The notes under the pieces: generated by a model | Database searches by the model: none | What the model saw: only the letters and a program-made list of their open reading frames with translations | What the model was told of the DNA's origin: nothing | NCBI RefSeq assembly: GCF_001719065.1 | Contig: NZ_LWAF01000004.1 | Location: forward strand, 1-64,000 | DNA: 64,000 bases | Source of the DNA: Fervidobacterium thailandense | GTDB taxonomy: Bacteria > Thermotogota > Thermotogae > Thermotogales > Fervidobacteriaceae | Direction: 5' to 3' | In this document: in pieces, positions 1 through 64,000 of the stretch | Numbering within the stretch: position 1 is the stretch's first letter | How the letters are laid out: every line of letters begins with the position of its first letter | Position numbers and translations under genes: made by a program

Positions 1-26
1 CACTCTTTTAGAGGGAGGGAGAAAGC

Positions 27-1127
27 ATGAAAAGACTGTTGGTACTCTTCCTGATGGTTCTCGTTCTCGCGGTAGGCTTCGCGTTCAAGGCCATTATGGT
101 CACCGACACCGGAGGCCTGGGAGACAAATCCTTCAACGACGGTACTTGGGCCGGTATCCAGAAGGCGGCAAAGGAACTCGGTATCGAAGCTAAGGTTATC
201 ATGTCGAACGAACAATCAGACTACATACCGAACCTCACAAAGGCCGCCCAGGAAGTGCTTAAAGAAAAAGACGGAGGTATTGTCTTTGCCGTTGGTTTCA
301 TGATGCAAGATGCCCTTGAAAAAGTTGCGAGACAGTTCCCAACGGTTTATTTTGCCGGTATCGATATCGCTTTTGAAAAGGAGTTGCCCAACGTCATCAA
401 CTTCCTTTTCAAAGAACAAGAATCGGCGTTCCTCGTCGGATACATCGCCGCGGCTATGACCAGGACCGGTAAGGTCGGCTTCGTTGGTGGCATCCCCATC
501 CCACCGGTTGAAAGGTTCAGGTACGGTTACGAGGCCGGTATTAAGGCGTACATGGACCTCAAAGGAAAAAAGATTACGGTCATTCGTGGTTACACAAACG
601 AGTTCAGCGATCCAAAGAAGGGCAAGGACCTTGCAAATTCCCAGTTCTCACAAGGCGTTGACATAATCTTCGCGGCGGCTGGTGCTTGCGGTAACGGCGT
701 TATCGAGGCAGCTAAAGAGAGAAGTGAAAAGCTCGCCGGTAAAGGTTACGAAAACATCAAGAATTACGCGCTCTCAGGTAAACCACTGTACTACGCGATT
801 GGTGTCGACGTTGACCAGGATTACATGGCTCCCGGTATCGTTCTTACAAGTGCTATGAAAGGTATAGATACCGCTGGCTATTACGGTGTGATGTGGGCGT
901 ACAAAGGCCAGTTCAAAGGTGGTTTGAAGGTGCTTGGTCTTAAGGAAAACGGTGTCAGAACATCCGAAATGAAGTACACGAAAGAGATCATAGAAAAACT
1001 TGCGCCGGGTGTTCTCAAAGAACTCGAGTATCTCAAAGGTCTCATCATCGAAGGTAAGATCGTAGTGCCCGATTCCGAAGAAGCGTTGAAAGCTTTCACC
1101 GTGAAAGGTGTTAGACTGCCAAGGTAA
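27..1127 (+). CDS. BMP-family ABC transporter substrate-binding protein
   Basis: This is a 366-residue exported binding protein of the BMP/PnrA/Med family, whose members bind purine nucleosides and deliver them to an ABC importer. The N-terminus is a short Sec signal peptide (KR, then a hydrophobic stretch to about residue 18) with no lipobox cysteine, so it looks soluble rather than lipid-anchored. The family hallmark VTDTGGLGDKSFND follows at once, and a GxxDxxQD-like hinge segment (GVDVDQDYMAPG) lies near residue 260. A GGGAGGGAG ribosome site precedes the ATG. The ATPase and both permeases follow, which fixes its role. The actual ligand is inferred from the family only. Confidence 0.9.
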   Translation: MKRLLVLFLMVLVLAVGFAFKAIMVTDTGGLGDKSFNDGTWAGIQKAAKELGIEAKVIMSNEQSDYIPNLTKAAQEVLKEKDGGIVFAVGFMMQDALEKVARQFPTVYFAGIDIAFEKELPNVINFLFKEQESAFLVGYIAAAMTRTGKVGFVGGIPIPPVERFRYGYEAGIKAYMDLKGKKITVIRGYTNEFSDPKKGKDLANSQFSQGVDIIFAAAGACGNGVIEAAKERSEKLAGKGYENIKNYALSGKPLYYAIGVDVDQDYMAPGIVLTSAMKGIDTAGYYGVMWAYKGQFKGGLKVLGLKENGVRTSEMKYTKEIIEKLAPGVLKELEYLKGLIIEGKIVVPDSEEALKAFTVKGVRLPR

Positions 1128-1162
1128 TCTACTAAACCGGAGCTTTGAAGTTCAAAATGTTT

Positions 1163-1186
1163 CGGGGGCCATTGCGCCCCCGTTTT
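1163..1186 (+). terminator. GC-rich hairpin with short T tract between binding protein and ABC genes
   Basis: A perfect 7-bp stem (CGGGGGC with GCCCCCG), a 6-nt loop and four Ts lie 36 nt after the binding-protein stop codon. The weak T tract suggests a partial terminator or an mRNA 3'-end stabiliser. That would let the binding protein be made in excess over the membrane subunits, a common arrangement in ABC operons. Confidence 0.6.
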
Positions 1187-1253
1187 ACAGAGATACTTGT
1201 TATGAGAGTACGAGTTTTCATCCAAGTAATATACCTTTTGGAGGTGTAACCAG

Positions 1254-2819
1254 GTGGCGTTGGAGACTAACGAAATTAAAAACGTTCATCCTTACGCGGT
1301 AGAGATGATAGACATAACGAAGCGATTCCCCGGGGTTCTGGCCAACGATCGTGTCACACTTCGCGTTAAAACTGGTGAAATACACGCCATCGTTGGGGAA
1401 AACGGAGCCGGTAAGAGTACTTTGATGAACCAGCTTTACGGTTTGTACCACCCCGACAGCGGGGAAATACGAATATTCGGCGAACCGAAAAAGTTTCACG
1501 ACCCACGCGATGCGATCAAAGCGGGTATTGGAATGGTGCACCAACACTTCATGCTTGTGGATACTTTGACGGTGGCTGAAAACGTGGTGCTCGGTAGCGA
1601 ACCGGTGAAGGGACTTAATTTCGACTTGAACAGAGCGCGCGAGGAAGTCAAAAAGCTTTCGGAAGCTTATGGACTTTACGTGGATATAGACGCAAAGATT
1701 GAGGATATTCCCGTTGGAATGCAGCAAAGGGTGGAGATAATAAAGACGTTATATAGAGGAGCCAACATTATTATCCTCGACGAGCCCACGGCGGTTCTGA
1801 CACCGCAAGAAGTCGAGGAACTTTTCGAAATCATGAGGAATCTGAAAAAGTCCGGTAAGACGATCCTGTTCATCTCACACAAGCTCAACGAAGTTATGGA
1901 AATCAGTGACCGGATCACCGTCATGCGTGGCGGAAGAGTAACGGCGGAACTTATAACAAAAGAAACTAACGAGAGAGAAATAGCGCGTGCAATGGTGGGA
2001 AGGGATGTTGTACTCAAACTTGATAAACCTCCCCACAAACCAAAAGAGGTTGTTTTCGAGGTTAAAAATCTATGGGTGAAAGACAACAGACACCTTGATG
2101 CCGTTAGGGACGTTTCCTTCCAGGTCAGGGCTGGCGAAATCGTGGGAATCGCCGGTGTGGCCGGAAACGGCCAAACGGAACTGGTTGAAGCGATAACTGG
2201 TCTTAGAAAGGTCGAAAGCGGCGAGATATTCTTCTTGGGCAAGAACGTTACCGGTGCACATCCAAGACAGCTGCGGGAGATGGGCATGTCACACATAGCT
2301 GAAGACAGACTAAAATACGCTCTCATCAAACCTTTCCCAGCTTATTACAATGCGATCCTCGGCAGACACTACAAAACTCCGTTCGCGCGGGGCGCTTTCT
2401 TGAACCACAGAGACATAAAGAGTTACACAGCGGAGCTCATGGAGGAATTTGATGTTCGCCCACGCATCATCGAACATTTAGGAGGCAATTTCTCAGGTGG
2501 GAACCAGCAAAAACTCGTGGTTGGTAGGGAAATAAAAGCCAATCCTAAATTCATGGTGGTGGCCCAACCAACGAGGGGATTAGACGTTGGCGCCATCGAG
2601 TTCATCCATCGCCAAATCCTGAGGATGAGGGAACAGGACGTGGCCATACTTCTAATCTCTATGGAACTCGAGGAAATTTTCTCACTGAGTGACAGGATCT
2701 TAGTCATGTACGAAGGACAGATCATGGGAGAGGTAAAGCCCGAAGAAACGACAGTGGAAGAAGTCGGGCTCATGATGGCTGGTAAGCGACTTGAAGAGAT
2801 CAGAGGTGGTAAGAGATGA
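1254..2819 (+). CDS. Double-domain ABC transporter ATPase (BMP/nucleoside type)
   Basis: This 521-residue ATPase carries two nucleotide-binding domains in tandem, as in the ribose and nucleoside importers of the CUT2/BMP class. Domain 1 has Walker A GENGAGKST and Walker B IIILDEPTAVLTP. Domain 2 has the degenerate Walker A GVAGNGQTE, the signature NFSGGNQQK and a final D-loop QPTRGLDVG, typical of this subfamily, where only one site is fully active. GTG was chosen as start because GGAGGTG lies 7 nt upstream. Its stop overlaps the first permease by ATGA. Confidence 0.93.
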   Translation: MALETNEIKNVHPYAVEMIDITKRFPGVLANDRVTLRVKTGEIHAIVGENGAGKSTLMNQLYGLYHPDSGEIRIFGEPKKFHDPRDAIKAGIGMVHQHFMLVDTLTVAENVVLGSEPVKGLNFDLNRAREEVKKLSEAYGLYVDIDAKIEDIPVGMQQRVEIIKTLYRGANIIILDEPTAVLTPQEVEELFEIMRNLKKSGKTILFISHKLNEVMEISDRITVMRGGRVTAELITKETNEREIARAMVGRDVVLKLDKPPHKPKEVVFEVKNLWVKDNRHLDAVRDVSFQVRAGEIVGIAGVAGNGQTELVEAITGLRKVESGEIFFLGKNVTGAHPRQLREMGMSHIAEDRLKYALIKPFPAYYNAILGRHYKTPFARGAFLNHRDIKSYTAELMEEFDVRPRIIEHLGGNFSGGNQQKLVVGREIKANPKFMVVAQPTRGLDVGAIEFIHRQILRMREQDVAILLISMELEEIFSLSDRILVMYEGQIMGEVKPEETTVEEVGLMMAGKRLEEIRGGKR

Positions 2820-3850
2820 AAAAGGTCTTAGAGAGCATCCTTGTTCCGGTTTTGGCCGTGCTGATAGCATTACTCATATCAGCGTTCGTAATTTTAGCTA
2901 TCGGCAAGAATCCTCTGCGGGCCTATGCTGTATTGTTGAGAGGAGCGTTCGGAAGCAAGCAAGCCATCATTGATACGTTGATAAAAACTACACCGTTGAT
3001 ACTTACTGGCCTTGCAGTTGGATTTGGCTTCAGAGCAGGTGTTTTCAATATCGGTGCTGAAGGTCAAATGGCCATGGGAGCCCTGATAGCAGCCAGTGTT
3101 GCCTCGAATTTCGGTAATTTGCCACCTGCTGTTGCCATACCATTGACTTTGGTTATCGGTATGGGTGCTGGAGCGGGATGGGCGGCGATTGCTGGATTTC
3201 TGAAAGCAAAAACCGGTGCTCACGAGGTTGTTACAACGATAATGCTTAACTGGATTACGACCTTCTTTGCTTCCTTCATGGTGACCGGTCCGTTGGCAAC
3301 CGGTTCCGGTACACCGAAGAGTCCCGAGATAGCCGCCTCCGCACAACTTCCAATCCTGATGAAGGTCGGTGCCATGGAATTGAGTGCAGGTATCATCATA
3401 TCACTCCTTGCCGCCGTTTTCATGTACGTGTTCTTGAACAAAACCACCACCGGTTACGAAATCAAAGCCGTGGGGTTTAACCCCTACGCCGCGGAGTATG
3501 GTGGTATAAGCGTTGCAAAAAATGTTGTGCTCGCAATGGCGATCAGTGGTGCACTCGCTGGTTTGGCAGGTGTTACGGAACTCATGGGTGTTCACCACAG
3601 GTTCCTGGGAGAGCTTTCCGGAGGAAAGGGGTTCGACGGTATCAGTATTGCGCTTATAGGTCAAAACAACCCAATCGGTATCATCTTCGCCGCGTTGCTC
3701 ATAGGGGCGCTGAGGACTGGTAGTAACGAAATGCAGTTCCTTGGTGTTTCGAAATACATCGTCATAATCGTCCAGGGAATCGTCATCTTCCTGGTCGCCG
3801 CCGACAGGATAGTGCGCACGATTTACATCAGAAAGAAGGTGAAATCATGA
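2816..3850 (+). CDS. ABC transporter permease 1 (BMP/nucleoside type)
   Basis: This is a 344-residue integral membrane permease of the BPD_transp_2 (LivH/RbsC-like) family with about nine to ten hydrophobic helices. The family region GFRAGVFNIGAEGQMAMG and the later GGKGFDGISIALIG are recognisable. It starts on the ATGA overlap with the ATPase and ends in an ATGA overlap with the second permease, so the three are translationally coupled. With its partner it forms the membrane heterodimer of the importer. Confidence 0.92.
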   Translation: MKKVLESILVPVLAVLIALLISAFVILAIGKNPLRAYAVLLRGAFGSKQAIIDTLIKTTPLILTGLAVGFGFRAGVFNIGAEGQMAMGALIAASVASNFGNLPPAVAIPLTLVIGMGAGAGWAAIAGFLKAKTGAHEVVTTIMLNWITTFFASFMVTGPLATGSGTPKSPEIAASAQLPILMKVGAMELSAGIIISLLAAVFMYVFLNKTTTGYEIKAVGFNPYAAEYGGISVAKNVVLAMAISGALAGLAGVTELMGVHHRFLGELSGGKGFDGISIALIGQNNPIGIIFAALLIGALRTGSNEMQFLGVSKYIVIIVQGIVIFLVAADRIVRTIYIRKKVKS

Positions 3851-4806
3851 GAGTCTTGCAAGCCGTTCTCTCAATATTCGTAAACCCTCAATTTTACAAG
3901 ATCGCCTTGACGGTTGCCACTCCGCTCATTTTCGCCTCCCTCGGTGGCGTGTTCAGCGAAATCACCGGGGTTGTTAACATTGCCCTGGAAGGAATTATAC
4001 TCATGGGAGCGTTCACTTCGGTCGTTTTCACGTACCTTACGGGCAACGTCTGGTTCGGTGTGCTTATGGCTGTTGTAGCCGGATTGTTGATGGCACTACT
4101 CCATGCCTGGGGAAGCATCAAATGGGCAGGTAACCAGGTCGTTCTTGGAACTGCGTTAATTCTCCTTTCACAAGGTATCACCGGCTTTCTTATGGAACCG
4201 ATATTCGGCCAACCTGGTCAGACCGACTTCGTTGGCAAAATTGACGAAATCACGATTCCAGGGCTTGTAAAGGTGCCGTTCATCGGTCAGGTTATCGGTG
4301 AAATAAGCCCGTTTGTGTACATCGCATTCGGTTGCGTTGCCTTCGGTTGGTGGTTGATTTATAAAACGAAACTCGGTTTGAGGATGAGGGCTGTGGGTGA
4401 AAATCCCGAAGCGGCCGATACACTCGGAGTCAACGTTTACGCCATCAGGTACTTTGGTGTTTTGATGAGCGGTGTCTTCGCATCCCTTGCTGGGGCATAC
4501 CTGAGCGTTGGTGAGATCGGCCAGTTCAAAGAATTGATGTCCGGTGGGCGCGGGTTCATCGGACTGGCTGCGATGATCGTCGGAAAGTGGAATCCAGTTG
4601 GTGCGATGTTGGCAAGTCTGTTTTTCGGTTTCTTCGGTGCGTTCGCCAACCAACTCCAGAGTCTACAGCAGATACAAGTTCCGGCGAACGTTAAACCGTT
4701 GTTCGATACAATCCCGTTCATCCTCACGATCATCGTTGTTGCCGGTGTCGTTGGTCGCTCCAGACCTCCGAAGGCTGACGGTGTACCGTACGAAAAGAGC
4801 GCTTAA
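3847..4806 (+). CDS. ABC transporter permease 2 (BMP/nucleoside type)
   Basis: This is the second BPD_transp_2 permease, 319 residues with eight to nine hydrophobic segments. It carries the family sequences GVVNIALEGIILMGAF and SGGRGFIGLAAMIVG and ends in a short charged tail. It overlaps permease 1 by 4 nt and pairs with it to form the translocation channel. No clear terminator follows, so transcription may continue into the YjbQ-family gene 33 nt downstream. Confidence 0.92.
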   Translation: MRVLQAVLSIFVNPQFYKIALTVATPLIFASLGGVFSEITGVVNIALEGIILMGAFTSVVFTYLTGNVWFGVLMAVVAGLLMALLHAWGSIKWAGNQVVLGTALILLSQGITGFLMEPIFGQPGQTDFVGKIDEITIPGLVKVPFIGQVIGEISPFVYIAFGCVAFGWWLIYKTKLGLRMRAVGENPEAADTLGVNVYAIRYFGVLMSGVFASLAGAYLSVGEIGQFKELMSGGRGFIGLAAMIVGKWNPVGAMLASLFFGFFGAFANQLQSLQQIQVPANVKPLFDTIPFILTIIVVAGVVGRSRPPKADGVPYEKSA

Positions 4807-4839
4807 AGTGCTTAAGAATTGCTGATGAGGTGATGGACG

Positions 4840-5238
4840 TTGCTCAAAAAGTTTGAGGTAAACACCGCTCGAAGGGTTGAATTCGTTGATATAACGTCTC
4901 TTGTTCGTCAAGCGGTCGTGGAATCCGGTGTAGGAAACGGGATCTGTGTTGTTTACGTCCCACACACAACATGCGGAATAACGATCAACGAACACGCGGA
5001 TCCGGATGTGGTAGCCGACATCGTAAATAGGCTGGGAGAACTTGTACCGAAAAATGGTAAATACGCACACGTTGAAGGCAATTCCGATGCCCACATCAAA
5101 GCATCGTTGGTAGGGAGCAGTCAGACGATTATAATTCAGGATGGAAAACTTTTACTCGGCATCTGGCAAGGAGTGTTTCTCTGCGAGTTTGACGGTCCAA
5201 GAAGGAGAAACGTATTCATCAAGATTATCGCTGGTTGA
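4840..5238 (+). CDS. YjbQ/UPF0047 family protein, paralogue 1
   Basis: This 132-residue protein belongs to the YjbQ (UPF0047, TIGR00149) family, some members of which show weak thiamine-phosphate synthase activity; the true cellular role is unsettled. The family signature is clear: VPHTTCGITINEHADPDV, then a His/Asp site HVEGNSDAHIK, and LGIWQGVFLCEFDGPR near the end. TTG is taken as start because it is the only start codon in frame behind GATGAGGTG; the nearby ATG is out of frame. It may be read through from the ABC operon. A second paralogue lies at 11274. Confidence 0.88.
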   Translation: MLKKFEVNTARRVEFVDITSLVRQAVVESGVGNGICVVYVPHTTCGITINEHADPDVVADIVNRLGELVPKNGKYAHVEGNSDAHIKASLVGSSQTIIIQDGKLLLGIWQGVFLCEFDGPRRRNVFIKIIAG

Positions 5239-5288
5239 GAAAATCGCCAAAGAAGCTGAAAAAACAACGAAAATTCGTAAGAAACCTA

Positions 5289-5319
5289 TTGACAAGCATG
5301 GTAGTATCTGTGGTAAAAT
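5289..5319 (+). promoter_or_regulatory. Promoter of the HU gene
   Basis: A perfect -35 box TTGACA (5289-5294) and a TGTGG-extended -10 box TAAAAT (5314-5319) are separated by 19 nt, slightly long but compensated by the extended -10. The start of transcription would fall about 80 nt before the HU start codon. Confidence 0.65.
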
Positions 5320-5405
5320 ATTGATGAATTGCTGTAGTTCGATATGTCACTTTGAAAATGCAGTTTTCATCAGGTTTCACACCACCATGAGAAGGAGGGG
5401 GACGT

Positions 5406-5681
5406 ATGAACAAAAAGATGCTCGTTAACGCTGTAGCGGAAAAGACGCAGCTGAAGAAAAAAGACGTAAAAGCCGTTGTTGACGCAGTGTTCGAGGTTAT
5501 CTCCGATGCCCTCGAAAAGGGAGAAAAGGTTCAGCTTGTGGACTTTGGTACGTTCGAAGTGAAGAAGATGGAAGGTAGAACGGGAGTTAACCCGAGAACC
5601 AAGGCAAAGATCAAGATTCCAGCGAGAAAAGTTCCGAAGTTCAGACCTGGAAAAGTCCTCAAAGCAAGAGTCAACAAGTAA
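5406..5681 (+). CDS. hup: DNA-binding protein HU
   Basis: This 91-residue nucleoid protein of the HU/IHF family bends and compacts DNA as a dimer. The family pattern is complete: MNKKMLVNAVAEK at the N-terminus, VQLVDFGTFEVKK in the core, GRTGVNPRTKAKIKIPARKVP in the DNA-gripping arm, and FRPGKVLKARVN at the end. The ATG follows a strong AGGAGGGGG site. The gene stands alone, with its own promoter upstream and an intrinsic terminator downstream, as expected for an abundant protein. Confidence 0.97.
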   Translation: MNKKMLVNAVAEKTQLKKKDVKAVVDAVFEVISDALEKGEKVQLVDFGTFEVKKMEGRTGVNPRTKAKIKIPARKVPKFRPGKVLKARVNK

Positions 5682-5700
5682 TCGGATCCTACGACTTAAA

Positions 5701-5733
5701 GAAACACCGGGGTTTTCCCGGTGTTTCTTTTTT
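5701..5733 (+). terminator. Intrinsic terminator after HU
   Basis: A perfect 11-bp stem (GAAACACCGGG with CCCGGTGTTTC), a 5-nt loop GTTTT and a run of six Ts follow the HU stop codon by about 20 nt. Confidence 0.93.
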
Positions 5734-5789
5734 CGACAATACAAACATTACTCAAACTCTGAAAGCATGATCGTCATTTCATCATTGTT

Positions 5790-6078
5790 TCACCCAAGCT
5801 CTCCGGAAATTAAATTCTTCAAAATCGCGACGATCCGTTCATCGTACTTTCCAACTCTTGCGTCGTTCTCTAAAACCTCCATAACCCTCTTTGGTTCCCA
5901 AGCCTCCTTGTAGACTCGTTTTGTGGAAAAGCGCATTGAAAACGTCAGCAACACCGATTATTTGCCCAAACAGCGAGATCTCACCATCCCTTTTCCTGTA
6001 AGGATACCCACTTCCATCCAGCCGTTTAGACTGTTCGATGAAATTATGAAAAACTACTGGATTGTTGTATAATTCCTT
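5790..6078 (-). pseudogene. HD-GYP domain remnant, frameshifted and truncated
   Basis: Read on the minus strand, this stretch translates to the C-terminal part of an HD-GYP cyclic-di-GMP phosphodiesterase-like domain: RLDGSGYPYRKRDGEISLFG, then IIGVADVFNAL, then TKRVYKEAWEPKRVMEVLE and KYDERIVAILKNL before a stop. One extra base in the AAAA run at 5927-5930 breaks the frame between the GVADVFNAL part and the TKRVYKEAW part. The usual HHE of the motif is replaced by a diverged HNFIEQSK. There is no start and no N-terminal half: an in-frame stop lies just upstream at 6079. It is a dead gene fragment. The family call comes from motif order alone. Confidence 0.7.
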
Positions 6079-6105
6079 TTAAACCCTTCCTCTTAAATCT
6101 CTCCT

Positions 6106-6284
6106 CCAGCCACTGTCCTGGGAATGGCTGGTAGCCCAGCCCCTACTCAATGTAGGCCTTGGCAGAGGGCCTGCCGTCAGTATCGTGTTTGTGTGCGGTC
6201 GATTAGACTGGTACCGACGGCAGAGAGCCACTAGCCAAGGCTCACACCTGCATTAGGTGTGCCGTGTTGTCAGCTTTCTTTTTT
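6106..6284 (+). ncRNA. Candidate structured RNA or mobile-element end (nested inverted repeats)
   Basis: Several perfect inverted repeats nest here without a convincing ORF. CCAGCCA (6106-6112) pairs with 6125-6131. CCTAC (6142-6146) pairs with 6152-6156. GCCTTGGC (6156-6163) pairs at long range with GCCAAGGC (6234-6241), enclosing CTGCCGTC (6171-6178) paired with GACGGCAG (6216-6223) and extended by GTA/TAC. CACACCT (6243-6249) pairs with AGGTGTG (6255-6261), and six Ts lie at 6279-6284. This layout suits a folded RNA, or the right end of an IS200/IS605-like element whose 3' hairpin is similar. No known family could be named, and the strand is inferred from the T tract. Confidence 0.4.
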
Positions 6285-6630
6285 AGCAAGAAATGCTGAA
6301 TGCCAATGGCCTTAGGAAAGCCGAATGCAGGAAGGCATGCACTTTTGTCCTTTGCTCCGCTTTGTGCGGATCTGTTTTTGATGCTTCGCTATTTAAATCA
6401 TACAACGGCTTTGTTTTTGTCGAGTGCTCGTTTTTATCGAGTATTTGATATGCATGGACCATCCGCTCCATCGTTCTTGTACGCCTCTGTTTTTGGTGAA
6501 CTAAAAGCTTTGCTCTTTTTGGTTTTTATCGCTTCAGCTATCTATGCATACGCAGTGCTTTTACGAAGGTTGGAGTATAGAAAATCGAACATTTCTCAAG
6601 AAAAGGAACCCCCAGGAAAGGAGGCTCCGA

Positions 6631-6777
6631 GTGAGGTCCATTACAAGGTGGACTTTTATTTTTTGCATTTTCGCCATTGCAATTGCCGCTGCTGTAGTTT
6701 TTACTGTTCTTTCTGCGGCGACGTTCGTGATTTGCTCTTTCAATACAATTCGGCTTTGCGTAACAAATTCTTTTTAG
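6631..6777 (+). CDS. Possible small membrane protein (48 aa)
   Basis: A GTG codon sits 6 nt after a perfect AAAGGAGG site (6617-6624) and opens a 48-codon frame. Its centre is one strong hydrophobic helix (FIFCIFAIAIAAAVVFTVL) behind a basic N-terminus. It ends 4 nt into the convergent proC stop. An overlapping frame upstream (about 6450-6640) also encodes a hydrophobic helix followed by a KEPPGKEAPSE-like tail, so the pair could instead be one broken two-helix protein. The roughly 345 bases between the inverted repeats and this ORF (6285-6630) are T-rich and show no other supported gene. Confidence 0.3.
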   Translation: MRSITRWTFIFCIFAIAIAAAVVFTVLSAATFVICSFNTIRLCVTNSF

Positions 6778-7598
6778 CCCCCGAGGCTGCGGCTTTTGTT
6801 GTACGCCTCCTGGATCGCCGACATGATAGCGCCTTTGACGGCGTTCTTCTCAAGTTCAAAGAGTCCGCGTATCGTCACGCCGCCGGGTGACGATACCATG
6901 TACTTCAGCCTCGACGGCTCGATGCTCATGCGTTCGAGGAACTTGACGGATCCCTCGAACGTTCGGAGAACGATATCGCGTGCGTAATCTGGGTTCACCC
7001 CTATGTTGATTGCACCCTCGATGAAGCTTTCGAGGACGAAAGCTACAAAAGCTGGGCCGCTGCTTGCAAGAACCGTGAACGCGTCGAACTTCTCCTCAGG
7101 AAGCTCGATCAACTCACCGAACGGTCTGAAAATCTTCTCGAACATCGCTTTCGTTTTTTCGTCGATCACCTCGCTATAGGCGACCGCTGTCATGCCTACT
7201 CCTATGCGTGATGTGATTGTCGGCATGATCCTGATCACACGCGTACGCTTGGCACCGTCAACGATATCCGCTAAGGTCTTTCCAGCCGCAGTACTCACAA
7301 GTACTCGCGATTCCTCGGGCAAATGACGGATCTCGGAATAAACCGACTCAGTCTGATGGGGCTTAACGCACACGAAAGTGAATTCCGCCTCCTTGTAGAC
7401 CTCCATCGCGCTGCGGCATATCCTCACGTTCTCCAGCTTGGAGTACTTATTCATCTTCTCAGGCGACCTGTTGTAAATGAAGAACAGATAGCGGCTATTC
7501 TCCGGAGTGTTTAGCAACACGTCCAAGATCATGCTTCCGATGTTTCCAACACCGATCACACCTAAACGTACATTCTCGCCTGAGATCAGATCACTCAT
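6774..7598 (-). CDS. proC: Pyrroline-5-carboxylate reductase
   Basis: This enzyme performs the last step of proline synthesis, NAD(P)H reduction of pyrroline-5-carboxylate. The 274-residue protein has the N-terminal Rossmann motif GVIGVGNIGSM and the family C-terminal signature region VSSPGGVTIRGLFELEKNAVKGAI. The ATG at 7598 is chosen because GGAGG lies 7-9 nt before it; an upstream in-frame GTG falls on the SD itself. It is the last gene of proA-proB-proC. The 71-nt gap after proB holds no terminator. Confidence 0.95.
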   Translation of the reverse strand: MSDLISGENVRLGVIGVGNIGSMILDVLLNTPENSRYLFFIYNRSPEKMNKYSKLENVRICRSAMEVYKEAEFTFVCVKPHQTESVYSEIRHLPEESRVLVSTAAGKTLADIVDGAKRTRVIRIMPTITSRIGVGMTAVAYSEVIDEKTKAMFEKIFRPFGELIELPEEKFDAFTVLASSGPAFVAFVLESFIEGAINIGVNPDYARDIVLRTFEGSVKFLERMSIEPSRLKYMVSSPGGVTIRGLFELEKNAVKGAIMSAIQEAYNKSRSLGG

Positions 7599-7669
7599 CG
7601 CACGAGACCTCCTCACGCCTCCAAGTCGTAACTGTTACAGTCTCTCCGGTTCCGGTGGCGAGCTTCGCG

Positions 7670-8743
7670 TTAACGTAGCTCTTTCGCCGGAATGAAATTA
7701 TCGGCGTGGACAACCTCTTCGTACGGGAAAAGCTCCTCTGGAAGCTCGCTCGACCTCTTGCCCTTGATCTGGGCCACTTCGGTCGATGAGTAGTTCGAAA
7801 TTCCACGACCGAGTAGCTCGGCACCGTGGACGACCTCGACAACGTCACCGCGCTCGAACGTTCCCTCGACACTCACGATTCCAACTGGCAAGAGGCTTTT
7901 TCTCGAGTGGAGTGCACTGGATGTACCTGCATCGACGTAAATACGTCCCTTTGGTTGGCTCAGATACTTAAGCCAAGACTTCTTGAGCGTAAGCGACGTT
8001 CCACTTGGTCGGAAGCGAGTTCCTGGGTTCTCACCGTCTACTATCTTGAACACGTTCCCCAGTTCGTTTCCGTTTGCGATGTAAACATCCACGCCACTCT
8101 CGGAAGCCATCAACGCGGCCGAAATCTTTGTGTCGATCCCGCCAGCCCCGAAGCTTGTCTTCTCGATCTTAGCAAGCTCAGCACCCTCGGAGTACTCTTC
8201 GATCACCCGACCGTCAGCACCGATCACTCCATCAACGGACGTTAGCAAGATCAGAACGTCGGCATCCCACGCTATTGCGAACATCGCCGAGAGCGTGTCG
8301 TTGTCGCCGAATCTTATCTCCTCGACCGCCACCGTGTCGTTTTCGTTCACAACCGGTACGATGCCCCTTTTTTCAAGACCAATCAGCGTGTTTCGAAGGT
8401 TCAGGAACCTGGAACGTTCGGCAAAGTCATCGCGTGTCAAGAGTAGCTGCGCGACCCTGAGTCCGTAGAATTCGAAGGCCTCAAGGTAAGCATGCATCAA
8501 CAGAACTTGACCAACCGCACACAGTGCTTGTTTCGAGATCATGTCTTTCGGTGAGCTCGAGAGACCAAGGTGCACGCGTCCCATCGCACCCGCTCCGGAA
8601 GTGACTATCGCCACACTGTGTCCTTTGCTTCTCAGTTCGCTCACGACCCTCGCGAGTTCTATCAATACCCTCTTCCTCAGACCACCTTTGTCGACGAGAA
8701 TGTTACTCCCAACTTTGATAACGATCTTCCTCGCACCGGCCAT
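7670..8743 (-). CDS. proB: Glutamate 5-kinase
   Basis: This enzyme phosphorylates glutamate to gamma-glutamyl phosphate, the first and usually feedback-inhibited step of proline synthesis. It has the amino-acid kinase fold (KIVIKVGSNILVDKGG, then NENDTVAVEE and FGDNDTLSA for substrate and nucleotide, and SFGAGGIDTKISAA). A C-terminal PUA domain begins at about residue 265 (GRIYVDAGTSSAL). Length (357) matches the PUA-containing form. ATG at 8743 follows GAGGTG by 6 nt; a TTG nine codons earlier overlaps the proA stop but has a poor ribosome site. Confidence 0.95.
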   Translation of the reverse strand: MAGARKIVIKVGSNILVDKGGLRKRVLIELARVVSELRSKGHSVAIVTSGAGAMGRVHLGLSSSPKDMISKQALCAVGQVLLMHAYLEAFEFYGLRVAQLLLTRDDFAERSRFLNLRNTLIGLEKRGIVPVVNENDTVAVEEIRFGDNDTLSAMFAIAWDADVLILLTSVDGVIGADGRVIEEYSEGAELAKIEKTSFGAGGIDTKISAALMASESGVDVYIANGNELGNVFKIVDGENPGTRFRPSGTSLTLKKSWLKYLSQPKGRIYVDAGTSSALHSRKSLLPVGIVSVEGTFERGDVVEVVHGAELLGRGISNYSSTEVAQIKGKRSSELPEELFPYEEVVHADNFIPAKELR

Positions 8744-8766
8744 TTCTAACACCTCAATCCACGGGT

Positions 8767-10014
8767 TCAACGCCTCGTGTGGTATTCCCCGAGCACCACG
8801 AACTTTGTCGTGGTCAGTTCCTTTAAACCGACAGGGCCACGTGCGTGGAGCTTCTGGGTACTGATGCCCATCTCGGCACCCATTCCGAACTGCCCGCCAT
8901 CAGTGAAGCGTGTTGAGGCGTTAACATACACCACAGCCGAATCGACGGCTGAAACAAACTTCATGGCATTTGAGTAACTTTCAGTAAGGATGGCGTCCGA
9001 GTGCTTCGTTGAGTACTTACCAATATGCTCAATCGCTTCGTCGATCCCGCTGACGACCTTCACGGAAAGTATCAGGTCAAGGTATTCTGTGGCCCAATCT
9101 TCGTCAGTGGCTGGGACGCATTCGATGAACTTACGCGTCAGCTCACAGCCACGGATCTCAACCTGCTTTGCGTCCAGTCGTTCTTTTAGCATGGGCAAAA
9201 AGCGATCAGCTATGTTCTTGTGCACAAGCACCGTTTCCACAGCGTTGCAAGTGCCTGGACGTTGCGTCTTTGCGTTATCAATCACCTCGATCGAGCGCTC
9301 CAGATCAGCGGATTCGTCGACGAAAATGTGACAGACGCCGGCTCCTGTTTCCAGAACCGGTACGACCGAGTTTCGCACAACGTAGTCGATGAGCTGCTTT
9401 CCACCGCGTGGGATGACCAAGTCGATGTACTCGCGTTGCTTGAGGATGAAATCCACGTTTGCCCTGTCGGTGTCCTCAACGAACTCCACGCAGTTCTCTG
9501 GGAGCTTCGACTTCTCGAGAGCCTCCTTTATCGACTTCACGATGGCAATGTTCGATTGAATGGCGTCCGAACCGCCGCGCAACAGGATAGCGTTTCCGGA
9601 TTTCAGGGCGAGGACCGTAGCGTCGACCGTGACGTTAGGTCTCGACTCGTAGATGATCGCAACGACACCAATAGGAACGCGGACCCTAAAGATCTTCAGG
9701 CCGTCTTCGCGAACAAAAGAATCGACAACCTCACCAACTGGGTCTTTCAGTTCGCTAACCAAATGGCACATCTCGATCATCTCGTCGAGCCGCTTCTCGT
9801 TGAGAAGAAGCCTGTCGACAAGCGATTCCTTAAGACCACGAGCCCGTGCAAGCGAGACGTCCCGCTCATTGGCCTCCAAAATGGTTGCTCTGTTTTCGTC
9901 CAAAGCCTTTGCGATCAAGAGGATCGCCTCATTTTTCAGGCTGGAGTTTGCTGACGACAGAATCGCACTGGCCCGGCGCAAGTTCTGGAGCTTTGATAGC
10001 AATCTCTCATCCAT
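8767..10014 (-). CDS. proA: Gamma-glutamyl phosphate reductase
   Basis: This enzyme reduces gamma-glutamyl phosphate to glutamate semialdehyde, the second proline-pathway step, using NADPH. The 415-residue protein has the aldehyde-dehydrogenase fold, with the catalytic cysteine in NAKTQRPGTCNAVETVLVH and the family segments RVPIGVVAIIYESRPNVT and GMGAEMGISTQKLHARGPVG. The ATG follows GAGAGGTG by 6 nt. It is first in a proA-proB-proC operon, an order that differs from the common proBA arrangement. About 215 bases upstream (10015-10230) show no gene. Confidence 0.96.
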   Translation of the reverse strand: MDERLLSKLQNLRRASAILSSANSSLKNEAILLIAKALDENRATILEANERDVSLARARGLKESLVDRLLLNEKRLDEMIEMCHLVSELKDPVGEVVDSFVREDGLKIFRVRVPIGVVAIIYESRPNVTVDATVLALKSGNAILLRGGSDAIQSNIAIVKSIKEALEKSKLPENCVEFVEDTDRANVDFILKQREYIDLVIPRGGKQLIDYVVRNSVVPVLETGAGVCHIFVDESADLERSIEVIDNAKTQRPGTCNAVETVLVHKNIADRFLPMLKERLDAKQVEIRGCELTRKFIECVPATDEDWATEYLDLILSVKVVSGIDEAIEHIGKYSTKHSDAILTESYSNAMKFVSAVDSAVVYVNASTRFTDGGQFGMGAEMGISTQKLHARGPVGLKELTTTKFVVLGEYHTRR

Positions 10015-10230
10015 AGCTTTCACCTCTCGTAAGTGGTGTTTTTGAGAAGTTAAGGAAAAGAGTGTTTTTGCGAGCCGAAGGAGATTTCAAAGACCGAAAT
10101 TTTTACCGAAGACCGAGCAGTATACCCTTTAATACCGTACTCTAATCATATCGTCGAACAGACTCATCTTTGTCCTGAATTTTAGTCCCAAAAAGGGAAA
10201 AGGGTGAAATGTCGGCTCTTTTTAATTGAA

Positions 10231-11168
10231 TTATACCACACACTTGAACGAACGAAAGATTAACTCCGAAGAAAGCACTCTTGGCGTTGCCCACCCAAAC
10301 ATCAGAACACTTCGAGAAAAACTCAGAGCACCTCACTTCGATGCCTGGAAAAATGTATAGGCACTCGGTAACCAGAATTGTCGAACCTCAACACGATTTC
10401 TGCCGATCAACAAAGTTTTCTTCTCCAAATCGACCACAAGATCACTCGGATCAACTCCTCGAATACAGGACCGCTGCTATCACATTCATGTGTGGAAACA
10501 GCCTCGACGAAATTCCTTTCTTCCGCGCCCGTGTTTCAACTGTCAAGACCGGTATACGTCGTACAACACCGTCCGCATCAAGGCTCTCTATCTCGTATGG
10601 TACACAGTACGCAGCTTGCGAAAATAAATCGTGTATCGGACGGATCTTGTAAACCTCGAACGGATTTAACAACCTCAGGTGCTTGAAATTCCTCATCTTG
10701 TAATAAGAATAATCTATGTACGAAATATTTCTCTCTATCGACTCCTTCAGCCTTGAATCGTAGCTTTCATACGCTTCACGGCAATTCACCAAATAAGTTC
10801 CAAGCACCACATTCTGATACATGAGTAGTGTACTTGCAAAGTAGATCCCCGCTTTCCTCACCAGGCTCGGTGAAAGAGATGTCGAACGCTACAACTACCG
10901 CACCGTCGTTAAAAACTCTCCTCAACAGCTGGCCGTAAATTTTCCTGTTCCATGGCCAGGTATTACCCTCAACCTCTAACGCGCTCAGTGAATACTCGTC
11001 GATACCAACTACAACAACTATACTTTCCGGTCGCAACGGCCCCCAAAATTTGTAAAACAAGTCGGTTGATTTCAACTCAAATACGTAAAGCAGAGCAGGT
11101 CTTAAGAACAAAACCAGCGAGAACACCGTACCCACGATGATGAATAAGACCTGACTTTTGCGCCTCAT
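10231..11168 (-). pseudogene. CHASE2 sensor-domain remnant with several frameshifts
   Basis: On the minus strand the 5' part encodes a membrane helix (VLFIIVGTVFSLVLFLRPALL) and then typical CHASE2 extracellular-sensor sequence: VVVVGIDEYSLSALE, TWPWNRKIYGQLL, VVAFDISFTEPG. A frameshift near 10860 moves the reading to KAGIYFASTLLMYQNVVLGTY onward, a second near 10450 to GVDPSDLVVDLEKKTLLIG, and a third near 10335 to WVGNAKSAFFGVNLSF, the usual CHASE2 end. No effector domain follows. CHASE2 normally precedes cyclase, kinase or serine/threonine kinase output, so this was a sensor that has decayed. At least three shifts argue against sequencing error. Confidence 0.75.
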
Positions 11169-11201
11169 ACATTAATTTAGACCCCCTGTACAACGATGCC
11201 G

Positions 11202-11230
11202 TTCAAAAGCTCGGAAAGTTAATATATAAT
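11202..11230 (+). promoter_or_regulatory. Promoter of the second YjbQ gene and activator operon
   Basis: TTCAAA (11202-11207) and a perfect TATAAT (11225-11230) are 17 nt apart, 44 nt before the ATG at 11274. This is a sigma-A-type promoter, not the GG-N10-GC type of sigma-54. Confidence 0.55.
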
Positions 11231-11273
11231 AGTACTGATACCTAACAAAAAACGTCCCGAGGAGGTCGGAGGT

Positions 11274-11684
11274 ATGAAGTCCCACACCGAATACCTCTGG
11301 TTCAACACTAAGAAGAAAAAAGAACTCGTGCACATAACACATATGATTGAAGAAATCGTCCAGCGGAGTGGCATCAAAGAGGGATTCTGTCTTGTATCGG
11401 CCATGCACATCACCGCCGGCATCATCGTCAACGACAACGAGAGCGGTCTACACAGGGACATTTGGGAATGGCTCGAAAAATTAGCCCCGGAAGGGGATTA
11501 TCATCACCACGCAACCGGTGAAACGAATGGAGATGCGCACCTCAAACGCATCCTCACGCACCACCAAGTTATAATCCCAGTTACCAACGGTAAGCTCGAT
11601 CTTGGACCATGGGAAGAGATTTTTTACGCCGAGTACGATGGCCAACGCAGGAAGAGGGTCGTGGTGAAAGTAATCGGTGAATAG
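11274..11684 (+). CDS. YjbQ/UPF0047 family protein, paralogue 2
   Basis: This 136-residue protein is a second member of the YjbQ (UPF0047) family in the window. The active-site region is fuller than in paralogue 1: SAMHITAGIIVNDNESG, then a His-rich YHHHATGETNGDAHLK, and LGPWEEIFYAEYDGQRRKR at the end. AGGAGGTCGGAGGT precedes the ATG. It is followed 14 nt later by the PAS/sigma-54-type activator, which suggests co-transcription. The two YjbQ copies differ at most positions outside the motifs, so they are old paralogues, probably with different substrates. Confidence 0.88.
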   Translation: MKSHTEYLWFNTKKKKELVHITHMIEEIVQRSGIKEGFCLVSAMHITAGIIVNDNESGLHRDIWEWLEKLAPEGDYHHHATGETNGDAHLKRILTHHQVIIPVTNGKLDLGPWEEIFYAEYDGQRRKRVVVKVIGE

Positions 11685-11698
11685 CGGGGAGTAAAATC

Positions 11699-13390
11699 AT
11701 GGAGCGGATACTCAAATTCGTGCTTGACTCTATCATCGAAGGTGTTATCATCGTTGACAAAGACGCACGAGTTGTGTACGTGAACAAAAATGCGTGTAAG
11801 CTACTCGGTCTAACGAGCGATATCATTGGTAAATACGTTGCAGATGTCGTTAAGAACACAAGACTCCACATCGTTGTGAAGACTGGACTACCTGAAATTG
11901 ACCAAGTCCAGCACACTGAAAATGCAGTCATCATCACCTCGCGCATCCCTATCCGAGACGAGCACGGTCAAATAATCGGGGCCGTTGCCGTTTTCCGTGA
12001 TATCACCAGTATCAGAAAACTTGCTGAAGAAATCACAAATCTGAAAGAGATTGAGGCCCAACTAAAAGCTATTATTGACTCCACAAACGACGCTATAAGT
12101 GTTGCCGACGAGAACGGAATCGTACGCCTTGTGAACAAGGCTTACACAAAAATCACGGGGTTCACACCCGAAGAAGTCATCGGTAAACCCGCCACCGTGG
12201 ATATAGCCGAAGGTGAGAGCATACACATGCTCATTTCGAAAACCCGTACACCCATCTACAACGCAAGATTAAAAGTGGGACCCGCGAAGAAGGAAGTTAT
12301 TGTCAACGCCACACCTCTCTTTGTAAAGGGACAGTTCAAAGGCAGTGTTGCCGTGGTCCACGATGTTTCAGAAATACTGCAGTTGACAAACGAACTTGAG
12401 GAAGTCAAAAGGCTCATCAGACACATGAAAGCGCAGTACACCTTCGACGATATAATCGGTGACAGTCGACTCATCCAAATAGCTAAGGAGCAAGCCAAAA
12501 AGGTGGCACAGACCCCCGCCACGGTCTTACTTCGAGGGGAGAGCGGCACCGGGAAGGAACTCTTCGCGCACGCAATACACAACTCCAGCCAACGCAAGAA
12601 GGGTCCTTTTGTGAGCGTCAACTGCGCCGCGATTCCGGAATCTATCCTCGAAGCTGAACTCTTTGGTTACGAAGAAGGTGCGTTCACCGGAGCACTGAGA
12701 GGTGGTAAAAAGGGCCTTGTTGAAGAAGCTGACGGAGGCACACTCTTCCTCGATGAGATAGGTAAACTCCCACTCTCACTCCAGTCGAAGCTTCTGCGAT
12801 TCATCGAAACAAAGGAATTCGTCCCCGTCGGAGGCCGAAGCGTAAAAAAAGTTGATGTTCGAATCATCGCTGCAACGAACATGGACCTCGAAAAAATGGT
12901 CAGAAACGGTGAATTTCTCCCGGATCTTTACTTCAGACTCAACGTTTTTCCCATTTACCTACCACCGCTTAAAGAACGCCGAGAGGATATCCCAAAAATT
13001 GCGATGCACATAGTAAAAAAGCTCAACCAACAGTACGGTCGCATGGTGGAAGGCATCAGTCCACAAGTGCTACACTACATAACTACACGTGACTGGCCGG
13101 GAAACGTGAGAGAACTTGAGAATTTCCTTGGACGAGTGATGATAAACATGGGACCGGAAGAAAGGTACATCGAACTAAAACACCTTCCTGAACGTGATTC
13201 TTACCACGAACCAAAAAGCACGGAGGTCAAGGTCGGGCCGTTGAAGGATCTTGTCGAAGAGTTTGAAAAGCAGGTCATACAAGAGACTCTCAAAAAGGCC
13301 AACGGTGACAAATTTAAAGCCGCAGAAATCTTGGATATCAGCGTGCGAACACTGTATTACAAACTGGAACGGTACGGAATCGAAAAATAA
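11699..13390 (+). CDS. PAS-domain sigma-54-dependent transcriptional activator (Fis family)
   Basis: This 563-residue regulator has two PAS sensor domains (about 1-110 and 120-235), an AAA+ activator domain and a C-terminal Fis-type helix-turn-helix (FKAAEILDISVRTLYYKLERYG). The AAA+ part has Walker A GESGTGKE, the sigma-54 contact loop GAFTGA (in EEGAFTGALRGG) intact, Walker B GGTLFLDEIGKL and the arginine-finger region. It should therefore drive sigma-54 promoters by ATP hydrolysis in response to a ligand or redox signal sensed by PAS. No receiver domain is present. Targets are unknown; the neighbouring MFS gene is one candidate. Confidence 0.9.
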   Translation: MERILKFVLDSIIEGVIIVDKDARVVYVNKNACKLLGLTSDIIGKYVADVVKNTRLHIVVKTGLPEIDQVQHTENAVIITSRIPIRDEHGQIIGAVAVFRDITSIRKLAEEITNLKEIEAQLKAIIDSTNDAISVADENGIVRLVNKAYTKITGFTPEEVIGKPATVDIAEGESIHMLISKTRTPIYNARLKVGPAKKEVIVNATPLFVKGQFKGSVAVVHDVSEILQLTNELEEVKRLIRHMKAQYTFDDIIGDSRLIQIAKEQAKKVAQTPATVLLRGESGTGKELFAHAIHNSSQRKKGPFVSVNCAAIPESILEAELFGYEEGAFTGALRGGKKGLVEEADGGTLFLDEIGKLPLSLQSKLLRFIETKEFVPVGGRSVKKVDVRIIAATNMDLEKMVRNGEFLPDLYFRLNVFPIYLPPLKERREDIPKIAMHIVKKLNQQYGRMVEGISPQVLHYITTRDWPGNVRELENFLGRVMINMGPEERYIELKHLPERDSYHEPKSTEVKVGPLKDLVEEFEKQVIQETLKKANGDKFKAAEILDISVRTLYYKLERYGIEK

Positions 13391-13409
13391 ATCTAAGGAG
13401 ATGAACAGA

Positions 13410-14513
13410 TTGATCTACGTAGCGATGTCTCTACTCTTCACATACTCGCTTGTGCTAAACTCAGTTGCACCTCTCTTAAACTATTTTCGCTCGTACTTTG
13501 AATTGTCAGTTGCCAGTTCTTCTCTTATCCCGGTATTTCTACTCTCAGGAACCGTGCTTTCCAACATTTTTGTAGGCTTTATCTTCAACAAACTTGGATT
13601 GAGGAGAACATTGTTGGTGGGGTTATTTCTATTAGTTACCGGAACCAGCTCCGCCGCATTTTCGAACAGCATAGCCTTATTAATCCTTGGAATGATATTG
13701 ATCGGTTTTTCAAACGGTTTCGGATTCACGGGAGCAACAATGCTATTACTCACGGAAGGCACAAAGAGCTCGAATTTTGGACTCTTCCACGGAGCTTACG
13801 GGTTGGGCGGAATAGCTGCTCCTCTGTTGATAGAATTATTTAACCAACTTGGAACGGGATTCAAAGGCCTTTATCTAACGTACACCTTTCTCGCCGTAAG
13901 TTTGACTCTTATGGTTGGAAAGGCCACGGCAAACGCACTACCCATTGAAGAGACATCCGTTAATAATGCCGAAAGGAAAGAAAAACTCAAATTAACCGGT
14001 GAATCGAGAAAGGTCTTCATTACTTACCTTATAATGCTCATCTTCTACTCCTCCGCGGAGATAGGAACAATCACCTGGGCAGGTACTTACAGCAAACCTG
14101 GTGTGGTCCCGACAACCTTAGGTTATACCGTCTTCTGGTTTCTCTTTACTGTAACACGTTTCGCCTTACCTATCATTGAGAAAACATTCAGAAACATTGT
14201 CCTCTTAAACGGTACTCTTCTGATCATCTTCCTTTTGTTGTTTGCTAAAACCGGAAACATTACACTCTTCTTCACTACCGGTGCATTTTTTGGCCCTCTT
14301 TTTCCGTATATACAATCGAGGGCCATACGCAAAATCTCCGAAGAGCTTCGACCAGTTTTCAATGGATTAACGTACTCACTCACATCTCTTGGAGGAAACT
14401 TAACTGTCTTCTTGATGGGAACTCTGATCGAAAAATTTGGAATACTCAGTTATATGCTACCAACTTCACTGATACTTACACTCGTGCTAAGCCACTTTCT
14501 GGCGATAAAATGA
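13410..14513 (+). CDS. MFS transporter
   Basis: This major facilitator superfamily permease of about 367 residues has roughly twelve hydrophobic helices. The conserved inter-helix loop after helix 2 appears as FIFNKLGLRRTLLVG. It could export or import a small solute; substrate cannot be read from the sequence. TTG at 13410 is preferred because AAGGAG ends 9 nt before it, whereas the in-frame ATG at 13401 directly abuts the SD. It lies 19 nt after the activator gene and is followed by a strong terminator, so it closes the operon. Confidence 0.8.
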   Translation: MIYVAMSLLFTYSLVLNSVAPLLNYFRSYFELSVASSSLIPVFLLSGTVLSNIFVGFIFNKLGLRRTLLVGLFLLVTGTSSAAFSNSIALLILGMILIGFSNGFGFTGATMLLLTEGTKSSNFGLFHGAYGLGGIAAPLLIELFNQLGTGFKGLYLTYTFLAVSLTLMVGKATANALPIEETSVNNAERKEKLKLTGESRKVFITYLIMLIFYSSAEIGTITWAGTYSKPGVVPTTLGYTVFWFLFTVTRFALPIIEKTFRNIVLLNGTLLIIFLLLFAKTGNITLFFTTGAFFGPLFPYIQSRAIRKISEELRPVFNGLTYSLTSLGGNLTVFLMGTLIEKFGILSYMLPTSLILTLVLSHFLAIK

Positions 14514-14517
14514 GGAA

Positions 14518-14542
14518 CCCCCGCTCACGCGGGGGATTTTTT
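14518..14542 (+). terminator. Intrinsic terminator after MFS gene
   Basis: A 7-bp stem CCCCCGC/GCGGGGG with a TCAC loop is followed by A and six Ts. It closes the operon that begins at 11274. Confidence 0.88.
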
Positions 14543-14558
14543 GTGAGATTTCAAAGGT

Positions 14559-15281
14559 TTAATTTACTATTCTGACCTTGTCCTTCAGAGGTTTCACTGG
14601 TTTCAGAATAGGTTTGGGGAAGGCCAATTCAACTACAATTTCATTCCTATCGTTCACAATGGGCTTTGATACGTTGAAACCTCTCGGCATCTTACCTATA
14701 CCAATCAAATAATGCCCTGCCAGCAACATTTGAGACGAATTAAGGGCCACACTGGTACCACCGGGTAGCTTATCGCTTAACTGAACCTCGAAATAGGGTG
14801 TGTTTCCGAAGCCGAATGCGTAAAATATTACCTTTCCTTCTGTTGGTTTTAATTCATCTCTCCTTAGTAACTGAATCCCATTTCCGCTTCTTTTCAACTT
14901 GATCGTAACACTCTTCTTCGGTTCGATGACAACGTCGTCTATCACGAACGGTTCAATGGCCTCTGTGAACTTAATTTCTCCAACGTTGAGATTTTCTATC
15001 AAACCTGGAACGTAACATCCCTCAGTATCGCGCTTAATTGGGAGTTTTTTAATTTCACCCTCAACGTAAAGTCGATTGCCGTAAGGATCGAGAATGTAAA
15101 CGACGGTATGGACAGCTGGACGTTTCTCCTCCTGTTGCGAAACTGAACCCGAGCTCGTCCCCGGATTATTACTGGGCGAACTCGGCCACCTCAAGAAACC
15201 ACAAGAAGCGGTAAGGTAAATTGCGATAATTATTACAAGTAAGACAAACAATCTACGAATTCTGAACCCTCTTTTTCCCAT
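14559..15281 (-). CDS. Predicted lipoprotein, unknown function
   Basis: This 240-residue protein starts with a basic stretch and a hydrophobic helix ending in the lipobox LTASC (cysteine near residue 27). A Ser/Pro/Asn-rich linker follows, and then a beta-rich globular part (VVYILDPYGNRLYVEGEIKK) with no family I recognise. It should be anchored on the outside of the cytoplasmic membrane. It is the third gene of a set of three minus-strand surface-protein genes and probably works with them. GAGGTGG precedes the ATG by a few bases. Confidence 0.6.
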   Translation of the reverse strand: MGKRGFRIRRLFVLLVIIIAIYLTASCGFLRWPSSPSNNPGTSSGSVSQQEEKRPAVHTVVYILDPYGNRLYVEGEIKKLPIKRDTEGCYVPGLIENLNVGEIKFTEAIEPFVIDDVVIEPKKSVTIKLKRSGNGIQLLRRDELKPTEGKVIFYAFGFGNTPYFEVQLSDKLPGGTSVALNSSQMLLAGHYLIGIGKMPRGFNVSKPIVNDRNEIVVELAFPKPILKPVKPLKDKVRIVN

Positions 15282-15315
15282 TTTTCCACCTCACACGAAT
15301 GTAATTACTTTTATC

Positions 15316-18078
15316 TCACTTTTTAAAAGGATAATCTTTGAGAATATCCTCCGGCGTAGTTTTCATTCCGTACATTTGGGCGAAGACGGCAACATCCCAT
15401 TGATCGATTTTATTAGCCGTATCGAGCAATGCTCCTGGATCGTAAGGATCAACTGAGAAGTTCTTGTCCCTTGGACCTATGTTGTAAATTACATCAACTC
15501 CGGAGACGGTTGTACCGTACTTTTCAACCAACCTGTTCCAGTCATCTAAGTTTACCCAACCATTGTTATCGAAATCGCCAAGCAAGAAGACCTTACTGTT
15601 TGGAATGATTTCTCTATACGGTGCAAGATCTTCCGTCTCGGAGGGTGATGCTGTTACTCCTTTTATCTGGATGAACCCCTCTTCAAAGCGTATAAAGTCA
15701 CTCTTGTTAACATCGGTACCAAAGTATATTGGTCTTTCAAAAAACGCGAGGGCTGTGATCGTCGCAATTCTTGTATCTTCCGTTAGTTCAAACAACGGAC
15801 CACCAAAGACGTACTTTATTTTGCCACTATCTACCGTTCGTTCGAGAACCTGCATTGTCCCGATATTTGCTATCTGCTCACTCACAATCTTTTCGAACTT
15901 TATTCCCTTGGCCGTATCTGTTGTGAGCGTAAACCAAATGGTGTTCGCACCTTTTGCAGCATCCACAAGGATATATATGTAAGTGCGACCGTATGCATAC
16001 TTTGGCATTATGAGCCTGATTGAACCAGATGAAGTTGTGTATTTTATCCTTATGTATGCAGGTCCACTTTTTTTAAGTTTAAGTTCCAGGGCTTCAGTGA
16101 TCATTCCATTGGCTTTCAGGTAATCTTTATCGTACACAACATATCCCTTTGGATCATCTGGGTCCCACATGTACACCGTCCAATCAAAGGGTTTGTAACC
16201 GGATTTGGGTTTAACTATCTCCACAAAATCCTTACCTTTCTCAACATTTTCGTAAGTAAGGCTAACTATCTTATCCTCCTGTTCCGAACTTGAACCTGGA
16301 AGTTGGTGCAAAATCCTCCAAAGGTATTTAACGTTCGCTATCACATCGTACCTCTTATCGTAGTATGCAAAGGTAATATTGGCTGGATTCGATGCATCTC
16401 GACCATCATCTTTCTTTCCTGGATACTTATAAATACTATCGACGTCCCACTGTGCAAACGAAAGGGTTGTATCTGTCTCAGGTAGAGAAGGTGTTCCTCC
16501 CAAAACGTCGTTCACAAATTTGCTCCCAGGAACAAACAACTGACGGCTTCCGTATGGCTCAAAGTATAGGCTAAGCTGATATCTTGCAGGGTAACTTTTA
16601 GGAACTGGATCATCTTTTCCCGGATTCGTGAGATAATCAGTTTCCGGAGAGTAAGTTGCAGAGACTGTATCAAAGATTTTCCCTTTAAACTTGAGCGCCG
16701 GCAACTTAAAGAATTTACCATTCAGCGGTTCTTTTGCCATAATAGTTATCCGCGTTTCTTCTTCCGCAACAAAACTCAGATAATTACTGCGCTCTCTGTT
16801 TTGACCGTACATTGGCCAGTCTCCGACTGGTTTTCCATTCATTTTCCAAGCGTACACATAACCTGTTGAGATCGATGTTGCAAAGTAATACATTGCAGTT
16901 TCTTCCGCAGTTTGTGAAGAGGTGAGTGCGGACGTTATCGTGAACGCCCCACCTCGCAGGGTTTTTTCCCAAACCTTAGAGAAAGTTTTGTTCTCAGGAT
17001 CAAACGAAACTACAGTTAAAACACCGTCCGCACCAACCGTAGAAGGAATCACAAGGTAGGTTTTGTAATCTCTACCAAGAACAGCCAACGGTGTTGAATT
17101 GATAATTCCTCCCACAACAAAAGGTCCACCATAAACTGAAATGCTTCCACCTGTCTGTCGAACTGCCACAACACTGCCAGCACCAAACGCGTAGATTATA
17201 CCATACGAGTCCACAAGAATCCCGGCAACGTTTGCACTAGGAAGGACTTTGGCACTTTTTGGAACGTAACTAGAATCTGTTATCTGTGAGCGCTCGATAA
17301 CATACATTACACCAGTTGAATTGATAGCGTAAACGTTTTTCTGACTATCCATGGCCATGGGGGTGATAAATTCCCCACTTAGCTCAATAGGACCTTTTAT
17401 TACATTCAGGTTACTTTCATCTATTACGTAAAACTTTCCGTTCTGAGTTAATACGTATAGTTCTTTCTTATCCGGTGAAAGAAGCAGCGGTACTTTCGCA
17501 CTACCATCGATTAGCTGAGAAGATTTTTGAGACAATGTCGTACCATCAAATTCGAATCGATAAACCTTCCCCTTCCTCTCACCAATAGATGATGTGAAAA
17601 TTACAGCCTTTCCACCGTTTACGTATACGGTCACCCCACTCCACGAGGAATTTTCCAGCGAGGATTCTTTGTACGTGCCATCTGAGATATCTTGGACGAC
17701 CAATTTACTATTGGTACCATTATCTGAAGCGTAAACTATGTATTTTTTTCCACCTAACTCAAAATAACTTGCGGGAGTGACTATTGAAACCCCTGAAACC
17801 TGTCCAATAGTTTGTACTACACCTGTTCTCAATATTCTGAACAATTTACCATCGCTCGAAACTGCAAGCATTTCGCCACCGGGCAAACCTATGATGCTCG
17901 GTGACCTTCCGCCTGGTAAGACTTTGTATTCAACACCATCCCAAAGGCCTGCACCACTCTCCGGGATAAACGAGGTGGAACTCGTAGGAGTCGCCAGAAA
18001 AGCACTCAGAATAAGTATCAAAGCAAGAGTAAAGATCGAAGCCAGAAAGACTCCCTTCTTTGACCTCTGAGTAGTCAC
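15316..18078 (-). CDS. Large secreted or surface protein with N-terminal beta-propeller-like repeats and C-terminal dockerin-like EF-hands
   Basis: This protein of about 920 residues has an N-terminal hydrophobic helix after TTQRSKKG, which acts as a signal peptide or membrane anchor. It is followed by roughly 400 residues of repeated short beta-strand units of WD/PQQ-propeller character (KKYIVYASDNG, DKKELYVLTQNGKFYVID). A long beta-rich middle follows. The C-terminus carries two calcium-loop motifs, GDFDNNGWVNLDDWNRL and ANKIDQWDVAVFAQMYG, arranged like a dockerin type I module. GTG at 18078 follows GGAGGTG by 5 nt. No cohesin partner was seen in the window. The function is unknown; surface binding or polymer attachment is a guess. 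Confidence 0.6.
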   Translation of the reverse strand: MTTQRSKKGVFLASIFTLALILILSAFLATPTSSTSFIPESGAGLWDGVEYKVLPGGRSPSIIGLPGGEMLAVSSDGKLFRILRTGVVQTIGQVSGVSIVTPASYFELGGKKYIVYASDNGTNSKLVVQDISDGTYKESSLENSSWSGVTVYVNGGKAVIFTSSIGERKGKVYRFEFDGTTLSQKSSQLIDGSAKVPLLLSPDKKELYVLTQNGKFYVIDESNLNVIKGPIELSGEFITPMAMDSQKNVYAINSTGVMYVIERSQITDSSYVPKSAKVLPSANVAGILVDSYGIIYAFGAGSVVAVRQTGGSISVYGGPFVVGGIINSTPLAVLGRDYKTYLVIPSTVGADGVLTVVSFDPENKTFSKVWEKTLRGGAFTITSALTSSQTAEETAMYYFATSISTGYVYAWKMNGKPVGDWPMYGQNRERSNYLSFVAEEETRITIMAKEPLNGKFFKLPALKFKGKIFDTVSATYSPETDYLTNPGKDDPVPKSYPARYQLSLYFEPYGSRQLFVPGSKFVNDVLGGTPSLPETDTTLSFAQWDVDSIYKYPGKKDDGRDASNPANITFAYYDKRYDVIANVKYLWRILHQLPGSSSEQEDKIVSLTYENVEKGKDFVEIVKPKSGYKPFDWTVYMWDPDDPKGYVVYDKDYLKANGMITEALELKLKKSGPAYIRIKYTTSSGSIRLIMPKYAYGRTYIYILVDAAKGANTIWFTLTTDTAKGIKFEKIVSEQIANIGTMQVLERTVDSGKIKYVFGGPLFELTEDTRIATITALAFFERPIYFGTDVNKSDFIRFEEGFIQIKGVTASPSETEDLAPYREIIPNSKVFLLGDFDNNGWVNLDDWNRLVEKYGTTVSGVDVIYNIGPRDKNFSVDPYDPGALLDTANKIDQWDVAVFAQMYGMKTTPEDILKDYPFKK

Positions 18079-18171
18079 ACTATCACCTCCACGGTTAATC
18101 AATTTTTCATCGTGAATCTTCAAAATCTTATCCTCTAATCTTATTGGTGTTCGTTTCCAAATACTTTAGAC

Positions 18172-19734
18172 CTACCTTGCCACGATTGTATAACCTTCAA
18201 CGTTTAAGGTGTTTCCCGTTTTATCCTTAACTCCCTTAACTTCCAACTTGTACGTTCCCGGAGCGATTGTTGTTTGCACGGTAAAGATAACTCGCCTTTC
18301 AGCTTCCATAATCTCAGAAACGTACATTGAAAGATCGCGGTAGTAGTACGAGAATTCATCTTCCCTTAGAAGCAGGCGAGGTCTATCACTTGTACTAATC
18401 TTACCCGGATCCTCCACTTCAACTTCAAATTTTACTTCGCCAGGAATTATGTAATTTACAGCGTCTCGCTGAATTTCAACACCGTTAACTTTGATCCTCA
18501 CAAGTTTCGGAGGTGTCCGATCCGGGACAAAAATCGTTGTGTTTGCCAGCCCAGCTCTTTTACCTCCACCAGCTTCGACGTAAACTGTAATGTTATGTTC
18601 ACCTTCCTCGGCAACCCATGGAGTGTACAATCGCACTTCGGAAATTTCTTCGTTTGGGTACTCGGCAATTTTCTTTCCGTCGACGAAATAAACAATCTTA
18701 GAAAGAACATCTCCAATTTGCTCCATCGGAACAGCCACAATGAGTACAGTCTGTCCAGCTTCGGGGCTTTCCGGTTGAACTTGAATCTTGAATGCCACAC
18801 CGGCGGCACCGACGTAGAATGTCTTTGAACTTGAGAAAATATTACCACTATCATCGTACGCAACGACGCCCACCGTATGTGGCCCGTTTTGAACATCCGT
18901 AACCACGTAAGTCCAGTTGAACACCTTACCGTTTATGTCCCTTTTCTCTTTCAAAGCACCATCAAAATACAACTCGTAAGACTTTAAACCCACGTTATCC
19001 TCGATTCGGAATTCCACCGGTATCGTGGACATGTTTTGCGGATAGAACAGGTCCGTGTTAATGAGTATTCTGGGAGGTTCAGCATCACGTTGGGTCGGTC
19101 TGAACGTTATCGTTGTTGCATCATCACTGTCAGGTACTTTCGCTGCTACAGAAACCGTGTAATCTCTCTCTTCGCTGAAAACGCCGAGTGGAATGTAGCT
19201 TACCCCGGATGGAATTTCCAAATCCTTACTAACCGCGCCTTCAACAACGAGTTTCACAAGTGGGTTCCGACCGCCTACCTTTATTTGGAGCAGTACGTCC
19301 TCGTTTTTGTAAGGTCTGGGCGGGATTAAGCGCATGTACTCTATTATCGGTCCGGATGTGTCGTATATAAAAACCGTTTTCGTTTCTCTGTATTCCTGTC
19401 CGGTTATCAGTGAATAGCCAGTGACTTCCACCGTATACTTACCGGGTTTGGTTGGTTTCCAAGATATTATGTATGGATGAGAACTTGGAATTGATAACTT
19501 CTGGACACTGCCATCCGAAGAAACGGTGACACTTTTAATTTTAACCCCCGGCTCGACGGTTTCGACAATTATTGAAATTTCCTCGTTTATCCTTCCGTAT
19601 TCTACGGTTTTCAGTCTGATCAGTTTCGTGGAAGGCACTTGTGTGGATTTGGCACATCCAAACAAAACGATTAAAATTAAAACGAACAAGAAGTTTACGA
19701 ATGTATGTTCGGGGAATTTTCTTGTCACTTTCAT
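18172..19734 (-). CDS. Predicted lipoprotein with tandem Ig-like domains
   Basis: This 520-residue protein has a signal peptide ending in the lipobox LFGC (cysteine near residue 27). About four to five repeated beta-sandwich units follow, each containing a W.P or Y.V.V..YD pattern (ISWKPTKPGKYTVEVTGYS, GPHTVGVVAYDDSGN, EGEHNITVYVEAGG, PGTYKLEVKGVKD). These are Big/PKD-like immunoglobulin folds, typical of envelope proteins that project from the cell or bind polymers. It is the first gene of the three-gene surface cluster. The call rests on repeat pattern, not on a named family. Confidence 0.6.
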   Translation of the reverse strand: MKVTRKFPEHTFVNFLFVLILIVLFGCAKSTQVPSTKLIRLKTVEYGRINEEISIIVETVEPGVKIKSVTVSSDGSVQKLSIPSSHPYIISWKPTKPGKYTVEVTGYSLITGQEYRETKTVFIYDTSGPIIEYMRLIPPRPYKNEDVLLQIKVGGRNPLVKLVVEGAVSKDLEIPSGVSYIPLGVFSEERDYTVSVAAKVPDSDDATTITFRPTQRDAEPPRILINTDLFYPQNMSTIPVEFRIEDNVGLKSYELYFDGALKEKRDINGKVFNWTYVVTDVQNGPHTVGVVAYDDSGNIFSSSKTFYVGAAGVAFKIQVQPESPEAGQTVLIVAVPMEQIGDVLSKIVYFVDGKKIAEYPNEEISEVRLYTPWVAEEGEHNITVYVEAGGGKRAGLANTTIFVPDRTPPKLVRIKVNGVEIQRDAVNYIIPGEVKFEVEVEDPGKISTSDRPRLLLREDEFSYYYRDLSMYVSEIMEAERRVIFTVQTTIAPGTYKLEVKGVKDKTGNTLNVEGYTIVAR

Positions 19735-19811
19735 CCTTCTGAACCTCCCACAAACCTTTTCTTGTCAAGTACACATAAAATTTCTGCGCCGGCAGCTGGA
19801 AATCCTGGGGT

Positions 19812-20291
19812 TCAATGTGGAAGGTTCAGGAGGTTGAGAAGCTTGTCCATGATATCAGGAGTGAGGTTAGAAGTACACGCATTCAAGGCAAACTTGGCGA
19901 GTTTGTCAACGTAGTTGTTGAACTCAACGCCCTTATGCGCGGCTACCTTTACAAAATCTACGCGCAGTGATTTCTGAGTACGGAGCAAAAAATCCTTGTA
20001 CGCTCTCGTTAACTCGGTTCTCGCTTCCCACTCGCCCGTTACCCACTTTTGGATCCCTTCGTAGTCGTGGTAAATCACAACGTGCTTTACGGACCGCTCC
20101 AGGGCCAAATTTATCGCGAAAACCGTGGCAAGAAGCTCTCCGGAAACGTTCCTGTGCTTTGCCAGTTGTTCGTCTTCCAAGCAGAAATAGTATTCTTCAC
20201 GAGTACTCGGAACGTATACAGCACCAGAAATCTTACCGTCTCTGTAGGAACCGTCTACATAAATTTCCAAAGCCGACGTTTCGTGCCGCAT
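19812..20291 (-). CDS. Ribonuclease H type I family protein
   Basis: This 159-residue protein has the RNase HI fold and its four acidic catalytic residues: D in EIYVDGSYRDG, E in VSGELLATVFAI, D in VVIYHDYEGIQKW, and D in NNYVDKLAKFA. It should cut the RNA strand of RNA/DNA hybrids. The VYVPSTREEYYF insert replaces the usual GxG strand and is typical of the shorter bacterial Bacillus/Thermotoga-type branch. ATG follows GAGGAGGTAATT. The next gene, ecfT, is 19 nt upstream on the same strand. Confidence 0.85.
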   Translation of the reverse strand: MRHETSALEIYVDGSYRDGKISGAVYVPSTREEYYFCLEDEQLAKHRNVSGELLATVFAINLALERSVKHVVIYHDYEGIQKWVTGEWEARTELTRAYKDFLLRTQKSLRVDFVKVAAHKGVEFNNYVDKLAKFALNACTSNLTPDIMDKLLNLLNLPH

Positions 20292-20310
20292 AATTACCTC
20301 CTCGAGAGAT

Positions 20311-21042
20311 TTATAGCATCACAACCAAGACTAACACAAAAATTTGAGCGAGTACGTACACAGCATCGGTTTTCCGCCATTGGAGTTGATAGTAATGCGT
20401 TCTTTTACCTATTCCGTACTTTCGAGCCATCAACGCGAGTGAAAGTTCCTCGGCCTTTCGGAGAGAGGAAACAAGTAGCGGGACTACGATGCTCGTGATC
20501 AAGGTGAGTTTATTTGCGAGTCCTTTTTCCGTGTAACGCGCTCCCCTGGCTGTTTGGGCTTTGATTATTCTGTCAGCTTCGTCCAAAAGCACCGGGATGA
20601 ATCGAATCGATATCGCCAACATCATTCCAAAGTCCTCGCGAGTTTCCTCCTTAACACGGAAAAGCCTCAGTAGCTCCACTATTCCCCTGGCCAAGAGTAA
20701 CGGAGGCGTTGTGAAGGTGAGGACAGAGGCGTACAGAAATATCAAGGCCAATCTCAGTGCGATGTACAACGCTTCATTTGGGCCTGAAAGCCAATACTGC
20801 ACAATTACCGCGAAAGCCAGCAAGAACCACACACTCTTCAGACTCCTCAAATACACGCGTAATTTGATTTTTGAAAGTAGCATCAGGGCAAGTAAAAAGC
20901 TTCCAGGTATAATGTACTCCTGCAAGTTCCGAACCAGCAAAACCGAGGTTATCCCTACGAGTGTTGAGATCATCTTACCTCGTGGATCTAAGCGGTGTAT
21001 CGGAGAAGATTTGGGAACATATTTTCCTACGGTTAATTTCAA
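20311..21042 (-). CDS. ecfT: Energy-coupling factor transporter T component
   Basis: This 243-residue transmembrane protein is the scaffold subunit of ECF vitamin/metal importers (CbiQ/EcfT family). It has about five to six helices, the early motif SPIHRLDPRGKM, and the two coupling-helix Ala-Arg-Gly-type motifs AQTARGARYTEKG and LMARKYGIG that contact the ATPases. Neither EcfA ATPase nor an S component is next to it, so those must be encoded elsewhere and this scaffold is shared among several vitamin-binding subunits. Confidence 0.9.
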   Translation of the reverse strand: MKLTVGKYVPKSSPIHRLDPRGKMISTLVGITSVLLVRNLQEYIIPGSFLLALMLLSKIKLRVYLRSLKSVWFLLAFAVIVQYWLSGPNEALYIALRLALIFLYASVLTFTTPPLLLARGIVELLRLFRVKEETREDFGMMLAISIRFIPVLLDEADRIIKAQTARGARYTEKGLANKLTLITSIVVPLLVSSLRKAEELSLALMARKYGIGKRTHYYQLQWRKTDAVYVLAQIFVLVLVVML

Positions 21043-21095
21043 GTTTCAAACACCTCTTTCACGCTCTTTCGATTCAGCCGTGCAAACAGTGCGTC

Positions 21096-21689
21096 TTATC
21101 GTTTACTTACTGTTTTGGAGTTAGTTTCTTGCCTTACCCCACTTTGGAAACGCGTAAATTCTGAAATTAACTCGGAGTAGAAACGGAAAAATCTTTCGAC
21201 GTATACGTTATAGCGATCACTTCGGCCGTTGTAAGCGGAAATTGTGCGGAGAATATCCCCATTATAAACGTTCTTGAGTGTTAGATAGACGTACCTGTAT
21301 GCGATTTTGAGTTGCCAATCAGGGTAGTTGAGTAAATCAACGTGTTTCCTATGAATCTGCTTAAACTCCCTAACGTCCTTATAAAAATTTGCAACGTAAA
21401 AAACAGCCGCTTCGTGAAGTTGAAAGTAGCCGATCGCCTTCCCGTTGTCGCCCACTTTGTTTCTGAACATGCTCTCGACCAAACCAAAAGCTACCATCAT
21501 AAGCGGGTCAACTGCGCCGGGTACGATTTTTGATTCTTCCTCCAACGTGACTGCGATGAGCCGCGCATCACGCTCAGGAACACCGTACTTACGTAGAATT
21601 GCGAATGTGAATTCTTGGAGAACTCCTGAAAACGCAAGAAATGGAACCGTTATCAAACCAACGATCAGCGCCTTTAACCTTGCCTCCAT
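21096..21689 (-). CDS. Lytic transglycosylase-like protein (SLT domain)
   Basis: This 197-residue exported protein has an N-terminal signal or anchor helix (LKALIVGLITVPFLAFSGVL) followed by a goose-lysozyme/SLT-like fold. The catalytic glutamate lies in FGLVESMFRNKV. The substrate-binding GYFQL and SAYNG motifs follow in family order. It should cut the glycan strands of peptidoglycan, aiding insertion of envelope machinery or turnover. The specific subfamily is not clear. It is on the same strand as its neighbours but separated by short gaps of 30-50 nt. Confidence 0.75.
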   Translation of the reverse strand: MEARLKALIVGLITVPFLAFSGVLQEFTFAILRKYGVPERDARLIAVTLEEESKIVPGAVDPLMMVAFGLVESMFRNKVGDNGKAIGYFQLHEAAVFYVANFYKDVREFKQIHRKHVDLLNYPDWQLKIAYRYVYLTLKNVYNGDILRTISAYNGRSDRYNVYVERFFRFYSELISEFTRFQSGVRQETNSKTVSKR

Positions 21690-21725
21690 GATTCCACCAC
21701 AACCTAAGGTTTTTTCGAAAACCGT

Positions 21726-22484
21726 CTAAAAGCTTATCTCTATTTCTTGACCATCCTTCCAACCGTATTCCGACTTTGCGTTCCCTTTGTTGACTGCGAT
21801 CTCGACGTAGCCGGTGCTGTCTTCGTGTAGCAGTAACTCGCCTTCATCGACATCCGCGTAAGTCTCGACAACCGGAACCTTGTAAGTCTTTCCACCCACT
21901 CTTAGTTTTACCTCGGAGATATCCTCCAGCCACTCGAAGGGTATATTCGTTTCCACGTTGCCGAACCTGTCAAAGTAGGCAATTTCACCAAGAATTAGGT
22001 GATCTGAACGATGCGCACGTTTGTAAGGTAGCGTAGCGTAGTTCGGAAGTCGCGTGCCAAGCTCGTCGAAGATACCCTTTGAGATGTAAGCAGCGGCGGG
22101 AGAGAATATATCTCTACCGTGGAAGGTCCTCGAGCCTCCCACGTGGTATTTTCTGTTCGTCAGCTCTACCACCTTCTCAGGTTCGTGTCTCTCGAGCACC
22201 AATGTCAGTAAACCGTTATCAGGTGCAACGAAGTAGTACTTCTCCGTCTTCACCGCAATCGCCTTCCGCGCGGTTCCCACACCGTAGTCAACGACTGTCA
22301 GGAATATTGTACCTTTCGGGAACCAATCAACACTTCTATCAAGCACGTACATTGCCTCGCGTACGTTGTACGGGGTGATGTTGTGTGTCAGGTCGACGAT
22401 CTCGACATCCGTAATGGACCTCATTACACCTTTACAGATACCAACATAATGCGAGTTACCCCAATCCGTTATGAAGACGATCAT
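21726..22484 (-). CDS. SAM hydroxide adenosyltransferase (DUF62 family)
   Basis: This 252-residue protein belongs to the S-adenosylmethionine hydroxide adenosyltransferase family (DUF62, relatives of fluorinase and chlorinase), which splits SAM to adenosine and methionine using hydroxide. The N-terminal FITDWGNSHYVGICKGVM and the later PDNGLLTLVLE and YFDRFGNVETNI segments are typical. It starts with ATG at 22484, seven nt after GGAGG, and overlaps the upstream M20 hydrolase stop by ATGA. The biological need for SAM hydrolysis here is not known. Confidence 0.85.
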   Translation of the reverse strand: MIVFITDWGNSHYVGICKGVMRSITDVEIVDLTHNITPYNVREAMYVLDRSVDWFPKGTIFLTVVDYGVGTARKAIAVKTEKYYFVAPDNGLLTLVLERHEPEKVVELTNRKYHVGGSRTFHGRDIFSPAAAYISKGIFDELGTRLPNYATLPYKRAHRSDHLILGEIAYFDRFGNVETNIPFEWLEDISEVKLRVGGKTYKVPVVETYADVDEGELLLHEDSTGYVEIAVNKGNAKSEYGWKDGQEIEISF

Positions 22485-23611
22485 TCTGCATCCTCCCTCC
22501 CCGCAGCAAAACTCCAGAGTTTCAACAACCATTTTACCACAAAATCGATGAGGAACGGAATCACCTCGTCGGAGGGAAGGAAACGAGGGTTGTGAAGACC
22601 AACGATCTCGTCACCGGTTCTGGTGCCTGCCCAAAACATCAGGGATGGATATTTGAGCGAAAAGAAACCAAAGTCTTCGCCTGTGTACTTCATACCGCAA
22701 TCGATGATAGAATACCCGTTATCCACAACAAAGTTTTCGAAGAGTTCAACCAACTCAGCTTCGTTCACAACGGGTGGGTACAAACTTCCACGCCTGATCG
22801 TTCCTCCGTAAGTAGAAGCCATCAAGCTTAGGTTCTCAAAAGTTTTCGCAACGATCTCGAGCGTTTCGCCACGTATCGAACCTTCAACCACTGCCTCATC
22901 CGAGAGCTGGTTTCTCACGTTTCCGGCCCGCATCTTTCCGAAGCCCACAAGCACACGCCTACCAACATCGTCACAATCGAGCGGCTCGCTGTAAAACCGG
23001 TGCAAAAATCTAACGGCCTTTTCAAGTGCGTCCACGCCCCTGAATTTCTGAGCGATGTGGACTGACCTTCCGGTGAAAACTGCATCTACCTCCATTGCGC
23101 ACGCAAAGAGTGTCCCTCTTGTGGTGGCAAACTCTCCAAGTTTGTACTCATCGGTTACGTGTAGTGCGGTTGCAAACTTCACCTTGTAGCGCTCGCGCAT
23201 TTCCTCCAAAACGTACTTTGCACCACCGATCGTCTCTTCCGCAGGCTGGAACACGAAGAGATAGTTGCCGGGCAACTTATCTTCAACTATTCTTAGCAAA
23301 ACCCCATACGCCACCGCCATGTGTACGTCGTGACCGCATGCGTGCATATTCGAATTTTTTGATGAGTACGTCCAACCGGTCTCCTCGCGGATTGGGAGGG
23401 CGTCCATATCGGCCCTGTATAGCACCGTCGGCAACTCCGGCTCGGACTCCAGATATACGAGCAAGCCTGTTTTCGCTATCGTAGAGGCTCTCAGTCCGAG
23501 GGACTCAACAGCTTCGATCAAGATCCGCTGCGTTTGAGCCTCCGAAAACGCCAACTCAGGAGTTTGGTGCAACAGATGTCTGAGTTCCACCGGAGACAAT
23601 CTCGAGCTCAA
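22481..23611 (-). CDS. M20 family amidohydrolase (N-acyl amino acid / hippurate hydrolase type)
   Basis: This 376-residue metallopeptidase-fold enzyme removes N-acyl groups from amino acids or short peptides. It has the N-terminal HQTPELAFSEAQT, the metal-binding MHACGHDVHMA, and the catalytic Glu pair in FQPAEETIGGAK, with a dimerisation domain in between. TTG is the start, seven nt after GAGGTG. It overlaps the DUF62 gene by 4 nt, so the two are coupled. A salvage or scavenging role is likely; the exact substrate cannot be told. Confidence 0.88.
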   Translation of the reverse strand: MSSRLSPVELRHLLHQTPELAFSEAQTQRILIEAVESLGLRASTIAKTGLLVYLESEPELPTVLYRADMDALPIREETGWTYSSKNSNMHACGHDVHMAVAYGVLLRIVEDKLPGNYLFVFQPAEETIGGAKYVLEEMRERYKVKFATALHVTDEYKLGEFATTRGTLFACAMEVDAVFTGRSVHIAQKFRGVDALEKAVRFLHRFYSEPLDCDDVGRRVLVGFGKMRAGNVRNQLSDEAVVEGSIRGETLEIVAKTFENLSLMASTYGGTIRRGSLYPPVVNEAELVELFENFVVDNGYSIIDCGMKYTGEDFGFFSLKYPSLMFWAGTRTGDEIVGLHNPRFLPSDEVIPFLIDFVVKWLLKLWSFAAGREDAE

Positions 23612-23663
23612 CTTAAGTCACCTCAACTTCCAATTTCAAATGTTACCTGAACGATTATACCAC

Positions 23664-23696
23664 AAAAAATTAAGCCGGCGGGATCGTCCCGCCGGC
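23664..23696 (-). terminator. Intrinsic terminator of the peroxiredoxin gene
   Basis: On the minus strand a perfect 10-bp GC-rich stem (23674-23683 with 23687-23696, loop TCG) is followed by TTA and then ATTTTTT-like sequence. It lies just after the peroxiredoxin stop at 23729. Confidence 0.9.
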
Positions 23697-23728
23697 CGTG
23701 ACTCTCCATCGCGCCGCTTAGTCTTTCA

Positions 23729-24370
23729 TTAGCCCTCGAGCTTTTTGTGGCAGAACCACCAATCGTAACATTCGTATTCCTTGAGTCTCTTTTCAGCCGT
23801 TGCACAGTCGGTTGCCGGTGGAATGATGACCCTGTCACCGAGCAGTTCGTTGTTTGGCCAGTTGGCAGGAATTGCAACTTTGTTCTGATCACTAAGTTGC
23901 AAACCTTTAACCATTCTGAGTATTTCGTCCATGTTCCTTCCAAGTTCCTGTGGATAGTAGAGCGAAGCCCTCAAGATACCGTTCGGATCAATGATGAAGA
24001 CCGCCCTAACCGTGTTCGTACCCTTACCCTCGTGAATCATACCGAAGAGTTCAGCGATCTGTCCCCTGTCGTCCGCAATGATCGGGAATTGGATCTCAAT
24101 CCCAAGTTTCTCCTTGATCCACTCGACCCACTTGATGTGGGAAAACACCTGGTCGATGCTCAAACCGATCAACTCGGTGTTCAGTTTCTTGAACTCCTCG
24201 TACCTCTTCTGGAACGCAACGAACTCCGTCGTACAAACCGGTGTGAAGTCCGCCGGGTGGCTGAAAAGTACGACCCACTTACCAGCGTAGTCTTTTGGGA
24301 AGTTAATAACACCATGCGTCGTTTTCGCTGTGAACTCGGGAACCTTGTCACCAATCAGCGGGAATCCCAT
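23729..24370 (-). CDS. Peroxiredoxin (archaeal-type, long Prx6-like)
   Basis: This 213-residue enzyme reduces hydrogen peroxide and alkyl hydroperoxides through a peroxidatic cysteine (Cys46 in [13 protein letters not shown]). The C-terminal extension carries two further cysteines near 201 and 207 (YECYDWWFC), as in the decameric thioredoxin peroxidases of thermophilic archaea, where they act as resolving residues. ATG follows a GGAGG site. It is a single-gene unit with its own terminator and shares its upstream region with the divergent respiratory operon, so both may respond to oxygen or redox state. Confidence 0.93.
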
Positions 24371-24484
24371 AACCTCTACCTCCTTTTTGCCAGCTTTTCT
24401 CTCGGTTTTGCTTTCATTTGAACATAACCGTATAGGGATTTTACAATCACATTTATGAGAACCACTATAATTTTATACCTAATC

Positions 24485-24501
24485 TAATTCATAATCAATT
24501 A
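24485..24501. promoter_or_regulatory. AT-rich near-palindrome between peroxiredoxin and Mbx operon
   Basis: TAATT-N7-AATTA with inner AT symmetry forms a 17-bp dyad of Fur/PerR-box length, 115-131 nt before the peroxiredoxin start. A role as a peroxide or metal operator is only suggested by size, composition and context. Apart from the promoters and repeats listed here, I see no gene in the 436-base gap 24371-24806. Confidence 0.25.
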
Positions 24502-24592
24502 ACTTTGAGTAACTTTTCCGGACATTAATATTACAAATGTATTGTATTTGTTCCACACAGCGCCGATGCTTGCGAATCACTGTCTCGCGATT

Positions 24593-24620
24593 TTGAGTTT
24601 AAAGTTAATTTTGGTATAAT
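24593..24620 (+). promoter_or_regulatory. Upstream promoter of the Mrp/Mbx operon
   Basis: TTGAGT (24593-24598), a 16-nt spacer and a TGG-extended perfect TATAAT (24615-24620) form a good sigma-A promoter. It would give a leader of about 180 nt that contains both copies of the 18-bp repeat. Confidence 0.55.
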
Positions 24621-24702
24621 TTCGATGATGAAGCTACGAGATGTTCCCCAAGAGTAAACAAGAGTAAAATAGAAACGGTAATAAACACTTTTTCGTGAAT
24701 TA

Positions 24703-24720
24703 GTAGACTTTTTCTGTCTA
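24703..24720 (+). repeat. 18-bp direct repeat, copy 1, with internal dyad
   Basis: GTAGACTTTTTCTGTCTA occurs exactly twice in this gap. Within it TAGAC and GTCTA form an inverted repeat around a 7-nt T-rich centre, the size of a dimeric regulator site or a small RNA hairpin. The copies are 62 bp apart start to start, about six helical turns. Confidence 0.75.
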
Positions 24721-24736
24721 TTTTCGTATTTTAACC

Positions 24737-24766
24737 TTGGCATATTTTGTGTTATCCTTGTAAAGT
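24737..24766 (+). promoter_or_regulatory. Second promoter of the Mrp/Mbx operon
   Basis: TTGGCA (24737-24742), an 18-nt spacer and TAAAGT (24761-24766) resemble a sigma-A promoter close to the first gene. Its -10 box overlaps the start of repeat copy 2, so a protein bound there would block it. Confidence 0.4.
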
Positions 24767-24782
24767 AGACTTTTTCTGTCTA
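24765..24782 (+). repeat. 18-bp direct repeat, copy 2, with internal dyad
   Basis: This is an exact second copy of the 24703 repeat. It ends 10 nt before the ribosome site of the first antiporter gene and overlaps the -10 box of the nearer promoter, a classic repressor position. Confidence 0.75.
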
Positions 24783-24806
24783 AATTTTCCGAAAGGAGGG
24801 ATTTTG

Positions 24807-25286
24807 GTGAATTTTTCGGTCTTTCTTGTGAGCTTTTTCACATGGATGGTACTTACTTGGTCACTCGACCCTCAGGAGCTCGCGATAGGACTTTTGGTCT
24901 CCTTCGTCGTTTCGGTTGTCTTTAAAAGGTATTACAAGATAACACTTGATGCGAAATTTCCAGTGAGGTTTTTGAGGTTCGTGTTCGTTTACGTCCCCGT
25001 TTTTATGTGGGAGATGATCAAAGCGAATCTCGATGTGGGTTCCAGGGTGATCATGCCCGATATGGGATTGAAACCGGGGTTTGTGAAGGTAAGAACGGAC
25101 TTAAAAAGTGAAGTGGGGAAACTCGTCCTGGCAAATTCCATTACGTTAACTCCCGGCACGATAACACTCGATATCGATGGGCAAGAACTTCACGTACACT
25201 GGATAGAAGTCTCCGGTACAGATGAGTCATCAAAGAAAGCCATTTACGGTAGATTTGAAAAGGTTCTTAAGGGGGTGTTTGAATGA
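24807..25286 (+). CDS. mbxA: MnhE-type antiporter subunit (MbxA)
   Basis: This is the first gene of the Mrp/Mbx operon. The 159-residue membrane protein has the MnhE/MrpE pattern: two to three N-terminal helices, then the cytosolic part SRVIMPDMGLKPGFVKVRTDLKS and the family sequence LVLANSITLTPGTITLDI. It is a structural part of the Na+/H+ antiporter module. GTG at 24807 was chosen because AAGGAGGG ends 6 nt before it; an in-frame extension upstream would run through the operator repeat. It overlaps the next gene by ATGA. Confidence 0.9.
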   Translation: MNFSVFLVSFFTWMVLTWSLDPQELAIGLLVSFVVSVVFKRYYKITLDAKFPVRFLRFVFVYVPVFMWEMIKANLDVGSRVIMPDMGLKPGFVKVRTDLKSEVGKLVLANSITLTPGTITLDIDGQELHVHWIEVSGTDESSKKAIYGRFEKVLKGVFE

Positions 25287-25570
25287 AGAGTTTGAGCGGA
25301 ATTTCACTCGTTGATTGGCTCGTATACGGACTAACGGGATTTGGAATTTTCTTCTCGTTGATCCGCTTCATGGTTGGTCCCACATCCTTCGACAGGCTCG
25401 CATCAGTTGACATGATGAACGTCATGATAGTGGGATTGATTTCGATTTTTGCCCTCCTTACCGAAAACAACATGTACATGGATATCGCAATTGTATACGC
25501 TCTCCTTTCCTTCGTTGAAACCATCGTTTTTTCCAGGTATTTGGAGAGAAAGTGTGGTGAAGAGAAATGA
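25283..25570 (+). CDS. mbxB: MnhF-type antiporter subunit (MbxB)
   Basis: This 95-residue protein has three transmembrane helices and the MrpF/MnhF family pattern RFMVGPTSFDRLASVDMMNVM. It is one of the small subunits of the antiporter module that join the large MnhD-type subunits. Both ends overlap neighbours by 4 nt, which supports strict co-translation. Confidence 0.9.
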   Translation: MKSLSGISLVDWLVYGLTGFGIFFSLIRFMVGPTSFDRLASVDMMNVMIVGLISIFALLTENNMYMDIAIVYALLSFVETIVFSRYLERKCGEEK

Positions 25571-25914
25571 GCCAACTTATTCACCAAGCGATATCTTATT
25601 CGTTAATGGGGATTGGGGCGTTTTTCTACTTCCTGGCCGGGCTTGGATTGGTGAGAATGCCAGATTTGTACACCAGGTTGCAGGCTTCCACCAAAGCAAC
25701 CACACTTGGAACGTTCTCACTTGTGCTTGGTGTTGGGATTCTAAACCCCGCATTTCTGGGAAAATCACTCCTCGTCATCTTATTCGTTGCGTTAACAAAC
25801 CCCGTAGCTTCTTCAGTCATGATGCGTGCAGCCTACAAGTGTAAGCTTCCAACGTGCAAGGAAACTTGCGTCGACGAAATATCAGCGACTGAAAACGGTG
25901 GTGAGAGCATATGA
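25567..25914 (+). CDS. mbxC: MnhG-type antiporter subunit (MbxC)
   Basis: This 115-residue protein of the MrpG/MnhG family has three helices, with the hallmark GLVRMPDLYTRLQASTKATTLG. The C-terminal tail is longer than usual and includes three cysteines (CKLPTCKETC), which is unusual for this subunit and may bind a metal or form a disulfide. It is embedded in the operon by 4-nt overlaps. Confidence 0.9.
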   Translation: MSQLIHQAISYSLMGIGAFFYFLAGLGLVRMPDLYTRLQASTKATTLGTFSLVLGVGILNPAFLGKSLLVILFVALTNPVASSVMMRAAYKCKLPTCKETCVDEISATENGGESI

Positions 25915-26189
25915 TTTGGACGTTGAGCGACCCGATGAACCTTTTTGCTCTATTGTTCGGTGGGTTAATGATTGTGTTTGCAATTTTTGCCGTTGAGGCC
26001 AGGAAATTGGTAGATTCGGTAATCGCGCTCTCCGCAGTGAGTTTGCTGAGCGTTCTTTTCTTCATCGTTTTGAAAGCTCCAGATGTTGCAATTACGGAAG
26101 CGGCAGTAGGTTCTGGTTTAGTAAGTGCCGTTCTAATATTCGCGTTGCTGAAGCTGGAAAGTTCGGAAAAAGGTGGTGATAAACAATGA
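25911..26189 (+). CDS. mbxD: DUF4040 / MbhD-type subunit (MbxD)
   Basis: This 92-residue three-helix protein has the DUF4040 hallmark KAPDVAITEAAVGSGL seen in MbhD/MbxD and in the C-terminal part of MrpA. It is part of the antiporter module that connects to the ion channel. It overlaps both neighbours by 4 nt. Confidence 0.9.
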   Translation: MIWTLSDPMNLFALLFGGLMIVFAIFAVEARKLVDSVIALSAVSLLSVLFFIVLKAPDVAITEAAVGSGLVSAVLIFALLKLESSEKGGDKQ

Positions 26190-26914
26190 GAAGGGTTTGG
26201 GCACTTCTTGTAGCTTTTTCTGTGTTACTGTTCTTCTCCTACCGTATCATGCCCACGCTCCCGGAATTTGGGAACGTTGAGATGTTCAGGAGATCGACCT
26301 TCGACATCATTCATAAATCAACAAAAGACCAGTACAGCGCAAGAGAATTTAAGAAATCTAAGAACTTGGAGGAGGGAAGCGCGAACGTCGTAACTTCAAT
26401 TGTTGTGAACTACAGATCATTTGACACACTCGGAGAAGTAACCGTGCTCTTTATCTCGGCCTTTGGAGCCGGATTGGTGGTCAGTTCGTTGCGCAGGAAT
26501 CGTCGAATCACCTTCGATGAGCACAACATATTGAAAACGGCATCTGGAGTTGTACTTCCATTCATTTTCCTGTTTGGCTCTTACGTGTTTGTTCACGGTC
26601 ATTTGTCACCCGGTGGTGGTTTCGCTGGTGGGACCATCCTGGCTTTGGGAGTCCTACTTCTAATGCTTGCACGTAACGATTTCCAGGTCACAGGTGCAAA
26701 GTACGTCGAACAAATTTCCGGGGCCGGTTACGTTGTGGTCGGTCTTGCCGGTTTGGCCATATCCGGTGCGTTTCTTGCCAACTTCCTTCCCACCGGAACA
26801 CTCGGTGAGCTCTTCAGCGCTGGTGTTGTACCTTTCGTGTACACGTTGATCGGTTTCAAAGTCGGTGCTGAGCTCTCCGGTTTGATATCGGATCTCAGAG
26901 AGGGGGAAGTGTGA
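26186..26914 (+). CDS. mbxF: MnhB-type subunit with N-terminal MbhE-like part (MbxF)
   Basis: This 242-residue protein is a fusion. Its first part (to about residue 95) resembles MbhE: one helix, a soluble stretch, then SIVVNYRSFDTLGEVTVLFISA. The second half is MnhB/MbhF, with the conserved GHLSPGGGFAGGTILA. In group 4 hydrogenase and Mrp systems these are often two genes; the fused form matches the mbxF layout. It belongs to the ion-transporting membrane arm. Confidence 0.88.
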   Translation: MRRVWALLVAFSVLLFFSYRIMPTLPEFGNVEMFRRSTFDIIHKSTKDQYSAREFKKSKNLEEGSANVVTSIVVNYRSFDTLGEVTVLFISAFGAGLVVSSLRRNRRITFDEHNILKTASGVVLPFIFLFGSYVFVHGHLSPGGGFAGGTILALGVLLLMLARNDFQVTGAKYVEQISGAGYVVVGLAGLAISGAFLANFLPTGTLGELFSAGVVPFVYTLIGFKVGAELSGLISDLREGEV

Positions 26915-27342
26915 TGCTGTACGATCTGTCCGAAATGTTCAGAGAAGCTCTCTCTGTCCCTTACTATTATCTTCCGCTTTTTTTGGTAGCGATCGGCATT
27001 TACGGTATCGTATCGCAGAAAAACCTCTTCAAGCAGCTGGTTTCACTTGGATTGATCGACACCGGTGTGAACATATTCATCATTTCCTTGGGATACATTC
27101 AGGGAATGGAAGCTCCAATTTATTCGGCCGTTACTCCCGTGGCAAAATTTGTCGACCCGTTGCCACAGGCACTCGTGCTTACGGCTATCGTAATAGGTGT
27201 TGGTATTCTCGGATTGGGAGCGGCTCTTCTCATAAAGGTACATGAAAGGTACGGTACACTTGAGCTTGATGAACTGAGGATCGCTAAAGAACGCCAAAGC
27301 CAGCAAGAAATTACGGACGATGAAGGGGATGTGGGAGCATGA
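26914..27342 (+). CDS. mbxG: MnhC-type antiporter subunit (MbxG)
   Basis: This 142-residue protein of the MnhC/NuoK family has three helices, with SLGLIDTGVNIFIISLG and a typical DPLPQALVLTAIVIGVGILGLG. It is the NuoK counterpart in the membrane arm. Start is taken as ATG 26914 on a TGATG overlap, seven nt after GGGGG; GTG one codon earlier is possible. Confidence 0.9.
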   Translation: MLYDLSEMFREALSVPYYYLPLFLVAIGIYGIVSQKNLFKQLVSLGLIDTGVNIFIISLGYIQGMEAPIYSAVTPVAKFVDPLPQALVLTAIVIGVGILGLGAALLIKVHERYGTLELDELRIAKERQSQQEITDDEGDVGA

Positions 27343-28727
27343 TCGCTTTGCTGATCGCAATTCCTCTGGCTTTTGCTTTCGCAACGATACCCTTAAAGAA
27401 ATTAGCACGCTATATTCTTCCTCTTGTCGTGTTAGCTAACCTCGCGATTCTCTTCGCTTTGAAGCCGCATGTCGGCAAAATAATCGAACTTGGGAACTGG
27501 CCCGCTGTTTATGGGATCACTTTGGTTTTCGATGAGATAGCATTCTACTTTTTGGCTTTCGTGAACGCGATATTCTTGGTCATCTCGCTTGCCACGTGGG
27601 ATGATCGCTTCAGCATACCGCTACTCGTTTTGAACGCGGCGGTGAACGGTTTGATTCTAACGGGGGACTTTTTCAACTCGTTCGTGTTCTTGGAGATAAT
27701 CGCGATTACCTCATACATCATTTCAACTGACAAGGAGAACGCACTTGGAAGCTTTAAGTATCTAATCTTTGGTGGTGTTGCAAGCATCTTCTATCTTATC
27801 GGAGCGGTATTCATGTACATTCAGGGTGGAACATTGAACATGGGTTATTCTTCGTACATCGTTGGTATGTCAAGACCGGATCTGATGAAAACCGCATTAA
27901 TTTTGTTCGCCATCACGTTGCTCGTGGAACTGAAAGTGTTACCGTTTGGACTCTGGGCACCGGATGTGTACGGGAACGGTTCGCCGTTAACTCCGGTTGT
28001 CCTTGGAAACGTGGTCAGCGTCGCGATGGTCTATCTCTTTTCACGTTTGTCGTTAACCTTCGTCGATGAACCTTTGCCCATGGTCTTTTACTACGTCGCA
28101 CTCGCTTCGATCCTGCTATCGCAATTGGGAGCCTTGTATCAAAAGAACTTGGGTCGAACGTTGGCATTCGCATCGATGGCAGGTACGAGCACCGTCGTTG
28201 CCGCACTTTTGACACGCCAGGAATCAGTTGTCTCAGCAGCCCTGTTCTACCTTTTTACGGATGTAATTGCCAAGTTCGTGCTTTTCACCACCTATGGGAA
28301 TGTGGGAATAATCAACTTTAAGAATGCAAAAACAACTGGTATTGCGTTCACACTTTCATCGCTTTCGCTCATCGGTGTACCCATACTTGCCGGATTCTGG
28401 GGAAAGTACTATCTACTCAAAGCACTCTTTGAGCAGGAAAACTACGTGTTACCGATTGTCGTACTTGTCTCGACGCTCATAGAGTTAGCTTACATTATCA
28501 AATGGAATCTGGAGCAATGGTTCACGAAGAAAGAAACCTCTGAGGGCGAGATTGAGAACACCGATTTACCGTTTGCTCCGAAGCTCTTCGTTCTTTTGTT
28601 CGCTCTGATACTACTGGTGATCGGTCTGTTCCCACAGTTAATACTCGAGAAAACGAACCTATTGGCAGAGAAGCTTTTCGATTTCCAAAGCTACATGGAT
28701 TTGTTCTTTGGGAAAGGGGGCATGTGA
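27339..28727 (+). CDS. mbxH: MnhD/NuoM-type antiporter subunit (MbxH)
   Basis: This 462-residue proton- or sodium-antiporter subunit has about 13-14 helices. Charged residues typical of ion-path helices are visible: FVFLEIIAITSYI with Glu, LLVELKVLPFGLWAPDVYG with Lys, and the broken-helix region ALFYLFTDVIAKF. It is the first of two MnhD-like proteins in the operon. Start overlaps the previous gene by ATGA and its stop is directly followed by the next ATG. Confidence 0.92.
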   Translation: MIALLIAIPLAFAFATIPLKKLARYILPLVVLANLAILFALKPHVGKIIELGNWPAVYGITLVFDEIAFYFLAFVNAIFLVISLATWDDRFSIPLLVLNAAVNGLILTGDFFNSFVFLEIIAITSYIISTDKENALGSFKYLIFGGVASIFYLIGAVFMYIQGGTLNMGYSSYIVGMSRPDLMKTALILFAITLLVELKVLPFGLWAPDVYGNGSPLTPVVLGNVVSVAMVYLFSRLSLTFVDEPLPMVFYYVALASILLSQLGALYQKNLGRTLAFASMAGTSTVVAALLTRQESVVSAALFYLFTDVIAKFVLFTTYGNVGIINFKNAKTTGIAFTLSSLSLIGVPILAGFWGKYYLLKALFEQENYVLPIVVLVSTLIELAYIIKWNLEQWFTKKETSEGEIENTDLPFAPKLFVLLFALILLVIGLFPQLILEKTNLLAEKLFDFQSYMDLFFGKGGM

Positions 28728-30536
28728 ATGCAAAATGTACTGCTCGTCGCGATAACTGGATCGGCTATCGGCTATTTTCTGTCCCTTTTTTACAGACGCC
28801 TCGGACCGGTTATACTGCTCTTTATAAGCTTGTACGCGTTTATCACACTGTGGGGAGTTCCTTCGAACACCGCGGAAAGCTTCCTTGGATATGATGTGCT
28901 ATACCTAACCGCACTTGGAAAATATTTCGCACTGGTCTCACTGATCGTTTTCATCGCGTACGCGATCTTTAACATCGTCTGGATTGAAACACTGAAAACC
29001 CCGCACGCGTTCAACGCCCTGTCGATACTTACGCTCGCTGGAACACTCGGAGTTTTCTTCACCACAAATCTTCTCACACTGTACATATTCTGGGAGCTCA
29101 CCGTCTTCGCAAGTCTTTTCATCGTTCCCATGAGTAAACCTGAAGCCAAGCGCGCAGCGGTGTGGTACGTCACGATAACGGCAGTCGGTTCATTCGCGTT
29201 TCTTTTCGCAACGTTCTTTCTTTACTCGAAATTCTCCACGTTCGATTTAATACAAATCGCACGCGAGTTCGCCCAACTACCAAAATCTAACGTTTGGCTC
29301 GTTGTTTGGCTGATGCTGACCGCCGGTATAGCGAAAAGTGGTGTGTTTCCACTGCATGTGTGGCTTAGAAACGTTCATGGCAAGGCTCCTGACACGTTCA
29401 GTGCGGTTCTGTCCGGCCAGCTTGTCAAGATGGGTTCTTACCTGATAGCACTCCTTTTGGCCATTTTCCCGGTTTCAACCCTGTTTTCGCATTTTTACGG
29501 TGGGGTGAACATACTTTCGTATATATTGATCTGGCTCGGCAACGTATCGATTCTGGTTGGAACTTTGATGGCCATAAAACAGAACGATATGAAGATGCTA
29601 ATAGCGTTCTCCACGGTGGCCAACAGCGGTTATATCCTTATAGGATTAGCGTTGCTCGATCAGGTGGGATTTGCGGGAGGGTTGTTCCACGTTTTCAACC
29701 ACGCAATAGCTGCCGCGATGATATTCCTCTCGTTCGCAGCCGTTGTTTACAGGACTGGAACGACGAAAATTGATGAACTCGGGGGTCTCATCCACCGCAT
29801 GCCAATCACGTTCATCACGTATCTGGTCGGAATAATCTCGTTGGCCGGAATTCCACCAACAAGTGGGTTCATCTCGAAGTGGATGATCTTCCAATCGCTC
29901 GTTTCACGTGGAATGTTCGTTACGGAAATCTTTGTTTTCGTCGGTAGCATTGGTTCGTTCCTCTACGTTTTCAGACCCCTGGCTGGTGTTTTCTTGGGGC
30001 AACTTAAGAGCAAACACAAAGATGTGAGAGAAGTTCCCATAATTATGCAGATTCCAATGATACTCCTGGTGCTCATCACCGTATTTTTCGGTATTTTCCC
30101 AGGTCAAGTGCTTGAGCTAATCACTGACGTCCAAAAGGAACTAGGTATTGACGCGTTCCAGTACGAGGGTACAAAGCTAATAACCTCCATGGGCTACTGG
30201 GATACGTGGATCGTTTTTGTTATGTTCGCAGTTGGCTTCCTCATCGCGGCTGTTCTGTACTTAATAACACCGAAGGGAAGGAAAATACCCCTGGAGGACC
30301 AGTACACCTCCGGTGAATTCTTGCACAACTTCGATCTCTACCATTATGCTTCCAGGTTTTATGCATTCTTAGAACGAGAGTACGAAGGACATCCTTCACT
30401 TGAGAAGTTGTACGCTTCCTTGGTCAACGTACTCAAGTCGCTGGGAAAGGGTATCGATTACCTTGTGAGTCGTACGGCTTCCGCGTACGTTTTCTGGCTG
30501 GGTGTAATACTCTTACTCCTCTGGAAGGGGTGGTAA
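28728..30536 (+). CDS. mbxH': Second, longer MnhD/NuoL-type antiporter subunit (MbxH')
   Basis: This 602-residue antiporter-like subunit is longer than the preceding one because of extra C-terminal helices and a linking segment (DQYTSGEFLHNFDLYHYASRF), as in the second H subunit of mbx/mbs clusters. Conserved ion-path residues occur in YIFWELTVFASLF (Glu) and GIAKSGVFPLHVWLRNVHG (Lys). The presence of two H-type subunits is a hallmark that separates Mbx from Mbh hydrogenases. Confidence 0.92.
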   Translation: MQNVLLVAITGSAIGYFLSLFYRRLGPVILLFISLYAFITLWGVPSNTAESFLGYDVLYLTALGKYFALVSLIVFIAYAIFNIVWIETLKTPHAFNALSILTLAGTLGVFFTTNLLTLYIFWELTVFASLFIVPMSKPEAKRAAVWYVTITAVGSFAFLFATFFLYSKFSTFDLIQIAREFAQLPKSNVWLVVWLMLTAGIAKSGVFPLHVWLRNVHGKAPDTFSAVLSGQLVKMGSYLIALLLAIFPVSTLFSHFYGGVNILSYILIWLGNVSILVGTLMAIKQNDMKMLIAFSTVANSGYILIGLALLDQVGFAGGLFHVFNHAIAAAMIFLSFAAVVYRTGTTKIDELGGLIHRMPITFITYLVGIISLAGIPPTSGFISKWMIFQSLVSRGMFVTEIFVFVGSIGSFLYVFRPLAGVFLGQLKSKHKDVREVPIIMQIPMILLVLITVFFGIFPGQVLELITDVQKELGIDAFQYEGTKLITSMGYWDTWIVFVMFAVGFLIAAVLYLITPKGRKIPLEDQYTSGEFLHNFDLYHYASRFYAFLEREYEGHPSLEKLYASLVNVLKSLGKGIDYLVSRTASAYVFWLGVILLLLWKGW

Positions 30537-30539
30537 TGG

Positions 30540-31421
30540 ATGGCCGTCGCAGCACGAGTAGCCGGTGTTCTGTTGACAGCGTTCTTTTTCGGTCTGACGT
30601 TCGAAGGCATAGGCAGAAAGGTCACCGCACGTATTCAGAGACGTTACGGACCACCTTGGTATCAAAATTTCATCGATGTGCTTAAGACTCTTACGAAACA
30701 CGGCTGGACGCACGGTTGGATATTCGATTTTGGTGTGGTTATGGCACTTGGGGGAGTTATTGCAACCTTAGCCTTCGTCCCACTCGGAAACTTCGTGGCT
30801 TTTCCAGGACTGGATAACTTCTTCGTCATCGTTTACTTGTTCACCGTTGGAGCCCTCGGAATGGCCATGGGGATGGTCGGAACGGGCAATCCCTGGGCAT
30901 CGATCGGTGTAGCCCGCGCTCTTACGTTGATGCTCGGTTACGAGGTACCGTATTTGATAGTGATAACCTCGCTCTTGTACTACTTCAGGACTTCAAACAT
31001 ATCGACCATCGTGGAAATCCAGTCCGTCAACGGTTGGAACTTATTCCATTTTCCGATAGGTGCCTTGGTCGCCTTTATATCCTTACAAGGTATGCTCGGA
31101 AAGGAACCGTTCGAAGCACCGATCGCTCCTGCGGAAATCGCGTCCGGTCCGATGGTGGAGTTATCGGCAAAGTACATGGGACTCCTCATGCTGATGAATA
31201 CCTTTATGGAGTTCGTTGAGATATCGCTTTTCGTTGACTTCTTCCTCGGGGGAGGAAATTATTTTGAGTTCTTGCTTAAGTACCTTATCGTTTGGCTTCT
31301 TGCCGTCATGATATCCGCCGTCTTACCACGTTTCAGAATCGAACAAGCGGTGTTCTTCTATTGGACGGTGCCACTTTTGCTTGCTTTCATTCAGGTATTT
31401 CTCATCGTTGCTGTAATGTGA
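30540..31421 (+). CDS. mbxM: NuoH-type membrane subunit (MbxM)
   Basis: This 293-residue membrane protein of the complex I subunit 1/NuoH family has about eight helices. It couples the peripheral redox arm to the membrane arm. The N-terminal region GRKVTARIQRRYGPPWYQN and the acidic loop KEPFEAPIAPAEIASGP match the family and line the entry to the quinone-type cavity in complex I, here probably without quinone. A 3-nt gap separates it from mbxH'. Confidence 0.92.
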   Translation: MAVAARVAGVLLTAFFFGLTFEGIGRKVTARIQRRYGPPWYQNFIDVLKTLTKHGWTHGWIFDFGVVMALGGVIATLAFVPLGNFVAFPGLDNFFVIVYLFTVGALGMAMGMVGTGNPWASIGVARALTLMLGYEVPYLIVITSLLYYFRTSNISTIVEIQSVNGWNLFHFPIGALVAFISLQGMLGKEPFEAPIAPAEIASGPMVELSAKYMGLLMLMNTFMEFVEISLFVDFFLGGGNYFEFLLKYLIVWLLAVMISAVLPRFRIEQAVFFYWTVPLLLAFIQVFLIVAVM

Positions 31422-31435
31422 GGGAGGGATCTACG

Positions 31436-31996
31436 GTGTCCAATCGTGGAAACGTGAAGATAGATGAAAGGTCTATTTGGGAAAAGATAGCGGATCAGTT
31501 GCGTAGTAGATCCATGTGGATGTTGCATTACTGTACCGGGTGCGGTGCTGTGGAACTACCACCGTCGATGACCTCACGGTTTGACCTCGAGCGTCTTGGT
31601 ATCGGCCCGATGGCCACACCACGTCAAGCGGATATATTCCTCATCACCGGCTACTTGAGTGTCAAGACCCTCAGAAGGGTGATTTACACCTACGAGAAGA
31701 TGCCGGATCCAAAGTACGTCATCGGTTTTGGTTCGTGTACGATAAATGGGGGAATTTACTACGATTCGTACGCAACGATAAACAGGCTCGATTATTACAT
31801 CCCCGTGGATCTGTACATCGCAGGATGTATGCCGAGACCGGAAGCCATCTTTGAAGCGTTCACAAAATTGATGGAAATGATAAGAAAAGGAGAGGCAAAC
31901 GGCTGGAAGCGCTACAAGGAAAACTACGAATGGTACAAGCAGAACCAACTGCGGAGTTTGGGAGAGGTGATCGTCCGTGATGAGTTCCACGAATAA
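31436..31996 (+). CDS. mbxJ: NuoB-type [4Fe-4S] subunit (MbxJ)
   Basis: This 186-residue small subunit carries the proximal [4Fe-4S] cluster. Cysteines are at 33 and 36 (HYCTGCGAVE), 101 (GFGSCTING) and 131 (IAGCMPRPE). The CxxC spacing is that of group 4 hydrogenases and Mbx, not the adjacent CC of complex I. GTG at 31436 follows GAGGGAGGG; an in-frame extension upstream lies inside mbxM and was discarded. It overlaps the next gene. Confidence 0.92.
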   Translation: MSNRGNVKIDERSIWEKIADQLRSRSMWMLHYCTGCGAVELPPSMTSRFDLERLGIGPMATPRQADIFLITGYLSVKTLRRVIYTYEKMPDPKYVIGFGSCTINGGIYYDSYATINRLDYYIPVDLYIAGCMPRPEAIFEAFTKLMEMIRKGEANGWKRYKENYEWYKQNQLRSLGEVIVRDEFHE

Positions 31997-32537
31997 TATC
32001 AGCTTGGAAGAAATTTTCTCGTCTCTTGGCCGACTTTTCGAAGGAGTGAGTATCGAAAAAATTGATCAAAGACAATACAAGATAATTACACAACCCGAGA
32101 AGACGATACCCGTTCTTGAATTTCTCAAAGAGAAGGGTTACTCGCACCTCTCGATACTGACATGCGTTGACTGGATCGAGGAGAAGAAATTCGAGCTTGT
32201 TTACATCCTCTTCAACTGGGGGAACGGTGTAACGTTACTTGTTTCAACTTACGTGGACAGGGACAATCCAGTCTTCTACACCGTTAAACACATCTGGCCC
32301 ACGGCTGAGTATTACGAAAGGGACGTTCACGAGTTCTTCGGGGTCAAGTTCGAAGGAAATGAGAACTGCGAAAAGCCACTGATTCTCGAACTTTGGAACG
32401 ACTTGCCTCCACTAAGAAAAGATTTCGATCCGCTCGAGTACTCGAAAAAACACTATCCAGACCGTGAGTACGAAAAGGATGCGATTCACGAAGCACGCAT
32501 CATCCGCGGTGATGTGAGAGGTGAGATCGATGGGTGA
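31977..32537 (+). CDS. mbxK: NuoC-type subunit (MbxK)
   Basis: This 186-residue protein of the complex I 30-kDa family has the signature ISTYVDRDNPVFYTVK-like stretch (VSTYVDRDNP), WPTAEYYERDVHEFFGVKFEG and LRKDF. It joins the peripheral arm to the large subunit. GTG 31977 or ATG 31980 could start it. It overlaps mbxJ by 20 nt and ends inside mbxL by 8 nt. Confidence 0.9.
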   Translation: MMSSTNNISLEEIFSSLGRLFEGVSIEKIDQRQYKIITQPEKTIPVLEFLKEKGYSHLSILTCVDWIEEKKFELVYILFNWGNGVTLLVSTYVDRDNPVFYTVKHIWPTAEYYERDVHEFFGVKFEGNENCEKPLILELWNDLPPLRKDFDPLEYSKKHYPDREYEKDAIHEARIIRGDVRGEIDG

Positions 32538-33633
32538 GGTAAAACTCTTCTTCGGACCTAACCACCCGGGGATGCATGGAAATTTCAGCGTACACATGTA
32601 CGTCGAGGGTGACATCGTTGTCAAAGCAAGACCGATGCCAGGATTTTTACACCGCGGATTCGAAAAACTAATGGAAAGAAGACTTTGGTACCAAAACATA
32701 GCTCTAATTCCGCGTATCTGTGTTCCGGAACCTGATATCAACGAAGCATGTTACGCCATGGCCATAGAAAAGATAGCGAAAGTGGAGGTACCGGAACGAG
32801 CACAATGGATTAGGATGATCGTTCTGGAACTTGCACGCATCGCGAACCACCTTTGGTCGTTCGGTGGCATCGGTGGTCCAACGGGTATGTACACAAGCAT
32901 GTACTGGGCAGTAGCCGATAGAGACAAGGTGCTGGATATCTTCGAGGAACTCAGTGGTGCGAGGATATACCACATGTACATCGTGCCTGGGGGTGTGCGG
33001 AAGGATTTACCACCGAAACTTGAGGACAAAATATACCACCTTCTGAACTATCTCGAAGCTAAGATGCCCGAGTACGAAACGTTCATCCTCAAAAACAGGA
33101 TACTCCACACCAGGCTCAAGGGAATTGCAAAAATCGATACGGAGACCTGTTTGAAGATAGGCGTCACAGGTATCGGCCTGCGTGCCACCGGTGTACCGTA
33201 TGATATCAGGAAAGTTGATCCTTACCTGTTCTACGATAAAGTTGAATTCGAAGTACCAACCGCAACGGAAGGAGATGCCTACGCACGCATCAGTTTGAAA
33301 CCCAAAGAGATAATCCAGAGCATTCGCATAATCCGTCAGTGCCTTGAGAAGATGCCTTCTGGTCCGGTGAACGTCAGGATAGGTGAAGGTAACGGGCTCA
33401 GGATACGCGTACCAAAAGGCATGGCTTACGTACACGTTGAATCAACAAGAGGTGAGTACGGATACCTCGTAGTTTCCGATGGTGGTGAGAAACCGTACAG
33501 GGTAGCGGTAAGAGGAGCATCGTACCCACAGGGACTGTACGGCGTGGAACACCTACTACCCGGAACGAGGATAGATGATGTGCCCATCTGGCTTGATTCG
33601 ATGGGTGTGTGCGCACCGGAAATAGATAGGTGA
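32530..33633 (+). CDS. mbxL: NuoD/hydrogenase large subunit-like protein without full [NiFe] site (MbxL)
   Basis: This 367-residue protein of the NuoD/hydrogenase large-subunit family would hold the catalytic pocket. Where [NiFe] enzymes have RxCGxC it has PRICVPEPDINEACY, keeping one cysteine (64) and a further Cys74. Where they end in DPCxxC it has LDSMGVCAPEIDR with only Cys361. Full [NiFe] coordination is therefore not possible, as in archaeal Mbx (now Mbs, sulfane-sulfur reductase). ATG at 32530 follows AGAGGTG by 6 nt. The electron acceptor here is inferred, not shown. Confidence 0.9.
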   Translation: MGEVKLFFGPNHPGMHGNFSVHMYVEGDIVVKARPMPGFLHRGFEKLMERRLWYQNIALIPRICVPEPDINEACYAMAIEKIAKVEVPERAQWIRMIVLELARIANHLWSFGGIGGPTGMYTSMYWAVADRDKVLDIFEELSGARIYHMYIVPGGVRKDLPPKLEDKIYHLLNYLEAKMPEYETFILKNRILHTRLKGIAKIDTETCLKIGVTGIGLRATGVPYDIRKVDPYLFYDKVEFEVPTATEGDAYARISLKPKEIIQSIRIIRQCLEKMPSGPVNVRIGEGNGLRIRVPKGMAYVHVESTRGEYGYLVVSDGGEKPYRVAVRGASYPQGLYGVEHLLPGTRIDDVPIWLDSMGVCAPEIDR

Positions 33634-33658
33634 CGGGTGATTGGGGAGGCGATAATGA

Positions 33659-35506
33659 ATGCCAGAGAAGAGCTTTTTTGCACCACTGGTTGCTTGGAAA
33701 AATTTGTTCGAAAAGCCGGTGACGATACGTGTGCCTTGGGAAAAACGCGAAGCATCACCGCGCTACAGGGGATTTCACGTGAACGACTGGAACAAATGCA
33801 TAGGATGTGGAACGTGTGCCAAAATTTGTCCAACGGACGCAATCGAAATGGTTGAAGTTCCCGATATGAAGCAAGAATACGGGATGAAACCACAAAGGCC
33901 GGTGATAGACTACGGAAGGTGTAGTTTTTGTGCGATGTGCGTAGATATTTGTACAACCGGTTCACTAAATATGACACGTGAGTACATCTTCGTTTCACCG
34001 AATCCTGAAGACTTCAGGTTCGCACCAACCGAGAAGGGATTCTTAAAGAAAGAGCCATCGGAGATAAAGCTCGGCTGGGTTCGTGATGAAAACAGCGATC
34101 TGCTGGATCTTGATAGAGTGTGGCCGGAAATGTTACCAGCCCAGGAGAGAGTAACTTCTTTCGTAGAATTCGTGAAAGCATATAGCAAAGAACAGGCCAT
34201 CGCGGAGGCAGCCAGGTGTGTGGAGTGTGGTATTTGTACTGATAGATGTCCGCAGCACATGAGAATACCCGAGTACATCAAGGCCATCTGGCGCGATGAC
34301 CTACAGGATGCGCTTAAATGGTTGCTGAAAGGATTGGAAAACGAAAACTACGCCGGTGCGAACCCGCTATCCAGCGTGTGTGGTCGTGTCTGTACGCACA
34401 GGTGTGAGGAAGTGTGCGCTATATCACACAGGGGAGAACCGATTGCTATAAGGTGGCTGAAGCGGTACATTGTCGACAACGTCCCCGCAGAAAAGTGGCA
34501 CGAAATAGTTGGCTTTGAACGAACACCAAAGGGGAAGAAAGTTGCCATCGTTGGAAGTGGTCCTGCGGGTCTTTCTGCCGCGTACTTCTTAGCCACCATG
34601 GGCTATGAAGTCGATATCTACGAATCCATGAACCGTCCGGGTGGTGTGATGCGTTACGGAATTCCAAGGTATAGGCTGCCCGACGAGGCTCTCGATAAAG
34701 ATATTGCGTTCATCGAATCCCTGGGAGTACGTATCTACACCGGAATAACCGTTGGAAAAGATATACCTTTCGAAAAGCTCCGTGAAAAATACGACGCGAT
34801 CTTCCTCTCCACCGGCCTCACCCTGGGCCGGTCTACGAAAATACCCGGCTCCGATCACCCGGACGTCGTCCAAGCATTACCACTGCTGAGGGAAATACGC
34901 GACTATCTCCGTGGTGATGGTCCGGAACCGAAGATAGCCAAACGTGTTGTCGTTATCGGTGGTGGAAACGTTGCGATGGACATTGCCCGGAGCCTTGCAC
35001 GGTTGCAAAAGATAAAGTACGGCGAGGTCAACGTCACGGTTACGTGTCTTGAGCGAACGTACGACGAAATGCCGGCTGATGAGGAAGAAATAGAGGAGGC
35101 CATCGAAGAAGGTGTGAAGATCCATCCAGGCTGGGGTCCGAAAGAGGTAATATTCTACCCGGATAAGGACGCGATAAAAGGCTTAAAGTGCGTAAAGTGC
35201 AAAGAAGTGTTCGATGAGAACGGACGTTTCAACCCGAAGTTCGACGAATCAGAGTTTTGCTTCTACGATGGTGATATGATCGTTGAGGCTATAGGACAAG
35301 CACCGGATTACTCATACTTGCCAGAGGAGTGGCGTTCGAAACTGCAGTTCGTTGGTTACAGGATACTCACCAACAACCTTAGGCAAACGCAGATTCCCTG
35401 GCTTTTTGCCGGTGGCGACATCGTCAACGGACCGGATATAATCCACGGTATTGCGGACGGTTACTGGGCAGCTCGCGGTATCGATCAGTACCTGAGAAGT
35501 CAGTAA
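33659..35506 (+). CDS. NuoI-type ferredoxin fused to GltD/NfnB-like NAD(P)H oxidoreductase
   Basis: This 615-residue protein has three parts. Residues 1-110 are a NuoI-like 2x[4Fe-4S] domain (Cys47-50-53-57 and Cys88-91-94-98). Residues about 180-260 match the N-terminal Fe-S region of GltD/NfnB (Cys187-190-193-197, and Cys241-245-249-253). The rest is the FAD domain (GSGPAGLSAAYF, near 299) and NAD(P) domain (VIGGGNVAMDIARS, near 434). It is the last gene of the Mbx operon and should feed electrons between NAD(P)H, ferredoxin and the membrane complex. ATG at 33659 follows GGGGAGG by 9 nt; a +1-frame ATG just upstream was rejected. Confidence 0.9.
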   Translation: MPEKSFFAPLVAWKNLFEKPVTIRVPWEKREASPRYRGFHVNDWNKCIGCGTCAKICPTDAIEMVEVPDMKQEYGMKPQRPVIDYGRCSFCAMCVDICTTGSLNMTREYIFVSPNPEDFRFAPTEKGFLKKEPSEIKLGWVRDENSDLLDLDRVWPEMLPAQERVTSFVEFVKAYSKEQAIAEAARCVECGICTDRCPQHMRIPEYIKAIWRDDLQDALKWLLKGLENENYAGANPLSSVCGRVCTHRCEEVCAISHRGEPIAIRWLKRYIVDNVPAEKWHEIVGFERTPKGKKVAIVGSGPAGLSAAYFLATMGYEVDIYESMNRPGGVMRYGIPRYRLPDEALDKDIAFIESLGVRIYTGITVGKDIPFEKLREKYDAIFLSTGLTLGRSTKIPGSDHPDVVQALPLLREIRDYLRGDGPEPKIAKRVVVIGGGNVAMDIARSLARLQKIKYGEVNVTVTCLERTYDEMPADEEEIEEAIEEGVKIHPGWGPKEVIFYPDKDAIKGLKCVKCKEVFDENGRFNPKFDESEFCFYDGDMIVEAIGQAPDYSYLPEEWRSKLQFVGYRILTNNLRQTQIPWLFAGGDIVNGPDIIHGIADGYWAARGIDQYLRSQ

Positions 35507-35535
35507 CTTTGAGAAACCAAGGGGGGGGATAATCG

Positions 35536-36021
35536 GTGAGAGACGTCTTAAAACTGGCCGAGAACTTTGAAATTGAGGGATACAGGTTTTACCGCCAAAA
35601 GATGAAAGAGGTCAAAAGCAAAAGAGTAGCTGAGGTTTTTGAATACCTTGCGGAAATGGAAAAGGAACATACGGAATTTATACGAAGGTTGATAAACGAC
35701 ATCGAAGGTGGAAGGGAGATAAGCTTCCAAATTTCTGAAAAGCCGGAAATCTTCACTAAGAGGTACCAGACTCAGGCTTTGGAATCCACCCCCGTTGAGG
35801 ATGATCTCCAGGACCTTGCGGTTTTGCGCATGGCTTACCTAATCGAGAAAGATTTCATGGAATTTTACACTCGAAGTGCGGAGCGAGTTGAGGACAACGA
35901 TTTGAAGAAGATACTCCTACTTTTGAGGGACTGGGAAGCGGGGCACAAGGAAATCATCGAGCGGGAGATCAAAACGATACTGGAGAGGAACAATTTGGAT
36001 CTCGGATTCTATCCGTTTTGA
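35536..36021 (+). CDS. Ferritin-like (rubrerythrin-fold) diiron protein
   Basis: This 161-residue four-helix protein carries the diiron ligands of the ferritin-like/rubrerythrin erythrin domain: E in NFEIEGYRFY, ExxH in EMEKEHTEF, E in IEKDFMEFY, and ExxH in WEAGHKEI. It lacks the rubredoxin-like CxxC tail of rubrerythrin. It follows the Mbx operon by 29 nt, from a GTG after a run of Gs, and may protect it from oxidants or act in iron handling. Confidence 0.85.
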   Translation: MRDVLKLAENFEIEGYRFYRQKMKEVKSKRVAEVFEYLAEMEKEHTEFIRRLINDIEGGREISFQISEKPEIFTKRYQTQALESTPVEDDLQDLAVLRMAYLIEKDFMEFYTRSAERVEDNDLKKILLLLRDWEAGHKEIIEREIKTILERNNLDLGFYPF

Positions 36022-36046
36022 AAAAACTGGGTAAGCTCCAAAATAC

Positions 36047-36074
36047 ATGGGTGGCTTGGCCACCCATTTTATTT
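36047..36074. terminator. Bidirectional terminator between the respiratory operon and the next convergent gene
   Basis: ATGGGTGGC and GCCACCCAT form a perfect 9-bp stem around a TTG loop, flanked by AAAAT on one side and TTTTATTT on the other. It can stop transcription from both strands, which fits its place between convergent genes. Confidence 0.85.
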
Positions 36075-36094
36075 CCCTCTTCCCTCTATCATTC

Positions 36095-37396
36095 CTACCT
36101 TTTGTGTGTCCAAACTAAGATGAGGCTTCTGAAGATAGATAACAAAACGAAAACCGCACCGGCGATTAAAACGGTGACTATCTCGCGGTAGACGGTGACG
36201 AATATCGGCGCTTTGATGTGGCAGAAGGAGTTAAGGATCGATACCAGTCCGAACGTTCCGAAGAACGTGAGAACGGTACTCCAAAATTCGTCGTCAACAA
36301 TCGCACCGAAGAAGAGTAGCGGTAGGAAGACAAGTTCTTTCGTCCTCGGTCTGACGATGAAGATGTTTTCGAGTACAAGTCTTATGTCTTCTTCAAAGTT
36401 TGGTACGAAACCGTAATTTCCACTCCTGAGAACCACGTAAGCGAGTACTACCACTCCCGTCAGCAAGAGGACCACAATTTTAAGCTTCAAAAATTTTGAA
36501 GTTTCCTTTTGGCTTCCCCTGAGGGAGAGTAACTTCCTTAGCTGGACGATAGCATAGGTAATGGGAAGCGCTACTAAAGAAACTTTAACACCCCTGAAAG
36601 TGTAGATGTCGTTGATGTAGGGATACGAATAGAGGGAGAAATTCGTTAAAATCCCAAGTGTCAGAAACTGGGCAACGTTGAGAAACCTGTTTTTCGTTGT
36701 GAAAAAGATGGCGATTGTACCGAGAATACTCATCAGAGAAACGTAAATCGCGTAATCCCTCGTTAGGAGAAACCCAAAGATCGCAACGGGCATGTGAAAG
36801 GATACGTAAAGTCCGAGTAGGGTTCCAAAAAGTCTGTTCTTGAAATCAACACTCGAGGACTCCGGAATTTGCTTGGAGATCGAAAAGAAGGACGTGAGTT
36901 TCTTGTACGCCTCCGTTGGGAGCTCGCCTTTCGGTAAAACTATGACCTCAACGCTTCTTTCGACTACAGCCCTCCACAAGCGTTTAAAAAGAGTCTCAGC
37001 GTTGTACCTCTGCAATTCCTCAGGTTTTACGTAGTGAACTTTTATTATTTTTGCGTGGCGCGTCGACTCGTAGAATTGACGTATAAATTCGGGATTACCG
37101 TAAAACTCGAGGTTCCCAACGTACTTATCCTTTGCCAAGTTGCTGAACGTTTCAACGGTCTTACGGTCGGTTGGCACGTCCTTGAGCGGTACGATTAGCT
37201 CGAACTTGGTGTCCTCCGAAAGTTTCGAGCCGTCGAAAAAGAACACCCGCGGATCGTCTTCAAAGAGAACAGTGAAAGCCATCTGAGACTTGTCAACCGG
37301 TACCCTCAATAGTACCGAGACAACGCTCAACGTGAGAAATACGGTCGTTACGATGACCAAGTAAACCTCGTTTCTTGCCAAGACGGGAAACTTCAT
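36095..37396 (-). CDS. Multi-spanning membrane protein, probably DUF5693 family
   Basis: This 433-residue protein has one N-terminal helix, an extracytoplasmic domain of about 170 residues, and then eight or more helices. The pattern VLRSGNYGFVPNFEEDIRLVLENIFIVRPRTKE is like DUF5693 proteins of Firmicutes and Thermotogae, whose role is unknown but which are often near exopolysaccharide or envelope genes. It overlaps the rluA-type gene by ATGA, so the two are co-translated. The family assignment is from memory of this motif. Confidence 0.6.
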   Translation of the reverse strand: MKFPVLARNEVYLVIVTTVFLTLSVVSVLLRVPVDKSQMAFTVLFEDDPRVFFFDGSKLSEDTKFELIVPLKDVPTDRKTVETFSNLAKDKYVGNLEFYGNPEFIRQFYESTRHAKIIKVHYVKPEELQRYNAETLFKRLWRAVVERSVEVIVLPKGELPTEAYKKLTSFFSISKQIPESSSVDFKNRLFGTLLGLYVSFHMPVAIFGFLLTRDYAIYVSLMSILGTIAIFFTTKNRFLNVAQFLTLGILTNFSLYSYPYINDIYTFRGVKVSLVALPITYAIVQLRKLLSLRGSQKETSKFLKLKIVVLLLTGVVVLAYVVLRSGNYGFVPNFEEDIRLVLENIFIVRPRTKELVFLPLLFFGAIVDDEFWSTVLTFFGTFGLVSILNSFCHIKAPIFVTVYREIVTVLIAGAVFVLLSIFRSLILVWTHKR

Positions 37397-38307
37397 CCCA
37401 GACCACGCCCCGTGGACAAGACATCGAGTACCATCGTCAAGTCTTTGGGTAACCCGGCTTCGAATTCGTAACGTTTACCTTCGAACTCGAACGCCAAGAG
37501 TTTACAGTGCAAAAAATGCCTTCTCAAACCAAATTGCTTAGAAAACAACCGGTTCAACTTAAAGTCACCGTACTGCGCATCGCACACGATTGGTGTACCG
37601 ATGCCGGCAAGATGCTTCCTTATTTGATGTTTCCTCCCAGTCTCTATTTCAACATCGAGCAAGGTCAAATGTTGCTCAACACCGCTTGCATTCCAGCGAT
37701 ATTGTCTCAAAGGTGTGATTTTCGTCAGTGCTTCTTGACCGTCAACAGGTTTGTCGATACTCCGAGGTGAGGAAATCTTGCCAAAGACGAGTGCAACGTA
37801 CTTTTTCAACACGAATCTTGACGAAATCAACTCACTTAGGACACGTGCCGTATTCCTGTCCTTCGCAACAACGAGCACGCCGGAAGTTTCCTTGTCGAGC
37901 CTGTGAACGAGGAATACCTCGAATCCATTCTTCTGAGCATAGTACATGAGGCCTTCCACCAGCGATGGCTTCGAGACATTCTTGCCCGGATGCACGGATA
38001 CGCCCGCAGGCTTGTTTATCGCCATCAAACGTGTATCCTCGTAGATGATATCAAGTTTCATGGACACCGGCTTCAGCTCGGTGTAATCGCGAGAGTACTT
38101 ACTCAAATCCTCTCCGACGATCTCGATGATGTCACCGATCTCGAGCTTTGCCGATGCGTTCTTGACCCGCTTCTTGTTGACGTAAACCTTCCCAGTGCGG
38201 ATGAACTTGTAAATCGCACTGAGAGGCACGTGTTTCAGCTCGTGCCTTAGGAACTTATCCAACCTGGAAAAGTAATTCCTCTCATCGACGATCCAGCTGT
38301 TGTGCAT
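37393..38307 (-). CDS. RluA-family pseudouridine synthase
   Basis: This enzyme converts uridine to pseudouridine in rRNA or tRNA. It has an N-terminal S4 RNA-binding domain (HELKHVPLSAIYKFIRTGKVYVNKK) and the catalytic RluA core with the family motif VHRLDKETSGVLVVAKD, where Asp is the catalytic residue. Length (304) is normal. ATG at 38307 follows GAGGTGG; a GTG six codons upstream has no ribosome site. The modified position cannot be told from sequence. Confidence 0.93.
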   Translation of the reverse strand: MHNSWIVDERNYFSRLDKFLRHELKHVPLSAIYKFIRTGKVYVNKKRVKNASAKLEIGDIIEIVGEDLSKYSRDYTELKPVSMKLDIIYEDTRLMAINKPAGVSVHPGKNVSKPSLVEGLMYYAQKNGFEVFLVHRLDKETSGVLVVAKDRNTARVLSELISSRFVLKKYVALVFGKISSPRSIDKPVDGQEALTKITPLRQYRWNASGVEQHLTLLDVEIETGRKHQIRKHLAGIGTPIVCDAQYGDFKLNRLFSKQFGLRRHFLHCKLLAFEFEGKRYEFEAGLPKDLTMVLDVLSTGRGLG

Positions 38308-38331
38308 ACATCCACCTCGGGTCACAGGACT

Positions 38332-38979
38332 TTACAGCAAGTGTTTTTCGAGCAGCTCCGATACTATGGTCGACGGAAGGCTCGCAAATTTTCTAAAATT
38401 TTGCTCGTACTCCATCAGAGCGTGTTCTTCACTTGTATCGACAACAACCTTCAACGCGCAGAATTCAACACCATTCTCCCAGCACACCTTTGCAATTGCG
38501 TAGCTATCCATATCCACAACCAGCGCCCCAAACCTACTGTAGATCCTCTCCTTGGTGGCGCGATCACTGACCAAAATGTCACCACTCGCTATCGGTCCGA
38601 ATTTGACAGCCCCGTACGTGTCTTTGATTTTCTCCAGGAGCCTTTCCGAGGCACCAAGCGCGTTCATTCCGGAACGCTCGAAATCATGCTCGTAATAAAC
38701 GGTGCCACATACAACGTCACCAATTTTTAACTCCGGTGACAACGCACCGGCCGAACCACAGTGGATGATGTACTTAGGGTGAAATTTGTCGATGACCGCT
38801 TGGGCCATCATGGCACTCTCGATCTTCCCTATGAACCCATAGACAACGGTAACCTCATTACCTCCTATGATACCTCTCGAATAGTTTCTCCTGAGGATTT
38901 CACCGTTTTCAAGCATCGGTAGTAGTTCCCTAAACACTCCTACGATCTCTTCCTTCAAAACTCCCGTCACAACGACCAT
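38332..38979 (-). CDS. MTA/SAH nucleosidase-like protein (phosphorylase superfamily)
   Basis: This 215-residue protein of the PNP/UDP phosphorylase superfamily resembles 5'-methylthioadenosine/S-adenosylhomocysteine nucleosidase. It has IIHCGSAGALSPELKIGDVV, then FGPIASGDILVSD, VVDMDSYAIAKVC and the catalytic aspartate in KVVVDTSEEHA. The ribose-contact VEME of classic enzymes reads VDMD here, so substrate preference may differ. It salvages adenine from SAM by-products. GAGGTG precedes the ATG by 6 nt. Confidence 0.82.
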   Translation of the reverse strand: MVVVTGVLKEEIVGVFRELLPMLENGEILRRNYSRGIIGGNEVTVVYGFIGKIESAMMAQAVIDKFHPKYIIHCGSAGALSPELKIGDVVCGTVYYEHDFERSGMNALGASERLLEKIKDTYGAVKFGPIASGDILVSDRATKERIYSRFGALVVDMDSYAIAKVCWENGVEFCALKVVVDTSEEHALMEYEQNFRKFASLPSTIVSELLEKHLL

Positions 38980-39033
38980 TCATAACACCTCTTCCCTTGC
39001 GGCAAAAAAAACTTCGAAGTCCCACTTTCAGGC

Positions 39034-39501
39034 TCACTTTCCGCCCCTTAGGGCTATGTGCAATTCCACGTCCTCCGGTTCGAACAACGTTACGGGCAAC
39101 CTGATGATGATACCCTCGGCGGTGATCTTCATGTCCTTACCGGTGATAACGGTTGGCGGAGTGATGTCGATTTTGTAGCCGAGTTTCTCCAAGTTCATCG
39201 CAATACTGCCGGATGTCATGTTTCCAAGTTCTCCTATCGCGCTCAGTGAGAGCTCATCCAGGACGTTATACTCCATACCCATCATGCGTGAAACAATCGT
39301 CAGGGCAGTTTTTTCATTGAAAGAATAAACAAAATTTCCCTCGATGTCTCCGATAAAACCAATAACGGTTACGATGTTGTACTTTGGAGTTATATCCTTC
39401 ACCGCTTGAGGTTTCCCGAATTGGGCATTCAACTGGAGTACCGTCTCGTACGTACCTTGCGCCGAAGCCAAAACCGCGTTCACGATCCTCACATCGATCA
39501 T
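39034..39501 (-). CDS. cheX: Chemotaxis phosphatase CheX
   Basis: This 155-residue protein of the CheC/CheX/FliY family dephosphorylates CheY-P to end a chemotactic signal. The single phosphatase motif is clear: LSLSAIGELGNMTSGSIAM, with Glu and Asn as catalytic residues. The length equals that usual for CheX and only one such motif is present, unlike CheC. ATG at 39501 is preferred, after GGGGGTG; a GTG three codons earlier is also in frame. Confidence 0.92.
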   Translation of the reverse strand: MIDVRIVNAVLASAQGTYETVLQLNAQFGKPQAVKDITPKYNIVTVIGFIGDIEGNFVYSFNEKTALTIVSRMMGMEYNVLDELSLSAIGELGNMTSGSIAMNLEKLGYKIDITPPTVITGKDMKITAEGIIIRLPVTLFEPEDVELHIALRGGK

Positions 39502-39541
39502 GACCCACACCCCCAGCTTACCGGTTCACAACTAATGTGAC

Positions 39542-40357
39542 TCACGTATCGCCGTTGTCAACAATGTTATGCGAACGTTCTACGACTTTCCAAAAAAGTT
39601 CAGGTTCACGATCGTACGTGAACCTCCCGAAGCGTCCCTCGGAAAGCTCTTTGAAAAAGAGTTGCTTGCTTCTTTCAAAATCTACCACGCCACCTTTTCG
39701 CAACAAACCTCTTTTTCTTCCAAATTCCTCGAGTTTCTCGTGAAGCGCCGCCACATCACCAGAGGCTTCCCTGTAAATCTCGTAGGCCAGCTCGTAGATA
39801 TCGTCGGGTACCTGCTCAAACGGCAAACATCCAACGAGTAACAATTTCGCCGAAATTTCCTTCACGAATATCTCGGCGTACAGGATCCCCGGTGAGTCCA
39901 TCAGTGTGAAGTTCTCGATTTTGACCCACTGGACTCCCCTCGTGATACCAGGTTGGGCACCGGTTTGAACTTTGTGGCGACCAACTATCTTGTTGATTAT
40001 CGTCGATTTACCCACGTTTGGGACACCAACGACACAGACCCTTGAATCCGGTGGCACGTTTCGACTTACAAAATCCACAAGTTCAGCGCGTTTCGTGTGT
40101 TTGCTGTGCAGAAACACGGGAAACGTTTTCGATATCTCGCTTTTCCAGATTTCGTTGTAACCCTCGTCGGAGAGATCCGATTTGTTGAGAACAAATAGCT
40201 TCCTCTTGCTCTTAAAAATATCAAGTTCGAAACTTACCGTTGCGACCGGTGCCCTGGCATCAAGTACGATGATCACCGCATCTATTTTTTTAATATTCTC
40301 CTTAATTTGCCTCTTGGCCTTTTGAACGTGTCCTGGATACCAAATGGAAGGACACAC
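39542..40357 (-). CDS. rbgA: Ribosome biogenesis GTPase RbgA (YlqF)
   Basis: This circularly permuted GTPase is needed for late 50S subunit assembly. The motif order is G4 LNKSDL, then G1 GVPNVGKSTIIN, then G3 DSPGIL, typical of YlqF/YawG. The N-terminus SIWYPGHVQKAKRQI matches the family. GTG at 40357 follows GGAGG by about 8 nt and gives 271 residues; a longer in-frame reading of 13 residues upstream lacks family sequence. The pyrH gene is directly upstream. Confidence 0.93.
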   Translation of the reverse strand: MCPSIWYPGHVQKAKRQIKENIKKIDAVIIVLDARAPVATVSFELDIFKSKRKLFVLNKSDLSDEGYNEIWKSEISKTFPVFLHSKHTKRAELVDFVSRNVPPDSRVCVVGVPNVGKSTIINKIVGRHKVQTGAQPGITRGVQWVKIENFTLMDSPGILYAEIFVKEISAKLLLVGCLPFEQVPDDIYELAYEIYREASGDVAALHEKLEEFGRKRGLLRKGGVVDFERSKQLFFKELSEGRFGRFTYDREPELFWKVVERSHNIVDNGDT

Positions 40358-40396
40358 CGTTATTCCTCCGCTCCGATATGGTCTTTCAAAAAACAC

Positions 40397-41113
40397 TTAC
40401 ATCGTCGAGGAGAGTGTCGGTACAACCAGCGTACCAACGTTCTCGCCCTTAATAGCCCTGAGTAAGTTGTCGTTTTCAAAGAAGTTCATCACAAGTATCT
40501 TCATGTTGTACCGTTTGCAGATCGAGAACGCCTCAGTATCCATTATCTTTAAATTCTTGGAGATCGCCTCGTCGTACGTGATCACGTTGTACTTCACAGC
40601 ATCGTTGTGGATTTTCGGATCCTTATCGTATATCCCCGATACCTTAGTACCTTTTATGAGCAGTTCCGCCTTCATTTCAACCGCTCGCAGTGCCGCACCG
40701 GTATCCGTCGTAAAGAACGGATTGCTCGTACCTCCGGCGAAGATAACGACATAACCCGCATCGAAGTAGAGGTCGATATCGTCGTAGTTTATTAACTTCA
40801 CAGACGGGAGTGTGACAATCTGAGAAACAACAACGGTTTTGATTCCAGCATCCTCGAATCTATCCTTTAGGTAAAGCGCGTTAATCACCGTGCCGAGCAT
40901 ACCGATTTGGTCGGAGATCGTCGGTCTCAAGCCCTCGAAGTCTCTACCTCTGAACAGGTTGCCGGCACCTATCACTATCCCGAGCTTAACCCCGTATTCG
41001 GAAACCTTCTTCACCTCATCTATGAGGTACCTAACGTGCTCTTCGCTGAATCCTTTTTGCGACTCACCACTTAACACTTCGCCACTGAGTTTTAGTAAGA
41101 CCCTTTTGTACAT
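40397..41113 (-). CDS. pyrH: UMP kinase
   Basis: This 238-residue enzyme phosphorylates UMP to UDP. It has the amino-acid-kinase fold with RVLLKLSGEVLSG at the start, GIVIGAGNLFRG, and FTTDTGAALRAVEMKAELLIKGTKV. Length is normal for bacteria. It is separated by 3 nt from the upstream AAA ATPase gene and by 39 nt from rbgA, so the three form a run. Confidence 0.96.
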   Translation of the reverse strand: MYKRVLLKLSGEVLSGESQKGFSEEHVRYLIDEVKKVSEYGVKLGIVIGAGNLFRGRDFEGLRPTISDQIGMLGTVINALYLKDRFEDAGIKTVVVSQIVTLPSVKLINYDDIDLYFDAGYVVIFAGGTSNPFFTTDTGAALRAVEMKAELLIKGTKVSGIYDKDPKIHNDAVKYNVITYDEAISKNLKIMDTEAFSICKRYNMKILVMNFFENDNLLRAIKGENVGTLVVPTLSSTM

Positions 41114-41116
41114 CGA

Positions 41117-43573
41117 TTACCCCTCCAGATACACGATTTGAACACCCGAATCTTTAAATTTATCGAGGACTCTTTTATCGCTCGTCAGGAGGATCACCTG
41201 ACGCACGTTCGATTCCCTCTCGAGGAAGTCCAGGACCTTAACAAGGCGTTCATCGTCAAGCCGTATGAGAGCGTTGTCTATGATCAACGGAATGTTATTA
41301 TCGTAGAATGCCTTGTACGTCGCGAGCTTCAACCCCAAGACTATCAAGTCCTTCATCGAACCGCTGAGGTACTCTTCAGGGTCCCTCAGCTCACCCTCCA
41401 CAGCGACTTTCAAGTTCAGCTCGGGCGTGACGACAAAATTCGTCGACGTCCCCGTGACAAAGGTAATGAAGTTACTAAACTCTTCACTGAAAACACGTTG
41501 GTAACTTTGGGCAAATCGCTCGAGGAGTGTTCTAAAGTGTTCCCTCAGGCCAGGAATTACGGTCTCAAGACGCTTTAAGGCGTTTATCTTGATGCTTACC
41601 TCATCCCTTTCCTTCAGCAACACCTCAAGTTCCTTGTAGTTCGGTACCAAGTCCGTCATTTCCTTTTCCAGCCGTTCGATTTCGTATCGTAACTGAGACT
41701 GCCTCTCGCTCTCGGAAAGTATCCTTTCCTTTAAACGTCTGATTGATTCATCACTATTCTCGTTTTCAAGTTCCATTTTCAAGAGCGTAAGTGACTTTTC
41801 AAGCTCGAGTTGTTGGTTTTTGAGTTCCGAAAACCTTAGCAGCGCGTTGTGGTAGTTCGCAACCTCGGTCCGGGTCAAAGACATGCTACCTAAGATTTTC
41901 TCAATCGCCTCGGAGGTCGCTTTAAGCTCTTTTTGAAGGTTGTTGTACTCGCTCCGGACGTTATTAAGCTTCCTCTCAAGTCCCTCTTTGTCTTGCAAAA
42001 GTTCCTGTATCTCCAGCAGGTTGTGTTGTAACCTTTCCACCGCGGAAATGAGCGTTTGGCCGACACCGGTAACACCGAATTTCGATAGCTCCCTGATTAT
42101 CTCCTGTTCGATTTCCTTCATTTCGAGTAACTTGCGTTCCTTCTCCCGGTTGGCAACCTTCCACTGGAGAAACTCCTCGTATTTACGTCTCAACTGTCTC
42201 AAGGTGGTAATACCGTAGCTTTCCAATGTCTTCAAAATCTGCGGTGGCGTGGGCTTTTGAATCGAAACGTTCACAAGCTCTTCCTCACGAATCTTGAGTT
42301 CACTTTCCTTCTTTTTGGAAAGTGTGAAGAACCACACCCCGAAAACCAAGCTCACGGCTGAAAGGATGTAGAGCAACGTCGCAAAATCTTTGAAGAAATA
42401 ACTCACCACGAAGAGTACCACGCCAACCAAAACACCCACAACCGAGGTATCACGCAATCGTTTAGATGAAACTTCTAAATCTTTAATCTCCTCTTGGAGC
42501 TTGGCTTTCTTACCTTCCAGAGCGTCCAACCGTTCTCTGTAGTGACGTTCCTCTTCTTCGACCTTTTCGAGGATATTTGGAGTTTCCAAGAAAATCTTCC
42601 ACAGAGGATCTTCAGGTTGCGTTTCTGAGTTGTACTCCGTGTACATCTTCGTAAGGAGGGAGAGATGTTTTACCCGAAGGTTCGCACTCTCAAGATCAGT
42701 CACCGAAACCAAGTTTAAACTTTGGAGTCTTTTTTCGATTTCGCGTGTGACCTGGGCAAGTTTTTCAGCTATCGCACTCTCCTCTTCCTTTAGCTGATCA
42801 GATGTACTTTTGAGCTTTTCCTCTTTGTTCATCAAATCCGCTATTTCTACAATCTGTTGCTCGGAGTAACGTTTCACCCATGCGAGTTTTTCGAGTTCAC
42901 GTTGGACTGTCTCGAGGCGGGCTTTAATTTCCGAGATATCTTTCACTATGCGTTCGGTTCTGCTCCGCCGTAAGACCTCAAGTTGGTTTGTTAGATCTTT
43001 TTCAACCTTCTTGGAGGTCTCCAACTCCGTCCTCAACTTTTGGAGTACCCCCTCGAGCTCGTTGTAACGTCTAACGTTGGCTTTGATTTCCTTCACTCGT
43101 TCCGTGAGTGTTCTGTACCGTTCGTTCAACCTCTCAAAGCACGGTCGTAGATCGAACGTTTCAAGCTTTGAGAGGACCGTTTTGAAAACCCGTCCTTCAT
43201 CGGTTCGTTCCGTCCTTTTCTTCAAGTTGGTCTCAAAGAGTTCTTTTTCGATGCGGAAACTCTCCAGTTCATCATCCTCCAACACAAACGCAACAGCTTC
43301 CAGGATCCGTCTGTCCAACTTCTTACCGTCACGATCAAAGAGCGAAAACGTACCTTCGGTCGTTTCAACGAAACCGTCGAATTCCCCTCCGCTCCAAGGT
43401 TTGTACCTTGCAAGGTCCTCGTCGGACTCGGATAGCGCGCAAAGAATGAATTTTGCAAGTGTTGTCTTACCGCTCTCATTTGGGCCATAGACGATGTTGA
43501 GGTTGGGCTTGAATCGGAACTCTCGGTCTTTGAACTTTCCAAAACCCTTTATTACTGCCCTTTTCAAAAGCAT
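41117..43573 (-). CDS. Coiled-coil AAA ATPase (YhaN/SMC-like) with internal transmembrane hairpin
   Basis: This 818-residue protein has an SMC/Rad50-type head split by coiled coils. Walker A is GPNESGKTT near residue 34; the signature YLSGSMKDLIV and the Walker B-like region PLIIDNALIRLDDERL lie near the end. In Walker B the usual acidic residue after IID is Asn. In the centre (about 375-417) two hydrophobic helices (VVGVLVGVVLFVVSYFF and LLYILSAVSLVFGVWFF) interrupt the coil, as in YhaN of Bacillus. DNA-end or membrane-linked repair is suggested by the family, but the nuclease partner YhaO is absent. Confidence 0.75.
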   Translation of the reverse strand: MLLKRAVIKGFGKFKDREFRFKPNLNIVYGPNESGKTTLAKFILCALSESDEDLARYKPWSGGEFDGFVETTEGTFSLFDRDGKKLDRRILEAVAFVLEDDELESFRIEKELFETNLKKRTERTDEGRVFKTVLSKLETFDLRPCFERLNERYRTLTERVKEIKANVRRYNELEGVLQKLRTELETSKKVEKDLTNQLEVLRRSRTERIVKDISEIKARLETVQRELEKLAWVKRYSEQQIVEIADLMNKEEKLKSTSDQLKEEESAIAEKLAQVTREIEKRLQSLNLVSVTDLESANLRVKHLSLLTKMYTEYNSETQPEDPLWKIFLETPNILEKVEEEERHYRERLDALEGKKAKLQEEIKDLEVSSKRLRDTSVVGVLVGVVLFVVSYFFKDFATLLYILSAVSLVFGVWFFTLSKKKESELKIREEELVNVSIQKPTPPQILKTLESYGITTLRQLRRKYEEFLQWKVANREKERKLLEMKEIEQEIIRELSKFGVTGVGQTLISAVERLQHNLLEIQELLQDKEGLERKLNNVRSEYNNLQKELKATSEAIEKILGSMSLTRTEVANYHNALLRFSELKNQQLELEKSLTLLKMELENENSDESIRRLKERILSESERQSQLRYEIERLEKEMTDLVPNYKELEVLLKERDEVSIKINALKRLETVIPGLREHFRTLLERFAQSYQRVFSEEFSNFITFVTGTSTNFVVTPELNLKVAVEGELRDPEEYLSGSMKDLIVLGLKLATYKAFYDNNIPLIIDNALIRLDDERLVKVLDFLERESNVRQVILLTSDKRVLDKFKDSGVQIVYLEG

Positions 43574-44184
43574 ACATCTTCACCCCGGAGGATCTTCAGC
43601 ACAACATACTTTTCCTCGTCACGCGTCAATGACTTGATCGCAACGTGTTCGAGAGCGTTCCGTGGTGTCAGGTCAACGAAGAGAGCATGAAGCCCGCCAC
43701 TCTCAAACGAACTACCTTGGCTACGATCGGAAATGGGAGCTTCAACAAGGATGAAACACCTTTTGTACGGGCAACGATAAAGGGTGGGCGCATCGGTTCT
43801 GACCAACCCAACCGTTTCGGCTTCCTCAACGATACGTGGCTGACCGTCAACCAAAACCACCGGGACGTTGTTAACGGGAGATGAGTTAAAGGATGGCTCT
43901 CCTTTTGGAACCTGGATTTCAAAACTCTTGAATATTCCATTCAGCGTATCGCGAACGTAATCGGAGGTTGCTAAATCACCGAAGACGTTGTAAAAAACAA
44001 AATGCGCATCGGGAAAGAGATTGGAGAGTAACATCAAGAATCCAACCTTCGCACGTTCGATTTGCTCGCGGAAGTTTGAAAAACCTTCGTGGTCATCCAT
44101 CAAACGGATGTTGTTAACTTCGACGATCATTCCGATTTCCTCCCCGGGATACTGCGAGTCTATAACAACCCACGTTTGGTTCAC
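43564..44184 (-). CDS. Protein of unknown function, partner of the coiled-coil ATPase
   Basis: This 206-residue protein overlaps the AAA ATPase start by 10 nt and so is translated just before it. No signal peptide or helix is visible. It has a mixed alpha/beta look (TWVVIDSQYPGEEIGMIVEV, ALFVDLTPRNALEHVAIKSL) and a CPYKRCFILVEAP segment with two cysteines. It is not a metallophosphatase like YhaO or SbcD, since no DxH or GNHD motifs occur. I do not recognise the family. Confidence 0.55.
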   Translation of the reverse strand: MNQTWVVIDSQYPGEEIGMIVEVNNIRLMDDHEGFSNFREQIERAKVGFLMLLSNLFPDAHFVFYNVFGDLATSDYVRDTLNGIFKSFEIQVPKGEPSFNSSPVNNVPVVLVDGQPRIVEEAETVGLVRTDAPTLYRCPYKRCFILVEAPISDRSQGSSFESGGLHALFVDLTPRNALEHVAIKSLTRDEEKYVVLKILRGEDVCF

Positions 44185-44190
44185 AAAGGC

Positions 44191-45429
44191 TCATAACAAT
44201 TGAGCGGCCAGTGTTGCCAACTCCGAACGCTCACCTTTTTGGAGTATTATGTGACACGCGATCTTCTGTCCCCTGAATTTTGATGCGGCGTAAACCAATC
44301 CGTTGCTGTTTTCATCCAAGTAAGGAGTATCAATCTGGTACGGATCACCCGTAAGTACCACCTTGGTACCATCACCGGCCCTGGTCAGTATTGTCTTGAC
44401 CTCGAGTGGCGTGAGATTTTGTGCCTCGTCGATGATGATAAACTGTTTAGGAATCGTTCTGCCGCGGATGTAGGTGAGTGCTTCAAGCTCGATGATGTCT
44501 TTTTTCATCAGTTCCTTAAAGCTGACACTATTCAGTCTGCAGAGGTACTCGAGGTTGTCCATTACACCACTCATCCAGGGTGAAATTTTTTCCTCGAGTG
44601 CGCCGGGAAGATAACCTATGTCTTTACCCCCCATGGGTACGAGTGGCCTCGCAACGATAATACGATCGTAAACACCCTCCAGTAGGGTCTTTTGAAGGGC
44701 TGCGGCGAGCGCAAGGAAAGTCTTCCCAGTACCTGCGATACCGATGAGCGAAACGAGGCTGATCGAGTCATCCATCAACGCGTCGAGTGCAAAGAGTTGC
44801 TCCTTATTTCTCGGCTGTATACCGTAAACCTTTGTCTTCGGCTCGATCCGCTGAAATCCCTCACCGTTGAATCGGAAGTAACCTTCGTTCGTTTCCACGT
44901 ACTCGTTCGGTGCGAGCTTGCTTGTATCGACCTCTTCCAAACGTTCGAAGAAGTAATAACCACGTGATAGGAGTTGCAAATCACTCTTGTCCGTTAGGTA
45001 ATCCTCAGCCGCTATCCCCAGCGCTCCCGCCTTGACTCGCAGACTAATGTCCTTCGAGACAATGATCGTGGGGTGCTCACTTTTGGTTTTCAGATAGAAT
45101 GCGTACTCGATGATCCAGTTGTCCACGTATTTCTCGAAGAGAAATTTTACCTGGTGTTTTTCGAAATCTTGTTCGCTCAGAACCGGAATTACCACCGTTC
45201 CACCGTTAGGCAAGTTAACACCGGTATGCAGATCTCCCTGCATTCTTAGCTCCTCGAGTATCCTAATCGCCCACCGTGCGTTTCTACCGATCCTTCCCTG
45301 CTCTCGTTTTAACTTATCGAGCTCCTCGATTACGGGGAGAGGGATGCACACTATGTTATCCTCGAAGGAAAAGATAGCCTCGGGATCGTGAATGAGTACG
45401 TTCGTATCCAAAACGTAATTCTTTACCAT
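44191..45429 (-). CDS. PIN-PhoH family ATPase (YlaK-like)
   Basis: This 412-residue protein joins an N-terminal PIN nuclease domain (NYVLDTNVLIHDPEAI, with later acidic residues such as SKDISLRVKA) to a C-terminal PhoH ATPase domain. Walker A is GIAGTGKTFLALAAAL and Walker B is FIIIDEAQNLTP. The combination is typical of PhoH2 proteins, thought to be RNA helicase-nucleases. ATG at 45429 follows GGGGAGGG and overlaps the upstream exonuclease stop by one base (TGATG). Confidence 0.92.
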   Translation of the reverse strand: MVKNYVLDTNVLIHDPEAIFSFEDNIVCIPLPVIEELDKLKREQGRIGRNARWAIRILEELRMQGDLHTGVNLPNGGTVVIPVLSEQDFEKHQVKFLFEKYVDNWIIEYAFYLKTKSEHPTIIVSKDISLRVKAGALGIAAEDYLTDKSDLQLLSRGYYFFERLEEVDTSKLAPNEYVETNEGYFRFNGEGFQRIEPKTKVYGIQPRNKEQLFALDALMDDSISLVSLIGIAGTGKTFLALAAALQKTLLEGVYDRIIVARPLVPMGGKDIGYLPGALEEKISPWMSGVMDNLEYLCRLNSVSFKELMKKDIIELEALTYIRGRTIPKQFIIIDEAQNLTPLEVKTILTRAGDGTKVVLTGDPYQIDTPYLDENSNGLVYAASKFRGQKIACHIILQKGERSELATLAAQLL

Positions 45430-46007
45430 CAGTATTCCCTCCCCATCCACCGTTTTAAGAACTCGTGGACCAATCCCCATCCGTACCTTTCGTATAACTT
45501 GATGAACACCTCCGCGGTCACATGCGCATCGTCGATAGCTCTGTGGGTTACACGGTGGGAGGTCTTTAACTCTTTTGCAAGGCTCTCCAGTTTCCTCCGC
45601 CTACCGTAGATGGCAACGGCAATATCCAAGGTATCTATGTAATCCACTTCGAGAGGTAACTGTCCTACCTCTTTTGCCGCGTAATCCAAGAACGTGAGAT
45701 CGAAGGTCGCGTTGTGGAACACGAGGATCGTACCCTGCGAGTACTTACGCACGACCGAAACGATTTCGTCGAGCTCGGGGGCACCCTCAACATCACTGTT
45801 GGATATCCTGTGTACTTTCTGTGCGTAAGCGTGGATGTATACTTTTGGATTCACGAGGGATGAGTATATCCAGTCCTTGACGATCTTCCCCTTGTAAACT
45901 GGTACGATCGCGATCTCGACAATCCTGTCGCCGTTCAGAGGATCCACACCGGTAGTTTCTATGTCCATAACGCAGTACACATTATCATCCCATTTGTGGG
46001 CCAGCAT
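45429..46007 (-). CDS. DnaQ-like 3'-5' exonuclease (DEDDh)
   Basis: This 192-residue exonuclease has the DEDDh motifs: VMDIETTGVDPL (Asp, Glu), FHNATFDLTFLDY (Asp), and HRAIDDAHVTAEVF (His, Asp). It resembles the epsilon subunit of DNA polymerase III, but stand-alone proteins of this type may act in proofreading or RNA trimming. It is coupled to the PIN-PhoH gene by TGATG, which hints at shared nucleic-acid processing. Confidence 0.88.
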   Translation of the reverse strand: MLAHKWDDNVYCVMDIETTGVDPLNGDRIVEIAIVPVYKGKIVKDWIYSSLVNPKVYIHAYAQKVHRISNSDVEGAPELDEIVSVVRKYSQGTILVFHNATFDLTFLDYAAKEVGQLPLEVDYIDTLDIAVAIYGRRRKLESLAKELKTSHRVTHRAIDDAHVTAEVFIKLYERYGWGLVHEFLKRWMGREY

Positions 46008-46064
46008 GACTGTTCAACCCTTTCCACTTCTTGGTTCTTAAGCGTGACGTAAACAGGATGGTAA

Positions 46065-47069
46065 TTAGGTAATAAGTTCCTCGCCACCACCACGGGCGAT
46101 AACGATCTCGCCAGCTTCCTCGAGTCTCCTGATAATGTTTATTATCTTCTGCTGGGCTTCCTCAACGTCCTTAACCCTCACAGGTCCCATGAACTCGATT
46201 TCGTCTTTCAACAGTTGTTGTGCGCGTTTGGACATGTTGTTGAATATCTTTTGTTTCAGTTCCTCCGATGCTCCCTTGAGAGCAACGGCAAGATCTTGCA
46301 TGTTAACTTCCCTAAGCACAAGTTGGACGGATCTGTCGTCGAGTTTGAGAATATCTTCGAAGACAAACATCCTTCTTCGAATCTCTTCGGCTAACTCTGG
46401 CGACTCGTAAGTGAGACGTTCCATAATGTTCTTTTCCGTAGCACGATCGAGATTGTTCATGATCTCGGCTGCAGTGTCCAAACCACCGACTGCGCTGAGT
46501 GTTTGCGTAGCAACTCCGGCGAATTTTTTCTCGAGTAACTTTTCAACCTCTTTGACAACATCTGGAGAAGCACGCTCCAACAACGATATACGCTTTATCA
46601 CTTCGATTTGCAAATTTTCCGGCAGAGCGGAAATTACCTGTGCGGCGATTCTCGGTTCAAGGAAACTCAAAACGAGAGCGATCGTCTGGGGATGCTCCGA
46701 CTGGAGGAAGTTCACAATCTGCACCACGTCAGCCCCGCGCATGAATTCGAAGGGTTTAACCGCAAGATTTGAAACGAGCCGCTCGATGATTTGCATAGCC
46801 TTCTCGGGTCCAAACGCTTTGATCAGCATTTCTTTGGCGTACTCTATACCACCGCTTATGATCATCTCGCGTGCTTTTGTCAAATTTTGAAACTCCTCGA
46901 GAACGGTTCGACGTTCCTCGTTCGATACCTTACCAAGGTTCGCAATTTCAATTGTCAGGGCTTCAACTTCCGACTCCTCGAGGTTCTTTAAAATACGCGC
47001 GGCCTTTTCCGGCCCGAGTGTGACTAGCAATATTGCTGCCTTGCGCCTTCCGGTAAGCTTACTCGCCAT
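46065..47069 (-). CDS. fliG: Flagellar motor switch protein FliG
   Basis: FliG of the rotor binds the MS ring through its N-terminus and the stator through its C-terminus. The 334-residue sequence has KLTGRRKAAILLVTLGPEKAA, the middle EHPQTIALVLS and the C-terminal torque helix with charged residues (FVFEDILKLDDRSVQLVLRE). ATG at 47069 was preferred over TTG at 47075, which is also in frame. It follows fliF at once, so the two are co-translated. Confidence 0.97.
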   Translation of the reverse strand: MASKLTGRRKAAILLVTLGPEKAARILKNLEESEVEALTIEIANLGKVSNEERRTVLEEFQNLTKAREMIISGGIEYAKEMLIKAFGPEKAMQIIERLVSNLAVKPFEFMRGADVVQIVNFLQSEHPQTIALVLSFLEPRIAAQVISALPENLQIEVIKRISLLERASPDVVKEVEKLLEKKFAGVATQTLSAVGGLDTAAEIMNNLDRATEKNIMERLTYESPELAEEIRRRMFVFEDILKLDDRSVQLVLREVNMQDLAVALKGASEELKQKIFNNMSKRAQQLLKDEIEFMGPVRVKDVEEAQQKIINIIRRLEEAGEIVIARGGGEELIT

Positions 47070-47075
47070 ACCCAA

Positions 47076-48683
47076 TCATCCCTTCTCAGCAAGCCAAACT
47101 TTGAGAACGGTGGCCACGTCCTCAGGTGAGGTATCTGCAACTTGCTGCAGGTACGTTCTGAGTTGCTCCAAGATCGTCTCTTCCTCGGCACCAGGGATAA
47201 CCTCCTCTTCGGCCATCTGTTCCATGACACGCTGAGCTTCTTCTTGCAGAGCCTTGTAGCGTTGCAACATAAGCTTTCTGGCTTGGACCTTTCTGTACTG
47301 TATCAATCCCAGGTAAGTTGCAAAGAATATCAGCACCGAGGCGAGGAAGAGTAAAACGAGGCGAGTTCTGAGCTTTTGAGCTTCCTGAATTGAGACCAAC
47401 TGCCTGTAGAACTCCGTCTCTATCTCACGACTGAACGGTATGAACGCAACCGCGTAAGTGATGGAACCCTCAGGTGTGTTCGCATCGATACTCTTCTCTA
47501 TGATGGATGAAACGAGTTTTTCGATTTGCTCCTTTGGAGTGCGTTCAACCACCGTCGAAGACGCGTCAATAATTACCGAAACGGTGATATTCTCGATCTC
47601 ACCCTCCGAATTTTTAACAACGTTCTCAACAATCTGGTTCAGCTCGTAGTTCACGATCTCGTGGGATTTCTGGTACGTCGTTTGACCCGTAGCCTCTCCC
47701 GTTTCGTAAGTTGTTGGAGGTATGTTCGACTCCGTTCCCACCGGACCCCCAGGTCCCTGGACGGTGGTCGAAATCTCCGACTGTACTTCCTTGCTCCTCA
47801 CAAGCCCCTCTTTCTTATTCGGAGCTGTGTAAGTTATTATCTGCTTTTCGATCTTTTCCCAGTTGAGCTTGACATCCGGGATGACCTCGACCCTACCGGG
47901 CCCGAAGACACTTTCAAGAGGCTCTTTGATCTTCCTTTTGTAGTAATTTTCCAGGTTCACCTTCAGTTCCATTTTCGTTGAGGCCAACGCCGTCGTTTCG
48001 TCGAGGTTCAAGAGTTCGGATAAGTTCCTACCTGTCTGGTCTACGATCTTGATGTTCTCCGCTTTAATACCCTCGACGGCCCCCTGGACCAGTGCGATGA
48101 TGCCTCGTACCTGCTCTTTTGTCAACGACTGACCCGGTTCGAGCACCACCATCACCGAAGCCCGTGGTTCGCTCATCTCACCGCGCACGTAGTACGTGTA
48201 CTTGGGAAGGGTGAGTACAACACGCGCCGACTGAACTCCCTTGATACTCGATATCGTTCTCTCCAACTCGCCCTGCAGGGCGATTTGGTACCGTACCTGC
48301 TTATCAAAACTCGTGGCACCCAAGGACGTTTGATCCAGTATCTCAAAGCCGCGTGTGGAACCGGACAGTACCCCAGCTGAAGCGAGCCGCATACGGACTT
48401 CGTAGACGTTGTAATTCGAGGGAATAAGTATCTTATTCCCCGCTTCAACCTTATATGGGACACCGAGTGCTTCAAGCTGCTGCAGGATTGGGCCTGCGTC
48501 GGCTTCTGTTTTGGTTGAGAGTAAGAGTACGTACTTTGGTGCGTTGATTACAGCCAGGAGAACTACAGCTATCAAAACCGACGCTCCGACGAGTATCAGA
48601 ACAAATTTTTGACCCTTTGGAGCGTTTTTCCACCACGTCGGGATTTTCCCGAACCAGTCGAGAAACTTTCTGAACCATTCCAT
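47076..48683 (-). CDS. fliF: Flagellar MS-ring protein FliF
   Basis: FliF builds the MS ring of the flagellar basal body in the cytoplasmic membrane. The 535-residue protein has an N-terminal helix (FVLILVGASVLIAVVLLAV), the ring-building motifs (SNYNVYEVRMRLASAG, GELERTISSIKGVQSARVVL), a long periplasmic part and a second helix near residue 440 (LVLLFLASVLIFFATYLGL) before the FliG-binding tail. It opens the fliF-fliG unit. Confidence 0.97.
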   Translation of the reverse strand: MEWFRKFLDWFGKIPTWWKNAPKGQKFVLILVGASVLIAVVLLAVINAPKYVLLLSTKTEADAGPILQQLEALGVPYKVEAGNKILIPSNYNVYEVRMRLASAGVLSGSTRGFEILDQTSLGATSFDKQVRYQIALQGELERTISSIKGVQSARVVLTLPKYTYYVRGEMSEPRASVMVVLEPGQSLTKEQVRGIIALVQGAVEGIKAENIKIVDQTGRNLSELLNLDETTALASTKMELKVNLENYYKRKIKEPLESVFGPGRVEVIPDVKLNWEKIEKQIITYTAPNKKEGLVRSKEVQSEISTTVQGPGGPVGTESNIPPTTYETGEATGQTTYQKSHEIVNYELNQIVENVVKNSEGEIENITVSVIIDASSTVVERTPKEQIEKLVSSIIEKSIDANTPEGSITYAVAFIPFSREIETEFYRQLVSIQEAQKLRTRLVLLFLASVLIFFATYLGLIQYRKVQARKLMLQRYKALQEEAQRVMEQMAEEEVIPGAEEETILEQLRTYLQQVADTSPEDVATVLKVWLAEKG

Positions 48684-48860
48684 CTGGTTAAATCACCACC
48701 AAAATTTTATTATATCACACGAGCTCTCGGCAAATCCACCAGAATTTACAATTTGGTAATTTTTTATCACTTAACAACTCGAAATTTCGGAGTATAATTT
48801 TACCGAAAATTCGGAGACCACACGATAGTTTTATGATACCAAAAGCCTGGAGTGATTTCA
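48684..48860. promoter_or_regulatory. Divergent promoter region between fliF and yceD
   Basis: On the plus strand, TTAACA (48771-48776), 16 nt and TATAAT (48793-48798) form a good promoter for the yceD-rpmF-plsX set. On the minus strand, a TATAAT box (48709-48714) lies 26 nt before the fliF ATG, but no good -35 was seen for it. No gene lies in this 177-nt gap. Confidence 0.5.
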
Positions 48861-49403
48861 ATGTGGAAGGTTAGTGTGAAAGATATAATCACCGAAAAGA
48901 GAAAGGTTATAGAAGGCATCTATGCTCCGCAGGAAATAGAACTCCACACCGGAACGTACAAGGTGTTGCACGGTGGTTTCAAAGTCAAGATGGTATTGAC
49001 GTTCGCGGACAACAAAATCGTCCTGGGTGGATACGTTAGGGGCTCGGTGGAGCGGCCGTGTGATAGGTGTTTGAAGATTTCAGAAATGCACATTGACGGT
49101 GTGATAGAAGCGGTGTATACTTTTGAGCAGAAGATTCACCAAAAGAAAGAAGAACTTAAAGAATTGATAAACGAAATTCATATAACCGGTGATATAATAG
49201 ACCTCGAAGAACGAATAATCGAGGGTATTGTTAGTAGTGCCCCCGATGTTTTTGTTTGCGATCCGAATTGCAAAGGATTGTGTCCTCATTGCGGAGCCGA
49301 TTTGAACGAGGAGCCGGAGCACAAGTGTTCGGAATCCGAACTTGGTTCCATCGACCCAAGGTTTGCAATACTCTTGAAACTCAAGAACGCACAGGAGGGA
49401 TAA
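48861..49403 (+). CDS. yceD: YceD/DUF177 family protein
   Basis: This 180-residue protein belongs to the DUF177 family, found next to rpmF in most bacteria and linked to 23S rRNA or L32 maturation. It has the family pattern VERPCDRCL early and a C-terminal CDPNCKGLCPHCGADLNEE, both cysteine pairs suggesting a zinc site. ATG at 48861 follows GGAG by 8 nt; a GTG three codons upstream overlaps the SD. It is the first gene of yceD-rpmF-plsX-glmS. Confidence 0.88.
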   Translation: MWKVSVKDIITEKRKVIEGIYAPQEIELHTGTYKVLHGGFKVKMVLTFADNKIVLGGYVRGSVERPCDRCLKISEMHIDGVIEAVYTFEQKIHQKKEELKELINEIHITGDIIDLEERIIEGIVSSAPDVFVCDPNCKGLCPHCGADLNEEPEHKCSESELGSIDPRFAILLKLKNAQEG

Positions 49404-49405
49404 AC

Positions 49406-49588
49406 ATGGCCGTTCCAAAGCAAAAACGTTCAAGGAGTAGGACTCATCACAAACGTGCGAAGATCTACAGGGCCTTCATCATCGCTGTTACAACGTGTCC
49501 GAACTGTGGTGCGCCGAAGCAACCGCACCGTGTATGTTTGAGCTGCGGATACTACGGTAAGAAACAAATCTTCGAGGTTGCAAGATGA
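49406..49588 (+). CDS. rpmF: Ribosomal protein L32
   Basis: This 60-residue large-subunit protein begins MAVPKQKRSRSRTHHKRAK and has a zinc ribbon CPNCG...CLSCG. ATG follows AGGAGGG. It is two bases after yceD and overlaps plsX by ATGA. The context (yceD-rpmF-plsX) is conserved across bacteria. Confidence 0.97.
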   Translation: MAVPKQKRSRSRTHHKRAKIYRAFIIAVTTCPNCGAPKQPHRVCLSCGYYGKKQIFEVAR

Positions 49589-50595
49589 TCCGAATCGCGC
49601 TCGACTTAATGGGTGGAGACAAAGCGCCGGAGGAGATAAAGACCGGCGCTTTTATGTATGCGGAGTTTCTCAAAAAGTCAAAAATAAACAACGTTAAAAT
49701 ACACATCGTGGGGTTACCGGAGCACGTGAAGGATTTCGAATCCCATCCGCTCCGGGAGTTTTTCGTGATCGTCCCGACAAGAGATTTCCTCCCCATGGAC
49801 ATCAAACCAACCGAGGCGCTACGACGTAAAGAGAGTTCAATGTACGTCTGCAGCCAGATGCTCAAAGAAAAGCAAGTGGATGCAATCGTCAGTGCCGGGA
49901 ACACCGGTGCGCTTCTGGCATGTGCAACGTTGGTGGTTGGACGAATAAAGGGAATCGAGCGTCCCGCCCTGGCGGTGCCCGTTCCGAGCTTGAAAGGGTT
50001 CACGGTGCTGATCGATGCCGGGGCCAACGCCGAAGTGAAGCCGGAATGGCTCGTGCAATTTGCCGAAATGGGTATCGAGTACGCAAAACTCTTGGGAATT
50101 CCTGATCCCAAGGTTGGTTTGCTGAACGTGGGAACTGAGGAGAACAAGGGAACCGAGCGGGAGAAGCAAGCGTACGCACTTTTGAAGGAACGTTACGGAG
50201 CGCGGTTCCACGGAAACGTCGAAGGCAGTGACATAAACCTTGGAACGGTAGATGTCGTTGTCACAGATGGTTTCTCCGGAAACATCGCGATGAAAACGAT
50301 GGAAGGTGTCGCAAAACTGATCTCGACCATCATAAAGCAAGAGGCAAAAAAGAGTGTCGATGGTATTCTCGGTGCTCTCCTCTTTGCGAGAACACTCAAA
50401 AGACTCAAGAAGAAACTTGACCCCAGAAGTTACGGTGGCACGTTCTTCTTGGGAGTTGACGGTTTAGTCATCAAGGCGCATGGTAATTCGGATCGTGTTG
50501 CGATAAAGAACGCTCTTGAAGTAGCAAGGCGTGGTGTCGAGAACCAGTTGGTCGAAAAACTTAGAAGGAGCCTTGGAAGAGAGGTGAACGACTGA
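49585..50595 (+). CDS. plsX: Phosphate acyltransferase PlsX
   Basis: This enzyme makes acyl-phosphate from acyl-ACP for phospholipid synthesis. The 336-residue protein has the N-terminal ALDLMGGDKAPEEI, SAGNTGALLA and the later VTDGFSGNIAMKTMEG pattern of the family. It overlaps rpmF by 4 nt and glmS by 1 nt. Confidence 0.95.
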   Translation: MIRIALDLMGGDKAPEEIKTGAFMYAEFLKKSKINNVKIHIVGLPEHVKDFESHPLREFFVIVPTRDFLPMDIKPTEALRRKESSMYVCSQMLKEKQVDAIVSAGNTGALLACATLVVGRIKGIERPALAVPVPSLKGFTVLIDAGANAEVKPEWLVQFAEMGIEYAKLLGIPDPKVGLLNVGTEENKGTEREKQAYALLKERYGARFHGNVEGSDINLGTVDVVVTDGFSGNIAMKTMEGVAKLISTIIKQEAKKSVDGILGALLFARTLKRLKKKLDPRSYGGTFFLGVDGLVIKAHGNSDRVAIKNALEVARRGVENQLVEKLRRSLGREVND

Positions 50596-52406
50596 TGTGT
50601 GGAATCGTCGGAATAATAGGTCACGAGTTCAAGTTGTCCGAGCTAATAGATAATCTAAAAAAACTCGAATACAGGGGTTACGATTCCGCTGGCCTTGCGG
50701 TAACGAACGGACAGGGGTTGTACGTTAGTAAAAGCGTTGGTAGGATCGACACACTCAGGAGTGTAGTTGACGTTGAAAAAACGGCGCGTAGCGGGATAGC
50801 GCACACACGTTGGGCAACACACGGTGCTCCCAACGACAGGAATGCGCATCCCCATACGGATTGTAGTGGGAAGATCGCGGTTGTTCACAACGGGATCATC
50901 GAAAATTACCAGGAGCTCAAGAATGAGTTGATTCGGAAAGGGCACATGTTCCGCTCAGAGACGGATACGGAGGTTATAAGTCACCTAATCGAAGAAGAAT
51001 TTCGGGGAAATCTTTATCAGGCGGTACTCGGAGCCTTAAAAAAACTCAAAGGTGCGTTTGCGATTGCTGTGATACACGCGGACATGCCAAATGTGATGGT
51101 TGGAGCGCGCAAGGGAAGCCCGCTTGTGCTCGGTTGTGACGATAAGCGCTGCATCCTGGCATCCGACGTGACACCAATTATAAAGTACACACGTGACGTG
51201 ATATTCCTTGAAGACGGTGACATAGTCTACATAGAGGGTAACAAGGCTAAGATCACGGACATCAACGGCAACGTGGTGATTCGCAAGCACACACACATCA
51301 CGTGGGATGAAAGCGCCGCAGAAAAGGGCGGGTTCAAGCACTTCATGATCAAGGAAATTTACGAAACACCCGAAGCTGTAGAGAGTGCGCTCGTTGGCAG
51401 GTTTGATGAGCATGGGCGTCCAACGCTTTACGAACTGGACGAGTTTAACCTTGAGCGGATAAAGAGGATCCTGCTGGTAGCCTGTGGGACGAGTTACCAC
51501 GCGGGTTTGGTGTTCAAGTACTTTGCGGAGAAATACCTCGACATCGACGTGTTGATAGACGTGGCCTCCGAGTTCAGGTATCGCCCGATACGTGTTGACG
51601 ACGAAACGATCACCATCGCAATTTCGCAGTCCGGTGAAACGGCCGACACACTCGAAAGTGTGCGTGCTGTAAAGAAGGCCGGAGGTAAGGTAATTGCCAT
51701 AGCCAACGTTGTAGGCTCGACGATAACCCGCGAAAGTGATGTAACGCTTTTCATGAACGCGGGACCCGAGATCGGGGTAGCCGCTTCGAAAACTTACGTG
51801 AACCAGCTCGTTGTATTGTACACACTCGGTATGTACATGGCCAGAAAGAAAGGTGTTTGGAACGAGCAGCTTTCCAGCGTTTCAAAGGAACTGATGAACA
51901 TGCCAAAAATTTTAAAGTACGTACTTCAAAACCAAGAGATAGAGCGGATGGCCGAGTACTACAAAAACTACCACCATTTCATGTACATCGGTCGTGGCAT
52001 AAACACGGCCACCGCGATGGAAGGTGCACTAAAACTGAAGGAAATAAGTTACATTAACGCCGTTGCATATCCGGCAGGCGAGTTAAAGCATGGACCGATC
52101 GCGTTACTCGATCCAACGTTCCCAGTTTTCGCCATTGTTCCAAACGACAGTCTCTACGAGAAGATGAGGAGCAACATCGAAGAATCCAGGGCACGCAACG
52201 CGAGGATTCTGTCGGTTGCCACCGAGGGTGACGAGGAGATAAAGAGAATCTCCCACGACGTCATCTATGTTCCGAAGGTCCACGAAGATCTTTACCCACT
52301 CGTCATGGCACCGGTAATACAACTTTTCGCGTACCACATAGCCGATAAGAGAGGATACGATCCGGACAAACCGAGGAACCTCGCCAAGAGCGTTACCGTT
52401 GAGTAA
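50595..52406 (+). CDS. glmS: Glucosamine-fructose-6-phosphate aminotransferase
   Basis: This enzyme makes glucosamine 6-phosphate, the first step of amino-sugar and peptidoglycan precursor synthesis, using glutamine. Its N-terminal catalytic cysteine is Cys2 (MCGIVGIIG) and the glutaminase domain runs to about 240. Two SIS domains follow (LVACGTSYHAG, ISQSGETADTL, and a C-terminal AKSVTVE). Length (603) is normal. It overlaps plsX by TGATG. No glmS riboswitch-like leader is present because the gene lies inside an operon. Confidence 0.96.
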   Translation: MCGIVGIIGHEFKLSELIDNLKKLEYRGYDSAGLAVTNGQGLYVSKSVGRIDTLRSVVDVEKTARSGIAHTRWATHGAPNDRNAHPHTDCSGKIAVVHNGIIENYQELKNELIRKGHMFRSETDTEVISHLIEEEFRGNLYQAVLGALKKLKGAFAIAVIHADMPNVMVGARKGSPLVLGCDDKRCILASDVTPIIKYTRDVIFLEDGDIVYIEGNKAKITDINGNVVIRKHTHITWDESAAEKGGFKHFMIKEIYETPEAVESALVGRFDEHGRPTLYELDEFNLERIKRILLVACGTSYHAGLVFKYFAEKYLDIDVLIDVASEFRYRPIRVDDETITIAISQSGETADTLESVRAVKKAGGKVIAIANVVGSTITRESDVTLFMNAGPEIGVAASKTYVNQLVVLYTLGMYMARKKGVWNEQLSSVSKELMNMPKILKYVLQNQEIERMAEYYKNYHHFMYIGRGINTATAMEGALKLKEISYINAVAYPAGELKHGPIALLDPTFPVFAIVPNDSLYEKMRSNIEESRARNARILSVATEGDEEIKRISHDVIYVPKVHEDLYPLVMAPVIQLFAYHIADKRGYDPDKPRNLAKSVTVE

Positions 52407-52447
52407 AAAATGCTGAACTGAATCGATGAAAGAAGAGGAGGTAAAGG

Positions 52448-53680
52448 ATGGCACAGAAGTTCTGTTCGTTCTGTGGAAGGGCAGCCGATAAAGTTGAAAA
52501 ACTCATCGCAGGTCCGGGAAATGTTTACATCTGTAGTGAGTGTGTTGAGTTGTTCCACGATATTCTTCAGAGTGATATGAAGATTCGCGTGTCGGGAGCT
52601 TCGGCACGCGACAGGAAGGAGTTGCCAACACCGTCACAGATAAAAGCTGAGCTGGATAAATACGTGGTAGGACAGGACAGGGTAAAGAAGATACTGTCCG
52701 TGGCGGTTTACAACCACTATAAAAGGGTTTTCTTTGGTCGGGACACGGACGACGTGGAGATCGAAAAGTCAAACATCATACTCATCGGTCCCACCGGTAG
52801 TGGTAAAACGCTCATGGCGAGGATTCTCGCCAAGATCCTCGATGTTCCGTTTGCCATAGCCGATGCTACACCGCTTACGGAGGCTGGCTACGTTGGTGAG
52901 GATGTGGAAAACGTTGTGCTCAGGCTGCTGGAAGTGACGAACTTTGACGTGGAGCGCGCACAGTACGGTATTATTTACATTGACGAGATAGACAAAATCG
53001 CTCGCAAGTCACCGAATCCATCGATCACAAGGGATGTAAGCGGAGAGGGCGTCCAGAAAGGACTTTTGAAGATCGTCGAAGGAACCATCGCAAACGTTCC
53101 ACCACAAGGTGGACGTAAGCACCCGTACCAGGAATTTATAAAGGTGGACACGACAAACATCCTCTTCATTGTCGGTGGCGCGTTCGACGGGCTTGAGGAA
53201 ATCATCAAACGCAGGATCGAGGGAAGTACAATTGGCTTCAACGCCCCCGTCAAAAGTAAAGAACAGATGAGACTTGGCGAAATTCTCAGACACGTGACAC
53301 CGGATGACCTTGTGCAGTACGGTCTCATGCCGGAGTTCGTCGGTAGGTTCCCGGTTATAGGTACGCTCGACGACCTGACCGTTGAAGACCTTGTGAGGAT
53401 CTTGAAGGAACCGAAGAACGCCGTTCTCAAGCAGTACAAGAAACTCTTCGAAATTGACGGGGTGACGCTGGAAGTCACCGAAGAAGCCCTGTACGCGATC
53501 GCCAAAGAGGCTCTTCGCAGGGGTACCGGTGCCCGTGCACTCAAGAGCGTGTTCGAAGAGATAATGATAGACGTCATGTTCGAACTACCGGATCTAAAGG
53601 CTGTAGATAAAGTCGTTGTAACGGAAGAATGCGTCTTGAAGAGGGAACGTCCGATCGTCTACATGAAGGAGAGCGCCTGA
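52448..53680 (+). CDS. clpX: ATP-dependent protease ATPase subunit ClpX
   Basis: ClpX unfolds proteins and feeds them to ClpP. The 410-residue protein has the N-terminal zinc domain (CSFCG...CSEC), Walker [10 protein letters not shown], Walker [10 protein letters not shown], the pore loop and the sensor 2 [17 protein letters not shown] precedes the ATG. ClpP is not in the window. Confidence 0.97.
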
Positions 53681-53711
53681 AGAGTACAAACGACCTTTGA
53701 GGTGAACGTGC

Positions 53712-54752
53712 GTGCTTGTGCTCGGAATAGAGACAAGTTGCGATGAAACTTCCGTCGCACTCGTCGAGGATAACGCAATCGTGGAAAACCTCGTATATTC
53801 GCAGATAGAAACTCACAGAGTGTTCGGTGGTGTGGTTCCGGAAATTGCCGCGAGGGAGCACTTGAAAAGGCTCCCTATTCTTTTCTTGGAACTCATTCAA
53901 AAAACGAACGTGAAACTCGAGGATGTGGATGGTATCGCGGTGACCAAAGGCCCGGGATTGATCGGCGCTTTACTGGTTGGGGTTTCGTTTGCGAAGGGCT
54001 TGGCGCTGAGGTATGGTAAGCCACTCGTCGGTGTAAACCACATCGAGGGACATATATTCGCCAACTACCTTGCCTATCCTGAGCTCAAACCCCCGTTCAT
54101 CGTACTCATGGTATCCGGAGGACACACACTAATTTTGAAAGTGGAGACCACAGAAGAGTTCACCATTATCGGCCGTAGTGTCGACGACGCAGTCGGTGAG
54201 GCGTTCGACAAGATCGCACGTCTGTTGGGCCTCGGTTATCCGGGAGGTCCGGAGATAGATAAAGTTGCAAAGCTCGGCAATCCCCAAGCATTTCAGTTTC
54301 CAAGACCTAAGTTCCACGATGATGATTACGATTTCAGCTTCTCCGGACTCAAGACGGCGGTACTTTATGAAATCCAGAGGTTGCGTAAGGGCAGGCTTTC
54401 CGATACCGATAAACTTCCACAAGAGATCGTTGCGGACCTGGCCGCGAGTGCGCAGGAAGCGATGATAGACGTGTTGGTTCACAAAGTAACGAAAGCGGCA
54501 CGTGATCACGGAATCGAAAAGATTGTCATCGCCGGCGGAGTTGCCGCAAACAGTAGGTTGAGGGAACGTTTGAAAGAGACGGCGGGATTTGAATTCTTCC
54601 TACCACCGCTGGAACTGTGTTCCGACAACGCCGCGATGATCGCACGAGTCGGCGTTGAACTCCTGAAAAAAGGCCACTCGGACGACTTGAAGCTCGAACC
54701 TGAACCAAATTTCTTCGAGATGCTCAAATCAGGTACATCCAAGATCTCTTAG
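53712..54752 (+). CDS. tsaD: tRNA N6-adenosine threonylcarbamoyltransferase TsaD
   Basis: TsaD transfers the threonylcarbamoyl group to A37 of ANN-decoding tRNAs. The 346-residue protein has the ASKHA fold with LGIETSCDETSVAL at the start, metal-binding HIEGHIFAN and the later GGVAANSRLR. GTG is the start codon; no ATG is in frame nearby. Confidence 0.96.
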   Translation: MLVLGIETSCDETSVALVEDNAIVENLVYSQIETHRVFGGVVPEIAAREHLKRLPILFLELIQKTNVKLEDVDGIAVTKGPGLIGALLVGVSFAKGLALRYGKPLVGVNHIEGHIFANYLAYPELKPPFIVLMVSGGHTLILKVETTEEFTIIGRSVDDAVGEAFDKIARLLGLGYPGGPEIDKVAKLGNPQAFQFPRPKFHDDDYDFSFSGLKTAVLYEIQRLRKGRLSDTDKLPQEIVADLAASAQEAMIDVLVHKVTKAARDHGIEKIVIAGGVAANSRLRERLKETAGFEFFLPPLELCSDNAAMIARVGVELLKKGHSDDLKLEPEPNFFEMLKSGTSKIS

Positions 54753-54764
54753 CTCGGTGGTCGT

Positions 54765-55883
54765 ATGTACACCCTCGAAATCGGTGTCGAAAGGCTGAAG
54801 GAAGCGGTAAAGAAGGCTGACAAAACGTGTGGTACCTTGGAACCAACCAATCGCAAGTTGGTCTTCACCGTAGCCAACGAAAAGCTTTATGTACTGGCAA
54901 CCGATGGTTGTCTGACGGGAATTTTTGAGATCTCACCTTTCATTTTCTCGAAGGCGTTTTCGGCCTTCGAAGTTCCACTCGACGTGGTAAAGCAGTTCCT
55001 TTCCGAGTTATCCGGCACGCTCATTTTTAGCTACCAAGACCAAATTCTAACGCTCAAGTGCTACAGCGAAACACTGAGGTTAAGAACATCAAGACCCACG
55101 CTACAGAATCTTCAAGACCCTCACTTTAGCAGGGAGATAGCGACTTACTTACGTAAACCCCTAGCTTTTCTAAGGGTCAATCGCAGACGTTTCATATCGT
55201 CCCTTGACTTTGTTTCCGCCTACCTGGAGGAAGGCACGAAGGTGGATGTGGTTTTTCATGGAGGTGACATCCTTCTCTTCTCCGAATCTTCCGGTGTGTT
55301 GACGCATTCGAGATTGCAAAGTTTTGAAAATGACTTAGATGACTTAGATTCTGTTTGGTCAGCCTACGCCCCGTTGAGCATCCCGTTCGTGTCCAGTCGA
55401 CATTTGATAAAAGCGCTCGAGGTTGAACAAGTGGAGGAAATCGAACTGTGGGAGGAGAGGGGAAAACTCCTCGTCGCCGGCCAGAGTCTGTACATCTCCT
55501 GCGCCGACAAGCCGGAACTTTCGCACCTGGAGATACTCGGATTACTTCGCAACCTCACACCCCAAGGACGAATCCCCACCAGGAGTTTACAAAAGGTACT
55601 CAGACGAGCCCTGATAGCGGGCAGGTATTCGGAGGTGGATATCCAGTCAAGGCACGGCCAACTAACTTTTATCTCGCACCACGGTAGTATAACATACAAG
55701 GCCTCGTTGGAAACGTCAGTGGAAGCAAACTTTTCGGTCAAGGCCCGGGCTTACGTACTTAGAACGGTCCTTGGAAGATTGAACTCTCAGAACACGCTCA
55801 TTTCAGTCGAAGGTCAACACGTGATCTTCTACTCGCCATCACTCACCATGTTCATCCTTCTTAGGAACCAGTTTGCCGAGTGA
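54765..55883 (+). CDS. Divergent DNA sliding-clamp-like protein
   Basis: This 372-residue protein has the three-domain pattern of the beta sliding clamp. LKEAVKKADKTCGT and KLYVLATDGCLTGIFEIS in domain 1 match DnaN, followed by a middle domain around RRFISSLDFVSAYLEEG and a third with LISVEGQHVIFYSPS. The usual C-terminal MPM(R) ending is replaced by MFILLRNQFAE, so it is either a paralogue or a very diverged DnaN. It lies 12 nt after tsaD. Its 3' end overlaps the convergent rod-protein gene by 45 nt. Confidence 0.6.
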   Translation: MYTLEIGVERLKEAVKKADKTCGTLEPTNRKLVFTVANEKLYVLATDGCLTGIFEISPFIFSKAFSAFEVPLDVVKQFLSELSGTLIFSYQDQILTLKCYSETLRLRTSRPTLQNLQDPHFSREIATYLRKPLAFLRVNRRRFISSLDFVSAYLEEGTKVDVVFHGGDILLFSESSGVLTHSRLQSFENDLDDLDSVWSAYAPLSIPFVSSRHLIKALEVEQVEEIELWEERGKLLVAGQSLYISCADKPELSHLEILGLLRNLTPQGRIPTRSLQKVLRRALIAGRYSEVDIQSRHGQLTFISHHGSITYKASLETSVEANFSVKARAYVLRTVLGRLNSQNTLISVEGQHVIFYSPSLTMFILLRNQFAE

Positions 55884-56219
55884 TGAGAGCGAGTTTAGAA
55901 TTTTAAGAGACTCCGACCTGTCAACTTGCTGATCCTTAACTTGCTTGCCACCAAGACTTTTGTAGACCATATCCGAGACGGATTTCAGGTCCGTTCTTGC
56001 GGCCTTTAGCGCGTACTGCTGGAGCAACATTTCACGAAACCATCGCTCACCAAAACTCTCTTGTATCAACCCCGACTTCGGTATCGTATTGTACATCTTT
56101 TTGAAAATTTCGTATATGTACCACGCGGCGAATTCCTCGGATACTTTCCTCAACTTTGCCTGGTACTCCGGAGAGGATGTGTCAAGCTTACCCAACTGGG
56201 TAGCATTGCCCAGTTTCAC
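55839..56219 (-). CDS. FlgJ-type rod-binding protein
   Basis: This 126-residue protein matches the N-terminal rod-capping domain of FlgJ (EEFAAWYIYEIFKKMYNTIPKSGL and FREMLLQQYALKAA), without the muramidase domain found in proteobacterial FlgJ. It scaffolds the flagellar rod. It overlaps the clamp-like gene convergently by 45 nt. Upstream, flhB ends 32 nt away on the same strand. Confidence 0.78.
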   Translation of the reverse strand: MKLGNATQLGKLDTSSPEYQAKLRKVSEEFAAWYIYEIFKKMYNTIPKSGLIQESFGERWFREMLLQQYALKAARTDLKSVSDMVYKSLGGKQVKDQQVDRSESLKILNSLSSLGKLVPKKDEHGE

Positions 56220-56251
56220 GTTCTACCCTCCCAAAAACTCCAATGAAAAGT

Positions 56252-57376
56252 TTAGAGTCTCTCCCTGGTTTCTCTCAACGAGTAAACGTACGCCAAAACC
56301 TCCGCTACGGCTTTGTAGAGCCTTTCGGGAATCGGTTCACCAAGCTCGGTACTGTAGTAGATTTCCCTGGCAAGCTTGGGATTACGAACGATAGGTATCT
56401 CGTATTCCCTTGCCACCTCTATTATTCTCTGTGCCACCCTGTCGACTCCTTTGGCAACCAAAATCGGTGCGAAATCCCTTTCTGGGTCGTACCTCAGCGC
56501 ACAAGCGAAGTGGGTTGGGTTTGTGATAACAACACTCGCCTTTGGGACTTCCTGCATCATTCTGTGCATTGCGTACTGCATCATTATCTGCCTCTGGCGT
56601 CTCTTCACTTCCGGGTTACCTTCAATTTCCTTGAACTCTTCCTTCACCTCGTGCTTGGTCATCATTATGTTCTTCTCGTACTCGTACCTCGAGTAGTAGT
56701 AATCTGCAACGGAGATAACGAGTAGGGCGATCGCGCATTTTATTATGAGTTCGGAAAAGACATCCCAGAGGATCAACGTTCCATCAATCAGGTTGCTGTT
56801 TACAGTCAAAAGAACGTCGTTGAACCGGCCACGGACAACAGAATAACCCACCACACCAACGATGACCAATTTAAAAATCGCCTTGGCAAGTTCGAACAGG
56901 GATCTCAACGAAAACATTCGTTTCAAACCGGTGATGGGATTGAGCCTACTCAAGTCGAGCTTCAGAGGTTTAAGCGTGAATAGAAATCTGGTCTGTATTA
57001 AACCAACTATCAGAGCGAAGAGGGCGGCACCGAAGATAATGAAGGACATGTAAATGAAGGTATCCCGAAAGGATTGCGATAGATAAATCCAAAAGTCCTC
57101 GAATGCTCCAAGGTCCCTCTCACCAATTTCGAACACCTCGTGCGTGCCGTTAAGGATGGAGGAAAGAAGTCCCTTGCCAAGCAAGAGGAAAACAAAAGAA
57201 ATCGCGAGAAAAGAAAGTCCCGACGTGAATTCCCTCGATATCGGGACCTGACCTTCTTCCCTCGCTTTCTGTCTCTTACGTGGCGTTGCCTTCTCCGTTT
57301 TGTCCGGATCGGCAAAGAGCTGGATGTTGATGCTAAAACCGTTTATGATGCTTCCTTTCTTATTCGGAAAATTCAC
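56252..57376 (-). CDS. flhB: Flagellar biosynthesis protein FlhB
   Basis: FlhB is a core part of the flagellar type III export gate and switches substrate class. The 374-residue protein has four membrane helices after KTEKATPRKRQKAREEGQVP, and the autocleavage site NPTH (VVITNPTHFACALRYD). GTG at 57376 overlaps the fliR stop by GTGA, but the ribosome site is weak; it depends on translation from fliR. Later residues fit FlhB normally. Confidence 0.94.
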   Translation of the reverse strand: MNFPNKKGSIINGFSINIQLFADPDKTEKATPRKRQKAREEGQVPISREFTSGLSFLAISFVFLLLGKGLLSSILNGTHEVFEIGERDLGAFEDFWIYLSQSFRDTFIYMSFIIFGAALFALIVGLIQTRFLFTLKPLKLDLSRLNPITGLKRMFSLRSLFELAKAIFKLVIVGVVGYSVVRGRFNDVLLTVNSNLIDGTLILWDVFSELIIKCAIALLVISVADYYYSRYEYEKNIMMTKHEVKEEFKEIEGNPEVKRRQRQIMMQYAMHRMMQEVPKASVVITNPTHFACALRYDPERDFAPILVAKGVDRVAQRIIEVAREYEIPIVRNPKLAREIYYSTELGEPIPERLYKAVAEVLAYVYSLRETRERL

Positions 57377-58161
57377 ATACCGAAGATCTCCGCTAAATAC
57401 GGTTCCAGTCTTTCCATGAACTTGGCAATCAACTCTACCCATACGGGAATCATCCCCACCATCAGTAGGAACAATATCATCGTACTTGCGGGCATCGCAA
57501 CCATGAAGACGTTCATCTGCGGCACCAACCTCGAGAGTATCCCGAACAACACGTTCACCAGAAACATGAGTCCGATGATGGGCAATGCTATCTGTAGAGA
57601 AAACAGGAAAGATTCCCAGAAGATCTTGAAAAAGCTCGCTTCGAACTTGTCAAACGGCAAAGTTGTAAGAACCAACGGGAAAACCTTTGTTGAGTCGATA
57701 ACCCCCTTAAGGATGAGCAAATGACCTTTAAGGGAGACGAAGATGTACAGTCCCATGAGGTACAAAAACTCACTCGTCAAAGGAGACTCTTCCATAGTTG
57801 GGTCGAGTGAACCGCTGACGTTGAAACCCGACTGGATACCGAAGATTTCGCTACCAACATAAAGCGCACCAACTATCGTGTAAGCGATTAGCCCGAGGTA
57901 GAACCCCACGAAGAGGTTAAACAAGACTGACAATACCAATGTGCCCAACGGCAGAGTGATAGGTACCATCGTACCAATGAGCGGGAGACACATGTACGAA
58001 AGGGCGATTACGGTAACAATTAAAATCTCCGTCGGTATAGAAAAACCCGCGAACATCGGAACTATCAGCATCATTCCCGTTAAACGCGAGAGGATCAAGC
58101 CGAAACTCAACGCGTACTTTTGAATGAGTTCGTAGATTGTGTACAAATAGCATCGCCCCAC
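57373..58161 (-). CDS. fliR: Flagellar biosynthesis protein FliR
   Basis: FliR is a hydrophobic subunit of the flagellar export gate. The 262-residue protein has about six helices and the family regions LSRLTGMMLIVPMF and FNVSGSLDPTMEESPL. The first codon is uncertain: GTG at 58161 or a TTG at 58146, neither with a good ribosome site. It is joined to flhB by GTGA. FliP and FliQ are not upstream here. Confidence 0.92.
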   Translation of the reverse strand: MGRCYLYTIYELIQKYALSFGLILSRLTGMMLIVPMFAGFSIPTEILIVTVIALSYMCLPLIGTMVPITLPLGTLVLSVLFNLFVGFYLGLIAYTIVGALYVGSEIFGIQSGFNVSGSLDPTMEESPLTSEFLYLMGLYIFVSLKGHLLILKGVIDSTKVFPLVLTTLPFDKFEASFFKIFWESFLFSLQIALPIIGLMFLVNVLFGILSRLVPQMNVFMVAMPASTMILFLLMVGMIPVWVELIAKFMERLEPYLAEIFGM

Positions 58162-58184
58162 GGATACTCAATTTAAAACAATGA

Positions 58185-59309
58185 CTACACTTTATTATAC
58201 CATTCCCCGAATCTTCCGAACACACCGAAGTATAAACCCGCAAGTAAGGAAATCGGACTCACCAATCCGATGGCCAACTTCACGTTGTTACCCAGCAGTG
58301 CACTGTAGCCCGACGCTAAGAAATCACCTATTGCCCACGCAAATCCCATTGCCACGGAGGAGGCAAGTGCTTTTCTGTGCGGGAGCATTTCCTGGGCTTG
58401 AACAACGTTTGCGGACATCAAAAGGAACGCGCAGAAGTCGAAAACCAGGAATGAAAAGATTAAGACGCGAAAATCACTCCACAGAACCAGTAGCAACGAG
58501 GACAGCGACATCCCCGCGAACGCAACAAGGTCCTGCCTTTTCGCACCGATTTTTCTCAGCAGCAGTACGCCAACATAGTTCGAAACCGCACCTACCAACA
58601 TCCCCAACGTAAGTGCCAGCCCGGACAATTTTATCGAGTATCCATGTACCCTCGTTATCAACACCGGCGTAAAGGTGTGCACGATCGACGTGGCAAAGCT
58701 ACGCACCGTTACAACTGCAAGTATCGGAAGCAGGACAAAGAGCTCGCGAAGTCTTCCACGCTCTTTCAAACCAGTTCCCATCGTGGTCGGAACTTTGCGG
58801 ATTAAGATCCCGAGTAGCACGAAAACTAAACCGAGTAACCAGAGGTGGGCGATACCTCCGAACCTCGAAACGTACATGGTTATGAATATGGGCCCGAACG
58901 CAGCTCCTAAGGTACCGGCTATCGAGAAAAATGCAACGTCCGAACCACTTCGTTCCCCGGCAATCGCCGCACCGAGCGGATGGAAGGCCGAATTTGCAAT
59001 CCTAACTAAAAATATCGACATCAGAGCCATCCAAAAATTCGTCGAAAACCCAAGGAGCGAAATACCAATTCCTTGCGTGAAATAGACGATGGATAGTGCC
59101 ACCTTTTTGTTCCTTACCCTATCAAAAACGTACCCGAAGACTATCTGTAGCAGACTGGCGATCGCGGCCGAAAGAGTAAGAAATGAAGTGATCACGCGCA
59201 CCTGGATTGAAAATCTGTCGATCATGTACGGAACAAGAGGATTGAAGAACGAAACGAGAAAATCCAACAAGAAGTGCGAAACGATCGCCAAAAATGAAGA
59301 CGCCAACAA
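58185..59309 (-). CDS. MFS exporter, Fsr-like
   Basis: This 374-residue major facilitator protein of about twelve helices contains the family-typical SAFHPLGAAIAGE, seen in fosmidomycin-resistance-like (Fsr) transporters. The start is TTG after GGAGGGGGG. It is on the same strand as fliR but is not functionally linked to flagella. Its substrate is unknown. Confidence 0.82.
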   Translation of the reverse strand: MLASSFLAIVSHFLLDFLVSFFNPLVPYMIDRFSIQVRVITSFLTLSAAIASLLQIVFGYVFDRVRNKKVALSIVYFTQGIGISLLGFSTNFWMALMSIFLVRIANSAFHPLGAAIAGERSGSDVAFFSIAGTLGAAFGPIFITMYVSRFGGIAHLWLLGLVFVLLGILIRKVPTTMGTGLKERGRLRELFVLLPILAVVTVRSFATSIVHTFTPVLITRVHGYSIKLSGLALTLGMLVGAVSNYVGVLLLRKIGAKRQDLVAFAGMSLSSLLLVLWSDFRVLIFSFLVFDFCAFLLMSANVVQAQEMLPHRKALASSVAMGFAWAIGDFLASGYSALLGNNVKLAIGLVSPISLLAGLYFGVFGRFGEWYNKV

Positions 59310-59427
59310 AATCCCCCCTCCTACGGATGTGACTAATATCCCAAAAAGTTAGGAGTACGAACTACCATTGATATTGTACCAGATATCGTTCAAGCGGTGA
59401 AGAGAATGTTCGTTAACTTTAAGCTAT

Positions 59428-59455
59428 TCTCACCATGTGCAAGTTGTGGTAAAAT
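59428..59455 (+). promoter_or_regulatory. Promoter of the GGDEF-like / valS / folC operon
   Basis: A TGTGG-extended -10 box TAAAAT (59450-59455) is preceded by a weak TTCTCA-like -35 about 17 nt upstream. The TGTGGTAAAATAT core is identical to the HU promoter in the window. Confidence 0.45.
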
Positions 59456-59490
59456 ATATCGAAAGAATCAGTTTTTTGGGAGGGGCCCTC

Positions 59491-59901
59491 ATGCACTATC
59501 TCCAAAAACTACTGACCGGAGAATGGGTCGACCCGATAACGAGACTACCGAACGCGGCTTTCACCGAAGCAGTTGTTCAGGAGCTGAAAAAGAGCGAAGA
59601 AACGTACCATCTTCTCAGGGTGCGCGTGAATTTTTCGAACGATAACCTGGACGTCAAGACCTTCGTGATATCGAGGATTGCGGCGGTAATCAAACACAGT
59701 GTTCGAATTCCCAAGGATTTCGTGTGCAGGAGTGGGGAAATGGAATTTTCAATCATCCTCCACGGGGTCAGCGATGTGGATGTTGAAAAGATCGGTCAGA
59801 GGATAAAGGACTCGTTACAGTATCTGCTCCTCACCTACGGGAACGAAAAAATCAGAATTGAGTGCGAGATAGATGTTGAAAAGCTGGGAGGTGCGCGTTG
59901 A
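59491..59901 (+). CDS. Degenerate GGDEF-domain protein
   Basis: This 136-residue protein reads like a shortened diguanylate-cyclase domain. DPITRLPNAAFTEAV matches the D.LTGLPNR start and VCRSGEMEFSIILHGVSD occupies the place of R.GGDEF, but the catalytic GGDEF is changed to SGEME, so c-di-GMP synthesis is unlikely. No signal or sensor domain is attached. ATG at 59491 follows GGGAGGGG. It ends in a TGATG overlap with valS. Confidence 0.65.
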   Translation: MHYLQKLLTGEWVDPITRLPNAAFTEAVVQELKKSEETYHLLRVRVNFSNDNLDVKTFVISRIAAVIKHSVRIPKDFVCRSGEMEFSIILHGVSDVDVEKIGQRIKDSLQYLLLTYGNEKIRIECEIDVEKLGGAR

Positions 59902-62507
59902 TGGAGATAGGCACGCGTTACGAACCGCAGAATCTGGAGATGAAGTGGTACAGAGTTTGGCTCGAAAAGGGATACTTCACTCCCAAGGGAACAGGCCCGA
60001 AGTACTCTATAGTAATCCCGCCACCAAATATAACGGGTAGGATCCACATGGGACACGCACTGAACATCACTATCCAAGATATAATCAGCCGTTTCAGAAG
60101 GATGCAGGGTTACGATGTCATGTGGCTTCCCGGCGAAGACCACGCCGGTATCGCAACTCAAACCGCAGTTGAGAAGTACCTCGCAACGCAGGGAAAGAAC
60201 CGGCGCGATTTTACAAGGGAACAGTTCCTTGAAATCGTTTGGGACTGGGCAAATAAATACAGAAAAGAGATAAAATCTCAGATCATGTCGATCGGAGCGT
60301 CCGTCGATTGGACGCGTGAAAGGTTCACGTTGGATGAAGGACTCTCCAGGGCTGTCCGGAAGGTATTCGTCGACCTTTACAAAAAGGGATTGATATACAA
60401 GGGTAAGTACATAGTTAACTGGTGCCATAGGTGTGGGACCGTGTTGTCCGACGAAGAAGTCGAGTACATTGAAGAGGAAGGTGCACTTTATTATATCAAA
60501 TACCCAATAAAGGGAGAGGACGATTACGTCGTCATCGCAACTACAAGACCGGAGACGATGCTCGGCGATACGGCCGTTGCCGTGCATCCATCCGACGAAC
60601 GCTACAAACACCTGATCGGAAAGACGGCAATATTGCCGCTCGTTGGAAGGGAACTACCGATCATTGCGGACAATTACGTTGACCCGTCCTTCGGAACCGG
60701 TGCGCTGAAGGTCACACCAGCTCACGACCCAAACGACTATCTCATCGGTCAAAGACACAACCTACCGTTCGTGGATATTTTCGACGAACACATAATCGTC
60801 AACGAGAACGGTGGGAAATTCAAAGGGCTTACCGCTCAAGAAGCTCGGAAAGCCGTGGTAGCCGAACTGGAAGAGCAGGGCTATCTGTTGAAAATCGAGA
60901 AAATAAAACACGCCGTTGGACACTGTTACCGCTGCGAAACCGTCGTCGAACCACGTCTGATGGACCAGTGGTTCGTCAGTATGAAACCACTTGCAAAGAG
61001 GGCAATCGAAGCCGTCGAAAACGGTGAGATCAGGTTCATACCTGAAAGGTGGAAAAAAGTCTACCTGAACTGGATGTACGATATTAGGGATTGGTGCATC
61101 AGCCGTCAGCTCTGGTGGGGCCACAGGATACCAGTTTGGCAGTGTCAGGACTGTGGACACTACAACGTTTCCGAGGAGGACCCCACAAGTTGTGAAAAGT
61201 GCGGAAGCCAAAACTTAAAACAGGACGAAGACGTGCTCGATACTTGGTTCAGCTCGGCATTGTGGCCGTTCAGCACGATGGGCTGGCCGGAGAAGACCGC
61301 GGACCTGGAGCGTTACTATCCAACCGACGTCCTCGTGACGGGGTTCGATATCATATTCTTCTGGGTTGCACGCATGATCATGATGGGCTACGAATTCATG
61401 GGCGAAAAACCGTTCCACGAGGTCTACATCCACCAGCTTGTGCGCGATAAGTACGGCCGAAAGATGAGCAAATCCCTCGGAAACGGCATCGATCCACTCG
61501 AGGTAATCGAGGAGTACGGTGCCGATCCGATGCGCTTCACGTTGGCGATCCTCGCAGCTCAGGGTAGGGACTTAAAACTCGACGTCCGATTCTTCGACAC
61601 ATACAAGAAGTTCGCGAACAAGATCTGGAACGCTACCAGGTTCGTGCTCATGAATCTGGACGATTACGAAAAGACCGAAATCGATATCAGCCGACTAAAA
61701 CTGGTTGACAGGTGGATACTCTCCAGGCTTCAGAAAACAGTCGAAAAGGTCACGAAGGCCTTGGAAGAATACGATTTCAACATCGCCGCTGGGGAAATAT
61801 ACAATTTCTTCTGGGATGAGCTGTGCGACTGGTACATTGAGGCGGTTAAGAGCCGTTTGAAAACCGACGAAAAGAAACTTGTCCAGAACTTACTCGTTTA
61901 CGTCCTTGACACGAGCTTAAGATTACTCCATCCGTTCATGCCGTTCCTTACCGAAGAACTTTGGACGAAACTCCCAGTCGACGGTGAATCGCTCGTTATT
62001 GCAAAGTGGCCGGAGGTTAGGAAAGAGTTCGTTGACCAGAGGTCCGAAGAACGTTTCGAACAACTGATGGCCATCATCAGAGGCATCAGAAACGTCAGGG
62101 CGGAGGTTAACGTACCGCAGTCAACCAAGGTAGCAACCTACGTGAAAGGAATACTGAACGAGGAGGAAATAGGATACGTACAGTTCTTAGGGAACGTCGA
62201 AAAGGTGGAGTTCGTTTCCGAACGCCCACAAGGCAGCGCCACCGCGTACGTATCTACGGACCTCGAAGTCTACGTTTCGTTGGGAGAACTCGTGGACATT
62301 GGGAGTGAAATCTCCAGGTTGAGGAAAAAGGTGGAGAAACTCAAAGCCGATGCTGAGAAGTTCGCCAAGAAGCTGGCCGACGAGAACTTCCTAAACAACG
62401 CTCCCGAAGACGTGGTCGAAGAAACCAGGGAAAAATACAGGACGATGACTGAACAAATCGAGCGGATCGAGCAAATAATCTCGGATTTGGAGGGAAATAG
62501 AGCTTGA
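59901..62507 (+). CDS. valS: Valyl-tRNA synthetase
   Basis: This 868-residue class I synthetase charges tRNA-Val. The HIGH motif is PPPNITGRIHMGHAL and the KMSKS motif is GRKMSKSLGN. An editing (CP1) domain lies between (TTRPETMLGDTAVAVHP), zinc-binding cysteines are at CHRCG and CQDCG...CEKCG, and a C-terminal coiled-coil arm ends the protein. It is coupled to the GGDEF-like gene by TGATG and to folC by TTGA. Confidence 0.97.
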   Translation: MEIGTRYEPQNLEMKWYRVWLEKGYFTPKGTGPKYSIVIPPPNITGRIHMGHALNITIQDIISRFRRMQGYDVMWLPGEDHAGIATQTAVEKYLATQGKNRRDFTREQFLEIVWDWANKYRKEIKSQIMSIGASVDWTRERFTLDEGLSRAVRKVFVDLYKKGLIYKGKYIVNWCHRCGTVLSDEEVEYIEEEGALYYIKYPIKGEDDYVVIATTRPETMLGDTAVAVHPSDERYKHLIGKTAILPLVGRELPIIADNYVDPSFGTGALKVTPAHDPNDYLIGQRHNLPFVDIFDEHIIVNENGGKFKGLTAQEARKAVVAELEEQGYLLKIEKIKHAVGHCYRCETVVEPRLMDQWFVSMKPLAKRAIEAVENGEIRFIPERWKKVYLNWMYDIRDWCISRQLWWGHRIPVWQCQDCGHYNVSEEDPTSCEKCGSQNLKQDEDVLDTWFSSALWPFSTMGWPEKTADLERYYPTDVLVTGFDIIFFWVARMIMMGYEFMGEKPFHEVYIHQLVRDKYGRKMSKSLGNGIDPLEVIEEYGADPMRFTLAILAAQGRDLKLDVRFFDTYKKFANKIWNATRFVLMNLDDYEKTEIDISRLKLVDRWILSRLQKTVEKVTKALEEYDFNIAAGEIYNFFWDELCDWYIEAVKSRLKTDEKKLVQNLLVYVLDTSLRLLHPFMPFLTEELWTKLPVDGESLVIAKWPEVRKEFVDQRSEERFEQLMAIIRGIRNVRAEVNVPQSTKVATYVKGILNEEEIGYVQFLGNVEKVEFVSERPQGSATAYVSTDLEVYVSLGELVDIGSEISRLRKKVEKLKADAEKFAKKLADENFLNNAPEDVVEETREKYRTMTEQIERIEQIISDLEGNRA

Positions 62508-63808
62508 GTAAGTTTATCGATGCTCTGAAATACCTGTACTTCACAAGACCGTATAACACGATGAAACTCGGTCTGTTCAGAATAGAACAACTCCTTTCCC
62601 AAATGGGCAACCCCCATTTGGGAGTTAAATTCTTCCACGTGACCGGTTCGAACGGTAAGGGAAGTGTGACCACATTCCTGGAGTATCTCACACACGAACA
62701 TGGTAAAAGTGTTACGGGATATTACTCACCGCACCTCTCTACGATTCTCGAAAGGTTCAAGTATAACACCGTACCGATCGACGAAACACTCTTTGTGGAC
62801 GCTCTCGAAGTCGTTAGGCCACACGCAGAACGACTCGACCAGTTCGGACCGGAGTTTTCTCCCAGTTTCTTCGAATTTGTAACGGCTATGTATTTCTACA
62901 TAACCAAAAAACTGGGAGCCGAATTCGGCAGCGTGGAAGTTGGGCTAGGGGGCCGGTTCGACGCTACGAACGTTCTAACACCGGAAGTTTCGGTGATAAC
63001 CACGATCTCGCTGGAACACACAAACGTCCTGGGAGATACAGTTGAACAAATTGCCTTCGAAAAGGCGGGTATCGTGAAACCTGGCAAACCTGTCGTGATT
63101 GGCCAGATGCCGGAAGGTGCGAAAAACGTTATAAAACAAATCGCGCAGGAGCGCGGTTCAAAGGTTTACGAATACGGAAAGGACTTCGTAGCCGAAGTGG
63201 TTAAACTCGACTTTAACAAAAACATCTACAATTACTACGGTGATACTAAGATTGAAAACATTCCAGTGAAGTTAAATGGCAAGCATCAGCTGTACAACGT
63301 TGCCGTTGCGTTAAAAGCTTTCGAACTTGTACTTAAACCCGACGAAGATGCGGTCAGGAGCGCTTTTGAAAAGGCCTTCATACCTGGACGTTTCGAAGAG
63401 ATCGAAGGAATCATCTTCGATGGTGCTCACAACCCACAGGCAGCCGAAGCTTTCGTTGAAAACCTGGATCTGTACTTTCCCAACAAAACCCGCGCGGTAC
63501 TCTTTGGTATTCTCGACGATAAAGACAAGGAAAATGTCCTAAGGTTCATTGGTCCTCGCTGTCAAGCAATGATAGTTACCCGTCCGCCGTCAAAACGTGC
63601 GATGAAAGTGGAAGAAACATTCGAGATTGCAAAGAGGTACTGCCAAAAAGTTATCCTCGAACCCGATCCACTAAAAGCCGTTGAAATCCTCAAAAATTCT
63701 GAAGCGGAAGTAAAATTTGTGACCGGTTCCTTCTATTTGGTTGGACTCCTGAGAAGTTACGTAATGAACGGAAAAGTAAGCGAAGAACTGATTTTGGGAG
63801 GTGCATAG
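62504..63808 (+). CDS. folC: Folylpolyglutamate synthase / dihydrofolate synthase
   Basis: FolC adds glutamates to folates and, in many bacteria, makes dihydrofolate from dihydropteroate. The 434-residue Mur-ligase-fold protein has the ATP loop VTGSNGKGSVTTFLE, then GLGGRFDATNV, ITTISLEHTNVLG and the C-terminal IFDGAHNPQAAEAF. The TTG start overlaps the valS stop. Confidence 0.95.
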   Translation: MSKFIDALKYLYFTRPYNTMKLGLFRIEQLLSQMGNPHLGVKFFHVTGSNGKGSVTTFLEYLTHEHGKSVTGYYSPHLSTILERFKYNTVPIDETLFVDALEVVRPHAERLDQFGPEFSPSFFEFVTAMYFYITKKLGAEFGSVEVGLGGRFDATNVLTPEVSVITTISLEHTNVLGDTVEQIAFEKAGIVKPGKPVVIGQMPEGAKNVIKQIAQERGSKVYEYGKDFVAEVVKLDFNKNIYNYYGDTKIENIPVKLNGKHQLYNVAVALKAFELVLKPDEDAVRSAFEKAFIPGRFEEIEGIIFDGAHNPQAAEAFVENLDLYFPNKTRAVLFGILDDKDKENVLRFIGPRCQAMIVTRPPSKRAMKVEETFEIAKRYCQKVILEPDPLKAVEILKNSEAEVKFVTGSFYLVGLLRSYVMNGKVSEELILGGA

Positions 63809-63809
63809 G

Positions 63810-64000
63810 TTGGAAGTTTTGAGGAAGCTCAAAGAGAGGTTGGATAAAAAGGAAGCAATCGACATTGTTATCCTGGATATGTCGAGGACAAGGTTACTGA
63901 CAGACTATTTCGTCATATGCACGGCAAACAGCAACACGCATCTCAAGAGCTTGAGGGATGAAGTTGTTGAGTTTTTCGAGGAGATAGGCAAACCTCTCAT
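63810..64000 (+). CDS. rsfS: Ribosomal silencing factor RsfS, 5' part
   Basis: The first 63 codons of an RsfS/Iojap gene are present and cut by the window end. The family pattern is clear: DIVILDMSRTRLLTDYFVICTANSNTHLKSL. RsfS binds L14 and blocks subunit joining in starvation. TTG at 63810 follows GGGAGGTG by 6 nt, one base after the folC stop. Confidence 0.9.
   Translation, partial: MEVLRKLKERLDKKEAIDIVILDMSRTRLLTDYFVICTANSNTHLKSLRDEVVEFFEEIGKPL

Follow-up and report, generated by a model that had tools for sequence, protein, structure and literature searches.

This locus raises the question of what kind of membrane complex is encoded by a run of antiporter-like and complex I-like genes that ends in a gene with a flavin domain, and of which carrier delivers electrons to it. 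The preliminary description of this DNA had proposed thirteen co-directional, nearly all overlapping genes of Mbx/Mbs identity in the archaeal type of order, with the last gene providing an entry point for NAD(P)H. The window, that is, the whole stretch of 64,000 nucleotides analysed, comes from a Thermotogota genome of 2.04 Mb (G000), and its ORF list and Pfam assignments confirm the gene arrangement: thirteen ORFs at 24807-35506 on the forward strand run in the same direction and overlap or abut. At each of the first six junctions, stop and start codons overlap by 4 bp, mbxH and mbxH' abut, mbxH' and mbxM are spaced by 3 bp, mbxJ/mbxK and mbxK/mbxL overlap, and the largest spacing, 25 bp, separates mbxL from the last gene, mbxN. 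The order, A-B-C-D-E-G-H-H'-M-J-K-L-N, is that of MBS. Rfam and tRNA scans of the window gave no hits.

Pfam assigned the first eight genes to MNHE, MrpF, PhaG, MbhD, MbhE plus MnhB, Oxidored_q2 (MnhC) and, twice, Proton_antipo_M, and the last five to NADHdh, Oxidored_q6, Complex1_30kDa, Complex1_49kDa and a combination of a Fer4 dicluster with Fer4_20 and Pyr_redox_2. The operon opens with mbxA (MnhE; 24807-25286; PF01899, 1.8e-41), which has a GTG start downstream of AAAGGAGGG, and continues with mbxB (MnhF; 25283-25570; PF04066), mbxC (MnhG; 25567-25914; PF03334), mbxD (MbhD; 25911-26189; PF13244), mbxE (26186-26914; PF20501 and PF04039), which encodes MbhE and MnhB as a single protein as in MbsE, and mbxG (MnhC; 26911-27342; PF00420). 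The two antiporter-like proteins, MbxH of 462 residues (27339-28727) and MbxH' of 602 residues with a long C-terminal part (28728-30536), correspond to MbsH and MbsH' in the PDB sequence search. They are followed by the NuoH-type membrane anchor MbxM (30540-31421; PF00146), MbxJ of the NuoB type (31436-31996), MbxK of the NuoC type (31977-32537; PF00329), MbxL of the NuoD type (32521-33633) and the fused MbxN (33659-35506). The start of MbxJ is most likely the GTG at 31436, which follows GGGAGGG, rather than the TTG (31292) with which the mechanical ORF begins. Both the antiporter subunits and the NuoH/B/C/D-type module named in the preliminary description are therefore present, its DUF4040 gene being Pfam MbhD and its 'MnhB fusion' being MbhE joined to MnhB.

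By its sequence, 24807-35506 is a member of the known MBS/MBX operon type. The top match among solved structures was the Pyrococcus furiosus MBS (6u8y) for six subunits, E (6u8y_E, 7.3e-46), H (6u8y_H, 2.6e-41), H' (6u8y_X, 1.8e-68), M (6u8y_M, 1e-56), J (6u8y_J, 1.5e-73) and L (6u8y_L, 2.3e-111), and residues 1-114 of MbxN matched 6u8y_N. The two systems have in common thirteen subunits, gene order, membrane modules, the cysteine site of MbxJ and the two remaining cysteines of MbxL; they differ in that MbsN is unfused, whereas here MbxN bears a flavin head, in an extra histidine in an MbxL loop and in the lack of the central lysine of MbxH. A tree of 100 MbxL-type sequences places the MbxL of the window inside an 87-row MBS/MBX clade with support of 100/99, rather than with the [NiFe] hydrogenases, the other placement considered at the outset. 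Complex I NuoD from Mbx-holding proteobacterial genomes and the Mbh-type [NiFe] large subunits of other Thermotogota (CGIC and CYCC) both branch apart from that clade. MbxL is without the [NiFe] cysteine pairs, having a single cysteine at each [NiFe] CxxC site, and so falls outside the Mbh-type group 4 [NiFe] enzymes.

The sulfane site is preserved. The MbxJ cysteines (CTGCG...C...C, in the motifs CTGCG, GSC and AGC) are those of MbsJ C25, C28, C93 and C123, as seen both in the gap-free alignment to 6u8y_J and in the motif survey, and the proximal-cluster site consists of a short CxxC loop with two further cysteines, as is characteristic of MBS/MBX members. With these motifs, the proximal cluster of MbsJ has one iron that is not bound by a cysteine (PMC7684303). 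The motif survey found the sulfane-site cysteines retained from Thermotogota to Proteobacteria, and the equivalents of MbsL C85 and C385 retained in the MbxL of nearly all relatives. A divergent Mbx with a fused N, on a contig fragment (L053 in G004), is without the two MbxL cysteines, and in five Tenericutes/Firmicutes loci (L086 and L088-L091) MbxJ reads CTGCC for CTGCG, placing an extra cysteine beside the sulfane site. At the position of H38 in the complex I quinone site, MbxL of the window and of most Thermotogota carries a histidine (GMHG), with Y87 absent; because this histidine is without counterpart in the P. furiosus MBS, the substrate may differ from that of the archaeal enzyme.

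The charged residues along the axis of the antiporter-like subunits bear on the number of pumps rather than on family placement. MbxH lacks the central lysine and histidine; the position of the lysine (MbsH K250) is occupied by valine in the window and by residues other than lysine in almost all sequences of the anaerobe branch, and the lysine is present in 26 of 90 sequences, being retained in Proteobacteria, Hydrothermota, a DHVE2 archaeon and P. furiosus. MbxH', on the other hand, retains E, K, K, H and K, the matching positions being almost invariant (E in 89/89, K or R in 89/89, H in 88/89 and K in 89/89). A shifted MbxH lysine at position 221 may compensate in some Thermotogota, although not in Mesoaciditogaceae or Halanaerobium. 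A link between the missing MbxH lysine and a lower ion yield, as would suit a weaker electron donor, is speculation.

The fusion of the electron-input protein to an NfnB/GltD-type domain, also foreseen in the preliminary description, was borne out. Residues ~1-120 form MbxN and residues ~150-615 the flavin head, and the protein matches the NF010590/PRK13984 profile over residues 1-614 with 1143.9 bits, against a curated cut-off of 946; it is a full-length relative of this family, whose name, 'putative oxidoreductase', gives no function. A structural model of the fusion (mean pLDDT 82.5, with the N-terminus and linker below 50, so that the relative position of MbxN and the flavin domain is not defined) matches NfnL (5jca_L) with a TM score of 0.86 normalised to the target, in line with a common fold and common cofactor domains. 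A plasmid search returned weaker matches only, those of highest coverage being of the AegA/YgfT type.

The hallmarks of the Nfn bifurcating transhydrogenase, namely an NfnA partner, the proximal-cluster glutamate and the YRR motif, are all absent from the head and the operon. No NfnA is encoded in the operon. Glu117 of NfnB is replaced by Lys268, which is invariant in 33 diverse fusions and was also retained in the wider set of relatives in the motif survey. The YRR motif, which in Nfn holds the NADP phosphate (PMC7596348), reads LER, with the glutamate directly after a strand in the model. The NfnB of the same genome, which lies in a normal nfnAB pair, has both the glutamate and YRR and serves as an internal control. 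The invariant Cys241 (VCGRVC) was considered as a substitute ligand for the lost glutamate and rejected, because that NfnB has the same cysteine as well as the glutamate. A lysine at the proximal cluster is also found in StnC of Sporomusa ovata, whose flavin is non-bifurcating (PMC10482914); StnC likewise has an NfnB-like domain that passes electrons to another module, but it uses NADPH and feeds a HydBC-like module rather than an ion pump. We therefore predict that the flavin head is non-bifurcating, given the lysine in place of the glutamate, and NAD(H)-specific, given LER in place of YRR, the choice of cofactor resting on this one motif. Of the NAD(P)H entry proposed earlier, the flavin head stands and the 'NAD(P)H' probably narrows to NAD(H).

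Among the surveyed fusions, YRR-type heads were seen only in Mesoaciditogaceae and in the WOR-3/Hydrothermota group, and the YRR/LER difference within the family is, as read from these motifs, a natural cofactor switch. In six loci of Mesoaciditogaceae with a YRR-type head (L051, L096, L098, L101, L106 and L144), a second NfnB-like gene lies ~900-1150 bp downstream of the fusion. In Mesoaciditoga (L094:11097-14110), MbxN is apparently shortened to 157 residues, most of the head being deleted, and a separate NfnB-like gene lies just downstream, possibly a natural loss of the head.

The occurrence of Mbx-like gene sets in Thermotogales, also stated at the outset, holds across Thermotogota genomes. 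The fused N occurs in 69 of 103 (65 full-length and four cut by contig ends) and MbxL, at an identity of ~50% or more, in 70; both are absent from f2, a family of the same order, and from some single species. Of 28 further Thermotogota operons, 27 have the same thirteen genes in the same order, the 28th (L053) being the contig fragment mentioned above, a conservation of order far beyond chance, and the fused N adjoins L in all 28. Since the fusion and MbxL are widespread and the order is identical in the fetched operons, the operon is old in the phylum.

The fused version is found in at least six phyla besides Thermotogota, sulfur-oxidising Proteobacteria included. A scan of the genome collection with the MbxL alignment gave 557 relatives, of which the best 80, a sample biased towards the most similar, nearly all share the gene set with the fused N beside L, as far as their contigs permit. 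The hosts among these 80 include Clostridia, Halanaerobium, Tenericutes, spirochaetes, Caldisericum and Hydrothermota, as well as sulfur-oxidising Gamma- and Betaproteobacteria (Thiodiazotropha, Lamellibrachia symbionts and Parasulfuritortus). In the DHVE2 archaeon, N is unfused. In the MbxL tree, Thermotogota are nested among the bacterial fused forms, with P. furiosus outside. This tree lends no support to the view, cited in PMC2246101, that Thermotogales acquired mbx from Thermococcales; its archaeal sampling, with a single Thermococcales sequence within the 87-row clade, is too thin for such a transfer to be rejected.

Taken as a whole, we consider, with a probability of about 0.55, that the operon product is a 13-subunit membrane complex of the MBS type with a built-in NADH-oxidising flavin head, and we infer the electron path, the substrate, the direction and the coupling ion on this basis. 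The FAD of the fused head would accept a hydride from NADH and release single electrons, which would pass through the Lys-ligated proximal and then the distal [4Fe-4S] cluster to the two MbxN clusters, which would serve as a tethered ferredoxin. From there, the electrons would reach MbxJ and its three-Cys [4Fe-4S] cluster, the proposed site at which polysulfide or another sulfane is cleaved; this cleavage would power ion pumping, with MbxM, MbxH' and the Mrp module as the route. Against an NADH-driven model stands the small driving force, ~60 mV, available between NADH and polysulfide.

Both MbxN clusters are retained in the fusion, so ferredoxin, the other carrier named in the preliminary description, could still feed in, and the energetics bear on a second reading, which we regard as unlikely: reduced ferredoxin would enter at MbxN and reduce NAD+ at the head with Rnf-like pumping, the sulfane site being secondary. 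The nucleotide site on the head and the intact MbxN clusters would suit such a ferredoxin:NAD+ oxidoreductase, and the step from ferredoxin to NAD+ yields more energy than that from NADH to polysulfide. The retention of the sulfane-site cysteines from Thermotogota to Proteobacteria argues against it, however, as does RnfC, which was found in 100 of the 103 Thermotogota genomes whether or not they have Mbx; the related idea that Rnf and Mbx are mutual alternatives was rejected on the same near-universal presence of RnfC. Such an activity would, moreover, bypass the J/L/M chamber, at which coupling is placed in the superfamily of this complex (PMC7684303). Improbable, too, is confurcation, in which ferredoxin and NADH would be co-oxidised and both electron streams sent to the sulfane site as a flexible redox valve. 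A single protein does hold both possible entry points, and such cells produce both carriers (PMC9431562), but the lysine at the FAD-adjacent cluster is as in the non-bifurcating homologue and the operon is without an NfnA partner. Very unlikely is a ferredoxin-only MBX, the model drawn for Thermotoga maritima in PMC9431562, with a flavin domain that is regulatory or meant for another partner, because the FAD and nucleotide motifs and the cluster-region cysteines of the head are retained across phyla, which favours a working redox head.

Directly after the operon, 35536-36021 (+) encodes a rubrerythrin/ferritin-like protein (PF02915, 8.1e-16), a candidate fourteenth subunit or partner that lies beyond the coordinates given in the preliminary description. 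Among the other 28 Thermotogota operons, 13 (L033-L042, L046, L048 and L058) have a homologue immediately behind N, and a related gene follows N in nearly all proteobacterial loci with a contig reaching that far. The spirochaete branch has eight loci with a longer N, of 736-759 residues; of the four C-terminal extensions tested, two match Pfam Rubrerythrin, that of L109 above the curated cut-off and that of L116 below it. The model of this MbxN-rubrerythrin fusion, with a mean pLDDT of 60.9, is too low for use, its helical C-terminus being suggestive. The gene at 35536-36021 very likely belongs to the set of the operon, and its product is likely to be a physical partner, because the gene stands next to mbxN in one lineage and is joined to it in another. 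That it protects the open cluster from oxygen or peroxide is a guess.

Upstream of mbxA, two identical 17-bp copies of the inverted repeat TAGACTTTTTCTGTCTA lie at 24704-24720 and 24766-24782, 62 bp apart, and these are the only copies genome-wide at up to two mismatches. Both boxes recur at matching positions in the sister genome, and in G070, a more remote relative, the pair is formed by a variant present in two identical copies. The simplest reading of the pair is a paired operator of a regulator. A wider regulon was considered and rejected, as looser matches in the genome were no commoner than in the reversed control. The intergenic region with the pair is common to the operon and a divergent peroxiredoxin gene at 23729-24370 (-); elsewhere in the window, 11699-13390 encodes a regulator that combines PAS, sigma-54 activator and Fis-type HTH domains.

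The Thermotoga Mbx operon type, common in Thermotogota, and the function-less fusion family PRK13984 are already known. Reviews of MBX from the Adams group reportedly discuss Thermotogales. In the open-access literature searched, we found no description of an NADH-headed, non-bifurcating variant, of the ferritin-like partner or of the wide spread of the fusion. The MBX of T. maritima, from the same phylum, is likewise a 13-subunit, sulfur-induced complex, with mbxA up 4.36-fold with sulfur; it differs in the published model, which has ferredoxin as donor and, in the available part of the paper, mentions no flavin head (PMC9431562). A complex of this kind, a putative Mrp-Mbx, is reported for a sulfur oxidiser, the Riftia symbiont, with function and direction listed as unknown (PMC11636981); the operons compared here are those of Lamellibrachia and Escarpia symbionts (L103, L104, L108 and L112).

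The published scheme of sulfur reduction in Thermotoga (PMC9431562) has ferredoxin as the sole donor to MBX; an NADH dehydrogenase in the head, if that is what it is, would alter the redox and ATP balance of those Thermotogota that produce hydrogen. Vent worms and clams, too, have sulfur-oxidising symbionts with this gene set. A tentative and rather doubtful extension is that the fused complex serves bacteria in general as an NAD(H)-sulfane respiratory enzyme: in anaerobic fermenters, which have lost the MbxH lysine, it would carry electrons from NADH to polysulfide with one intact pump subunit, and in sulfur-oxidising Proteobacteria, which keep the lysine, it would run in reverse, ion-motive force and sulfane-sulfur electrons reducing NAD+ directly for CO2 fixation, while the rubrerythrin-like subunit would guard or service the open sulfane cluster. 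Complexes of this set also form a natural series of relatives of complex I, with differing heads for electron input and differing numbers of intact pump subunits.
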